35,966 nt of DNA from Nitrospinaceae bacterium (GTDB lineage Bacteria; Nitrospinota; Nitrospinia; Nitrospinales; VA-1): assembly GCA_029261515.1 (NCBI GenBank), contig JAJDBE010000125.1, positions 1-35,966 of the forward strand, given 5' to 3'. Every line of letters starts with the position of its first letter. Within the stretch, counting starts at the first letter, position 1. Below, one piece after another: positions 1 through 35,966 of the stretch. A program made the position numbers and the translations under genes. The notes beneath the pieces were generated by a model, which did not search any database, had not been told where the DNA came from, and saw only the letters and a list, made by a program, of their open reading frames with translations.

Positions 1-40
1 GTTGGCCCCTTTTTTTCTTCTATCGCCAAAGGATCCGATC

Positions 41-886
41 ATGCAACGCTCCATTCCGGCTCTCGCTCTCATCTTTTTTCTTTGCGCCTGCACCTCTGGT
101 GAGGTCAAGGTTGATTCAGCCCAATCAGAGACGCATTACAAACTCGGCATGGAATTTGCTCAAATGGCACTCTATAAAAATGCTCTTGAGGAATTCGATC
201 TGGCCCTCAAACACAATCCCGGCAACCTCAAAGCCCATCAGAAAAAAGGCCTGGTGCATTTTGGACTCAAACAATACGATCACGCCGAGGAGGAGTTTAA
301 AACCGTTTTAACCCAGGATCCCGAAAATGTGCAGGTCCACATCAACCTGGGAATGGTTTATTACTCTAAGGGGGGAAAAAATCAGGCACACAAGAAATGG
401 CAACAAGCCATCAATCTAAAAGAAGGGGACAACGATTCAAAAGCGCTCAATAATATTGGCAATATTTTCAAAGAAAAAGAAGATTTCTCAAAAGCCATCG
501 CGTATTACCAACAGGCGCTTCTTCAGGAGCCCGGTAACTCCACCTATCTGAACAACCTGGGGGACAGCTACCGGCGCCAAGGAAATCCTGCCCAAGCCGA
601 GGAAGTCTTCAAAAAATCCCTCGCGGTGAATGCCAATGGAATGCTCACGCATTTCAATCTTGGCATGCTCTACCAGGAACAAAAAAGGTTTGATGAGGCA
701 ATGCAATCCTTTCAGAATTCACTCAAGGTGAACCCCTACTACGCCGAAGCCTACTACCAGATCGCCCGGATTTATTTCGACAATAAAAACAGGGAATCCG
801 CACGCCAATCGATTGAGTTGGCCTTAAAAGCCGATCCAGCAAACCCAAAATACAAAGACTTTTTCTCCAAACTGGAATCTTCCTGA
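41..886 (+). CDS. TPR-repeat lipoprotein
   Basis: A 281-residue protein built almost entirely of tetratricopeptide repeats. I chose the ATG at 41, not the upstream TTG at 2, because it places a classic lipoprotein signal at the N-terminus: a basic MQRS start, a hydrophobic stretch ALALIFFL and a lipobox-like LCAC ending at Cys18. About seven TPR units follow, each ending in a loop of the type ALKHNP, LTQDP, LLQEP, LKVNP or LKADP, and the protein stops right after the last unit. TPR solenoids are protein-protein interaction scaffolds. An acylated TPR protein in a Gram-negative cell would sit on a membrane face of the periplasm and organise partners, as PilF-type pilotins do. No partner gene is adjacent, so the role is open. 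The gene starts at the window edge, so operon context upstream is unknown. Confidence 0.85.
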   Translation: MQRSIPALALIFFLCACTSGEVKVDSAQSETHYKLGMEFAQMALYKNALEEFDLALKHNPGNLKAHQKKGLVHFGLKQYDHAEEEFKTVLTQDPENVQVHINLGMVYYSKGGKNQAHKKWQQAINLKEGDNDSKALNNIGNIFKEKEDFSKAIAYYQQALLQEPGNSTYLNNLGDSYRRQGNPAQAEEVFKKSLAVNANGMLTHFNLGMLYQEQKRFDEAMQSFQNSLKVNPYYAEAYYQIARIYFDNKNRESARQSIELALKADPANPKYKDFFSKLESS

Positions 887-1124
887 CAATGATTTTTTTA
901 ACATAGCCAACTCAGCGAGAAACATTCCCACCGCTGAATTGTTTGCGAAGTCCATCAACTCCTGATAGCTTGCCTGCAATTCCTCTCCTCTGCAATCCAC
1001 TGCCTCTAAGGTTCAAGGACGTCCCAAAAAATTGCTTTTGATAATGAACCGTCCTTTATGAGATAAGAATAAGCGCATTGCCCGAAAGAAATCACCCAAA
1101 TCCCGCAAGGAGCTATTGGCAACA
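887..1124. other. Intergenic spacer with no recognised gene
   Basis: There are 238 bases between two plus-strand genes. The only structure I see is a short inverted repeat TCAGCG (912-917) / CGCTGA (932-937), without the T-run expected of an intrinsic terminator. The downstream gene has an AAGGAG ribosome-binding site at 1107-1112. No promoter stands out. Confidence 0.4.
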
Positions 1125-1625
1125 ATGAACGAAGAAGCAGAACGGAAACAAGCACAACAAGCCTCGGCTCCCGAACTCAAAAAGTTATCCAAAGATGAAA
1201 TCAAGGAGATCCTGAAAAACCACTTACAATGGGTGAATTCCAGCGAGAAGGAAGGGCAGGCGGCCAATTTCCAAAAAGCACACTTAAAAGGGGAAGTGTT
1301 CATGGGCGCGAACCTCAAGGGGACAAACTTTCAGGAAGCTCACCTCTACGGGGCTTATCTTAAAAAAACCGATCTTGAACTTGCGAATCTGGAAGGAGCC
1401 AACTTACGCGGCGCCAACCTTCGATGGGCCAACCTGAAAAATGCAAACTTGAAAGGCGCCAATCTGGTCCGGGCGGACCTGCACGCCGCCAATCTGGAAG
1501 GAACCAATCTGCAAGGAGCAAATTTAAAAATGGCGGAAGGCCTCACTCGGCAACAAATCGCTTTAGCGAAAGTCGATGCAAGCACTGTCCTGCCGGAGTA
1601 TCTTAAAAAATCAGAAGAGACTTGA
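1125..1625 (+). CDS. Pentapeptide-repeat protein
   Basis: A 166-residue cytoplasmic-looking protein with no signal peptide. Residues 1-55 are charged and probably helical. From about residue 60 to 150 there is an uninterrupted run of pentapeptide repeats of the A(D/N)LXX type (GANLKG, LELANLEGANLRG, LVRADLHAANLEG), which fold into a right-handed quadrilateral beta-helix. Family members range from DNA-mimic gyrase protectors (Qnr, MfpA) to proteins of unknown function. The hydrophilic N-terminal extension and short C-terminal tail (LTRQQIALAKV) are commonest in the uncharacterised ones. The start is ambiguous: AAGGAG at 1107-1112 is 12 bases from this ATG and only 3 from a TTG at 1116, so I prefer the ATG. 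It is convergent with hpnH across an 11-base gap. No function beyond the fold is claimed. Confidence 0.85.
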   Translation: MNEEAERKQAQQASAPELKKLSKDEIKEILKNHLQWVNSSEKEGQAANFQKAHLKGEVFMGANLKGTNFQEAHLYGAYLKKTDLELANLEGANLRGANLRWANLKNANLKGANLVRADLHAANLEGTNLQGANLKMAEGLTRQQIALAKVDASTVLPEYLKKSEET

Positions 1626-1636
1626 GGGAAGTAACG

Positions 1637-2644
1637 CTATTGCAAAACCCCTTTGGCCGACGCGATCATATTGCTAAAACTCGAGGTCGCGTCCTGCACC
1701 GCAGTCGCCTCATAACCACAGTGGGCCGTGCAGTCGGCGCATTTGCGATTATTCCGGTGGCCGTAGTTTTCCCATTCGGTGGTTTCCATAAGTTCCGCAA
1801 AAGTTTCGGCGTACCCTTCATCGAGAAGATAGCAGGGTTTCTGCCAGCCGAGAACCGAATAGTTGGGATTGCCCCAGGGAGTGCAGTTGTAGTCGCGTTT
1901 GCCCTGTAAAAACTCAAGGTAAAACGGGGAATGGTTGATGTCCCAGCGGCCATTTTCATTTTTTTCCAGCAATTCATTGAAAAACTCAAATGTCCGTTTT
2001 CTGCCGAAGAAATGCTCCTGATCCGGCGCATCCGGATACTGAAACGCCGACGCCAGCGTGATTCCGTCGACGCCAAGCGGTTTTAGAAAATCGAGAAACT
2101 CCTCGGCTTTTTCTACCGACATGTCGTTAAAAAACGTGGTGGCGCTGGACACGCGGTAACCCATGGCCTTGGCTTTTCGGACCGCATCGGTGGCGATTTT
2201 AAACGTGCCCTTTTGGGCAACAACCCGATCGTGGTCTTCTTCCATTCCATCCAGGTGGATGGAAAGCGTGAGCAGAGGCGATACCGGCAGCTTGCCGAGG
2301 AAATCATCCAACAGCAGGGCATTGGTGCACAAATAAACATAACGCCCCTGAGCCAGAAGGCCTTCGACGATTTCCTGAATCTGCGGATGCATCAAAGGTT
2401 CGCCGCCGGCAATGGAGACCACCGGCGCACCGCATTCATCAGCCGCGTTAAAACACTGTTCCGGCGTCAGGTTCTTCTTTAAAATTTCATTCGGTTTCTG
2501 GATTTTGCCACAGCCGACGCATTCGAGATTGCAGCGAAACAATGGTTCCAGCATCAAAACCAAAGGAAATCGCTTGCGCCTTTTCATTTTTTGCTGAAAT
2601 ATGTAAAAACCGATTTTTACAGCCTGGCTGATAGGTATCGCCAT
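1637..2644 (-). CDS. hpnH: HpnH, adenosyl-hopene transferase (radical SAM)
   Basis: A 335-residue radical SAM enzyme. The cluster-binding CX3CX2C motif is at Cys38, Cys42 and Cys45 (CNLECVGC), preceded by the family's LVLMLEPLFR lead-in. SAM-binding features follow (SIAGGEPL, near residue 97), then a barrel with YLCTNALLL and LSIHLDGMEEDHD. The C-terminus carries more cysteines (CADCTAHCGYEA, near 300-312), as in the HpnH family. HpnH adds the 5'-deoxyadenosyl group to a C30 hopene such as diploptene, the first step toward bacteriohopanepolyols. The length matches the family. A Shine-Dalgarno-like GGAGAA lies upstream of the ATG. No other hopanoid gene (shc, hpnG, hpnC-F) is in the window, so this is an isolated member. 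The deoxyadenosyl assignment rests on recognising the family; the sequence directly shows only the radical SAM fold. Confidence 0.9.
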   Translation of the reverse strand: MAIPISQAVKIGFYIFQQKMKRRKRFPLVLMLEPLFRCNLECVGCGKIQKPNEILKKNLTPEQCFNAADECGAPVVSIAGGEPLMHPQIQEIVEGLLAQGRYVYLCTNALLLDDFLGKLPVSPLLTLSIHLDGMEEDHDRVVAQKGTFKIATDAVRKAKAMGYRVSSATTFFNDMSVEKAEEFLDFLKPLGVDGITLASAFQYPDAPDQEHFFGRKRTFEFFNELLEKNENGRWDINHSPFYLEFLQGKRDYNCTPWGNPNYSVLGWQKPCYLLDEGYAETFAELMETTEWENYGHRNNRKCADCTAHCGYEATAVQDATSSFSNMIASAKGVLQ

Positions 2645-2775
2645 TGGAATCGTTTCTCCGGGTTATCTGAATACCGATCGTATCGAGAGTTGGATGCGCC
2701 CTTGTGCAAATAGATTCATAATGAGAAATGAAGCCTTTAAAGGCGGCAACCACTTGATAGGATTTGACAAAAGGT

Positions 2776-2803
2776 ATTATATTTTAGTTTTGAATGGGAG
2801 CAA
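2776..2803 (-). promoter_or_regulatory. Candidate sigma70-type promoter for hpnH
   Basis: On the minus strand TTGCTC (2803-2798) is followed after 16 bases by a perfect TATAAT (2781-2776), pointing at hpnH about 130 bases away. The -10 is perfect and the -35 is only moderate. This is a sequence match only. Confidence 0.45.
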
Positions 2804-2901
2804 GCGATTTATCGCCCACCCGTTAGGCCTTTTGCGAGGAGCAACCGTTTCGGCGGATTTATTTAGCGCAAAAACCCGCAACCCGGACTTGGGAAAAGAT
2901 T

Positions 2902-3099
2902 TTGAAAAAATACGCCTTTCTTTTTATCCTGATCGCACTTGGCCTATTGGTGGACGGCGCGCTTTCCTACGATATTTTTGATCTCAGAATCAGTTCTCCT
3001 GCCGGCTGGGTTGGCGTCCTGCTGGTCCTGACGATTTTCATCACCATCTTCTGGGCGGAGTCCGCCAAAAAACACGAAAAGAAAAACACCCCAAGGTAG
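2902..3099 (+). CDS. Small two-helix membrane protein
   Basis: A 65-residue hypothetical protein starting at TTG 2902, preceded by a purine-rich GGGAAAAG. It reads as two hydrophobic segments: YAFLFILIALGLLVDGAL near residues 4-21, and VGVLLVLTIFITIFWA near 37-52. They are separated by a short polar loop, and the tail is strongly basic (KKHEKKNTPR), which suggests it faces the cytoplasm. It is divergent from hpnH and convergent with trhP, which ends 15 bases downstream. I do not recognise a family. The non-ATG start and small size make it less certain, but the clean amphipathic layout supports a real gene. Confidence 0.55.
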   Translation: MKKYAFLFILIALGLLVDGALSYDIFDLRISSPAGWVGVLLVLTIFITIFWAESAKKHEKKNTPR

Positions 3100-3114
3100 G
3101 AATTCTTCCGGGGA

Positions 3115-4416
3115 TCAAGCGGAAACAGATTCGGTCGCCGGTTGCTTCACCAGGCTCAAAAGCGCATGCGGCTCCACCGGTCCTGCCGATGCGATCCAGG
3201 CCGAGCCATTGCCGCCATGCGCCACCGAAATGGCGGTTCCGCTCTTATCCTCCATCGCGGTGATGCGAAAGCGGTATTGATTCTGCGGAGAAATATATTC
3301 GACCTCGTCACCCACTTCCATGCGGTTCTTAATCTCCACCTGCATCATTCCATCCTGACGGGCGTCGAGCACCTGCCCGCCAAACACCTGCGGCAAATCA
3401 CCTGCCTGCGGCGAATCGAACCGCTCGGTATCGTGATTGGCATTGGAGATAAGAAAGGCCGAAGTAAAACCGCGATTGGCGGTTTTATTTATTTCTTCTA
3501 ACAGCGACGGGTCAAACGACCGTTGGTCCGCCAAATCGTCGATGGCCTTGCGGTACGTTTTCGCCACCAGAGAAAGATAATAAATGGATTTGGACCGGCC
3601 TTCGATTTTAAACGACATGACCCCTGCGGCTTTCAGTTCCTTGAGAAACTCGATGGCGCGCAAATCCTTTGAGTTCATGATGTAGGTGCCGTGCTCGTCT
3701 TCATCGATGGGCATCATTTCTCCTGGCCGGTTGGCTTCCTCGATGAAATACTCGCCTTTAATCTGCGAGCCGCAGGAAGAGCTTGGCTCGGGGGTTTCTC
3801 CCGCCTCGTGCACATTGTATTCCCATCGGCAGCTGTTGGTGCAGGTCCCCTGATTGGCGTCCCGGTGATTGAAATAATTGGACAACAGGCATCTGCCCGA
3901 ATAGGCGATGCAGATCGAGCCGTGCACAAAGGCTTCCAACTCCATTCCCGGTACTTTTTCGTGAATCTCGAAAATCTCCTCTAAAGACAGCTCGCGTGAA
4001 AGAATGGTGCGTTGAACGCCGAGGTCGTGCCAGAACTGAACCGAAGGCCAGTTCATGGTGTTGGTCTGTACAGACAGATGCACGGGAATCCCTGGGAATT
4101 CTTTTAAAACAAACTGAATGAGACCGGGATCGGACATGATAAAGGCGTCCGGTTGGGCTTCCGCGTAATACGCCAGCGATTTCTTGAACGACTCTACTTT
4201 GCGGTTCTGCGGCAAAATATTAGCAGTGATGTAGATTTTCTTGCCCAGTTTGTGCGTGGTATCAATTGCTTCCTTTAGAGAAGCGTCGCGGAACCCATTT
4301 TCCCGCGCCCGAAGGGAAAATTTGGGAATCCCCGCATACACCGCATCCGCCCCGTAAGCAAACGCGTAGCGCATTTTTTCCGGACTGCCTGCCGGAGCCA
4401 GTAGTTCAGGAACCAT
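3115..4416 (-). CDS. trhP: TrhP-type U32 peptidase-family protein (tRNA U34 hydroxylation)
   Basis: A 433-residue member of the peptidase U32 family. The N-terminal TIM-barrel signature is clear: PELLAPAGSPEKM, then FAYGADAVYAGIPKFSLR. The hallmark HGSICIAYSGRCLLSNYF leads to a cysteine set (NQGTCTNSCRW, with the HGSICIAYSGRC cysteines) of the kind that binds an iron-sulfur cluster. The C-terminal part has MNSKDLRAIEFL and FKIEGRSKSIYY. TrhP (YegQ) works in prephenate-dependent formation of 5-hydroxyuridine at tRNA position 34. Despite the family name, peptidase activity is not supported for this subgroup. I start at ATG 4416 because GAGGG lies just upstream and the conserved PELLAPAG block follows at once; upstream in-frame ATGs at 4434 and 4452 would add a non-conserved leader. 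Other U32 paralogues (RlhA, UbiU/V) differ in length and partners, and no ubi gene is nearby. Confidence 0.83.
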   Translation of the reverse strand: MVPELLAPAGSPEKMRYAFAYGADAVYAGIPKFSLRARENGFRDASLKEAIDTTHKLGKKIYITANILPQNRKVESFKKSLAYYAEAQPDAFIMSDPGLIQFVLKEFPGIPVHLSVQTNTMNWPSVQFWHDLGVQRTILSRELSLEEIFEIHEKVPGMELEAFVHGSICIAYSGRCLLSNYFNHRDANQGTCTNSCRWEYNVHEAGETPEPSSSCGSQIKGEYFIEEANRPGEMMPIDEDEHGTYIMNSKDLRAIEFLKELKAAGVMSFKIEGRSKSIYYLSLVAKTYRKAIDDLADQRSFDPSLLEEINKTANRGFTSAFLISNANHDTERFDSPQAGDLPQVFGGQVLDARQDGMMQVEIKNRMEVGDEVEYISPQNQYRFRITAMEDKSGTAISVAHGGNGSAWIASAGPVEPHALLSLVKQPATESVSA

Positions 4417-4592
4417 GAAACCCTCTTTCACCATAATGAAATGGAAATACAAACCGTAGATTGAATAGGGTCCCCATTACACCACAAAACCCGGTCTCTG
4501 CAAAACAAATCCAGGGTTGCAAGTGGCCTAAGCGCTCGATCTTCTCTTGTGCTGGGACTGGAACTTCGGCAAGCAACAGCGGCGATACAAAC

Positions 4593-4973
4593 TTAAGGGG
4601 TGGAAATTGACGGGTCTTTGGCTTCCAGGGCTTCGACCAGACTGAGGGTCGCCCGCAAGCGTTTGGCAAGAACTTTGAGGATCGGCATGAGCGCCTGGGG
4701 ATTCTGTTCCGCCAGCGAATCAAACGCTTCCTGGGTGAGAACGGTTATGGTGCAGTCTTCCAGAGCCACGACGTTGCAGGAACGGGGAAGTCCGTCGATC
4801 AGCCCCATTTCCCCGAAAATATCGTTCTCCTTGAGGGTGCCGACGGCTTTTCGCTCTCCGTCGGGATTCGATTTTGAAACCTCGACCGAACCCGATTCGA
4901 TGATATAGGCGCAGTCACTCGCCATCCCTTCGTGGATGATTTCATCGCCTTCTTTAAAAAACAGTGTTTTCAT
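4593..4973 (-). CDS. Stand-alone cyclic-nucleotide-binding (cNMP) domain protein
   Basis: A 126-residue protein that is almost exactly one CRP-type beta-barrel. It opens with LFFKEGDEIIHEG and continues with AYIIESGSVEVSK, then the phosphate-binding-cassette region NDIFGEMGLIDGLPRSCNVVALEDCTI, where FGEMGLIDG and PRS are the typical ligand-contact residues. A C-terminal helix follows (QALMPILKVLAKRLRATL). There is no HTH after the domain, so it is not a CRP-like transcription factor in itself. Such free domains act as sensors or adaptors for separate partners. It is on the same strand as trhP, with about 175 bases between them. The presence of the GE and PRS residues suggests ligand binding is possible, but the nucleotide is unknown. 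Confidence 0.8.
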   Translation of the reverse strand: MKTLFFKEGDEIIHEGMASDCAYIIESGSVEVSKSNPDGERKAVGTLKENDIFGEMGLIDGLPRSCNVVALEDCTITVLTQEAFDSLAEQNPQALMPILKVLAKRLRATLSLVEALEAKDPSISTP

Positions 4974-5167
4974 AGATGAGAATTCATAGAAAGAGCCGTC
5001 TTCGGCAAAATAAGGGCGGCAGGATTATTTTTAGTATTCATCCTCAATAATACTTTACAGCGTTTATCCTTGAAAATCAATAGGTTAAAGGAGTCTCCGG
5101 TTTTTCAAAGGTTTTGCCTGGAAGGAAGAACAGGTCGTGTGCGTGGCCGAATCTGCAGGCGCAAAAC

Positions 5168-5854
5168 TCACCCCCCCTCACAATCCGGGGAAACGGCAAA
5201 CCCCTGTGCCTTTGCCTCAAGCTTGCTGGAAAAAACCGCAAACCCCTTTCCCTGCCGGGGATAATTCCGGCAAGCCGGCCAGAGATAAATTTTACTTTCC
5301 AGGTTTCCGATCAGGCCGTAACTGAAAATCCGATCGTAATCCACTTCAGAAGGGTTTTCAGGTGGGTCTTCCAATGTGTTGTCGCGCCGGAACTGCCAGG
5401 GAGGAATCGGGGCAGGCTCTACCCAGAATCCGATATTCTTCCTCCAGGCCTGGTATTCCAGCTCCCGCAAGCGTTCGTGCGAAGGATAATGCACTCGGTA
5501 ATGCCACGCCAGCCCGTGCCGCACCAGCTCATCGTTCAAAACCTGCCCACCCGGCAGGCGGACAATGCCGATCAACCGCCGGTATTTGTCTACAGTTTCG
5601 TATTCCACCGTCACCTGTTTTGCAAAAACCAGGTCATACGTAAACTGCCGGGCCTGTCTGCCGATGGTTTGCGGCATTTCCGGTGCATCGATCTCCCGCA
5701 AACGGACTTTAAAAAATTGCGCCCCGGTGGTTTGAATGGTCAGCATATCGCCATCCAGCACCTCCACCACGGTTCCCTGCAATGACACCGCAAAAATATT
5801 ACCGGGAGACAACATCAAGCAGATGAAAACGAAGATTGTTTTTAGTACGTGCAT
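5168..5854 (-). CDS. Secreted staphylococcal-nuclease-like (SNase/TNase) protein
   Basis: A 228-residue exported protein. Residues 1-22 form a signal peptide (MHVLKTIFVFICLMLSPGNIFA, cleavage after Ala). The SNase domain spans about 25-140: QGTVVEVLDGDMLTI, then VRLREIDAPEMPQ with the catalytic Arg and the metal-binding Asp and Glu, and LVRHGLAWHYRVHY carrying the second conserved Arg. The C-terminal segment NLESKIYLWPACRNY resembles the short SKxYxxPxCxxY motif often fused to bacterial SNase domains. The product would be a periplasmic or extracellular phosphodiesterase acting on DNA or RNA. It lies 39 bases downstream of an HTH-HATPase regulator on the same strand and is probably co-transcribed with it. 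The low-complexity C-terminal tail after about residue 205 is unassigned. Confidence 0.85.
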   Translation of the reverse strand: MHVLKTIFVFICLMLSPGNIFAVSLQGTVVEVLDGDMLTIQTTGAQFFKVRLREIDAPEMPQTIGRQARQFTYDLVFAKQVTVEYETVDKYRRLIGIVRLPGGQVLNDELVRHGLAWHYRVHYPSHERLRELEYQAWRKNIGFWVEPAPIPPWQFRRDNTLEDPPENPSEVDYDRIFSYGLIGNLESKIYLWPACRNYPRQGKGFAVFSSKLEAKAQGFAVSPDCEGG

Positions 5855-5893
5855 GCTATCGCGCCCACTTCAAGCACTTGCAGAATAAAAGAA

Positions 5894-6958
5894 TCACACC
5901 GGGGAGACCGCTCCGGTCAAAGGCCCGAAAGAATCCGGCAGGCTTTTTTCAATCATGAAGCGGACGTTTTCGTTGGCGTTGACCGAATCCACTTCGATTT
6001 CCGGGTGACTCGATTTAAACACCCGGAACACTTCGTCCACAAACGCCTGTCCTACCGTGGCAACATGTTTAAAATCCAGCACCACCCGGCGGAATTTTTC
6101 CACTCCCAAAAGCACCCGTTTGGCCTGTGACCGGGAAACATAATGCTCCTCTTCCAATTTGCTGAGCTGAACGCGAATTTCAGTTGTGTCCAATAGCGGG
6201 AGTTCCGATTCCGTCCGGCTGAAAAAATTGACCACATCGCCAAGCGTCCGTTTCGTATCGAAGCGGATAGCCATCGAAACTTTGGTTCCCTTGGACTTGT
6301 CCCTTTTCCTGCGCTCTAAAAACCAGTCGTCCTGAAGATTGTCCTTGCAATAAAACAGACCTTCGGAAAATAGACCGAAGACATCAAAGACGCGCGAGGT
6401 GAAAAAAAGACCTTCGCCGGAATGCCGCTCAGGGTCGGTGGTGAATTTTCCCTTTGATAAATGCAGCACCCCCTCACGTTCATCGGCAAGATCGAGCGCG
6501 TTTTGTATTTTGCGGAAAATTCCAATGCCGTCGTCGATGATATTGAGCTCCAGAGAATCTTTTTTCCAGACGGTCTTCACCACCACGCCCTTGCCTTCCG
6601 AATGCGTGAGCGCGTTGTTGAAAATCTCCGCGAATCCGTAAGCGCAGATTTCAAGGACCGGATCCGGCAAACCGGAAAACTCGTCCTGTAGATATTCCTG
6701 CCAAACGGCGTCTTCTTTCAGCCCCGGTTGAATTTCGAAAATGAGGGTTTTATCGAGAGAGTTTTTGAGGAAATAGGTGGCGCCGCGCGTGGTGCCGGTG
6801 CGGATGATTTTCTTGTCTTTCAGCAGCCGGTCGAGATGCCGGTGCACCGTCATGCGGGTGACCGCAAATGCCTCCGAAGTGATCGCCACGATGTCCTTGG
6901 GATGCCTGGGGATATTCTCTAAAAGGTAGGATCGTATTTCCTGAGCCCGGCTGGCCAC
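5894..6958 (-). CDS. HTH - HATPase (anti-sigma-like kinase) - STAS-like fusion regulator
   Basis: A 354-residue three-part protein. I start at GTG 6958: AGGAGA (6971-6966) sits 7 bases upstream, and an in-frame TTG at 6988 falls inside the predicted -10 box. Residues 1-60 form a winged-HTH-like domain (TRMTVHRHLDRLLKDKKIIRTG). Residues about 75-240 form a GHKL ATPase of the anti-sigma/HisKA type: N-box EIFNNALTHS (111-120), DDGIGI (142-147), and the HSGEGLFFTSRVFD lid (from 179). Residues about 255-345 look like the STAS-like DUF4325 domain (RVLLGVEKFRRVVLDFKHVATVGQAFVDEVFRVF). Partner-switching systems normally keep the kinase and the STAS antagonist on separate proteins, with DNA binding elsewhere; here all three are fused. 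It probably regulates its own operon with the downstream SNase gene. The domain reading is confident; the signal and target are unknown. Confidence 0.8.
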   Translation of the reverse strand: MASRAQEIRSYLLENIPRHPKDIVAITSEAFAVTRMTVHRHLDRLLKDKKIIRTGTTRGATYFLKNSLDKTLIFEIQPGLKEDAVWQEYLQDEFSGLPDPVLEICAYGFAEIFNNALTHSEGKGVVVKTVWKKDSLELNIIDDGIGIFRKIQNALDLADEREGVLHLSKGKFTTDPERHSGEGLFFTSRVFDVFGLFSEGLFYCKDNLQDDWFLERRKRDKSKGTKVSMAIRFDTKRTLGDVVNFFSRTESELPLLDTTEIRVQLSKLEEEHYVSRSQAKRVLLGVEKFRRVVLDFKHVATVGQAFVDEVFRVFKSSHPEIEVDSVNANENVRFMIEKSLPDSFGPLTGAVSPV

Positions 6959-6987
6959 GATATGGTCTCCTGCAATTTTGGCAACCA

Positions 6988-7017
6988 ATTATAACTCATA
7001 ATAAAGTATTTTATCAC
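6988..7017 (-). promoter_or_regulatory. Candidate promoter for the HTH-HATPase-SNase operon
   Basis: Minus-strand GTGATA (7017-7012), an 18-base spacer, and a perfect TATAAT (6993-6988). The start of transcription would fall near 6980, just ahead of the AGGAGA ribosome-binding site, giving a very short leader. This geometry is part of why GTG 6958 is taken as the start codon. Confidence 0.5.
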
Positions 7018-7099
7018 TATTTTTTGGGCCCATAACGACTGCGATCCGGGGTGAGCCCTCAGCCTTCACAACACCTAATGTATTACACGAAGTAAAAAA

Positions 7100-7126
7100 A
7101 TAACTACTTATAATATAGATAGTTAT
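7100..7126. promoter_or_regulatory. Inverted repeat ATAACTA-N13-TAGTTAT, candidate operator
   Basis: Perfect 7-bp arms (7100-7106 and 7120-7126) with a 13-base AT-rich spacer, between two divergent promoters. Dyad spacing of this sort fits a dimeric DNA-binding protein. The neighbouring HTH-HATPase protein is the obvious candidate, but that is inference. Confidence 0.35.
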
Positions 7127-7267
7127 ACTGAACATAATAAAAAGAGGGTTTTCCAGTCAGGCAAAATTTTCCCAAATTCCTCCACCACCCTCCCACCATC
7201 ACTCCGCAGTAGGTTTTGTTGGCAAAATCAGATAAATAAAAAAATACCCATAAACTTAAAAAAACTA

Positions 7268-7296
7268 TTGACGTTAAAATTATATGTAATTATACT
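7268..7296 (+). promoter_or_regulatory. Strong sigma70-type promoter of the His-rich protein gene
   Basis: TTGACG (7268-7273), exactly 17 bases, then TATACT (7291-7296). Each hexamer differs from consensus at one position. Transcription would start near 7303, about 60 bases before the ATG. This is the best promoter match I found in the window. Confidence 0.7.
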
Positions 7297-7362
7297 TATA
7301 AAATCCGGTGCAGGCCCCGCTGGATGAGATGAGTGGAGGTATCATAAATTTGGAGGTGCGGC

Positions 7363-7902
7363 ATGAATATGAAAACATCAGCGGTTATCATTTCAGGCAT
7401 TCTTTTCCTTCTCGGAACCAGTTCCCAGGTTTGGGCCGGCCCCAAATACTCGGGAAGTCATCACGGTTATACCGTCCATGAAACGCACACAACGGTGACT
7501 CGGTCCTACGACGATTGTCCCGATGACAGGCACTACCGCCATCGTCATCACCGGCACCACTACAATCACCACAACAAACATCATCGCCCGCATCACTGGA
7601 AACATCATAGATCCGGACACGGTCATTCCCATGCCGCTCCCCGGCATTATTATGAAGAGCGTGTTTACTATCAGGCGCCGGCTCCGCAACCGTATTATCA
7701 GCCGGCACCCCAGCATTACTCCTCCGGCTATAACGGCAACGCCCTATCCGAAACGATTGTTGGCGGCGCCTTAGGCGCGGCAGCAGGAGCCGCCATTGGC
7801 GCGGTGGTGGGTGAACCCGCAGACGGAGCCGCCATTGGCGCAGTCGTTGGCGGATTTGGCGGCATCAGCCGCGGTATTTTAGGCCGTGGATTACTCTGGT
7901 AA
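7363..7902 (+). CDS. Secreted His-rich protein with C-terminal glycine zipper
   Basis: A 179-residue exported protein. ATG 7363 is preceded by GGAGGTG. Residues 1-25 are a signal peptide (MKTSAVIISGILFLLG, cleavage likely after VWA). Residues about 50-95 are extraordinarily rich in histidine with Arg and Tyr (YRHRHHRHHYNHHNKHH, then HHWKHHRSGHGHSH), a composition suited to binding Zn, Ni or Cu. Residues 95-125 are Tyr/Pro/Gln-rich (YYQAPAPQPYYQPAPQHY). The C-terminus has a glycine-zipper motif (GGALGAAAGAAIGAVVGEPADGAAIGAVVGGFGG broken into two near-identical GAAIGAVVG units), which in other proteins mediates membrane insertion or oligomerisation. It is probably an envelope-associated metal-binding or stress protein driven by a strong promoter. 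I know of similar architectures without a settled function. Confidence 0.8.
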   Translation: MNMKTSAVIISGILFLLGTSSQVWAGPKYSGSHHGYTVHETHTTVTRSYDDCPDDRHYRHRHHRHHYNHHNKHHRPHHWKHHRSGHGHSHAAPRHYYEERVYYQAPAPQPYYQPAPQHYSSGYNGNALSETIVGGALGAAAGAAIGAVVGEPADGAAIGAVVGGFGGISRGILGRGLLW

Positions 7903-7964
7903 CGCAGGTTCCCCTCCCTTTCCGGCGATTGCCAGAATAATCGCGACCGGGGCTTTGGTCCCAC

Positions 7965-8003
7965 TTGATCCCCCTCTCTTCGAAAAGCGGAGGGAGGGGG
8001 CTC
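7965..8003. terminator. Possible bidirectional hairpin between convergent genes
   Basis: A run of C and T (CCCCCTC near 7970) faces GAGGGAGGGGG near 7990-8000 across a short loop, in the gap between the His-rich gene and the convergent glucan phosphorylase gene. The stem is imperfect and the flanks are only modestly T-rich, so this is a weak call. Confidence 0.3.
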
Positions 8004-8107
8004 CAACTTTCCTTCAAGTTTATTCCCCACACTCTTCGGTGTCCGGCAACATTTGAAAAAAACTGAGAGAGGAAGGAAGAGGAAATTGTCAGCCATCAGA
8101 ACCTGGC

Positions 8108-9802
8108 TCAGGAAAAATACGCCTTCAAAACATACTGCTGCACCATGCGCTGGGTGTTGAAAAAAGATCCATTGAGGGCAATGGCCGCCTGCATGATTTC
8201 CACGAACCGGTCCTGGTTGACATAAAACATGGGCAGGATGACTTGTTCCAGTTTTTTGTAAAGCGAGTCCGCATCATGCTCTCCATCGCCGTCGTCTTTT
8301 GAGATGCGGCCATCCTCGCCGATCGCCCAGCCGGTGACGCCTTCAATGCATCCCTCGATCCACCAACCGTCCAGCACGCTGAAGGAAGGCACGCCGTTTA
8401 GCGCCGCCTTCATGCCACTGGTCCCGGAAGCCTCCTGGGGCGGTTCCGGAGTATTGAGCCAGAGGTCGACCCCCGCCGTCAGCAATTGCCCAAGTTCCAT
8501 ATCATAATTCGGCAAATAGGCGATGGGAATGTCCTGCCGGAGGCTTGCGGCCATCTGCACAATCTGCTGAATCAGTTTTTTTCCGCCTTCATCCTCAGGG
8601 TGCGCCTTGCCGGCAAATACGACCTGGAACTTACCCACATCGCGGGCGATTTTCTGCAACCGCTGAACATCTTTAAAAAGCAGGGTGGCTCTTTTGTAGC
8701 TCGCCGCCCGGCGGGCAAACCCCAGGGTGAACACGTTGCGGTCGAACCCGGCGTTGGTTTCGCGGTTGATATGCTCTATTAATAAATTCTTGGCCTGATG
8801 GTGCGCCGCCCAGATTTCCTCGCCGGGGATGCCAAAAGCATAGCGCAGACTGAAATTGTCCTGCCGCCAGCCGGGGATGTGCCGGTCAAACAGTTTGGCG
8901 AAAGGAGGCGAAACCCACCGGCCCACGTGCACGCCATTGGTGATGGCATCGACCTTGTAGCCCTGAAACATGTTTTGAGACACCTCCCCATGTTTCTTGG
9001 CCACACCGTTAATATAGCCGCTCAGCGTCAACGCCAGAAACGTCATATTCAGCCGTTTCTCGTGACAGATGGGATCGTGAATGCCGCAGGCCTCCCGGTC
9101 GCCCAGAACCCGGTCGACCAGCTCCAGGGGAAACTTGTCGTGGCCCGCCGGAACCGGAGTGTGTGTGGTGAAGACGCACTGCTCGCGAACCGCTTCGCTG
9201 TCTTCCGGTGCGAAAAAATCCCGGCCGGCTTTTTCCTTGTGCTCCCGCATCAGTTCCAGAGTCAACAGACTGGCGTGCCCCTCGTTCATGTGGAACCGCT
9301 CTATGCGGTTGTGCCCGAGTTCCCGAAGCATGCGGACGCCGCCCATCCCCAGAACCACCTCCTGGCAGAGGCGGTAACGGGAATCGCCGCCGTAGAGAAA
9401 ATGCGTGAGCGTCCGGTCCCAATCGGAATTTTCTTTTAAGTCCGAATCGAGAAAATAAACCGGAACTGTAAAACCGCCATCGCCTGACACGTCATAGCGC
9501 CAGGCCTTGAGGTGAACCGTCCGACCTTCAATCGTCACGCTGGTTTGCTGACCGGTGTCGGTGAGAAAATCGGCAACGACCCAGTGGACGGGTTCTTCCC
9601 TTTGCCAACCGGTGTGATCCAGCCGTTGGTAGAAATAGCCTTTGCGGTGCAAAAGCGTCACCGCCACCAGCGGGACTTGCAAATCGGCGGCAGACGTGAT
9701 CATGTCTCCCGCCAGAATGCCCAGCCCCCCGGCATAGGTGGGGATATCCGGATGCAGACCGATTTCCATGGAGAAGTAAGCGATTTTGGCGACTTTATTC
9801 AT
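8108..9802 (-). CDS. glgP: Alpha-glucan phosphorylase, short GT35 form
   Basis: A 564-residue glycogen/alpha-glucan phosphorylase of the short bacterial/archaeal type. It removes glucose-1-phosphate from alpha-1,4-glucans with a PLP cofactor. Diagnostic segments: [20 protein letters not shown] at the N-terminus (the family's usual IAYFSMEF/[13 protein letters not shown]), [10 protein letters not shown], the [13 protein letters not shown] motif, [26 protein letters not shown], and the phosphate/PLP-site block [21 protein letters not shown] near 445-465. It lacks the extra N-terminal domain (DUF3417-like) of the long bacterial members of about 850 residues. No glgA/B/C is adjacent, so glycogen synthesis must be encoded elsewhere. 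It is divergent from the zinc-ribbon gene across 245 bases, and no obvious Shine-Dalgarno precedes its ATG. Confidence 0.92.
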
Positions 9803-9920
9803 GCAGCTGGATTGTCAGATCAATTTTAAAGATGGCGCATTCACCCCGGTGAAAGGGCTTGCGAAAAGCGTTCATAAACCGGGCGTTGCTAAAATCATAA
9901 AAAGCTCACAAAATCAACAA

Positions 9921-9949
9921 TTTACAATCAAACGCCTTTGCTTTATCTT
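9921..9949 (+). promoter_or_regulatory. Candidate promoter for the twin zinc-ribbon gene
   Basis: TTTACA (9921-9926), a 17-base spacer and TATCTT (9944-9949), about 100 bases before the ATG at 10048. The gene has a good GGAGGAG ribosome-binding site just upstream. The match is moderate. Confidence 0.35.
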
Positions 9950-10047
9950 ATTAGATAGGAAATCGATAGCTGCCGTCAACCGTAAAAACGCCGGGAAACG
10001 CCGTCTAACGAAATCCTCATCCCGCAGAGAACAATGGAGGAGACATC

Positions 10048-10575
10048 ATGCAATGCCCTGTTTGTGACAATCATCTCAGTGAAGTGGAAGCCGGAGGTAT
10101 CAAAGTCGACATCTGCAAAGGCGGTTGCGGCGGCATCTGGTTCGACAATTACGAGTTCAAAAAATTCGACGAGCCGCATGAATCCGAAGGCGAAGCGCTA
10201 CTCGATATTGAAAAGGACAATGCCATCACCGTCAACGCCGAAACCCGGCGCAGTTGTCCCAAGTGTTCCGGCATCACCATGGCGCGGCATTTTGTCAGCG
10301 TCAAGCGGAAAGTGGAAATAGACGAATGCCCCGGCTGCGGCAGTATCTGGCTGGACGCAGGCGAACTCGGCAACATCCGCAACCTGTTTAAAACCGAAGA
10401 AGAAAAAATCGAAGCGGCAGATCAATATTTCACCGAAGTGTTTGCCGACGACTTGCTGAAAGTGCGTCAGGAAAGCGAAGAAAAAGTGGCCCAGGCCAAG
10501 CGCTTCGCCAACATGTTCAAGTTCATCACGCCATCCTACTATATTCCGGGGAAACAAATCTGGGGCGCGTTTTAA
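10048..10575 (+). CDS. Twin zf-TFIIB zinc-ribbon protein
   Basis: A 175-residue cytoplasmic protein with two copies of the zf-TFIIB-type zinc ribbon. The first covers residues 1-35 (CPVC, then CKGGCGGIWFDNYEF). The second covers about 70-112 (CPKC, then CPGCGSIWLDAGEL). Each ribbon provides two CxxC-like knuckles and ends in the family's GIWxDxxE signature. The rest is a charged helical segment (KTEEEKIEAADQYF, QESEEKVAQAKRFANMF) and a short aromatic tail. The start is fixed by GGAGGAG about 7 bases upstream. The family is widespread and largely uncharacterised; nucleic-acid or protein binding is the usual guess. It is convergent with the MFS gene across 20 bases. Confidence 0.82.
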   Translation: MQCPVCDNHLSEVEAGGIKVDICKGGCGGIWFDNYEFKKFDEPHESEGEALLDIEKDNAITVNAETRRSCPKCSGITMARHFVSVKRKVEIDECPGCGSIWLDAGELGNIRNLFKTEEEKIEAADQYFTEVFADDLLKVRQESEEKVAQAKRFANMFKFITPSYYIPGKQIWGAF

Positions 10576-10595
10576 CCGACGCCTCGGTTCGCGCG

Positions 10596-11867
10596 TTACC
10601 CGGATTTCTTTTCGGACAATACCGTAAGCAACAACAGCATCGCGGCGGTTGCCAAAGACGCACCTATGGTGAACGCCATTTCCGGACCCAGCCGGGCCCA
10701 GAACACACCGAACAACAAACTCGCCGGCAACGCGGCGAAACCCACCGCGCCGTGAAACAGGCCGAACGCCCGGCCCCGCTTGTCACTGGGCACAAAATCC
10801 GCCACCAGCGCCCGCTCCGCGCCTTCGGTCAACCCGTAATAGGCGCCGTAGATTAAAATCAGCCCCCACAGCATCCACGCTTCGGAAGCAAAAGCCAGCC
10901 CGAAATACACCCCAACATAGATCGCCCATCCGGACACAATCGCCACGCGGCGGCCATAGCGGTCGGACAAATGCCCGCCGGGCAGGCTGAAAAAAATCTT
11001 TGCCAGATGCAACGCGATCCACAAACCGATCACCTGTAAAAGGTCGAGCTGAAATTTTGTCTTGGCATAGAACACCAGAAACAGATCCGAACTGTTGCCA
11101 AGAGTGAACAACGTCACCGCACCCAGATACCCGTAAAACCGCTTTGGCAGAGGACCGGCATTGCCGCCGGGGTGCGCCGACCCTTCCTTTGCCACAGGTT
11201 CCACCTTGCCGGAAATTTCCTCAACCTTGCCGGTGAGCACGATCATCGCCGCAATTCCCGGTATCAACGCCAATCCGAACAGCCAGCGCAGCGCCGCCAT
11301 TTCATCCGCCGTCGCCACATCCGCACCTTTTTCAATGAACGCCGTGCCGAGCAGGGAATACAGCACCAACCCCGCCAGCACAGGTCCCAGAACCGCGCCG
11401 GCGTGGTCCATCATGCGGTGAAAGCTGAAGGCAAAACCGCGCACCGAAGGATGAACCGAATCGCTGATCAACGCGTCCCGTGGCGAGGTACGGATGCCCT
11501 TGCCGACGCGATCGAAAAAACGCAGTAGAACCACGTGCCATCCGGCTCCGGCCAGCGCCATCAGGGGCCGGCTGAGGGTCGAGATGCCATAACCCCAAAC
11601 CGCGAGCAGTTTGCGTTTGCCGAGCGCATCGCTCAAACGGCCCGAATAAATTTTTAGCAGACTGGAAACGCTTTCGGCGATACCGTCCATGAGACCGATA
11701 TAAATCGCCGCCGAGGCAGCCGGTACCAGACCCGTAAAATAAACCGGGAGGAGGGGATAGATCATCTCGCTGGAAGCGTCGGTGAAAAAACTGACCAGCC
11801 CCAGCATCAGCACATTGCCGCGCACTACATTGCGCCAGTGAATTTTCCTATGGTCGTTAGAATCCAT
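10596..11867 (-). CDS. Major facilitator superfamily transporter
   Basis: A 423-residue inner-membrane protein with about 12 hydrophobic helices in two halves joined by a polar loop near residues 215-250 (KVEEISGKVEPVAKEGSAHPGG). The MFS motif between helices 2 and 3 is present as YSGRLSDALGKRKLLAVWGYG, and the second half repeats it as GGHLSDRYGRRVAIVSGW, supporting an MFS drug/metabolite transporter. RVGKGIRTSPRDALISDS resembles a subgroup of uncharacterised MFS proteins often annotated only as MFS. The substrate cannot be read from sequence. It begins at ATG 11867 and is divergent from the ParB-like gene about 200 bases away. Confidence 0.88.
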   Translation of the reverse strand: MDSNDHRKIHWRNVVRGNVLMLGLVSFFTDASSEMIYPLLPVYFTGLVPAASAAIYIGLMDGIAESVSSLLKIYSGRLSDALGKRKLLAVWGYGISTLSRPLMALAGAGWHVVLLRFFDRVGKGIRTSPRDALISDSVHPSVRGFAFSFHRMMDHAGAVLGPVLAGLVLYSLLGTAFIEKGADVATADEMAALRWLFGLALIPGIAAMIVLTGKVEEISGKVEPVAKEGSAHPGGNAGPLPKRFYGYLGAVTLFTLGNSSDLFLVFYAKTKFQLDLLQVIGLWIALHLAKIFFSLPGGHLSDRYGRRVAIVSGWAIYVGVYFGLAFASEAWMLWGLILIYGAYYGLTEGAERALVADFVPSDKRGRAFGLFHGAVGFAALPASLLFGVFWARLGPEMAFTIGASLATAAMLLLLTVLSEKKSG

Positions 11868-11947
11868 TTCGCTTAACTTTACTCTACGCTGTGGTTAAAA
11901 GAGTTAATCCGATTTAGCCCATTTTGGCTCGTTCCTGATTTCTCATC

Positions 11948-11956
11948 TGGTATAAT
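11948..11956 (+). promoter_or_regulatory. Candidate extended -10 promoter (TGG-TATAAT)
   Basis: A perfect TATAAT (11951-11956) preceded by TGG, the extended -10 form, which can work without a good -35. It would drive the small open frame at 11996 and the ParB-like gene at 12072. Confidence 0.45.
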
Positions 11957-11995
11957 CATCATAGCGCCACTGCCAAAGAAAGATTATAATTAAGT

Positions 11996-12067
11996 ATGAA
12001 AGCAACCGCGACACAATTTCGCGAAACGATCTTTCGAAGTAGGAATAAGCACGCATTAATAAAATAG
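11996..12067 (+). CDS. Possible 23-codon leader or antitoxin-remnant ORF
   Basis: A short frame starting MKATATQFRETIFRS and stopping 4 bases before the next gene, with its stop inside the next gene's AGGAAA ribosome-binding region. The first residues resemble the N-terminus of Phd/YefM antitoxins (a K-x-T-A-T-x-F-R pattern), but the frame stops before any such domain could form. It could be a leader peptide coupling translation of the downstream gene, a decayed antitoxin, or chance. No independent support. Confidence 0.25.
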   Translation: MKATATQFRETIFRSRNKHALIK

Positions 12068-12071
12068 GAAA

Positions 12072-12479
12072 ATGAAAATTACCCACCATAATCTGGAAGT
12101 CGAACTTGATGATTCTTGGTGGGAGGAAGCCGGAATGAACAGCTTTATTCCTGTAGGCCAAACTTACCGTGTGAACTATAAAATTTTCGTTAATCGCCCG
12201 GTGTTTGAGGTGCGCTTTGAGGAGGTCAGTCCGGTTCTGAGAAATCCGGGTGTTGGAATTTTTAACGCTAATGAAAAATATTCCGCCAAAGAGCGGGTGG
12301 TCAATATCCTACGAGAGTTTTTCTCCGGCTCAGAAATTCCACCTGTGGAGGTGGTTCTACAACCAATCGACAGCGAATTCCGTTTTAAACTTGTCCACGG
12401 AGTGCATCGGTTTTATTGTTCGTTGGCCGCTGGGTTCTCTCATATACCAGCGGTCAAAGGTTTTGACATTAATTCCTAA
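12072..12479 (+). CDS. ParB/sulfiredoxin-fold-like orphan protein
   Basis: A 135-residue protein. Residues 1-65 (MKITHHNLEVELDDSWWEEAGM, then FEVRFEEVSPVLRNPGVGIF) are unassigned. Residues 70-130 have the look of a ParB-like nuclease/Srx domain: AKERVVNILREFFSGSEIPPVEV, then LVHGVHRFYCSLAAGFSHIPAV, where GxHRxxCSxAAGxxxIP parallels the ParB 'GxHRxxAxxxxGxxxIPV' motif. Canonical ParB pairs with ParA and reads parS; none of those are here, so this would be one of the many single-domain orphans. The similarity is by pattern only. The gene stands alone between the MFS gene and tRNA-Asn. Confidence 0.6.
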   Translation: MKITHHNLEVELDDSWWEEAGMNSFIPVGQTYRVNYKIFVNRPVFEVRFEEVSPVLRNPGVGIFNANEKYSAKERVVNILREFFSGSEIPPVEVVLQPIDSEFRFKLVHGVHRFYCSLAAGFSHIPAVKGFDINS

Positions 12480-12553
12480 ACTAATGAGACATAAGAAGTC
12501 AATCAACTGGAGAGCCTAACCCGTCGTTACACCCCGGTGCAGGAATCCCCACA

Positions 12554-12591
12554 CAAAAAAAAGCCGACCTTCTTTTGGGAGGGTCGGCTTT
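12554..12591 (-). terminator. Intrinsic terminator of tRNA-Asn
   Basis: A 10-bp perfect stem (AAAGCCGACC 12560-12569 with GGTCGGCTTT 12582-12591) around a 12-base loop. On the minus strand it is followed by a run of T (A-run 12554-12562 on plus), directly after the tRNA-Asn 3' end. Textbook layout. Confidence 0.85.
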
Positions 12592-12598
12592 ACTATTC

Positions 12599-12673
12599 TG
12601 GCTCCGGTGACAGGACTCGAACCTGTAACACTGCGGTTAACAGCCGCATGCGCTACCATTGCGCCACACCGGA
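12599..12673 (-). tRNA. tRNA-Asn (GTT)
   Basis: The acceptor arms TCCGGTG/CACCGGA pair fully, the T-arm reads AGGTTCGAGTCCT, and the anticodon loop in the stem GCGGCT-GTTAA gives anticodon GTT. The CCA end is encoded (plus-strand TGG at 12599-12601). It is followed at once by an intrinsic terminator. Confidence 0.93.
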
Positions 12674-12710
12674 ATGGGTTTGGTGGATTAAATTGGCTTT
12701 TCTTATACGG

Positions 12711-12807
12711 TCATGCTTCGACAGGCTCAGCATGACAGACACTTCCTTTTAAGCTATTCAAACTTGCGAAAAAAGGCCACCTTTGTCACCCTGAGCTTGT
12801 CGAAGGG
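12711..12807. repeat. Paired REP-like intergenic repeat
   Basis: Two copies of one short repeat in opposite orientation: GCTTCGACAGGCTCAGCATG (from about 12715) and, inverted, CACCCTGAGCTTGTCGAAGG (within 12785-12807). Together they could fold into a hairpin. The same element occurs at 30090-30112, at 35206-35261 and, decayed, near 13575. It lies upstream of tRNA-Asn in non-coding DNA. Confidence 0.75.
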
Positions 12808-12898
12808 TGGCAGGGCTTTCCCACTTCAAGTTCTTTTTTAAAGGGTTGAAAATTAATCCATTTGCCCCCACTTGTCAAGGGCGTTTTAATTCCTTAGT

Positions 12899-13498
12899 TT
12901 ACAGCATTTCGCTGCGCCCTTCCAGCGACTTTAAAAGGGTCACGGTATCGGCATATTCGATGTCGGAGCCAATGGGCAGGCCGCGGGCGATTCGCGTCAC
13001 TTTAACGGGATAAGGTTTCAACACTTTGGAGATGTACACCGCCGTGGATTCTCCCTCCATGTTGGGGTTGGTCGCGAGAATCACCTCTTGGATACCGCCT
13101 TTTTCCACTTTTTCTTTCAATTGCTGGATCGTCAGCTCCGAGGGGCCGATGCCGTCCAATGGCGAGATGACCCCCATCAGCACATGGTAAACGCCCTTGT
13201 ACTGCCCCATATTTTCCAACACGTACACATCGTGCGGCTCTTCCACCACGCACACCTGGGTGTGATCGCGATTCGGCCCCTGGCAAATATCGCAGGGGTC
13301 CCGCTCGGTGATGCCGTGGCACACAGAACACAGGATGATCTTTGCTTTGACGTTTTGAATCGCCTGCGCCAGTTTTTCCGCGCGTTCGGTGGTGCCGCGC
13401 AACATGAAAAACGACAGCCTCTCGGCGGTTTTCTGGCCGATGCCCGGCAGTTTCTTTAATTCATCCACCAGATCTGTTACCGCTTGCGGTCTTTTCAC
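12899..13498 (-). CDS. recR: Recombination mediator RecR
   Basis: A 199-residue RecR, full length for the family. Helix-hairpin-helix region LPGIGQKTAERLSF (about residues 17-30), C4 zinc finger CSVC...CDIC (57-72), and a Toprim domain with VVEEPHDVYVLE and ATNPNMEGESTAVYI. It works with RecF and RecO to load RecA onto SSB-coated gaps. It starts at a GTG (13498-13496) with no visible Shine-Dalgarno. It closes the dnaX-ybaB-recR cluster, an order widely conserved in bacteria. The 105-base spacer to ybaB holds a decayed copy of the intergenic repeat, so co-transcription across it is likely but not certain. Confidence 0.95.
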   Translation of the reverse strand: MKRPQAVTDLVDELKKLPGIGQKTAERLSFFMLRGTTERAEKLAQAIQNVKAKIILCSVCHGITERDPCDICQGPNRDHTQVCVVEEPHDVYVLENMGQYKGVYHVLMGVISPLDGIGPSELTIQQLKEKVEKGGIQEVILATNPNMEGESTAVYISKVLKPYPVKVTRIARGLPIGSDIEYADTVTLLKSLEGRSEML

Positions 13499-13603
13499 GT
13501 TGGCAATCTAAAATAAAAAGGTGAGGAGCAAATCCCCCGATTTTCTCTAAAAATGGGGCGCCATGCTGCATCCTGCAACAGGCTCAGGACGAAAGTTGTT
13601 TCA

Positions 13604-13927
13604 TCAGGTGTTGGGAAACAGGCCGGGAATCTTGATGCCGCCTGTCAGCTTGGTCATTTCTTCCTGGGCCAGTTCCTTGACTTTGCGGTGCACCTCGTTC
13701 ATGGCTCCGGTGACCAGGTCTTCGAGCACTTCCTTATCCTGCATATTGATGAGCTCTTCATCGATGTGCACCGAGAGAATCTGGTTGATGCCGTTGGCGG
13801 TGACTTTCACCATACCGCCTCCTGTGGAAGCCTCGACGGTTTTCTCCGCCAGTTCTTTTTGAATATCGCCGATCTTCGATTGCAACTCCTGCGCCTGCTT
13901 AAACATCGACATCCAATTATTTTCCAT
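13604..13927 (-). CDS. ybaB: YbaB/EbfC nucleoid-associated protein
   Basis: A 107-residue YbaB/EbfC family protein of standard length. It shows the N-terminal dimerisation helix (FKQAQELQSKIGDIQKELAEKTVEAS), the GGGMVKVTANG strand pair and the C-terminal helix (DLVTGAMNEVHRKVKELAQEEMTKLTGG). YbaB dimers bind DNA and are usually encoded between dnaX and recR, exactly as here. It is separated from dnaX by 34 bases and is very likely translated from the same message. Confidence 0.95.
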   Translation of the reverse strand: MENNWMSMFKQAQELQSKIGDIQKELAEKTVEASTGGGMVKVTANGINQILSVHIDEELINMQDKEVLEDLVTGAMNEVHRKVKELAQEEMTKLTGGIKIPGLFPNT

Positions 13928-13961
13928 AATTTCTAATCCGTATTATGCGGCTCGGTTTGGC

Positions 13962-15590
13962 TCAGCGCACCACCACTCCGCCGAAAATATCCATCGCTTC
14001 CTGAATGATTTCCGCTTCGGCGATCGCGCCTGTGCTGTGATTAGTGTCGTGAGGCGTTTTTTTTTTCTGCCCCGTGTGCTCGGAAGACACGTCCGCCCCT
14101 CCGTTACTGCTGTTAAGAGACAACTTGACCTCGACGTCCCGGTTCAAGACAGCTTTGACCCCGGCGCGGATCGCTTTTAAGTTTTCTTCGGTGGCGATCA
14201 GCTCCTTGGTGTAGGCGTCGGCGACTTTAAGATGGATGAGCGAATCCGTGAGTTCGACAAGATCGCACACCATCAAGTAATGACCGAAAGACGCTTTTTT
14301 CCTGGAAATCTCTTGTTGGATCTTCTCCCACTCCGATCCCGGCGACCCGCTCTGGCCATTGACCATTTCTGCTGCCGCAGGTGCCGTATCAGGGACATGT
14401 TCCTCCTGTTTGCGCACAGGCACCATAACCCGATCCGCTTGCACAGGCCCCGTCTCTTCCATGCCGTTGATGGTCTCGATCAGCGCGTCGATATTGCGAA
14501 ACGGACGCACATCGGTCAAACGCAGAACCGCCATCTCGAACACCTGCCTCGAAAGAGAAGTGCGTTTCATTTCCATCTCCGCCCGGGACAAAACCGTGAA
14601 CATCTGTTGCAGTTCATCAGGCGCAATCGCCTCGGCCTGTTTTTTAAGGACTGCTATATCGCAGGTACCCGAATCCAGAATCAACTCCGGCTTGCGCGCC
14701 ACTTTGACCATGAGCAGATGGCGGATATATTCCGCAAGATCGCGGCAAAAGGTGTTGAGATCCTTGCCCAAATTGGCGACTTCCTGAATCTGTTCGATGA
14801 GCGCCGCGCCATCACGGTTAATCAGGCTGTCCACAAACGTTTCCAAAGCTTTCTGGCCGACAATGCCGAGTACGGATTCAACGGAGCCATGCGTCACCTG
14901 TTTGCCGGAAAACGCGATCACCTGGTCGAGCAGGCTCTGCGCATCGCGCATGCTGCCGGAGCCGTTCTTGGCGATCTCCTCCAGACTCTTGCGGTCGGCT
15001 TCGAAGCCTTCCTGTTTACAGATCAACTCCAACTGGTCGATGATCTGCTTGTGCGACAAGGGTTTAAACTCAAAGCACTGGCAACGGGAAAGGATGGTTT
15101 CGGGAATCTTGTTGAGTTCTGTGGTGGCAAAAATGAAGATCACGTTTGGCGGCGGTTCTTCCAGCGTTTTCAGCAATGCGTTGAACGCGCTTTTGGAAAG
15201 CATGTGCACTTCGTCGATGATATACACCTTGTACTTGCAGGAGGTCGTCGCGTATTGCAGGTTGTCGATCAGGTCCCGCACTTCCGCCACGCCGTTGTTC
15301 GACGCCCCGTCGATCTCGTGCACGTCGAGGCTGCTGCCCTGGCGGATTTCAACACACGGCGCACAGGCGTCGCACGGTTCGAGAGAAGACGCTTCCAGAC
15401 AGTTCAAAGCCTTCGCCAGAATTCGCGCCATCGTGGTTTTACCGACGCCGCGAGTTCCCGAAAACAAATACGCGTGCGAGAGCCGTTCCAGTTCGATGGC
15501 ATTGGTCAGGGTGCGGACGATGTGCTCCTGCCCGATCAACTCGCTGAATTTCTGGGGACGCCATTTACGTGCGGATACCTGGAATTCCAT
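13962..15590 (-). CDS. dnaX: DNA polymerase III subunits gamma/tau (DnaX)
   Basis: A 542-residue clamp-loader ATPase. I start at ATG 15590, which gives the conserved MEFQVSARKWRPQ N-terminus with AGGTG 5 bases upstream; a longer reading adds a non-conserved leader. Walker A is GTRGVGKTTMARIL. The zinc-binding cysteines are in CLEASSLEPCDACAPC. Walker B is YIIDEVHMLS, followed by the SRC motif ILSRCQCFEF and the sensor 2 region. The C-terminal third (after about residue 380) is less conserved and tau-like. I did not find an obvious slippery A6G/A7 frameshift site in the expected part; the nearest homopolymer is an A-run near 14055 in a KKK context, close to the C-terminus. It heads the dnaX-ybaB-recR group, just downstream of the SRP RNA gene. 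Confidence 0.95.
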   Translation of the reverse strand: MEFQVSARKWRPQKFSELIGQEHIVRTLTNAIELERLSHAYLFSGTRGVGKTTMARILAKALNCLEASSLEPCDACAPCVEIRQGSSLDVHEIDGASNNGVAEVRDLIDNLQYATTSCKYKVYIIDEVHMLSKSAFNALLKTLEEPPPNVIFIFATTELNKIPETILSRCQCFEFKPLSHKQIIDQLELICKQEGFEADRKSLEEIAKNGSGSMRDAQSLLDQVIAFSGKQVTHGSVESVLGIVGQKALETFVDSLINRDGAALIEQIQEVANLGKDLNTFCRDLAEYIRHLLMVKVARKPELILDSGTCDIAVLKKQAEAIAPDELQQMFTVLSRAEMEMKRTSLSRQVFEMAVLRLTDVRPFRNIDALIETINGMEETGPVQADRVMVPVRKQEEHVPDTAPAAAEMVNGQSGSPGSEWEKIQQEISRKKASFGHYLMVCDLVELTDSLIHLKVADAYTKELIATEENLKAIRAGVKAVLNRDVEVKLSLNSSNGGADVSSEHTGQKKKTPHDTNHSTGAIAEAEIIQEAMDIFGGVVVR

Positions 15591-15660
15591 AAGACACCTG
15601 ACTTTAAAACAGGGAAACCATTGGTGACGGGGGGAACACATCTAAAAATTAAAGGCAGAA

Positions 15661-15757
15661 TTGTTGGGGAACTCACAGCACACAAGGGATTTTGTTACCG
15701 CTGCTTCCTTCCGGACCTGACGGGGTTCACAAAGCCATGTTGCGTGAGGCCCAACAA
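15661..15757 (-). ncRNA. ffs: Small SRP RNA (4.5S type)
   Basis: The minus strand carries the invariant SRP domain IV core GTCAGGTCCGGAAGGAAGC with the GGTAAC strand after it, and the flanks close by TTGTTGGG/CCCAACAA pairing (15661-15668 with 15750-15757), giving about 97 nt of one long hairpin. It binds Ffh and targets membrane proteins co-translationally. It sits directly upstream of dnaX, a common position. A TAGAAT (15782-15777) with TTTAAG 17 bases upstream may be its promoter. The ends are estimated from pairing. Confidence 0.93.
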
Positions 15758-15813
15758 AACTGCCAAAACTATTCAAATTCTATTGGAACATGATACTCGC
15801 TTAAAATAAAATT

Positions 15814-16230
15814 TCAAATGCCTGAATCTTTGGGCCCCACCCAAAAAATCGGATTGTGTGCAACTTCCCACAAATGACCGTCGGGATCTTTGAAATAACC
15901 GGAGTACCCGCCCCAAAATACTTTTTGCGGCTTTTTGACCGCCGTGGCGCCGGCGGCCACTGCCTGATCGAATACGCTATCGACTTCCACTTCCGTTTCT
16001 ACATTATGCGCCAACGCAAACCCATTAAATCCACTACCCTCGGCAGAAACCATCGCGTCTTCCGCCAGAGCCTTGCGACCATACAATCCCAGCCATGTGC
16101 CATTGAGCGTAAAAAACGCCACTTCAGGAGGCGATTCCATTCTGGGGAAACCCAACCCATTTTCGTAGAAATCAATCGACTTCGCCAAATCCGCGACGCC
16201 GAGAGTGACCATGCTGATTCTGGGCTTCAT
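15814..16230 (-). CDS. VOC (glyoxalase/bleomycin-resistance fold) protein
   Basis: A 138-residue single VOC domain: ISMVTLGVADLAKSIDFYENGLGF at the N-terminus, then VAFFTLNGTWLGLY, HNVETEVEVDSVFDQAVAAGA and YFKDPDGHLWEVAHNP at the C-terminus. The FKDPDGHLWE motif carries the usual metal-ligand Glu. The VOC superfamily covers glyoxalase I, dioxygenases and resistance proteins; nothing in the sequence picks a substrate. I start at ATG 16230 with GAGG upstream, in preference to a TTG 18 bases earlier. It sits between tRNA-Ser(GGA) and the SRP RNA on the same strand. Confidence 0.85.
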   Translation of the reverse strand: MKPRISMVTLGVADLAKSIDFYENGLGFPRMESPPEVAFFTLNGTWLGLYGRKALAEDAMVSAEGSGFNGFALAHNVETEVEVDSVFDQAVAAGATAVKKPQKVFWGGYSGYFKDPDGHLWEVAHNPIFWVGPKDSGI

Positions 16231-16280
16231 GCCACGTTTACCTCGCAAACATCGTGAGCAAATTCGCCCCGCACGCAGTG

Positions 16281-16372
<92 letters not shown>

Positions 16373-16449
16373 TCACTATCCATAAAACCGCTTGCACTGG
16401 AACCTGCCGCCAGCACACCCATCGCACTTCAATAGTGGATCCAGTGGAG

Positions 16450-16616
<167 letters not shown>

Positions 16617-16660
16617 TCATGCAGAAAACTTTCCCAAGGCTTAAGGAAAGCAAATTAAAA

Positions 16661-16734
16661 TACGCCCAAGAGGACTCGAACCTCCGACCTACGGTTCCGC
16701 AAACCGTCGCTCTATCCAGCTGAGCTATGGGCGC
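16661..16734 (-). tRNA. tRNA-Arg (GCG)
   Basis: 74 nt without an encoded CCA. Acceptor GCGCCCA pairs with TGGGCGT (one G-T pair), the T-arm is GGAGGTTCGAGTCCT, and the anticodon stem ACGGT/ACCGT surrounds loop TTGCGGA, so the anticodon is GCG, reading CGC and CGU. Most bacteria use ACG (edited to ICG) for this box. Confidence 0.88.
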
Positions 16735-16764
16735 ATGAATCTATTAAATTTCGATCGTCATCGG

Positions 16765-17361
16765 TCAGGACACTTCCGCCGCAATGTAATCGCTGAGCTC
16801 GAGAGCGTACCCCTCGTGCTCGAAAGCATACATGGTGGGGTACTTGGCAAAGGTCCAACCCTTGTATAAAACCTTGCCGTTTTCTTCCACCACAAGCTGC
16901 ACTGCCGGGTTGATCAATTCGTTGTTCATCGAGGTGTACGTCCCCTGGTCCATGACAAAGTTCGGGAAAAACGGTCCGACGGTGACCTTGATTTTCGTGT
17001 CGCCAATAAAAAAACTGGAGCCAAGATCCACCGTCTCAAACACGTTATTTTCTTCATTGGTTTTGTCTTTGACGAGAATCTTCACCGCTTTCCATTGTCC
17101 CTGCACATTTTGGGGAACACGCACCTGCCGTTCTACTTTCTCACCGCCTTTGATGTCCGGGTGTGTTTCCACTTTACTTCCAGACCCCTCGGCAAACAGT
17201 CCCGCCGAAGGCGCTTCGGCTTTATCCCTCTCGGCCAGAGTAAAATCAGACCCTGAAGTTTTGGCTTCGGGGATCGCATCCGGCCCCTTGGAACAGGCGA
17301 ACGCCACTGCCAGACAAAGCAGAAGAATCCAATTTTTAATTCCCATTGAGCGTCTCGACAT
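16765..17361 (-). CDS. Lipoprotein with conserved C-terminal domain of unknown function
   Basis: A 198-residue lipoprotein. ATG 17361 is chosen because GAGGGTGG lies 6 bases upstream; a later ATG at 17346 has no such site. The signal is WILLLCLAVAFAC, with AFAC as the lipobox and SKG after the Cys. Residues 25-80 are low-complexity and charged. From about 85 on there is a compact domain: GQWKAVKILVKDKT, DLGSSFFIGDTKIKVTVGPFFPNF, MNNELINPAVQLVVEENGKVLYKGWTF, then MYAFEHEGYALELSDY. The W-KAVxIxVxDK and GWxFxxxPxMxAFxHxGY pattern vaguely recalls DUF2155-type proteins, but I do not assign it. It lies between tRNA-Ser(GCU) and tRNA-Arg. The envelope role is unknown. Confidence 0.75.
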   Translation of the reverse strand: MSRRSMGIKNWILLLCLAVAFACSKGPDAIPEAKTSGSDFTLAERDKAEAPSAGLFAEGSGSKVETHPDIKGGEKVERQVRVPQNVQGQWKAVKILVKDKTNEENNVFETVDLGSSFFIGDTKIKVTVGPFFPNFVMDQGTYTSMNNELINPAVQLVVEENGKVLYKGWTFAKYPTMYAFEHEGYALELSDYIAAEVS

Positions 17362-17395
17362 GGTGTTCCACCCTCATCTTGCGAATCTAAAAACA

Positions 17396-17420
17396 AGAAA
17401 AATCTCCGGCAGGACCAGAG
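17396..17420 (-). terminator. Intrinsic terminator after tRNA-Ser(GCU)
   Basis: On the minus strand CTCTGG-TCCTG-CCGGAG (17420-17404) is followed by ATTTTTC. It lies between the 3' end of the tRNA and the start codon of the lipoprotein gene 35 bases on, so that gene probably has its own promoter or relies on read-through. Confidence 0.55.
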
Positions 17421-17429
17421 ACGTTTTTT

Positions 17430-17523
<94 letters not shown>

Positions 17524-17535
17524 GGAAATAAACGA

Positions 17536-17583
17536 TTACCAATGAATAACCCGGCAAACCGACCGCAACTTATTCATTGGTAA
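17536..17583. repeat. Perfect 14-bp inverted repeat between two tRNA-Ser genes
   Basis: TTACCAATGAATAA (17536-17549) and its exact reverse complement (17570-17583), 20 bases apart. It lies just upstream of tRNA-Ser(GCU) and downstream of tRNA-Ser(UGA). There is no T-run like that of a terminator. It could be a regulatory dyad, a processing hairpin or the remains of a small mobile element. Confidence 0.7.
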
Positions 17584-17669
17584 GAGCTTATTTAATAATC
17601 AGATGCAAAAAGTTCGGACAAAATATTCACTCGCGCGTCGATATTGGGTCCAGCTCCACGCAAGTGCAG

Positions 17670-17745
17670 GTTCGGCAAAAATGTTCAAACCCGAACAAGA
17701 CCCTGTTGCCCGTCGTCAGCAAATCCGCCCCACGCGGAGTGGTGG
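17670..17745 (-). repeat. 3' flank shared with tRNA-Ser(CGA), copy 2
   Basis: Second copy of the repeat described at 16450-16525, immediately after the tRNA-Ser(UGA) 3' end. A GTTCGG/CCGAAC pair inside it could form a hairpin in the transcript. Confidence 0.6.
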
Positions 17746-17828
17746 CGGAGGGAGTAGGATTCGAACCCACGGAACTTTCGTTCAACGGTTTTCAAGACCG
17801 CCGCCTTAAACCACTCGGCCATCCCTCC
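17743..17828 (-). tRNA. tRNA-Ser (TGA)
   Basis: 86 nt including an encoded CCA. Acceptor GGAGGGA pairs with TCCCTCC, the variable arm is long, and the anticodon loop CTTGAAA gives TGA, reading UCA and, with modification, other UCN codons. It is the first tRNA gene downstream of serS. Confidence 0.92.
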
Positions 17829-17927
17829 CTTCTGCCTGCGTGCCCTAATAGTTATCCAGTTCCCCTTAAATGTCAAGCAGGGTATTCACTCTCTATTTTC
17901 TTCGATAAAGGCGTTGCCCGCGTTGTT

Positions 17928-19211
17928 TCAATGGGCTTTGCCAATGACCTCTTGACCGTGCAGATAGGGTCTCAGCGCCTCGGGAACCCGGACCGTGCCG
18001 TCTTTCTGCTGAAAATTTTCCAACACCGCCACAAACAACCGCCCCGCCGCAAGGCCGGACCCATTCAGCGTGTGGACAAATTCGGGTTTGGAATCGCCTT
18101 TTTTGTAGCGGATCTTTGCTCGCCGGGCCTGGTAATCGGTGAAATTACTGCACGAGGATATTTCCCGGTAAGTGTTCTGACTGGGGAGCCAGACTTCGAG
18201 ATCATAGGTCTTCGCCGCGGAAAACCCCATATCTCCGGCACACAACACCACCACCCGGTAGTGCAGGCCGAGCTTCTGCAATATCGATTCGGCGTTTTGA
18301 ACCAACGATTCCAATTCCGTATCGGATTGTTCCGGACGCACGAACTTGACCAGTTCGACTTTGTCGAACTGGTGCTGACGGATCAAACCTGCGGTATCTT
18401 TTCCGTAAGATCCCGCCTCACGGCGAAAACAAGGGGTGTAGGCGGTGTAACAAATCGGCAGGGATTCTTCCTTGAGTACTTCGTCACGGTGGAAGTTTGT
18501 GACCGGAACCTCCGCTGTAGGAATCAGATAATATGGATCGTCCCGCATTTTAAACAGTTCCTCTTCAAACTTGGGCAGCTGTCCTGTCCCCTGCATGCTC
18601 TCTTTATTGACCAGAAACGGCGGGTACAACTCCTGATAACCATTTTCCCGGGTTTGCACATCGATCATGAAATTGATGAGACCGCGCAACAATTCGGCTC
18701 CCACGCCTTTGTAGACGGCAAACCGCGACCCGGCAATTTTTGCGGCGCGCTTGAAATCGAGAAGACCGAGCTTTTCTCCGATCTCCACATGCGTCTTGGG
18801 TGCAAATGACAGTTCCGGCTTTTGCCCCCACAACCGGACCTCCTGATTGGCTGATTCGTCCGCCCCATCGGGAATCGAATCGTCAGGCAGGTTGGGAATG
18901 CCAAGCAGGGTTTGCAGTATCTGATCTTCACACGCGGCGGATTTATCATCCAGTTCTTTGATGGTAGCGTTGATGGTTTTGACTTCCTCCATCTCGCGCG
19001 TTGCTTCCTGTCCCTGCTGTTTGAGTCTGCCCACTTCTGCCGAAAGTTTCTTTTTTTTGTTTTTTAGCATTTCCGATTCACTAAGACAGCGGCGACGTTC
19101 TTCTTCCGGTATAAGAAGACCATCCAAAGCATCCGCCGTGCCTTGACCACGGCGCTCCAAACGGGTTTTCACTGTTTCCAAATGTTCTCGGATGTATTTG
19201 ATATCCAGCAT
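17928..19211 (-). CDS. serS: Seryl-tRNA synthetase
   Basis: A 427-residue class II synthetase, full length. Residues 1-110 form the long antiparallel coiled-coil arm that grips the serine tRNA variable loop (ESEMLKNKKKKLSAEVGRLKQQG). The catalytic core has TAEVPVTNFH, motif 2 CFRREAGSYGKDTAGLIRQHQFDKVE and motif 3 NGSGLAAGRLFVAVLENFQ, near residues 385-405. It charges tRNA-Ser, and the four serine isoacceptor genes follow within 3 kb on the same strand. The ATG is only 2 bases from the stop of the TPR lipoprotein gene upstream, which implies translational coupling; no separate Shine-Dalgarno is seen. Confidence 0.96.
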   Translation of the reverse strand: MLDIKYIREHLETVKTRLERRGQGTADALDGLLIPEEERRRCLSESEMLKNKKKKLSAEVGRLKQQGQEATREMEEVKTINATIKELDDKSAACEDQILQTLLGIPNLPDDSIPDGADESANQEVRLWGQKPELSFAPKTHVEIGEKLGLLDFKRAAKIAGSRFAVYKGVGAELLRGLINFMIDVQTRENGYQELYPPFLVNKESMQGTGQLPKFEEELFKMRDDPYYLIPTAEVPVTNFHRDEVLKEESLPICYTAYTPCFRREAGSYGKDTAGLIRQHQFDKVELVKFVRPEQSDTELESLVQNAESILQKLGLHYRVVVLCAGDMGFSAAKTYDLEVWLPSQNTYREISSCSNFTDYQARRAKIRYKKGDSKPEFVHTLNGSGLAAGRLFVAVLENFQQKDGTVRVPEALRPYLHGQEVIGKAH

Positions 19212-19213
19212 GA

Positions 19214-20089
19214 TTATTTTCGTTGTTTTCTTTTTTTCATTCTCTTTTGCAAACCGTCGAGCTTGGTCTTGAGAATCGCCGGGTAGAGATACCGGTCTTC
19301 CAGGGCTTTAAAGCGATTGAAGGCGGCCTTAAGGTCGCCTTCTTCTTCGAGGCAGGACGCCATGATGAATTCCATTTCCGCCTTGAATTTACTGGCAGGA
19401 TATTTTTCCACGAAATCGTCGTAATACGTTCTTGCCTCAGGGCACCGTTGCAATGTGAACAAAAGTTCCACCGCTTTGAATTGGGACTCTTCAGCCCAGG
19501 CCGACTGCGGGTAATCCTCAATCAGGGCTTCCCATTCCGCCAGCGCCTGCTCGTAGTTCTGCATTTTGAAATAAATCGAGGCGATCCGGTATTGATGATC
19601 GCCTTTTTCTTCTTCTTTATCAAAGTGGTGGATCAGCTTCTGGTATTCGATGATCGCCTGTTCGTAATCTTTGAAAGTGAATTCCACGATTTCGGCAATG
19701 TACTTTTGCGCATCATGGCTGAAGGGACCTTTTTTGTTTAATTGCAGAAGCTCTTGAAAATACAAAATCCCCTGGTTGCTCTTACCGAGACTGAAGTGGT
19801 AGATCTCACCCAGCCGGAATATGGCCTCCTCGGCGGAAGGACCCGAAGGGTTTTTTTTAAGAACTGTTTTGAACAGTTCGATGGCCCGGTGATTACTCCC
19901 CTTGACCCATTCATTGTTGGCTTTGTGAATGAGGGGATCGATCTTGTCATCGCTGCAACCTGCCAGGCAATACAAAAAGAAAACGCCAACGGACAAAACC
20001 GAAAGCAATCGTTTAGTTCGTCGTTTGTAAATTGAGGGGGAAGTTGTTATGGATGGGCAGGCGGCCCGGTTCCCGGATGTCTTGGTCAT
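19214..20089 (-). CDS. TPR lipoprotein (BamD/YbgF-like repeats)
   Basis: A 291-residue lipoprotein. Upstream of ATG 20089 the open frame runs into gyrA and is not this protein, so I start there, 17 bases past the gyrA stop. The N-terminal 46 residues are a long export signal with RRTKRLLSVLSVGVFFLYCLAGC; LAGC is a clean lipobox. At least five TPR-like units follow (AIELFKTVLKKNPSG, ILYFQELLQLNKKG, AIIEYQKLIHHFDKE, ALAEWEALIEDYPQS, ARTYYDDFVEKYPAS), with the DYPQS-type turns typical of BamD and YbgF. The C-terminus is strongly basic (KRMKKRKQRK). It probably binds other envelope proteins; whether it is an actual BAM component is not shown. It sits between gyrA and serS and is likely in one message with both. 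Confidence 0.8.
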   Translation of the reverse strand: MTKTSGNRAACPSITTSPSIYKRRTKRLLSVLSVGVFFLYCLAGCSDDKIDPLIHKANNEWVKGSNHRAIELFKTVLKKNPSGPSAEEAIFRLGEIYHFSLGKSNQGILYFQELLQLNKKGPFSHDAQKYIAEIVEFTFKDYEQAIIEYQKLIHHFDKEEEKGDHQYRIASIYFKMQNYEQALAEWEALIEDYPQSAWAEESQFKAVELLFTLQRCPEARTYYDDFVEKYPASKFKAEMEFIMASCLEEEGDLKAAFNRFKALEDRYLYPAILKTKLDGLQKRMKKRKQRK

Positions 20090-20105
20090 GGTCAATGAGT
20101 CGAAA

Positions 20106-22523
20106 TCACTCGACGAGCTTCTCGACACTGACCACCCGGTTGTCCTGCCCGACTCCCACCAGACGCACACCCTGGGTGTTGCGTCCGATAATGGAAACTT
20201 CGCTGACCTTGATGCGGACGATGTTGCCGTCGGAGGTGATGATGAGAAGTTCTTCGTTGTCGGTGACCTGATGCACGGCGACCACGGAACCGATTTTTTC
20301 ATTGCATCGGATCGTCATGACGCCGTAACCGCCGCGTCCCTGGACGGAGTATTCCTCCAGCAGAGTGCGCTTGCCATAGCCTTTGTCGGTGACGGTGAGC
20401 AACATGTTGCCCGGTTCCACGATCTCGCCGCCGACCACGCGGTCACCCTTACTAAGCTTGATGCCGCGGACCCCGCGCCCGGTGCGGCCTATGAGCCGAA
20501 CATCGCTTTCTTTAAAGCGAATGGAAAAACCGTTGTGCGTGGCCATCAAAATATCTTTGCCCTCTTCGCACAGCTCCGCCGCGATCACCCGGTCACCTTC
20601 GTCCAGAGTCAGGCCGATGATGCCGCCCTGCCGTGGCTTGCTGTAGGCCATGAGCGAGGTGCGTTTGATGACGCCGTTCTCGGTAATCACAATAACGGAT
20701 TTATTTTCTTCAAATTCGCGGACGGAAAGAATGCCGGTGATTTTTTCCTCCGGTTGCAGATGCAACAGGTTGGCGATGGATTTGCCCTTGGAAATACGGC
20801 TGACTTCGGGAATGCGATACACCTTCAATTGATGCACTTTGCCGCTACTGGTGAAGATGAGCAAAGAACTCAAGGTGGAAGCGATGAACAATTTGTCCAC
20901 CACATCCTCTTCTTTTAAGTCCATGCCTTTGATTCCCTTGCCGCCTCTGCGCTGCGCCCGGTAATTATCGACATTTTGCCGTTTGATGTAGCCGCTCAGG
21001 GAATAGGTCACCACGACATCTTCATCGGCGATCATATCTTCGATTTCGATGTCATTGTCTTCCGATTCCATGATTTCAGTGCGCCGCTCGTCACCATATT
21101 TGTCTTTGATGGCGGCCAGTTCGTCATGGATAATTTTAAGTTTCACTTCGTCGTGTGCCAGAATATTTTCGAGATCCTTGATCGCCTGTAGCACGGCCGC
21201 CAGATCGTCGAGAATTTTTTGCCGCTCGAGACCGGTCAACCGTTGCAAACGCATGTCCAAAATGGCTTTGGCCTGAATTTCGGAAAGACCGAATTCGGAC
21301 ATCAATCCGTTTTTGGCGGCTTCGGGATTTTCCGCCTGCCTAATCAGTTGCACCACCGCATCCAGATTATCGAGAGCGATTTTCAAACCTTCCAGAATAT
21401 GCTCACGTTCCCGCGCTTTCTTAAGATCAAACTGGGTGCGGCGGGTCACCACTTCTTTGCGGAAGGTAATGAAGTGCCTGAGAAGTTCCCGAAGATTCAA
21501 TACCTTGGGTTGCTGGTTCACCAGCGCCAGCATGATGATGCCAAAGGTTTCCTGCAGTTGGCTGTTTTTATAGAGGGTGTTCAAAACAACCTGGGCCACC
21601 GTGCCTCTCTTCAGTTCGAGCACCACGCGGATGCCGTCGCGGTCCGATTCGTCACGCAAATCGGAGATGCCTTCCAGACGTTTTTCGCGCACCAATTCGG
21701 CGATTTTTTCCACCAGCCGGGCTTTATTCACCTGATAAGGCAGTTCCTGAATCACAATGCGCTCGCGGTCGCCCTTCTCCATCGGTTCGACTTCCACCCG
21801 GCCCCGCACCTTAATGAGTCCGCGCCCGGTACGATACGCCGAGCGGATGCCAGCGGTGCCATATATCAAGCCGCTGGTTGGGAAATCAGGACCCGGGACG
21901 ATGTTGATGAGATCGTCAATCGAGCAGTCCGGGTTTTCGATGAGATAAATGGCGGCGCTGATGATCTCCCCAAGATTGTGCGGCGGAATATTGGTCGCCA
22001 TGCCCACGGCAATGCCGGACGCGCCATTAATAAGCAATTGCGGAAAGCTCGCAGGAAGAACTTGCGGCTCTTCCAGAGATTCATCGTAGTTGGGTTCGAA
22101 TTTGACCGTGTCCTTTTCGAGATCGCGCAGGAGTTCCTGTGTGATCTGTGCCATGCGAATTTCCGTGTACCGCATGGCCGCCGCAGAGTCGCCGTCGATA
22201 GAGCCAAAATTTCCCTGGCCGTCGACGATGATATAGCGTTGGGAAAAGTCCTGCGCCAGGCGAACGATCGCGTCATAGACCGCGGTGTCTCCGTGCGGAT
22301 GATACTTACCCAACACATCACCGACAATACGGGCGGATTTCTTGTAAGGCCGGTTCCACACATTTCCCGCTTCGTGCATGGCATACAAGACCCGGCGATG
22401 GACTGGCTTCAACCCATCGCGGACATCCGGCAAAGCGCGGCCAATGATAACGCTCATCGCGTAATCCAGATACGCGCTTTGCATCTCGTCGTCGATGTTT
22501 ATAGGCTCAACCGTTTCCGGCAT
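20106..22523 (-). CDS. gyrA: DNA gyrase subunit A
   Basis: An 805-residue GyrA, slightly shorter than the E. coli protein. The N-terminal winged-helix/tower domain includes [21 protein letters not shown] and the quinolone-contact region [19 protein letters not shown], which has Thr at the E. coli Ser83 position and Asp at the Asp87 position. The catalytic tyrosine lies in [10 protein letters not shown]. The C-terminal pinwheel follows with the GyrA box [10 protein letters not shown], so this is gyrase rather than ParC. It starts at ATG 22523 after an AAGGAAGGA ribosome-binding site and lies 116 bases downstream of gyrB. Together with GyrB it introduces negative supercoils. Confidence 0.96.
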
Positions 22524-22639
22524 GGTCCTTCCTTTCCGACACAGTTAATTCGCGGACTCACCAGGATGACTACCTGGAGAACCTGCGAAATTCCCTAATT
22601 AAAAATAAAATCGAAAGTTTTAGTTTTTAGCGTATTGAA

Positions 22640-25243
<2,604 letters not shown>

Positions 25244-25301
25244 TTACTTAACTAATTAGTAGAGAAAGAAGAGTAAATACCTAGTTGGAGTAGTAGGGCC
25301 T

Positions 25302-25327
25302 GTTAAGATGTGAGTAAGTATCTTAAC
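25302..25327. promoter_or_regulatory. Inverted repeat GTTAAGAT-N10-ATCTTAAC in the gyrB leader
   Basis: Perfect 8-bp arms at 25302-25309 and 25320-25327, lying in the untranslated leader about 60-85 bases ahead of the gyrB start, downstream of the candidate promoter. It could be an operator or a leader hairpin. Confidence 0.4.
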
Positions 25328-25417
25328 GAACTGATATTAAAAGATTTATTAAAAGAAGAACGTGTTGTCAATTCTGTGTTTTTTCAGGGGATGGGAAGGG
25401 CTATTTACTATGGAATT

Positions 25418-25447
25418 ATTATACCTTATTTTTGCGGCTTTTCTCAC
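25418..25447 (-). promoter_or_regulatory. Candidate gyrB promoter
   Basis: Minus-strand GTGAGA (25447-25442), 18 bases, then a perfect TATAAT (25423-25418), in the gap between dnaA and gyrB. Transcription would start near 25411, giving a leader of about 170 bases before the gyrB ATG. Confidence 0.5.
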
Positions 25448-25472
25448 ATTTTTTCTACACTTTTTGCACAGA

Positions 25473-26837
25473 TTATCCACCTTCAATGAGGTCGGTCAAT
25501 TCCCGGATAGTTTTGGCTAATTCATTGTTTTCACTCACAATTTTTGTGATCTTCTTGTGAGAGAAAATCACGGTTGTGTGATCTTTGCCGCCAAACTGCC
25601 GGCCAATGTCAGGAAGCGAGGCTTTGGTGTATTCACGGCACAAATACATGGCAATCTGACGTGGCAGAGAAATATCCCGCGAGCGCCGTTTTGATTTCAA
25701 ATCGGAGACTTTAAGATTGAAAAATGTGGCCACCGTTTTGAGGATGATGGGAATGGTGAAGTTTTTGGTTTTATCGAAGGAAAATTCTTTCAATACCTCT
25801 TTGGCTAAATCCAATGTGATCTCGCGATGGGTGAAGGAAGCGTAGGCGATGATGCGTAATAACAAACCTTCGAGTTCACGAATGTTGGACTTGATGTTGC
25901 TGGCCATAAAGATGGCCACTTCCTGCGGAATGGTTTTTTGATGAAACTCCGCTTTCTTGTAAAGAATGGCGACTTTGGTTTCCACATCGGGCAGATTGAT
26001 GTCCGCCACCAGACCGGATTCAAACCGTGATCGTAATCGCTCTTCTATTTTGAGCAGTTCTTTTGGATATTTGTCGCTGGAAATGACGACTTGCTTGTGG
26101 GACTCGTACAGCGTATTGAAGGTATAAAAAAACTCCTCCTGAGTTCTATCCTTGCCGGCAAGAAATTGAATGTCGTCGACCAGCAACACATCCAATGGAC
26201 GGTAGCGTTTTCGAAAAGAAGGCATGTCGTCTCTTTTGAGAGACTCGATCAGGTCGACGGTAAAACTTTCCGCGGAAATGTACCGGACCCTTGAGTTCGG
26301 ATCGTTTTCCAGAATGTGGTTGCCAATCGCATGCAGAATGTGGGTTTTCCCCAAACCGACAGACCCATAAATAAACAAAGGGTTATAGGCCAGAGCGGGA
26401 TGGTTGGCCACCGCCAGCGCCGCTGCACGGGCGAATTGATTGCTGGACCCCACCACAAAACTTGAAAACAGATGTTTGGGGTTCAAGGCAGACTGAATGC
26501 GCCTTTCGTTGATCTCGGTTTTACCCCGGTCCGTTTTAATTTCCTTTTGCGATGCCCCTGGGTTGGACGGTTCGCTCTCTCTTTTTTGCGTGCTTTCAAC
26601 AAAAAAGTCGACATGAATTTTATTTTTCAAAATCGATTCCAGAGTGGTTTCGATCAGGCCCTGATAATTTTCTTCAAGACATCTTTTATAATAATCACTG
26701 GGAACCGCGATCGTGAAAGAATCGTTACCGAAATTATAGGGATAGGTAGGAGAAAACCAATTGGTGTAATTCTCAGGCAGGATCTGTTCTTCAATTTCTT
26801 TTAAACATCTCTGCCATAGAATTTCCTTGGTTGTCAT
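25473..26837 (-). CDS. dnaA: Chromosomal replication initiator DnaA
   Basis: A 454-residue DnaA of standard length. Domain I (1-80) starts MTTKEILWQRCLKEIEEQI. The variable domain II (80-118) is charged. The AAA+ domain III has Walker A GSVGLGKT at 158-165, Walker B LLVDDIQF at 218-225, and the FNTLYESHKQVVISSDKYP sensor region. Domain IV ends the protein with the DnaA-box reading helix GGKDHTTVIFSHKKI. It starts at ATG 26837 with AGGA upstream. The last codons overlap a single DnaA-box-like TTATCCACC. gyrB follows directly; dnaN and recF, usual neighbours in many bacteria, are absent here. Confidence 0.96.
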   Translation of the reverse strand: MTTKEILWQRCLKEIEEQILPENYTNWFSPTYPYNFGNDSFTIAVPSDYYKRCLEENYQGLIETTLESILKNKIHVDFFVESTQKRESEPSNPGASQKEIKTDRGKTEINERRIQSALNPKHLFSSFVVGSSNQFARAAALAVANHPALAYNPLFIYGSVGLGKTHILHAIGNHILENDPNSRVRYISAESFTVDLIESLKRDDMPSFRKRYRPLDVLLVDDIQFLAGKDRTQEEFFYTFNTLYESHKQVVISSDKYPKELLKIEERLRSRFESGLVADINLPDVETKVAILYKKAEFHQKTIPQEVAIFMASNIKSNIRELEGLLLRIIAYASFTHREITLDLAKEVLKEFSFDKTKNFTIPIILKTVATFFNLKVSDLKSKRRSRDISLPRQIAMYLCREYTKASLPDIGRQFGGKDHTTVIFSHKKITKIVSENNELAKTIRELTDLIEGG

Positions 26838-26892
26838 ATATTCCTGCGGGTAGAAAATTTAACGACGGTTCTTGGAGGGAAAGTAGGGCGTA

Positions 26893-26921
26893 CTATATAA
26901 AACGATCCATCTAAAATCAAC
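26893..26921 (-). promoter_or_regulatory. Candidate dnaA promoter
   Basis: Minus-strand TTGATT (26921-26916), 17 bases, TATAGT (26898-26893). Start of transcription near 26886, about 50 bases before the dnaA ATG. Confidence 0.5.
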
Positions 26922-26929
26922 TGTAAATA

Positions 26930-26951
26930 CGAATAAAATTACGAATAAAAT
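26930..26951. repeat. Tandem 11-bp direct repeat in AT-rich DNA
   Basis: Two adjacent copies of ACGAATAAAAT, followed by further A/T-rich repeats (ATTAAAATTAATAAAAT). AT-rich direct repeats next to dnaA can be part of a DNA-unwinding element, but there are no matching DnaA boxes. Confidence 0.45.
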
Positions 26952-27273
26952 TTTTCTGACATTAAAATTAATAAAATTTTTTTAATCACATTTTATCGGT
27001 AACATTTTTTAATTTACCGTAGGCCTTCCCCTCACCCTCTTCACTTATCACAGCGCAGCCCTGTTTCTCTTTATTTAAAACAGCTTAGAGGTTTGGCCCC
27101 TTGCCCTCCCGCCTATAGGGTGAGGGAGAGAAACACTCCCCCGTATGGTATTGCGTTTTAAATTTGATAAAAAGTTGCAGAAAAAACAATTATTGCTGAA
27201 TTAAAAAAATATTTTGTTTGCAGTAAAAATTTTTCCATCCCTCCCAAACGCGCATAGGGATTTGCTTGCCTCA

Positions 27274-27307
27274 AAGGGGCTGCGGTTAATTTTGACCGCA
27301 GCCCCTT
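27274..27307. terminator. 13-bp perfect hairpin ahead of the phage block
   Basis: AAGGGGCTGCGGT (27274-27286) and its exact complement (27295-27307) around an 8-base loop, 23 bases before the first phage-type gene. Neither side has a good T-run (three T on the minus side), so termination is possible but not assured. It could instead be a leader structure. Confidence 0.45.
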
Positions 27308-27329
27308 CCCTCCTCTCGAAAGGTTTTTT

Positions 27330-27689
27330 ATGGGAGACCTGACGCAAAACTTTTCCCGTTGGGAGTTTGAGTGCCCCTGTGGATGCAGGCACGACCACGT
27401 GCATGAAGAATTAGTCGAACGCCTGCAAAAGGTGAGAACAAATTTCGGTCCCATAACCGTGAATTCCGGTTGCCGATGCGAAGCCCACAACCGAACTGTT
27501 GGCGGCAAAACCGCAAGCGCGCACCTGCGTGGCTGGGCAGTCGATCTCAGATGCCCCAACAGTTTTTCCCGGTTTCATTTACTCAAACATCTGGTGAACG
27601 AAGGGTTCAGAAGAATCGGCATCGGACAAGGTTTTATTCACGTGGATTTCGATCCGGGAAAACCACAATCTTTGATTTGGCTTTATTGA
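27330..27689 (+). CDS. M15-family peptidase, lysin-like (Peptidase_M15_3)
   Basis: A 119-residue single-domain zinc peptidase. It starts at ATG 27330 behind GAAAGG. The pattern FSRWEFECPCGC near residues 8-19 is typical of the phage M15_3 group. Core metal motifs are SGCRCEAHNRTVGG, SAHLRGWAVDL (the HxxxxxxD part) and the closing HVDFD. These enzymes cut peptidoglycan cross-links (D,D-carboxypeptidase or endopeptidase) and serve as phage lysins. It is the first gene of the phage-type block, and the next gene encodes a small membrane protein, which fits a lysis module. Confidence 0.85.
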   Translation: MGDLTQNFSRWEFECPCGCRHDHVHEELVERLQKVRTNFGPITVNSGCRCEAHNRTVGGKTASAHLRGWAVDLRCPNSFSRFHLLKHLVNEGFRRIGIGQGFIHVDFDPGKPQSLIWLY

Positions 27690-27731
27690 TTCAATCACTT
27701 CGCCAATGCAAACAGATGAAGGAGGAGTTCC

Positions 27732-27917
27732 ATGCAGTGGTTCCAGGGTAGAAAAACCTACATCATTTCAGCATTGATGGCGGCAACCAGTCTCATGCAT
27801 CTCATCAATGGAGATGCCACGTTACAGGAATTCATCATGAGCGATCAGGTCACCACTTTGATGGAAGCGCTGGGGTTGGGGACTTTGCGTGCCGGCATTG
27901 CCAGGCGCGTGGGTTGA
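27732..27917 (+). CDS. Small membrane protein, possible holin
   Basis: A 61-residue protein after a strong GGAGGAG ribosome-binding site. The N-terminus is MQWFQGRKTYIIS, then a weakly hydrophobic segment ALMAATSLMHLI, and a second mildly hydrophobic stretch MEALGLGTLRAG near the C-terminus with a basic end (ARRVG). Small proteins of this shape commonly sit beside phage lysins, where a holin or other lysis accessory is expected. Direct evidence for pore formation is absent, so the role is inferred from position. Confidence 0.6.
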   Translation: MQWFQGRKTYIISALMAATSLMHLINGDATLQEFIMSDQVTTLMEALGLGTLRAGIARRVG

Positions 27918-27984
27918 ATCGCGCAAGTCGACAAGGCTTTTAATTTAAAAAAGCATGCGCTTGAAAAAATGAAATACCTATTTT

Positions 27985-28356
27985 ATGAAAACACTATTAA
28001 TAGCATTGATCGTGTTCGGTCTGAGTTCGCCGGTGTTTGCAGAGTCTTGCATTCCGCAATATCCGTTTTCCAACGTGGTGCACTTTGATCGACTGTCCAA
28101 CGGCCAGGTGCTGTCGCTTCATGATTGCGATCGGGATGGTCTGGAGGACTATCGGACTCTCTGGACCGTGGTCGAATTTCTTTCCGTGCCTCTGGCTTGT
28201 GCCGATCCTTATGATTCCCGGCATTTGATTATTCCTATTGCGGGATTTTACCGGGTCCTGGCCGAACCGGCGGTTGTTTTTCAGGATTCGCTCGAACACC
28301 CGGTGCCACTAAGCCGATTAGGGCGCTTTCCCCGCGATGACAGGGGTGATCCATGA
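27985..28356 (+). CDS. Secreted protein of unknown function in the lysis region
   Basis: A 123-residue protein with a clear signal peptide (MKTLLIALIVFGLSSPVFA, cut after FA). The mature part has three cysteines (SCIPQYPF, HDCDRDGLEDY, LACADPYD). HDCDRDGLEDYRTLW resembles a single Ca-binding DxDxDGxxD-type loop. The stop overlaps the next start by 4 bases (ATGA type), so the two are translated together. I do not recognise a family. Confidence 0.6.
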   Translation: MKTLLIALIVFGLSSPVFAESCIPQYPFSNVVHFDRLSNGQVLSLHDCDRDGLEDYRTLWTVVEFLSVPLACADPYDSRHLIIPIAGFYRVLAEPAVVFQDSLEHPVPLSRLGRFPRDDRGDP

Positions 28357-28709
28357 CCGTCGAACTCTTTCGTGCCGTGACCCCCTACATCACCCTTTTT
28401 CTTGCCATTATCATCGGGATCATCGCCTGGTTCCTCAAATGGATCGTCAACGGTAACAGCCGCGAGTTTAAAGATCTGGAAAAGAAAATCTTGAGCCTGG
28501 AGGTGGAGATGCGCGAACTCGAAAAGGAGCGTCGCGCGGACCAGAAGTACATGTTTGAGCAATATCTTGAGAAAGAAGCGTTCTACCTGGCCGTGGGAAA
28601 AACCGAGGGGTTGATTGGCCGGATTTTTGACCAATTGAATGAACTGAGTCAGGCGGTGCATCAGATCGTAGGGGCCATCAATGCCAAGAGCACAGAAAAA
28701 ACCGAATGA
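28353..28709 (+). CDS. Membrane-anchored coiled-coil phage protein
   Basis: A 118-residue protein with one transmembrane segment (YITLFLAIIIGIIAWFLKWIV, about residues 12-32) followed by a long coiled coil (FKDLEKKILSLEVEMRELEKERRADQ). The C-terminal part is helical and polar. It could be a spanin-like or DUF2730-type phage accessory protein; neither is proved. It overlaps the preceding gene by 4 bases and the next by 29. Confidence 0.6.
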   Translation: MTVELFRAVTPYITLFLAIIIGIIAWFLKWIVNGNSREFKDLEKKILSLEVEMRELEKERRADQKYMFEQYLEKEAFYLAVGKTEGLIGRIFDQLNELSQAVHQIVGAINAKSTEKTE

Positions 28710-29139
28710 GGTTGAGACGCCTCCGGGCGATCTGCAAATCCTGATGCAGGAGTCCAACGCTTTGAAGGAAGCGTTGTACGAAAAGCTCAAGAGCGATCCT
28801 GAGAACCTCGGATTGCACCGGGTCTATTGCGTTTATATTCGCAGGATTCTTGAGATACATAGAACCCTAATCGAGGCTCGATCGATCGACCGGGAATCGC
28901 TCCTCATCGCTGCGCTCAAGTGTGTGGTTCTCACGCTTGTGGAAACAGGGGAGACCGCTGCCGCGGAAACCATCGGCAACCACCTTGAGACTATTGGTGA
29001 AAAAGTCAGGGAGAAATGGCAGGAACAAAACGTATCAAGCAGGGCTACGACGAAATCCGCAGCCTTATCCAATCCGCGATCACTCCTTTTGGCAAAAGCT
29101 CCCAAGCGGAGAAAAAAGAGCGGATCGAACGAGCCCTAG
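28681..29139 (+). CDS. Candidate small terminase subunit
   Basis: A 152-residue mostly helical protein (MPRAQKKPNEVETP, then LMQESNALKEALYEKLKSDPENLG and YIRRILEIHRTLIEARSIDRESLL). The tail is basic (KAPKRRKKSG). It lies directly before the large terminase gene, the usual place for TerS, and shares its last 124 bases with the start of that gene in another frame. No HTH is obvious, so the TerS call rests on position, helical content and basic tail. The start at 28681 falls inside the preceding gene, with AGGGG upstream. Confidence 0.45.
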   Translation: MPRAQKKPNEVETPPGDLQILMQESNALKEALYEKLKSDPENLGLHRVYCVYIRRILEIHRTLIEARSIDRESLLIAALKCVVLTLVETGETAAAETIGNHLETIGEKVREKWQEQNVSSRATTKSAALSNPRSLLLAKAPKRRKKSGSNEP

Positions 29140-30620
29140 GCGAACTCCAGTTTTTTGCCACAACTTATTTTCCGCACCATCTAACTGAAGAGCCTTCCGT
29201 TATGCACCAAGCGCTGTATGAAAAGTTCCAGAGCCTGATCCTGACGGCAGAATCCGAGGGCAGGGGGGCGAAAGAAGTCCAGGCGGCTCCGCGCGGCCAC
29301 GCCAAATCGACTCTAACGACTCTGGTGTTGCCGCTCTGGTGCATCGTGGGGCAACATCGCCGGTTCATCGGTGTCATTTCCGACACCACCGAACAGGCGG
29401 AAGAGTTTCTTGAATCCATCAAAGCCGAACTGGAAGTCAACGAACGGCTTAAGGAGGATTTCCCCGAAGCCTGCGGCGAAGGGCGGACGTGGAAAGTAGG
29501 CAAAATTCTCACTCGTAATGGTGTCAAGGTCACCTGCTGGGGCAAGCGCAAGCGTTTGCGTGGCGTCAAGTTCGGCAGCCGCCGGCCCGATCTTGTGATC
29601 TTGGACGATCTGGAGAACGACGAACACATCGACTCGCCGGAACAAAGAGAAAAAGACCGCAAATGGTTTTTCAAAGCCGTCATGAAAGTCGGCGGCGCTT
29701 ACACCGTCTACATTGTCATCGGCACCATTTTGCATTACGACTCGCTGCTGGCAAGGCTCCTCAAACAGCCCGGATGGACAGGGCGGAAATGGCAGGCTGT
29801 CATCGACTGGTCGTCATCCCCTCTATGGGAACAGTGGGAGCGGATTTTTTGCGACCCCGCAAACGATCAGGCGGAAAAGAAGGCGGATCAATTCTTCAAC
29901 ACTCACCAAAAGGCCATGCTGGAGGGAACCCAGGTGCTCTGGCCCGAGACGGAGGATTATCATTACCTCATGAAGATGCGGGTGTCCGATGGCCCGGCCT
30001 ATTTCGATTCGGAAAAACAGAACGAGCCGATCAATCCCGAAGATTGTCTGTTCCAGGAAGAATGGTTCACTTTTTTCGGCGCAGATAATGTCACCCTGAG
30101 CCTGTCGAAGGGCGACTACAAGGCCTGTTATTGCGCCATCGACCCCTCGATGGGACATCAATCGAGCAAATCAGATCCGTCTGCCCTGCTCATCGGCGGC
30201 GTGCGCGAAAACGGCGTCATCGACATTCTGGAAGCCGACATTCAAAAACGGCATCCCGACGCCATCATGGAGGCCTTGTTTGAGTATCACAAACACTATG
30301 ATTTTGAGCGCGTGGCCATCGAAGAGGTCCAGTTTCAGGAATTGTTCAAGGACCAGGTCGTGCGCGAAGGCGCCAGACGAGGGCTTTACCTGGCCGTTCA
30401 AGGCGTACGCCCGAACACCGACAAAACCTTGCGCATTTCCAAGTTACAGCCGCATATCAAAAACGGGCTGATCCGCTTTCGCAAACGCGATCGTATCCTT
30501 CTCGATCAATTGAAATATTTTCCCAAAGCCGACCACGACGACGGTCCCGACGCTCTCGAGATGTTGTTCAGTCTCATTGTCAAAGGCGGCGCAGGCCCGC
30601 GCATCCGCCGAGTCCACTAA
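29016..30620 (+). CDS. Phage terminase large subunit (TerL)
   Basis: A 534-residue packaging motor. The ATPase part opens with ERALGELQFFATTYFPHHL, then a variant Walker A APRGHAKST (91-98) and Walker B PDLVILDDLEND (190-201). The nuclease part has CYCAIDPSMG (about 372-381), VAIEEVQFQELF and the acidic cluster ADHDDGPDALEML near the end, as in RNase H-fold nucleases. It starts at ATG 29016 with AGGGAG close upstream. Between the two domains, about residues 359-366, the sequence reads VTLSLSKG, which is the translation of the intergenic REP-like repeat, so the repeat has gone into a linker without breaking the frame. Whether this copy still packages DNA is open. Confidence 0.9.
   Translation: MAGTKRIKQGYDEIRSLIQSAITPFGKSSQAEKKERIERALGELQFFATTYFPHHLTEEPSVMHQALYEKFQSLILTAESEGRGAKEVQAAPRGHAKSTLTTLVLPLWCIVGQHRRFIGVISDTTEQAEEFLESIKAELEVNERLKEDFPEACGEGRTWKVGKILTRNGVKVTCWGKRKRLRGVKFGSRRPDLVILDDLENDEHIDSPEQREKDRKWFFKAVMKVGGAYTVYIVIGTILHYDSLLARLLKQPGWTGRKWQAVIDWSSSPLWEQWERIFCDPANDQAEKKADQFFNTHQKAMLEGTQVLWPETEDYHYLMKMRVSDGPAYFDSEKQNEPINPEDCLFQEEWFTFFGADNVTLSLSKGDYKACYCAIDPSMGHQSSKSDPSALLIGGVRENGVIDILEADIQKRHPDAIMEALFEYHKHYDFERVAIEEVQFQELFKDQVVREGARRGLYLAVQGVRPNTDKTLRISKLQPHIKNGLIRFRKRDRILLDQLKYFPKADHDDGPDALEMLFSLIVKGGAGPRIRRVH
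30090..30112 (-). repeat. REP-like repeat inside the terminase gene
   Basis: CACCCTGAGCCTGTCGAAGG (within this span) is the same element as at 12785-12807 with one difference. Its reading frame gives VTLSLSKG in TerL. An in-frame copy in a protein gene is unusual for an element otherwise found between genes here. Confidence 0.75.
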
Positions 30621-30715
30621 AACGTAAATTTTATTTTAAAAGTCATCCTTTGGCACTCGCAGAGTGACGCTCCGGGTGACAGCGAATCGTCAACTTTTTC
30701 AATAGATATCAATTT

Positions 30716-31387
30716 ATGCCCATCGCCAACAAAGTCGAAGCTAATATTGTCGTCAATTTTGAAGACCGGTTGAGCGGTCCTTCCCAGAAAGCCTTTGAGC
30801 AATTCAGAAGGCAGGCGGAATCCACCTTTAGGGCGTTAACCGCAGCAAAGCTGACAGGCCAGTTTATCGCTTCTGTAGAGGGCATTCCCGCACGCCTTGT
30901 GGCGTTGCAAGGACCCATGTTTCAGGCAGGCCGTCAGCTGTTCAATAGTTTTGCCGATGGGCTGTTATCCCAAACGAGTTCTCTTAAAATCGATTTTTTA
31001 GACTCAGTTCGGGATATCGTCAGCCAGGCCAAGAGCCAAGCCGAAAGTATTTCTCCTTTTGCTCTGGAAGGCCCGGGAGGGCTGATTCCCATCAACGACA
31101 ACCCCCTGGGGCTGAATCTCGAGCCGCAGTTTGAAACGTCTTCTTCTCTCCCTTCCTTCGCCTCCGGAATTCGCTTTGTACCGCGCGACATGCTGGCCAG
31201 GATTCATCAGGGAGAAACCGTGCTCCCTCGCCCGCAAGCCGAGCAATTCCGGCAGGGCAATCTGGGAGGCGGCAACATCACGTTTAACATTACGGGAGGA
31301 CTTGTGCCCGATCAGGCCACAGCGCGGAAATTTGCCCGCATGCTGGAAGACGAACGCCTGCGTCTCAACGAACGCCGAAGCGTCTGA
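30716..31387 (+). CDS. Tape-measure-C-terminus-like protein
   Basis: A 223-residue protein. Residues 1-110 are helical (LSGPSQKAFEQFRRQAESTFRAL, then LLSQTSSLKIDFLDSV). Residues 140-180 contain SFASGIRFVPRDMLARIHQGETVLPRPQA, which matches the motif at the end of many phage tail tape-measure proteins (the pattern F-x-G-x-x-x-VP-x-D-M-x-A-x-x-H-x-GE-x-V-LP). A real tape measure is several hundred residues and lies after the tail-tube genes; this one is short and sits between TerL and portal. It may be a detached end piece or a different structural protein using the same motif. Confidence 0.5.
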   Translation: MPIANKVEANIVVNFEDRLSGPSQKAFEQFRRQAESTFRALTAAKLTGQFIASVEGIPARLVALQGPMFQAGRQLFNSFADGLLSQTSSLKIDFLDSVRDIVSQAKSQAESISPFALEGPGGLIPINDNPLGLNLEPQFETSSSLPSFASGIRFVPRDMLARIHQGETVLPRPQAEQFRQGNLGGGNITFNITGGLVPDQATARKFARMLEDERLRLNERRSV

Positions 31388-31468
31388 CTTTCATTCCCCA
31401 TTCGAAACCTGTCATCTGTAGCACTTTCTCATCATGCGCGTTTGTAGATGACCCAACTTTGGACCGAC

Positions 31469-32698
31469 ATGAATATTTTTCAATGGTTTAAGAAAACCGC
31501 TCGGAAACAAAGCGCCGTCAACCGGGCGTTGACCCTGTTTTTGCCACTTGGCCAGAGCGTCTCCTCCAATACCGACTACGTTTCTCTGGCGCGCGAAGGC
31601 TATGCGAAAAACAGCGTCGCGTTCGCCTGCATCAAGGAAATCGCCGAGGCGGCGGCGGGCGTTTCCTGGCGGTTGTACCGGCGGCTCGCCCAAGGCGGGC
31701 GTCAGGAAATCCCGGTTCACCCTTTATTGCAACTGATCGAGAGGCCCAATCCCCTGCAGGGAAAGTTTGAACTGATTGAGGCGGCGATCGCCTATCTCTA
31801 TTTATCCGGGAATACCTACTTGGAGCTGGTGGGTCCCGGCGATTCGGCGCGTTCCCCAGGGGAAAGCACGCCGCCGAGAGAAATCTACGCCATGCGTCCG
31901 GACCGCATGCGGGTTTTGCCGCACCCGACGCATTTGATCGCAGGATATGAGTATCAGGTGAACGGCCAGAGCGTCCACTTTTCTCCTCAGCAGATCCTGC
32001 ATTTAAAACTGTTTCACCCTCTCGACGACTGGTACGGATTGTCTCCCATTCAGGTGGCGGCGCTGGCCATTGATAAGCTGAACTCCGGCGACAAATGGAA
32101 CGCCGCGTTACTGCAAAACTCCGCCGTACCTTCCGGCGCCTTGGTGGCTAAGGAACGCCTGACCGACGATCAGTTCAACCGCTTAAAAACCGAAATGCGC
32201 GAGCAGATTCAAGGCGTCAAAAACGCCAGGGAGCCATTGCTGTTGGAGCAGGATCTCGACTGGAAGGAGCTTAGCATTTCACCTAAGGACATGGACTGGA
32301 TCGAGGGTCTTAAATTCAGCGCTTTGCAGATCGCGCAGGTCTACAACGTGCCGCCGGAACTGATCGGTCTGCAACCGGCAACCTACCAGAACCGCAGGGA
32401 AGCCCGCAAAGCGCTTTACACCGAGGTGGTGTGCCCGGCGCTCAACCGTCTTAGGGACGCGTTCAACAATGGGTTGACGCCGAAATTCGGCAAGGACCTC
32501 ATTCTCGATTATGACAAAGACAAAATCGAAGCCCTTTCAGAAGATCAGGAATCGCTTTGGCGCCGCGCCAACGACAGCCGCTTTCTGACCATCAACGAAA
32601 AACGTCATCTCGTCGGCTTTGAAAGCATTTCCGAAGGCGATGTTTTGCTGCCCGATCAATCGGAACCACTATTAAAAAATAAAAGGAATTCCGCATGA
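31469..32698 (+). CDS. Phage portal protein, HK97 family
   Basis: A 409-residue portal subunit, forming the twelve-part ring through which DNA enters the capsid. ATG 31469 is preferred because the family usually starts MxxFxxxF, as in MNIFQWFKK; an upstream ATG at 31448 is possible. Family landmarks: REGYAKNSVAFACIKEIAEAAAGVSW, HPLLQLIERPNPLQG, LIEAAIAYLYLSGNTYLEL, the LHLKLFHPLDDWYGLSPIQVAA block, and IAQVYNVPPELIGL in the C-terminal half. It overlaps the protease gene by 4 bases (ATGA), consistent with coupled translation. Confidence 0.93.
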   Translation: MNIFQWFKKTARKQSAVNRALTLFLPLGQSVSSNTDYVSLAREGYAKNSVAFACIKEIAEAAAGVSWRLYRRLAQGGRQEIPVHPLLQLIERPNPLQGKFELIEAAIAYLYLSGNTYLELVGPGDSARSPGESTPPREIYAMRPDRMRVLPHPTHLIAGYEYQVNGQSVHFSPQQILHLKLFHPLDDWYGLSPIQVAALAIDKLNSGDKWNAALLQNSAVPSGALVAKERLTDDQFNRLKTEMREQIQGVKNAREPLLLEQDLDWKELSISPKDMDWIEGLKFSALQIAQVYNVPPELIGLQPATYQNRREARKALYTEVVCPALNRLRDAFNNGLTPKFGKDLILDYDKDKIEALSEDQESLWRRANDSRFLTINEKRHLVGFESISEGDVLLPDQSEPLLKNKRNSA

Positions 32699-33384
32699 AA
32701 GAAATCAAATCTTTTCCCTTCAAGATGGATCAGGTCGGCGACACCGGCGAGTTTGCCGGCTACGCGTCCACCTTCGGCGAGATTGACCTGGGAGGCGATG
32801 TGGTGGAAAAGGGAGCGTTCAAAAAAACGCTGAGAGAGAGCCAGAGGAAAATTCCCGTTCTCGATCACCACGACCCTGCCCGGCAGATCGGCTGGAACCT
32901 GGAAGCCCGCGAAGACGACCGTGGCTTGCTGGTGCGGGGACTCCTCGACCTCAACGTCCGCGCCGCCCGCGAGCGGCATTCGCTGATGAAAATGGCGGTC
33001 AAGGTGGGCGGACGCACGGGGCTTTCCATCGGCTTTCGCACCATCAAGGAAGGCCCGGACAAGAGCAATCCCATCGTCCGCCGCTTGAAGGAGATTCAAT
33101 TTTTTGAATACAGCGTGGTCACTTTCCCGATGAATACCGGGGCGGGAGTGACCACGGTCAAGGCCAAGCAGGATCTTTTGAACCAGTTTTTAAGACAGGA
33201 GATCGGGTTGGACAAGCCCCGTTCCCTGAAGGCCCTGAATTTTTTAAAGTCACTCCTCTGTCCGGAGCCGGAACCCCACTCCGCAACGCCTGGAGCCGAC
33301 GCATGCGCTTTGATCGCTGAAACCCTGGATGCGCCTTTACTGCGCTCCATGCAAGATCTATTGCGCACGTTTAAATCCCAATAA
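32695..33384 (+). CDS. HK97-type prohead protease
   Basis: A 229-residue prohead serine protease (U35-like). The early block is GEFAGYASTFGEIDLGGDVVEKGAF. The catalytic His is at LDHHD (58 or 59), and the catalytic Ser is in GRTGLSIGFRT at 111. The QFFEYSVVTFPMN strand follows. It cleaves the scaffold and the delta domain from the capsid protein before head expansion. The C-terminal 60 residues are variable. It overlaps portal by 4 bases and is followed 104 bases later by the capsid gene. Confidence 0.92.
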   Translation: MKEIKSFPFKMDQVGDTGEFAGYASTFGEIDLGGDVVEKGAFKKTLRESQRKIPVLDHHDPARQIGWNLEAREDDRGLLVRGLLDLNVRAARERHSLMKMAVKVGGRTGLSIGFRTIKEGPDKSNPIVRRLKEIQFFEYSVVTFPMNTGAGVTTVKAKQDLLNQFLRQEIGLDKPRSLKALNFLKSLLCPEPEPHSATPGADACALIAETLDAPLLRSMQDLLRTFKSQ

Positions 33385-33488
33385 AAATTTTTCCTGAACG
33401 CGTTGTTTTAGAACAGCCGCGAGAATCCCGGACCAGATTCTGGAATGGGCTAGGGGGAAACATGTGTTCATCAACAGGAGATCACAAC

Positions 33489-34682
33489 ATGAATGAAGTC
33501 AAACACCTCGTGGATGAGTTGAACCAGGCGTTTCGCGAGCACAAAACAAAAAACGATCAACGTTTAGCCCAACTGGAGAAACAGGGCCGGGTCGATCCGC
33601 TGCTGGAACAGCAGGTGAGCCGCATCTCCAGTGAAATTCAGGAGCTCACGGAAGTTAAAGAAAACCTGGAAAAAATCCAGACCCAGCTCAACCGGCCCGG
33701 ATTTGAAACAGGACGCAACTATCTCGACCCATCGGCGGAAAAAAAGAAAGCCGCTGTCGGCAAATATTTAAGAAGGGGCGAAGCGGCGCTACAGGCGGAC
33801 GAGATCAAACTGCTCGCGAGCGACAGCGATCCCTTCGGCGGCTACTGGGTGACCTCGGGGATGTCGAACCTGATTGTCAGCAAAGTGTTCGATACCTCGC
33901 CCATGCGCAATATTGCGGCGGTGGAGACGATCTCAAGCGAAGCGCTTGAGATTCCCAATGACTTGAGCGAAGCCAACGCCGACTGGACGACCGAGCGGGC
34001 CACACGCTCGGAAACCGCCACGCCGGACATCGGCATCCAGACGATTCCGGTGCACGAGCTTTACGCCATGCCCAAAGCCACACAAACCCTGTTGGACGAT
34101 GCCCGCATCGATGTAGAAAGTTGGCTGGCCACCAAAGTCGCCGATAAGTTTGCCCGCCTGGAAAACGCCGCCTTCATCAGTGGCGACGGTGTCGGCAAAC
34201 CCCGCGGCATCCTCACCTATCCCGCCGGCAGTACCAATCCGGGGCAGGTGCAGCAGGTGAACTCGGGCAGCGCCTCGGCATTGACCGCAGACGGCTTGCG
34301 TTCTGCCGTTTACGCGCTCAAAGCGCCTTACCTCAAAAACGCGCACTGGTTGATGAACCGTTCCACCGTGGAATCGATCTCGAAACTCAAGGATTCCACC
34401 GGCCAATACCTCTGGCAGCCGTCTTTGGAGGCCGGGGAATTGCAGACTCTTCTGGGATACCCGATCGATCGCATGGAAGACATGCCCGCCGTGGCGGCGA
34501 ATTCGCTTTCCATTGCCTTCGGGGATTACCGTCAGGTGTACACGATTGTCGATCGCATGGGCGTGCGTGTGCTTCGCGATCCTTTCAGCACCAAACCGTT
34601 TGTGCTGTTTTACACCACCAAACGCACCGGCGGCGACATCACCAATTTTGAAGCCTTCGTGATTCAGAAAACCGCCTCTTAA
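33489..34682 (+). CDS. Major capsid protein, HK97 fold
   Basis: A 397-residue capsid protein. I take ATG 33489 rather than 33462, because AGGAG is 8 bases upstream and MNEVKHLVDELNQAFREH begins a coiled-coil delta domain of the usual kind. That domain runs to about residue 85 (LAQLEKQGRVDPLLEQQ). The shell domain then shows DPFGGYWVTSGMSNLI, PMRNIAAVETISSEALEIP, RLENAAFISGDGVGKPRGIL and the C-terminal TKRTGGDITNFEAFVI. The layout fits head maturation by the upstream protease. Confidence 0.93.
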   Translation: MNEVKHLVDELNQAFREHKTKNDQRLAQLEKQGRVDPLLEQQVSRISSEIQELTEVKENLEKIQTQLNRPGFETGRNYLDPSAEKKKAAVGKYLRRGEAALQADEIKLLASDSDPFGGYWVTSGMSNLIVSKVFDTSPMRNIAAVETISSEALEIPNDLSEANADWTTERATRSETATPDIGIQTIPVHELYAMPKATQTLLDDARIDVESWLATKVADKFARLENAAFISGDGVGKPRGILTYPAGSTNPGQVQQVNSGSASALTADGLRSAVYALKAPYLKNAHWLMNRSTVESISKLKDSTGQYLWQPSLEAGELQTLLGYPIDRMEDMPAVAANSLSIAFGDYRQVYTIVDRMGVRVLRDPFSTKPFVLFYTTKRTGGDITNFEAFVIQKTAS

Positions 34683-34706
34683 ACCAGTAGCCAGTAGTCA
34701 GAATAA

Positions 34707-34739
34707 AGAATTCAGAAGATTAATTTTCTTCTGAATTCT
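34707..34739. repeat. 13-bp inverted repeat with low-complexity flanks
   Basis: AGAATTCAGAAGA (34707-34719) and its exact complement (34727-34739) around a 7-base loop, between the capsid gene and the next gene. The flanks (CAGTAGCCAGTAGTCAG before, GGCTCCTGACTTCT after) look like the imperfect outer part of a longer repeat. It may also act as a weak terminator. Confidence 0.6.
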
Positions 34740-34779
34740 GGCTCCTGACTTCTAAATTCTTTTTTGGAGATTTCTAATT

Positions 34780-35154
34780 ATGCAAGACCTTAAAAACAAT
34801 GTCGATGCGGTCAAGAGCATTGATCCGGCGACGTATAACAGCAACCAAACGGGAACCGGGATCGATCTTCAGGGATACGAGTCTTCCATGACGGTCGTTC
34901 ATTCCGGCGCCGTCACCGACGGAACCCACACCCCGAAAATGCAGGAGTCAGACGATGACTCCGCCTACACCGATGTTGCCGCCGCTGACATGGAGGGAAC
35001 CTTTGCCGACATCAGCACCAATGCGGTGCAGCGTGTGGGTTACAAAGGCGGAAAGCGTTATCTCCGTGTTTTTGTCACCTCCAGCGGCGGTACGGGAGCC
35101 ATCTACAACGCGATGATTCTGCGCGGCCACCCGCACCACGCCCCTGCTGCCTAA
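34780..35154 (+). CDS. Phage structural protein next to capsid
   Basis: A 124-residue protein starting MQDLKNNVDAVKSID, with GTGIDLQGYESSMTVVHSGAVTDGTHTPKMQESDD and QRVGYKGGKRYLRVFVTSSG. It is all-beta in appearance, with a glycine-rich C-terminus. Proteins of this shape and place commonly follow HK97-type capsid genes and are usually annotated as hypothetical or head-associated. The GYKGGKRYLRVFV stretch is the most distinctive part. TTTTTTGGAG precedes the ATG. Confidence 0.65.
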   Translation: MQDLKNNVDAVKSIDPATYNSNQTGTGIDLQGYESSMTVVHSGAVTDGTHTPKMQESDDDSAYTDVAAADMEGTFADISTNAVQRVGYKGGKRYLRVFVTSSGGTGAIYNAMILRGHPHHAPAA

Positions 35155-35205
35155 CACAACGCTTTTCTACCTCCCTTTACGATTCTTTGATTAAGGCTGC
35201 AGGAA

Positions 35206-35261
35206 CCCTTCGACCGGCTCAGGGTGACATTTGATTGTCATGCTGAGCTTGTCGAAGCATG
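35206..35261. repeat. Paired REP-like intergenic repeat in the phage block
   Basis: CTTCGACCGGCTCAGGGTG (from 35209) and, inverted, CATGCTGAGCTTGTCGAAGC (to about 35259), 8 bases apart. Same two-arm layout as at 12711-12807, including one GGGTG-type and one CATG-type arm. A reading frame from 35224 that enters the next gene is partly repeat sequence, so that gene's true start is 35311. Confidence 0.75.
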
Positions 35262-35310
35262 CATCCTTTTGCATAAGGGGCGGGTGGACGAGGGATCATT
35301 GGAGATTTTT

Positions 35311-35556
35311 ATGCGCATCAAAATGCTGAGAACCCGTACCGGCTCGCCGGACGGGATTTTAGTCCGCACTTATGTCAAGGGCGAACACTGCGAGGTTGCC
35401 GATGCTTTGGCTGAAGTTTTCATTGCCGAAGGCTGGGCGAAAGCCGCTGTCACAAAACGCGGTTCTAAAGTCGTCGAAAAACCTCCTGCCCGCCGCCGCA
35501 AAAAGGACCAGGGCCGGGCGCTTGAAAACAAGTCCCGTTGCAAAATTAAAAAATAA
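35311..35556 (+). CDS. Small phage-region protein with basic C-terminus
   Basis: An 81-residue protein from ATG 35311, with GGAG a few bases upstream. A longer reading from 35224 is rejected because its first 29 residues translate the intergenic repeat. The protein starts MRIKMLRTRTGSPDGILVRTYVKGEHCEVADALAEVFIAEGWAKAA, a small alpha/beta domain, and then turns very basic (RGSKVVEKPPARRRKKDQGR). The KGE-x-Y/H-EV-x-x-LA-x-x-F-x-x-x-GWA pattern is seen in small phage proteins between capsid and connector genes. Function unknown. Confidence 0.65.
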   Translation: MRIKMLRTRTGSPDGILVRTYVKGEHCEVADALAEVFIAEGWAKAAVTKRGSKVVEKPPARRRKKDQGRALENKSRCKIKK

Positions 35557-35595
35557 CTATTCTTCTCCTTTTTAGTGGAGAGAGGATGAACCTCT

Positions 35596-35966
35596 ATGGC
35601 TTTAACACTTAAAACTCCACCGGTTTCCGAGCCGGTGACTTTGACCGAAGCGAAAAACTACCTGCGGATTTCCGACAGCGACGATGACGCGCTCATTAAC
35701 TCTTTAATTGCCGCTGTCCGGCAGGCATTTGAAAACTGGGCCGGGCGCTCTTTGATCACCCAGACCTGGACCTGGTGGCTGGACGGGTTGCCGCACAAGC
35801 CGCCGGATGCCTCACGCAGGGAAGGGGTGTTCGACGTTCCGGTTTATTTTTATGATTTACTTTGCCGAGTTCTGGAAGTTCCAAGATCCCCACTGCAATC
35901 GGTGACGTTTCTCAAAACCTACGACCTGGCCGACAGCGCGACCGTCTTCGATGCTGCCAATTACCA
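35596..35966 (+). CDS. gp6-like head-tail connector protein, cut by window end
   Basis: The start of a gene that runs past the last base: 123 complete codons. It reads MALTLKTPPVSEPVTLTEAKNYLRI, then SDSDDDALINSLIAAVRQAFENWAGRSLITQTW. The EPVTLxEAKxxLRI...DDxLIxxLIxAxRxxxExxxGRxLIxQTW pattern is the hallmark of the phage gp6-like connector family, which forms a ring under the portal. Its place after capsid and structural genes is the usual one. A weak AGAGG site lies upstream of the ATG. The C-terminus is outside the window. Confidence 0.85.
   Translation, partial: MALTLKTPPVSEPVTLTEAKNYLRISDSDDDALINSLIAAVRQAFENWAGRSLITQTWTWWLDGLPHKPPDASRREGVFDVPVYFYDLLCRVLEVPRSPLQSVTFLKTYDLADSATVFDAANY

Follow-up and report, generated by a model that had tools for sequence, protein, structure and literature searches.

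A winged-helix, GHKL ATPase and STAS-like fusion protein with phased repeats at its own promoter: a probable stand-alone autoregulator

Anti-sigma kinases like SpoIIAB and RsbW bind a sigma factor and phosphorylate a STAS antagonist. The protein described here, called REG, has the GHKL fold (HATPase_c_2) and its boxes in common with these kinases, which are also its closest structures. Unlike them, REG joins this fold to a winged helix-turn-helix (HTH) and to a STAS-like domain, its conserved neighbours include neither a sigma factor nor a STAS gene, and a kinase role is only putative. The antagonists SpoIIAA and RsbV can be compared with the C-terminal DUF4325 domain of REG, which Pfam describes as STAS-like. 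Unlike the antagonists, REG has no Ser/Thr at the expected phospho-site, and has SRSxAKR and GQ[AG]FxDE motifs instead.

Phased direct repeats are familiar from iteron and parC-type systems, where plasmid proteins that regulate their own genes (RepA/RepE, ParR) bind them. Here too there are direct repeats with an 11- or 22-bp phase, by or over the promoter of the putative binder's gene, and sometimes on both sides of it. Unlike these systems, REG is a single chromosomal or predicted-prophage gene of GHKL-STAS-like type, it comes without a replication or partition partner, and its binding is predicted. The MarR, ArsR and GntR autoregulators similarly combine a winged HTH with an operator over their own promoter. 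They differ in having one dyad where REG has a tandem phased array, and a ligand or metal pocket where REG has ATPase and STAS-like domains.

The REG gene studied here lies in a stretch of 35,966 nucleotides from a Nitrospinaceae bacterium, called the window below (G000:C125 in the genome set). The reading we favour, and hold to be likely, is that REG is a stand-alone autoregulatory transcription factor that binds a phased array co-operatively and is probably nucleotide-gated. The features are listed in Table 1.

Table 1. Features of the window, and upstream repeats at REG loci elsewhere.
Feature	Position or locus	Strand	Details and basis
REG gene	5894..6958	-	354 aa from probable GTG 6958; ORF, Pfam, AF2, Foldseek, 46-sequence alignment
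Winged helix-turn-helix domain	6734..6949	-	About residues 14-85; AF2 secondary structure, PDB profile matches
GHKL ATPase domain	6266..6715	-	About residues 92-241; N, G1, G2 boxes and GT pair
DUF4325 STAS-like domain	5933..6187	-	About residues 268-352; Pfam, conserved motifs
Shine-Dalgarno-like AGGAG	6967..6971	-	8 nt upstream of GTG 6958; read from sequence
Exported SNase-family nuclease gene	5168..5854	-	Pfam SNase E 2.2e-19, signal-like N-terminus; ancestral-synteny neighbour
Operator-like direct repeat TAGTGATAA-13-GAGTTATAA	6989..7019	-	22-bp spacing; aligns with relatives' operator/promoter
Inverted repeat ATAACTA-13-TAGTTAT (dyad)	7100..7126	.	Read from sequence
Repeats of TAGTTATAA	L154		Spacings 22, 21, 22, 23 bp
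Repeats of GTTTAYAATA	L155		Spacings 21, 22
Repeats like AAGTTGTA	L156		Spacings 21, 22
Repeats of GTTGACA	L160, L161, L164		Spacings 23-24 and 11
Repeats of GGTTKACAA	L210		Spacings 22, 22, further on 23
Repeats of AGTTTCWAA	L211		Spacings 22, 22
Inverted pair ACAACTTT-18-AAAGTTGT	L058, L158, L159, L213		

The reading frame is open over 5894-6988 on the minus strand and would give 364 aa if counted from TTG 6988; residue numbers below follow that count. GTG 6958 is the more likely start, because of the AGGAG upstream of it and because homologues begin at the aligned position. An earlier note on this DNA had placed the system at 5168-7017. The genes are indeed there, but given the likelier GTG start the end at 7017 takes in promoter DNA.

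The same note had proposed an HTH, a GHKL ATPase and a STAS-like domain in a single chain, and Pfam, AF2 and Foldseek agree on this. DUF4325 (PF14213) matches residues 288-342 with an E-value of 4.7e-12 and 45.9 bits, where the curated cut-off is 23. HATPase_c_2 and HATPase_c match residues 97-203 with E-values of 4.6e-5 and 7e-5, a score just under the Pfam cut-off (23.9 vs 27.4). The HTH is faint in Pfam (GntR, E 0.12) and clear in the AF2 model (H14-25, H33-41, H45-57, wing 61-74). That model, with a mean pLDDT of 91 and a pTM of 0.81, has winged HTH, GHKL and beta-alpha STAS-like parts, and its best Foldseek matches in the PDB are structures of SpoIIAB (1til, 1l0o, 1tid; target TM-score 0.72-0.76). 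A profile built from 46 homologues matches MarR/ArsR/SlyA-type winged helices and GHKL kinases in the PDB. By model and profile matches REG has a winged-helix fold, with which it is predicted to bind DNA.

The boxes of the ATP site are intact: E121, N124, N125 and H129 in the N-box, D152, G154 and G156 in G1, H189, G191 and G193 in G2, and the pair G234/T235. N125, H129, D152, G154, G156, H189, G191, G193 and T235 do not vary at all across the 46 homologues. As the N, G1, G2 and GT residues vary little or not at all, the ATP-binding residues have not been lost in homologues, the outcome that the earlier note had named as evidence against its proposal. Residues and model together point to a SpoIIAB-like GHKL domain with the Bergerat fold, with predicted ATPase activity.

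The architecture is not special to this locus. At E<=1e-20, a three-domain protein of about 340-375 aa is present in 41 of 387 sampled genomes. At least 13 families of bacteria beyond the window's class have it, as do 27 IMG/VR contigs, which are predicted viruses or proviruses. Given these counts of genomes and contigs, the HTH-GHKL-DUF4325 architecture is already visible in databases, and widespread; we found no published study of it. Of the function of DUF4325 we found no description in the literature, only passing mentions. The PHROGs match of REG is a family of unknown function. Searching phage and plasmid records by tblastn with REG and an IMG/VR homologue gave no match, and a wider search of seven genomes in the phylum of G189 added nothing.

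No conserved partner gene emerged when the neighbours of 47 homologues were clustered and each downstream gene was read, nor was any neighbour seen to be common across lineages.

The resemblance to SpoIIAB, and the STAS-like label of DUF4325, make a partner switch an obvious thought. The GHKL domain would then act as a serine kinase, with the STAS-like domain of its own chain or a free DUF4325 protein as substrate, and this phosphorylation would govern the HTH or a sigma factor. Free DUF4325 proteins of about 120 aa do exist, about two in most Nitrospinota genomes, and in the alignment of homologues the domain has invariant T269 and S285, along with R286, A289 and R291. We nevertheless think it unlikely. 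SpoIIAA and RsbV carry their phosphoserine where helix alpha 2 begins, and the REG position there, 315, is Ala or Gly in 45 of 45 homologues, an equivalence set by motif and predicted secondary structure and not by superposition. Because of this helix-start residue, classical STAS phospho-switching by REG is unlikely, and the phosphorylation-controlled switch of the earlier note is not supported. Nor is a sigma factor, a phosphatase or another GHKL gene among conserved neighbours.

What is conserved in the domain are the motifs SRSxAKR, of which SR..A.R is invariant, and DF......GQ[AG]F.DE. The SRSxAKR motif is perhaps the more plausible point of contact with the nucleotide site. The beta-alpha order of the C-terminal domain in the AF2 model fits STAS, and no STAS structure is among the whole-chain Foldseek matches listed. 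An AF2 model of the DUF4325 domain alone, from one-sequence input, came out all-helical and was discarded. The genome of the window itself has two solitary DUF4325 genes of about 120 aa, at 6269-6625 of L177 (C37) and 6650-7015 of L178 (C72), and no GHKL neighbour was seen beside either.

The reading of REG as an autoregulator comes from the DNA upstream of its gene. In most Nitrospinota relatives this DNA has direct repeats of TAGTTATAA at a 22-bp phase. Outside the nearest genus, most relatives have 4-8 TAGTTATAAT sites per upstream region (at most one mismatch), where dinucleotide shuffles give means of 0.02-0.5, and the spacing is mostly exactly 22 bp. An inverted site pair often stands beside the start codon and overlaps the promoter. 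At L049, for example, the inverted operator overlaps a TTGACA-17-TATAAT promoter (12/12). The sites of the nearest genus (L035-L039) have diverged by drift.

These arrays are nearly confined to the REG gene. Among 32 genomes searched for the two-site pattern (at most two mismatches), 18 of the 19 that have REG show it at the REG promoter, as against one of the 13 without REG, where the match is isolated and has two mismatches (G005). Away from REG there are three further isolated matches, also with two mismatches each (G016, G028, G038). G007, which is 98% complete, has two single-site matches, both at REG. On this sequence evidence REG has, as an autoregulator would, a conserved site at its own promoter that is hardly seen in genomes lacking the gene. 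We found no description of such a phased array for REG in the literature.

A dispersed regulon was considered and set aside: the exact single-site 10-mer is rare, with no clear enrichment away from REG in genomes that have it, and paired sites are essentially at the REG gene alone. One built on weaker single sites may exist. As it stands, this is a regulator with itself as sole detectable target, and so with no obvious output.

In the window the array is degenerate. The repeat over 6989-7019 has one mismatch per site, and there is no pair at 8/9 with 22-bp spacing. It overlaps a promoter-like GTGATA-18-TATAAT (7017-6988). The dyad that the earlier note had picked out is present, and TAGTTATAA with a single mismatch is found at 7105-7113 and again at 7120-7128. 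Across the whole window, seven sites have no more than one mismatch. Five of these fall in 6989-7301, and the last of the five is within the divergent gene's promoter. Self-regulation through the upstream DNA, suggested from the dyad, is supported, and the arrays in relatives are far stronger evidence for it than a single dyad.

The divergent gene, at 7363, has a promoter-like TTGACG-17-TATACT at 7268-7301. The same stretch holds the box TATAAGTATAATTACAT, with similar boxes in L036, L038 and L039.

Distant homologues and predicted prophages have repeats of their own. These are lineage-specific in sequence and similar in phase (Table 1). A motif-free test asked whether any 9-mer recurs, with at most one mismatch, at an offset of 21-23 bp within 145 bp upstream. 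It does so for 19 of 34 distant REG genes, against 15 of 216 control promoters of other genes of the same loci. The p-value of 9e-11 is only indicative, since starts were machine-called, the tolerance of +-1 was set once the per-offset table had been made, and certain loci are related to each other; the 22-bp offset itself had been fixed from Nitrospinota data before the distant set was tested. Other offsets are near background in the distant homologues, and almost half of these genes have no clear 21-23-bp repeat by the 9-mer test.

The pattern GTTGACAATNNGTTGACAAT gave seven matches in 28 genomes, all at the REG loci of six genomes that have REG, and none in 13 genomes without it. The later loci L210, L211 and L213 have 22/22-bp repeats or a 26-bp inverted pair. 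For the inverted pattern with the 18-bp spacer, only matches at REG with 0-1 mismatches were used, because two mismatches are too loose for genome-wide specificity. In some lineages the repeats include TTGACA or TATAAT, and part of the signal could therefore be duplication of promoter elements.

In some genomes the elements stand on both sides of the gene. At L160, L161 and L164 (G189, G289 and G147, from three families), a three-site element of 41-43 bp lies upstream and again directly downstream, in the same orientation, with identities between the two copies of 98%, 88% and 93% respectively. The spacers of this element differ among genomes and largely agree inside one genome. The inverted operator of L058 likewise lies to either side of its gene. 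Direct repeats across the gene were found for 6 of 42 REG genes and 3 of 282 control genes (p 2e-4). Such flanking elements could serve looping, or could be a relic of tandem duplication or a trace of mobility. L155 and L165 have the same hairpin sequence, terminator-like, upstream and downstream of REG. At L047 (G061:C47, 7402-8842) a partial second copy with the C-terminal 106 or so residues follows the full gene after a gap of 74 bp.

It has to be considered that REG is a semi-mobile or selfish gene, whose repeats mark where a small cassette, mobile or tandemly duplicated, ends on either side and are not usual operators. Its distribution is patchy, it is present in predicted prophages, the flanking copies at these six loci (L155 and L165 included) fit, and so does the second copy in G061. 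REG has no nuclease or recombinase domain, though, and its repeats have direct rather than inverted orientation; those of Nitrospinota are upstream only, in conserved synteny, and essentially no paired sites turned up elsewhere in the genome. We regard a cassette as very unlikely.

The earlier note was right that the gene beside REG encodes an exported SNase-like protein. It lies 39 bp away on the same strand, and the two genes are adjacent in 19 Nitrospinaceae genomes, the window's own among them, as are the other genes of the block. But three genomes (G002, G012, G029) keep the SNase-cNMP-U32 block with SNase in place and without REG, and G003 has REG and SNase on separate contigs. Conversely, G007 has REG without SNase, and no SNase neighbour was found beside four homologues in f2, a second family of the same order (G049, G051, G059, G061), or beside distant homologues in other phyla. 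Because SNase stays in the block without REG, and REG occurs elsewhere without SNase, the pairing is, going by gene order, inherited synteny, and the functional pairing that had been proposed is not borne out by the neighbourhood survey. With a pairing that is not obligate, and no PADLOC match of REG to a known anti-phage defence system, a dedicated two-gene operon of REG and nuclease under REG, for example in DNA scavenging or defence, is most improbable, adjacency in one family notwithstanding. Given a gap of only 39 bp, co-transcription is plausible in the window; read-through from the REG promoter would make SNase, in Nitrospinaceae, a passenger and no more.

Within the same block, the cNMP-binding gene is single in the window (4593-4973). 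In related genera, the versions of the block at L040, L043, L045, L046 and L055 have it in two to three tandem copies.

For REG as a stand-alone autoregulator, the following mechanism may be proposed. The winged HTH of each protomer would bind a short site of GTT..AA type, which in Nitrospinota is TAGTTATAA. As 22 bp is two helical turns, several protomers would be aligned on one face of the DNA. An array of protomers over and upstream of the gene's own sigma-70-type promoter would then repress or tune it co-operatively. The SpoIIAB-like GHKL domain would bind ATP, with the STAS-like domain as built-in partner, and the nucleotide state would set the contact between protomers and with it the occupancy of the operator.

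That REG itself binds the array is inferred, and so is control by ATP. Its effect is presumably repression rather than activation. The weakest step of the explanation is the putative contact between GHKL and STAS-like domains.

A more specific version is that the GHKL and STAS-like domains drive an ATP-dependent head-to-tail assembly on sites phased at 11 or 22 bp, which can lie to both sides of the gene. This would be a widespread class of one-gene switch derived from a partner switch, which may loop its own gene, and which has not been described. We offer this version tentatively, as a possibility that is rather doubtful.

The autoregulatory element itself is, by its sequence, real, general to the REG family and, as far as we could find, undescribed. 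It offers a first concrete way into the HTH-GHKL-DUF4325 fusions of many bacterial lineages, which so far are without a known role. Each REG homologue gains a predicted DNA target, with a sequence and a phase. If it is true that ATP governs the assembly on the phased array, an anti-sigma-kinase fold would have been turned into a DNA-bound switch.
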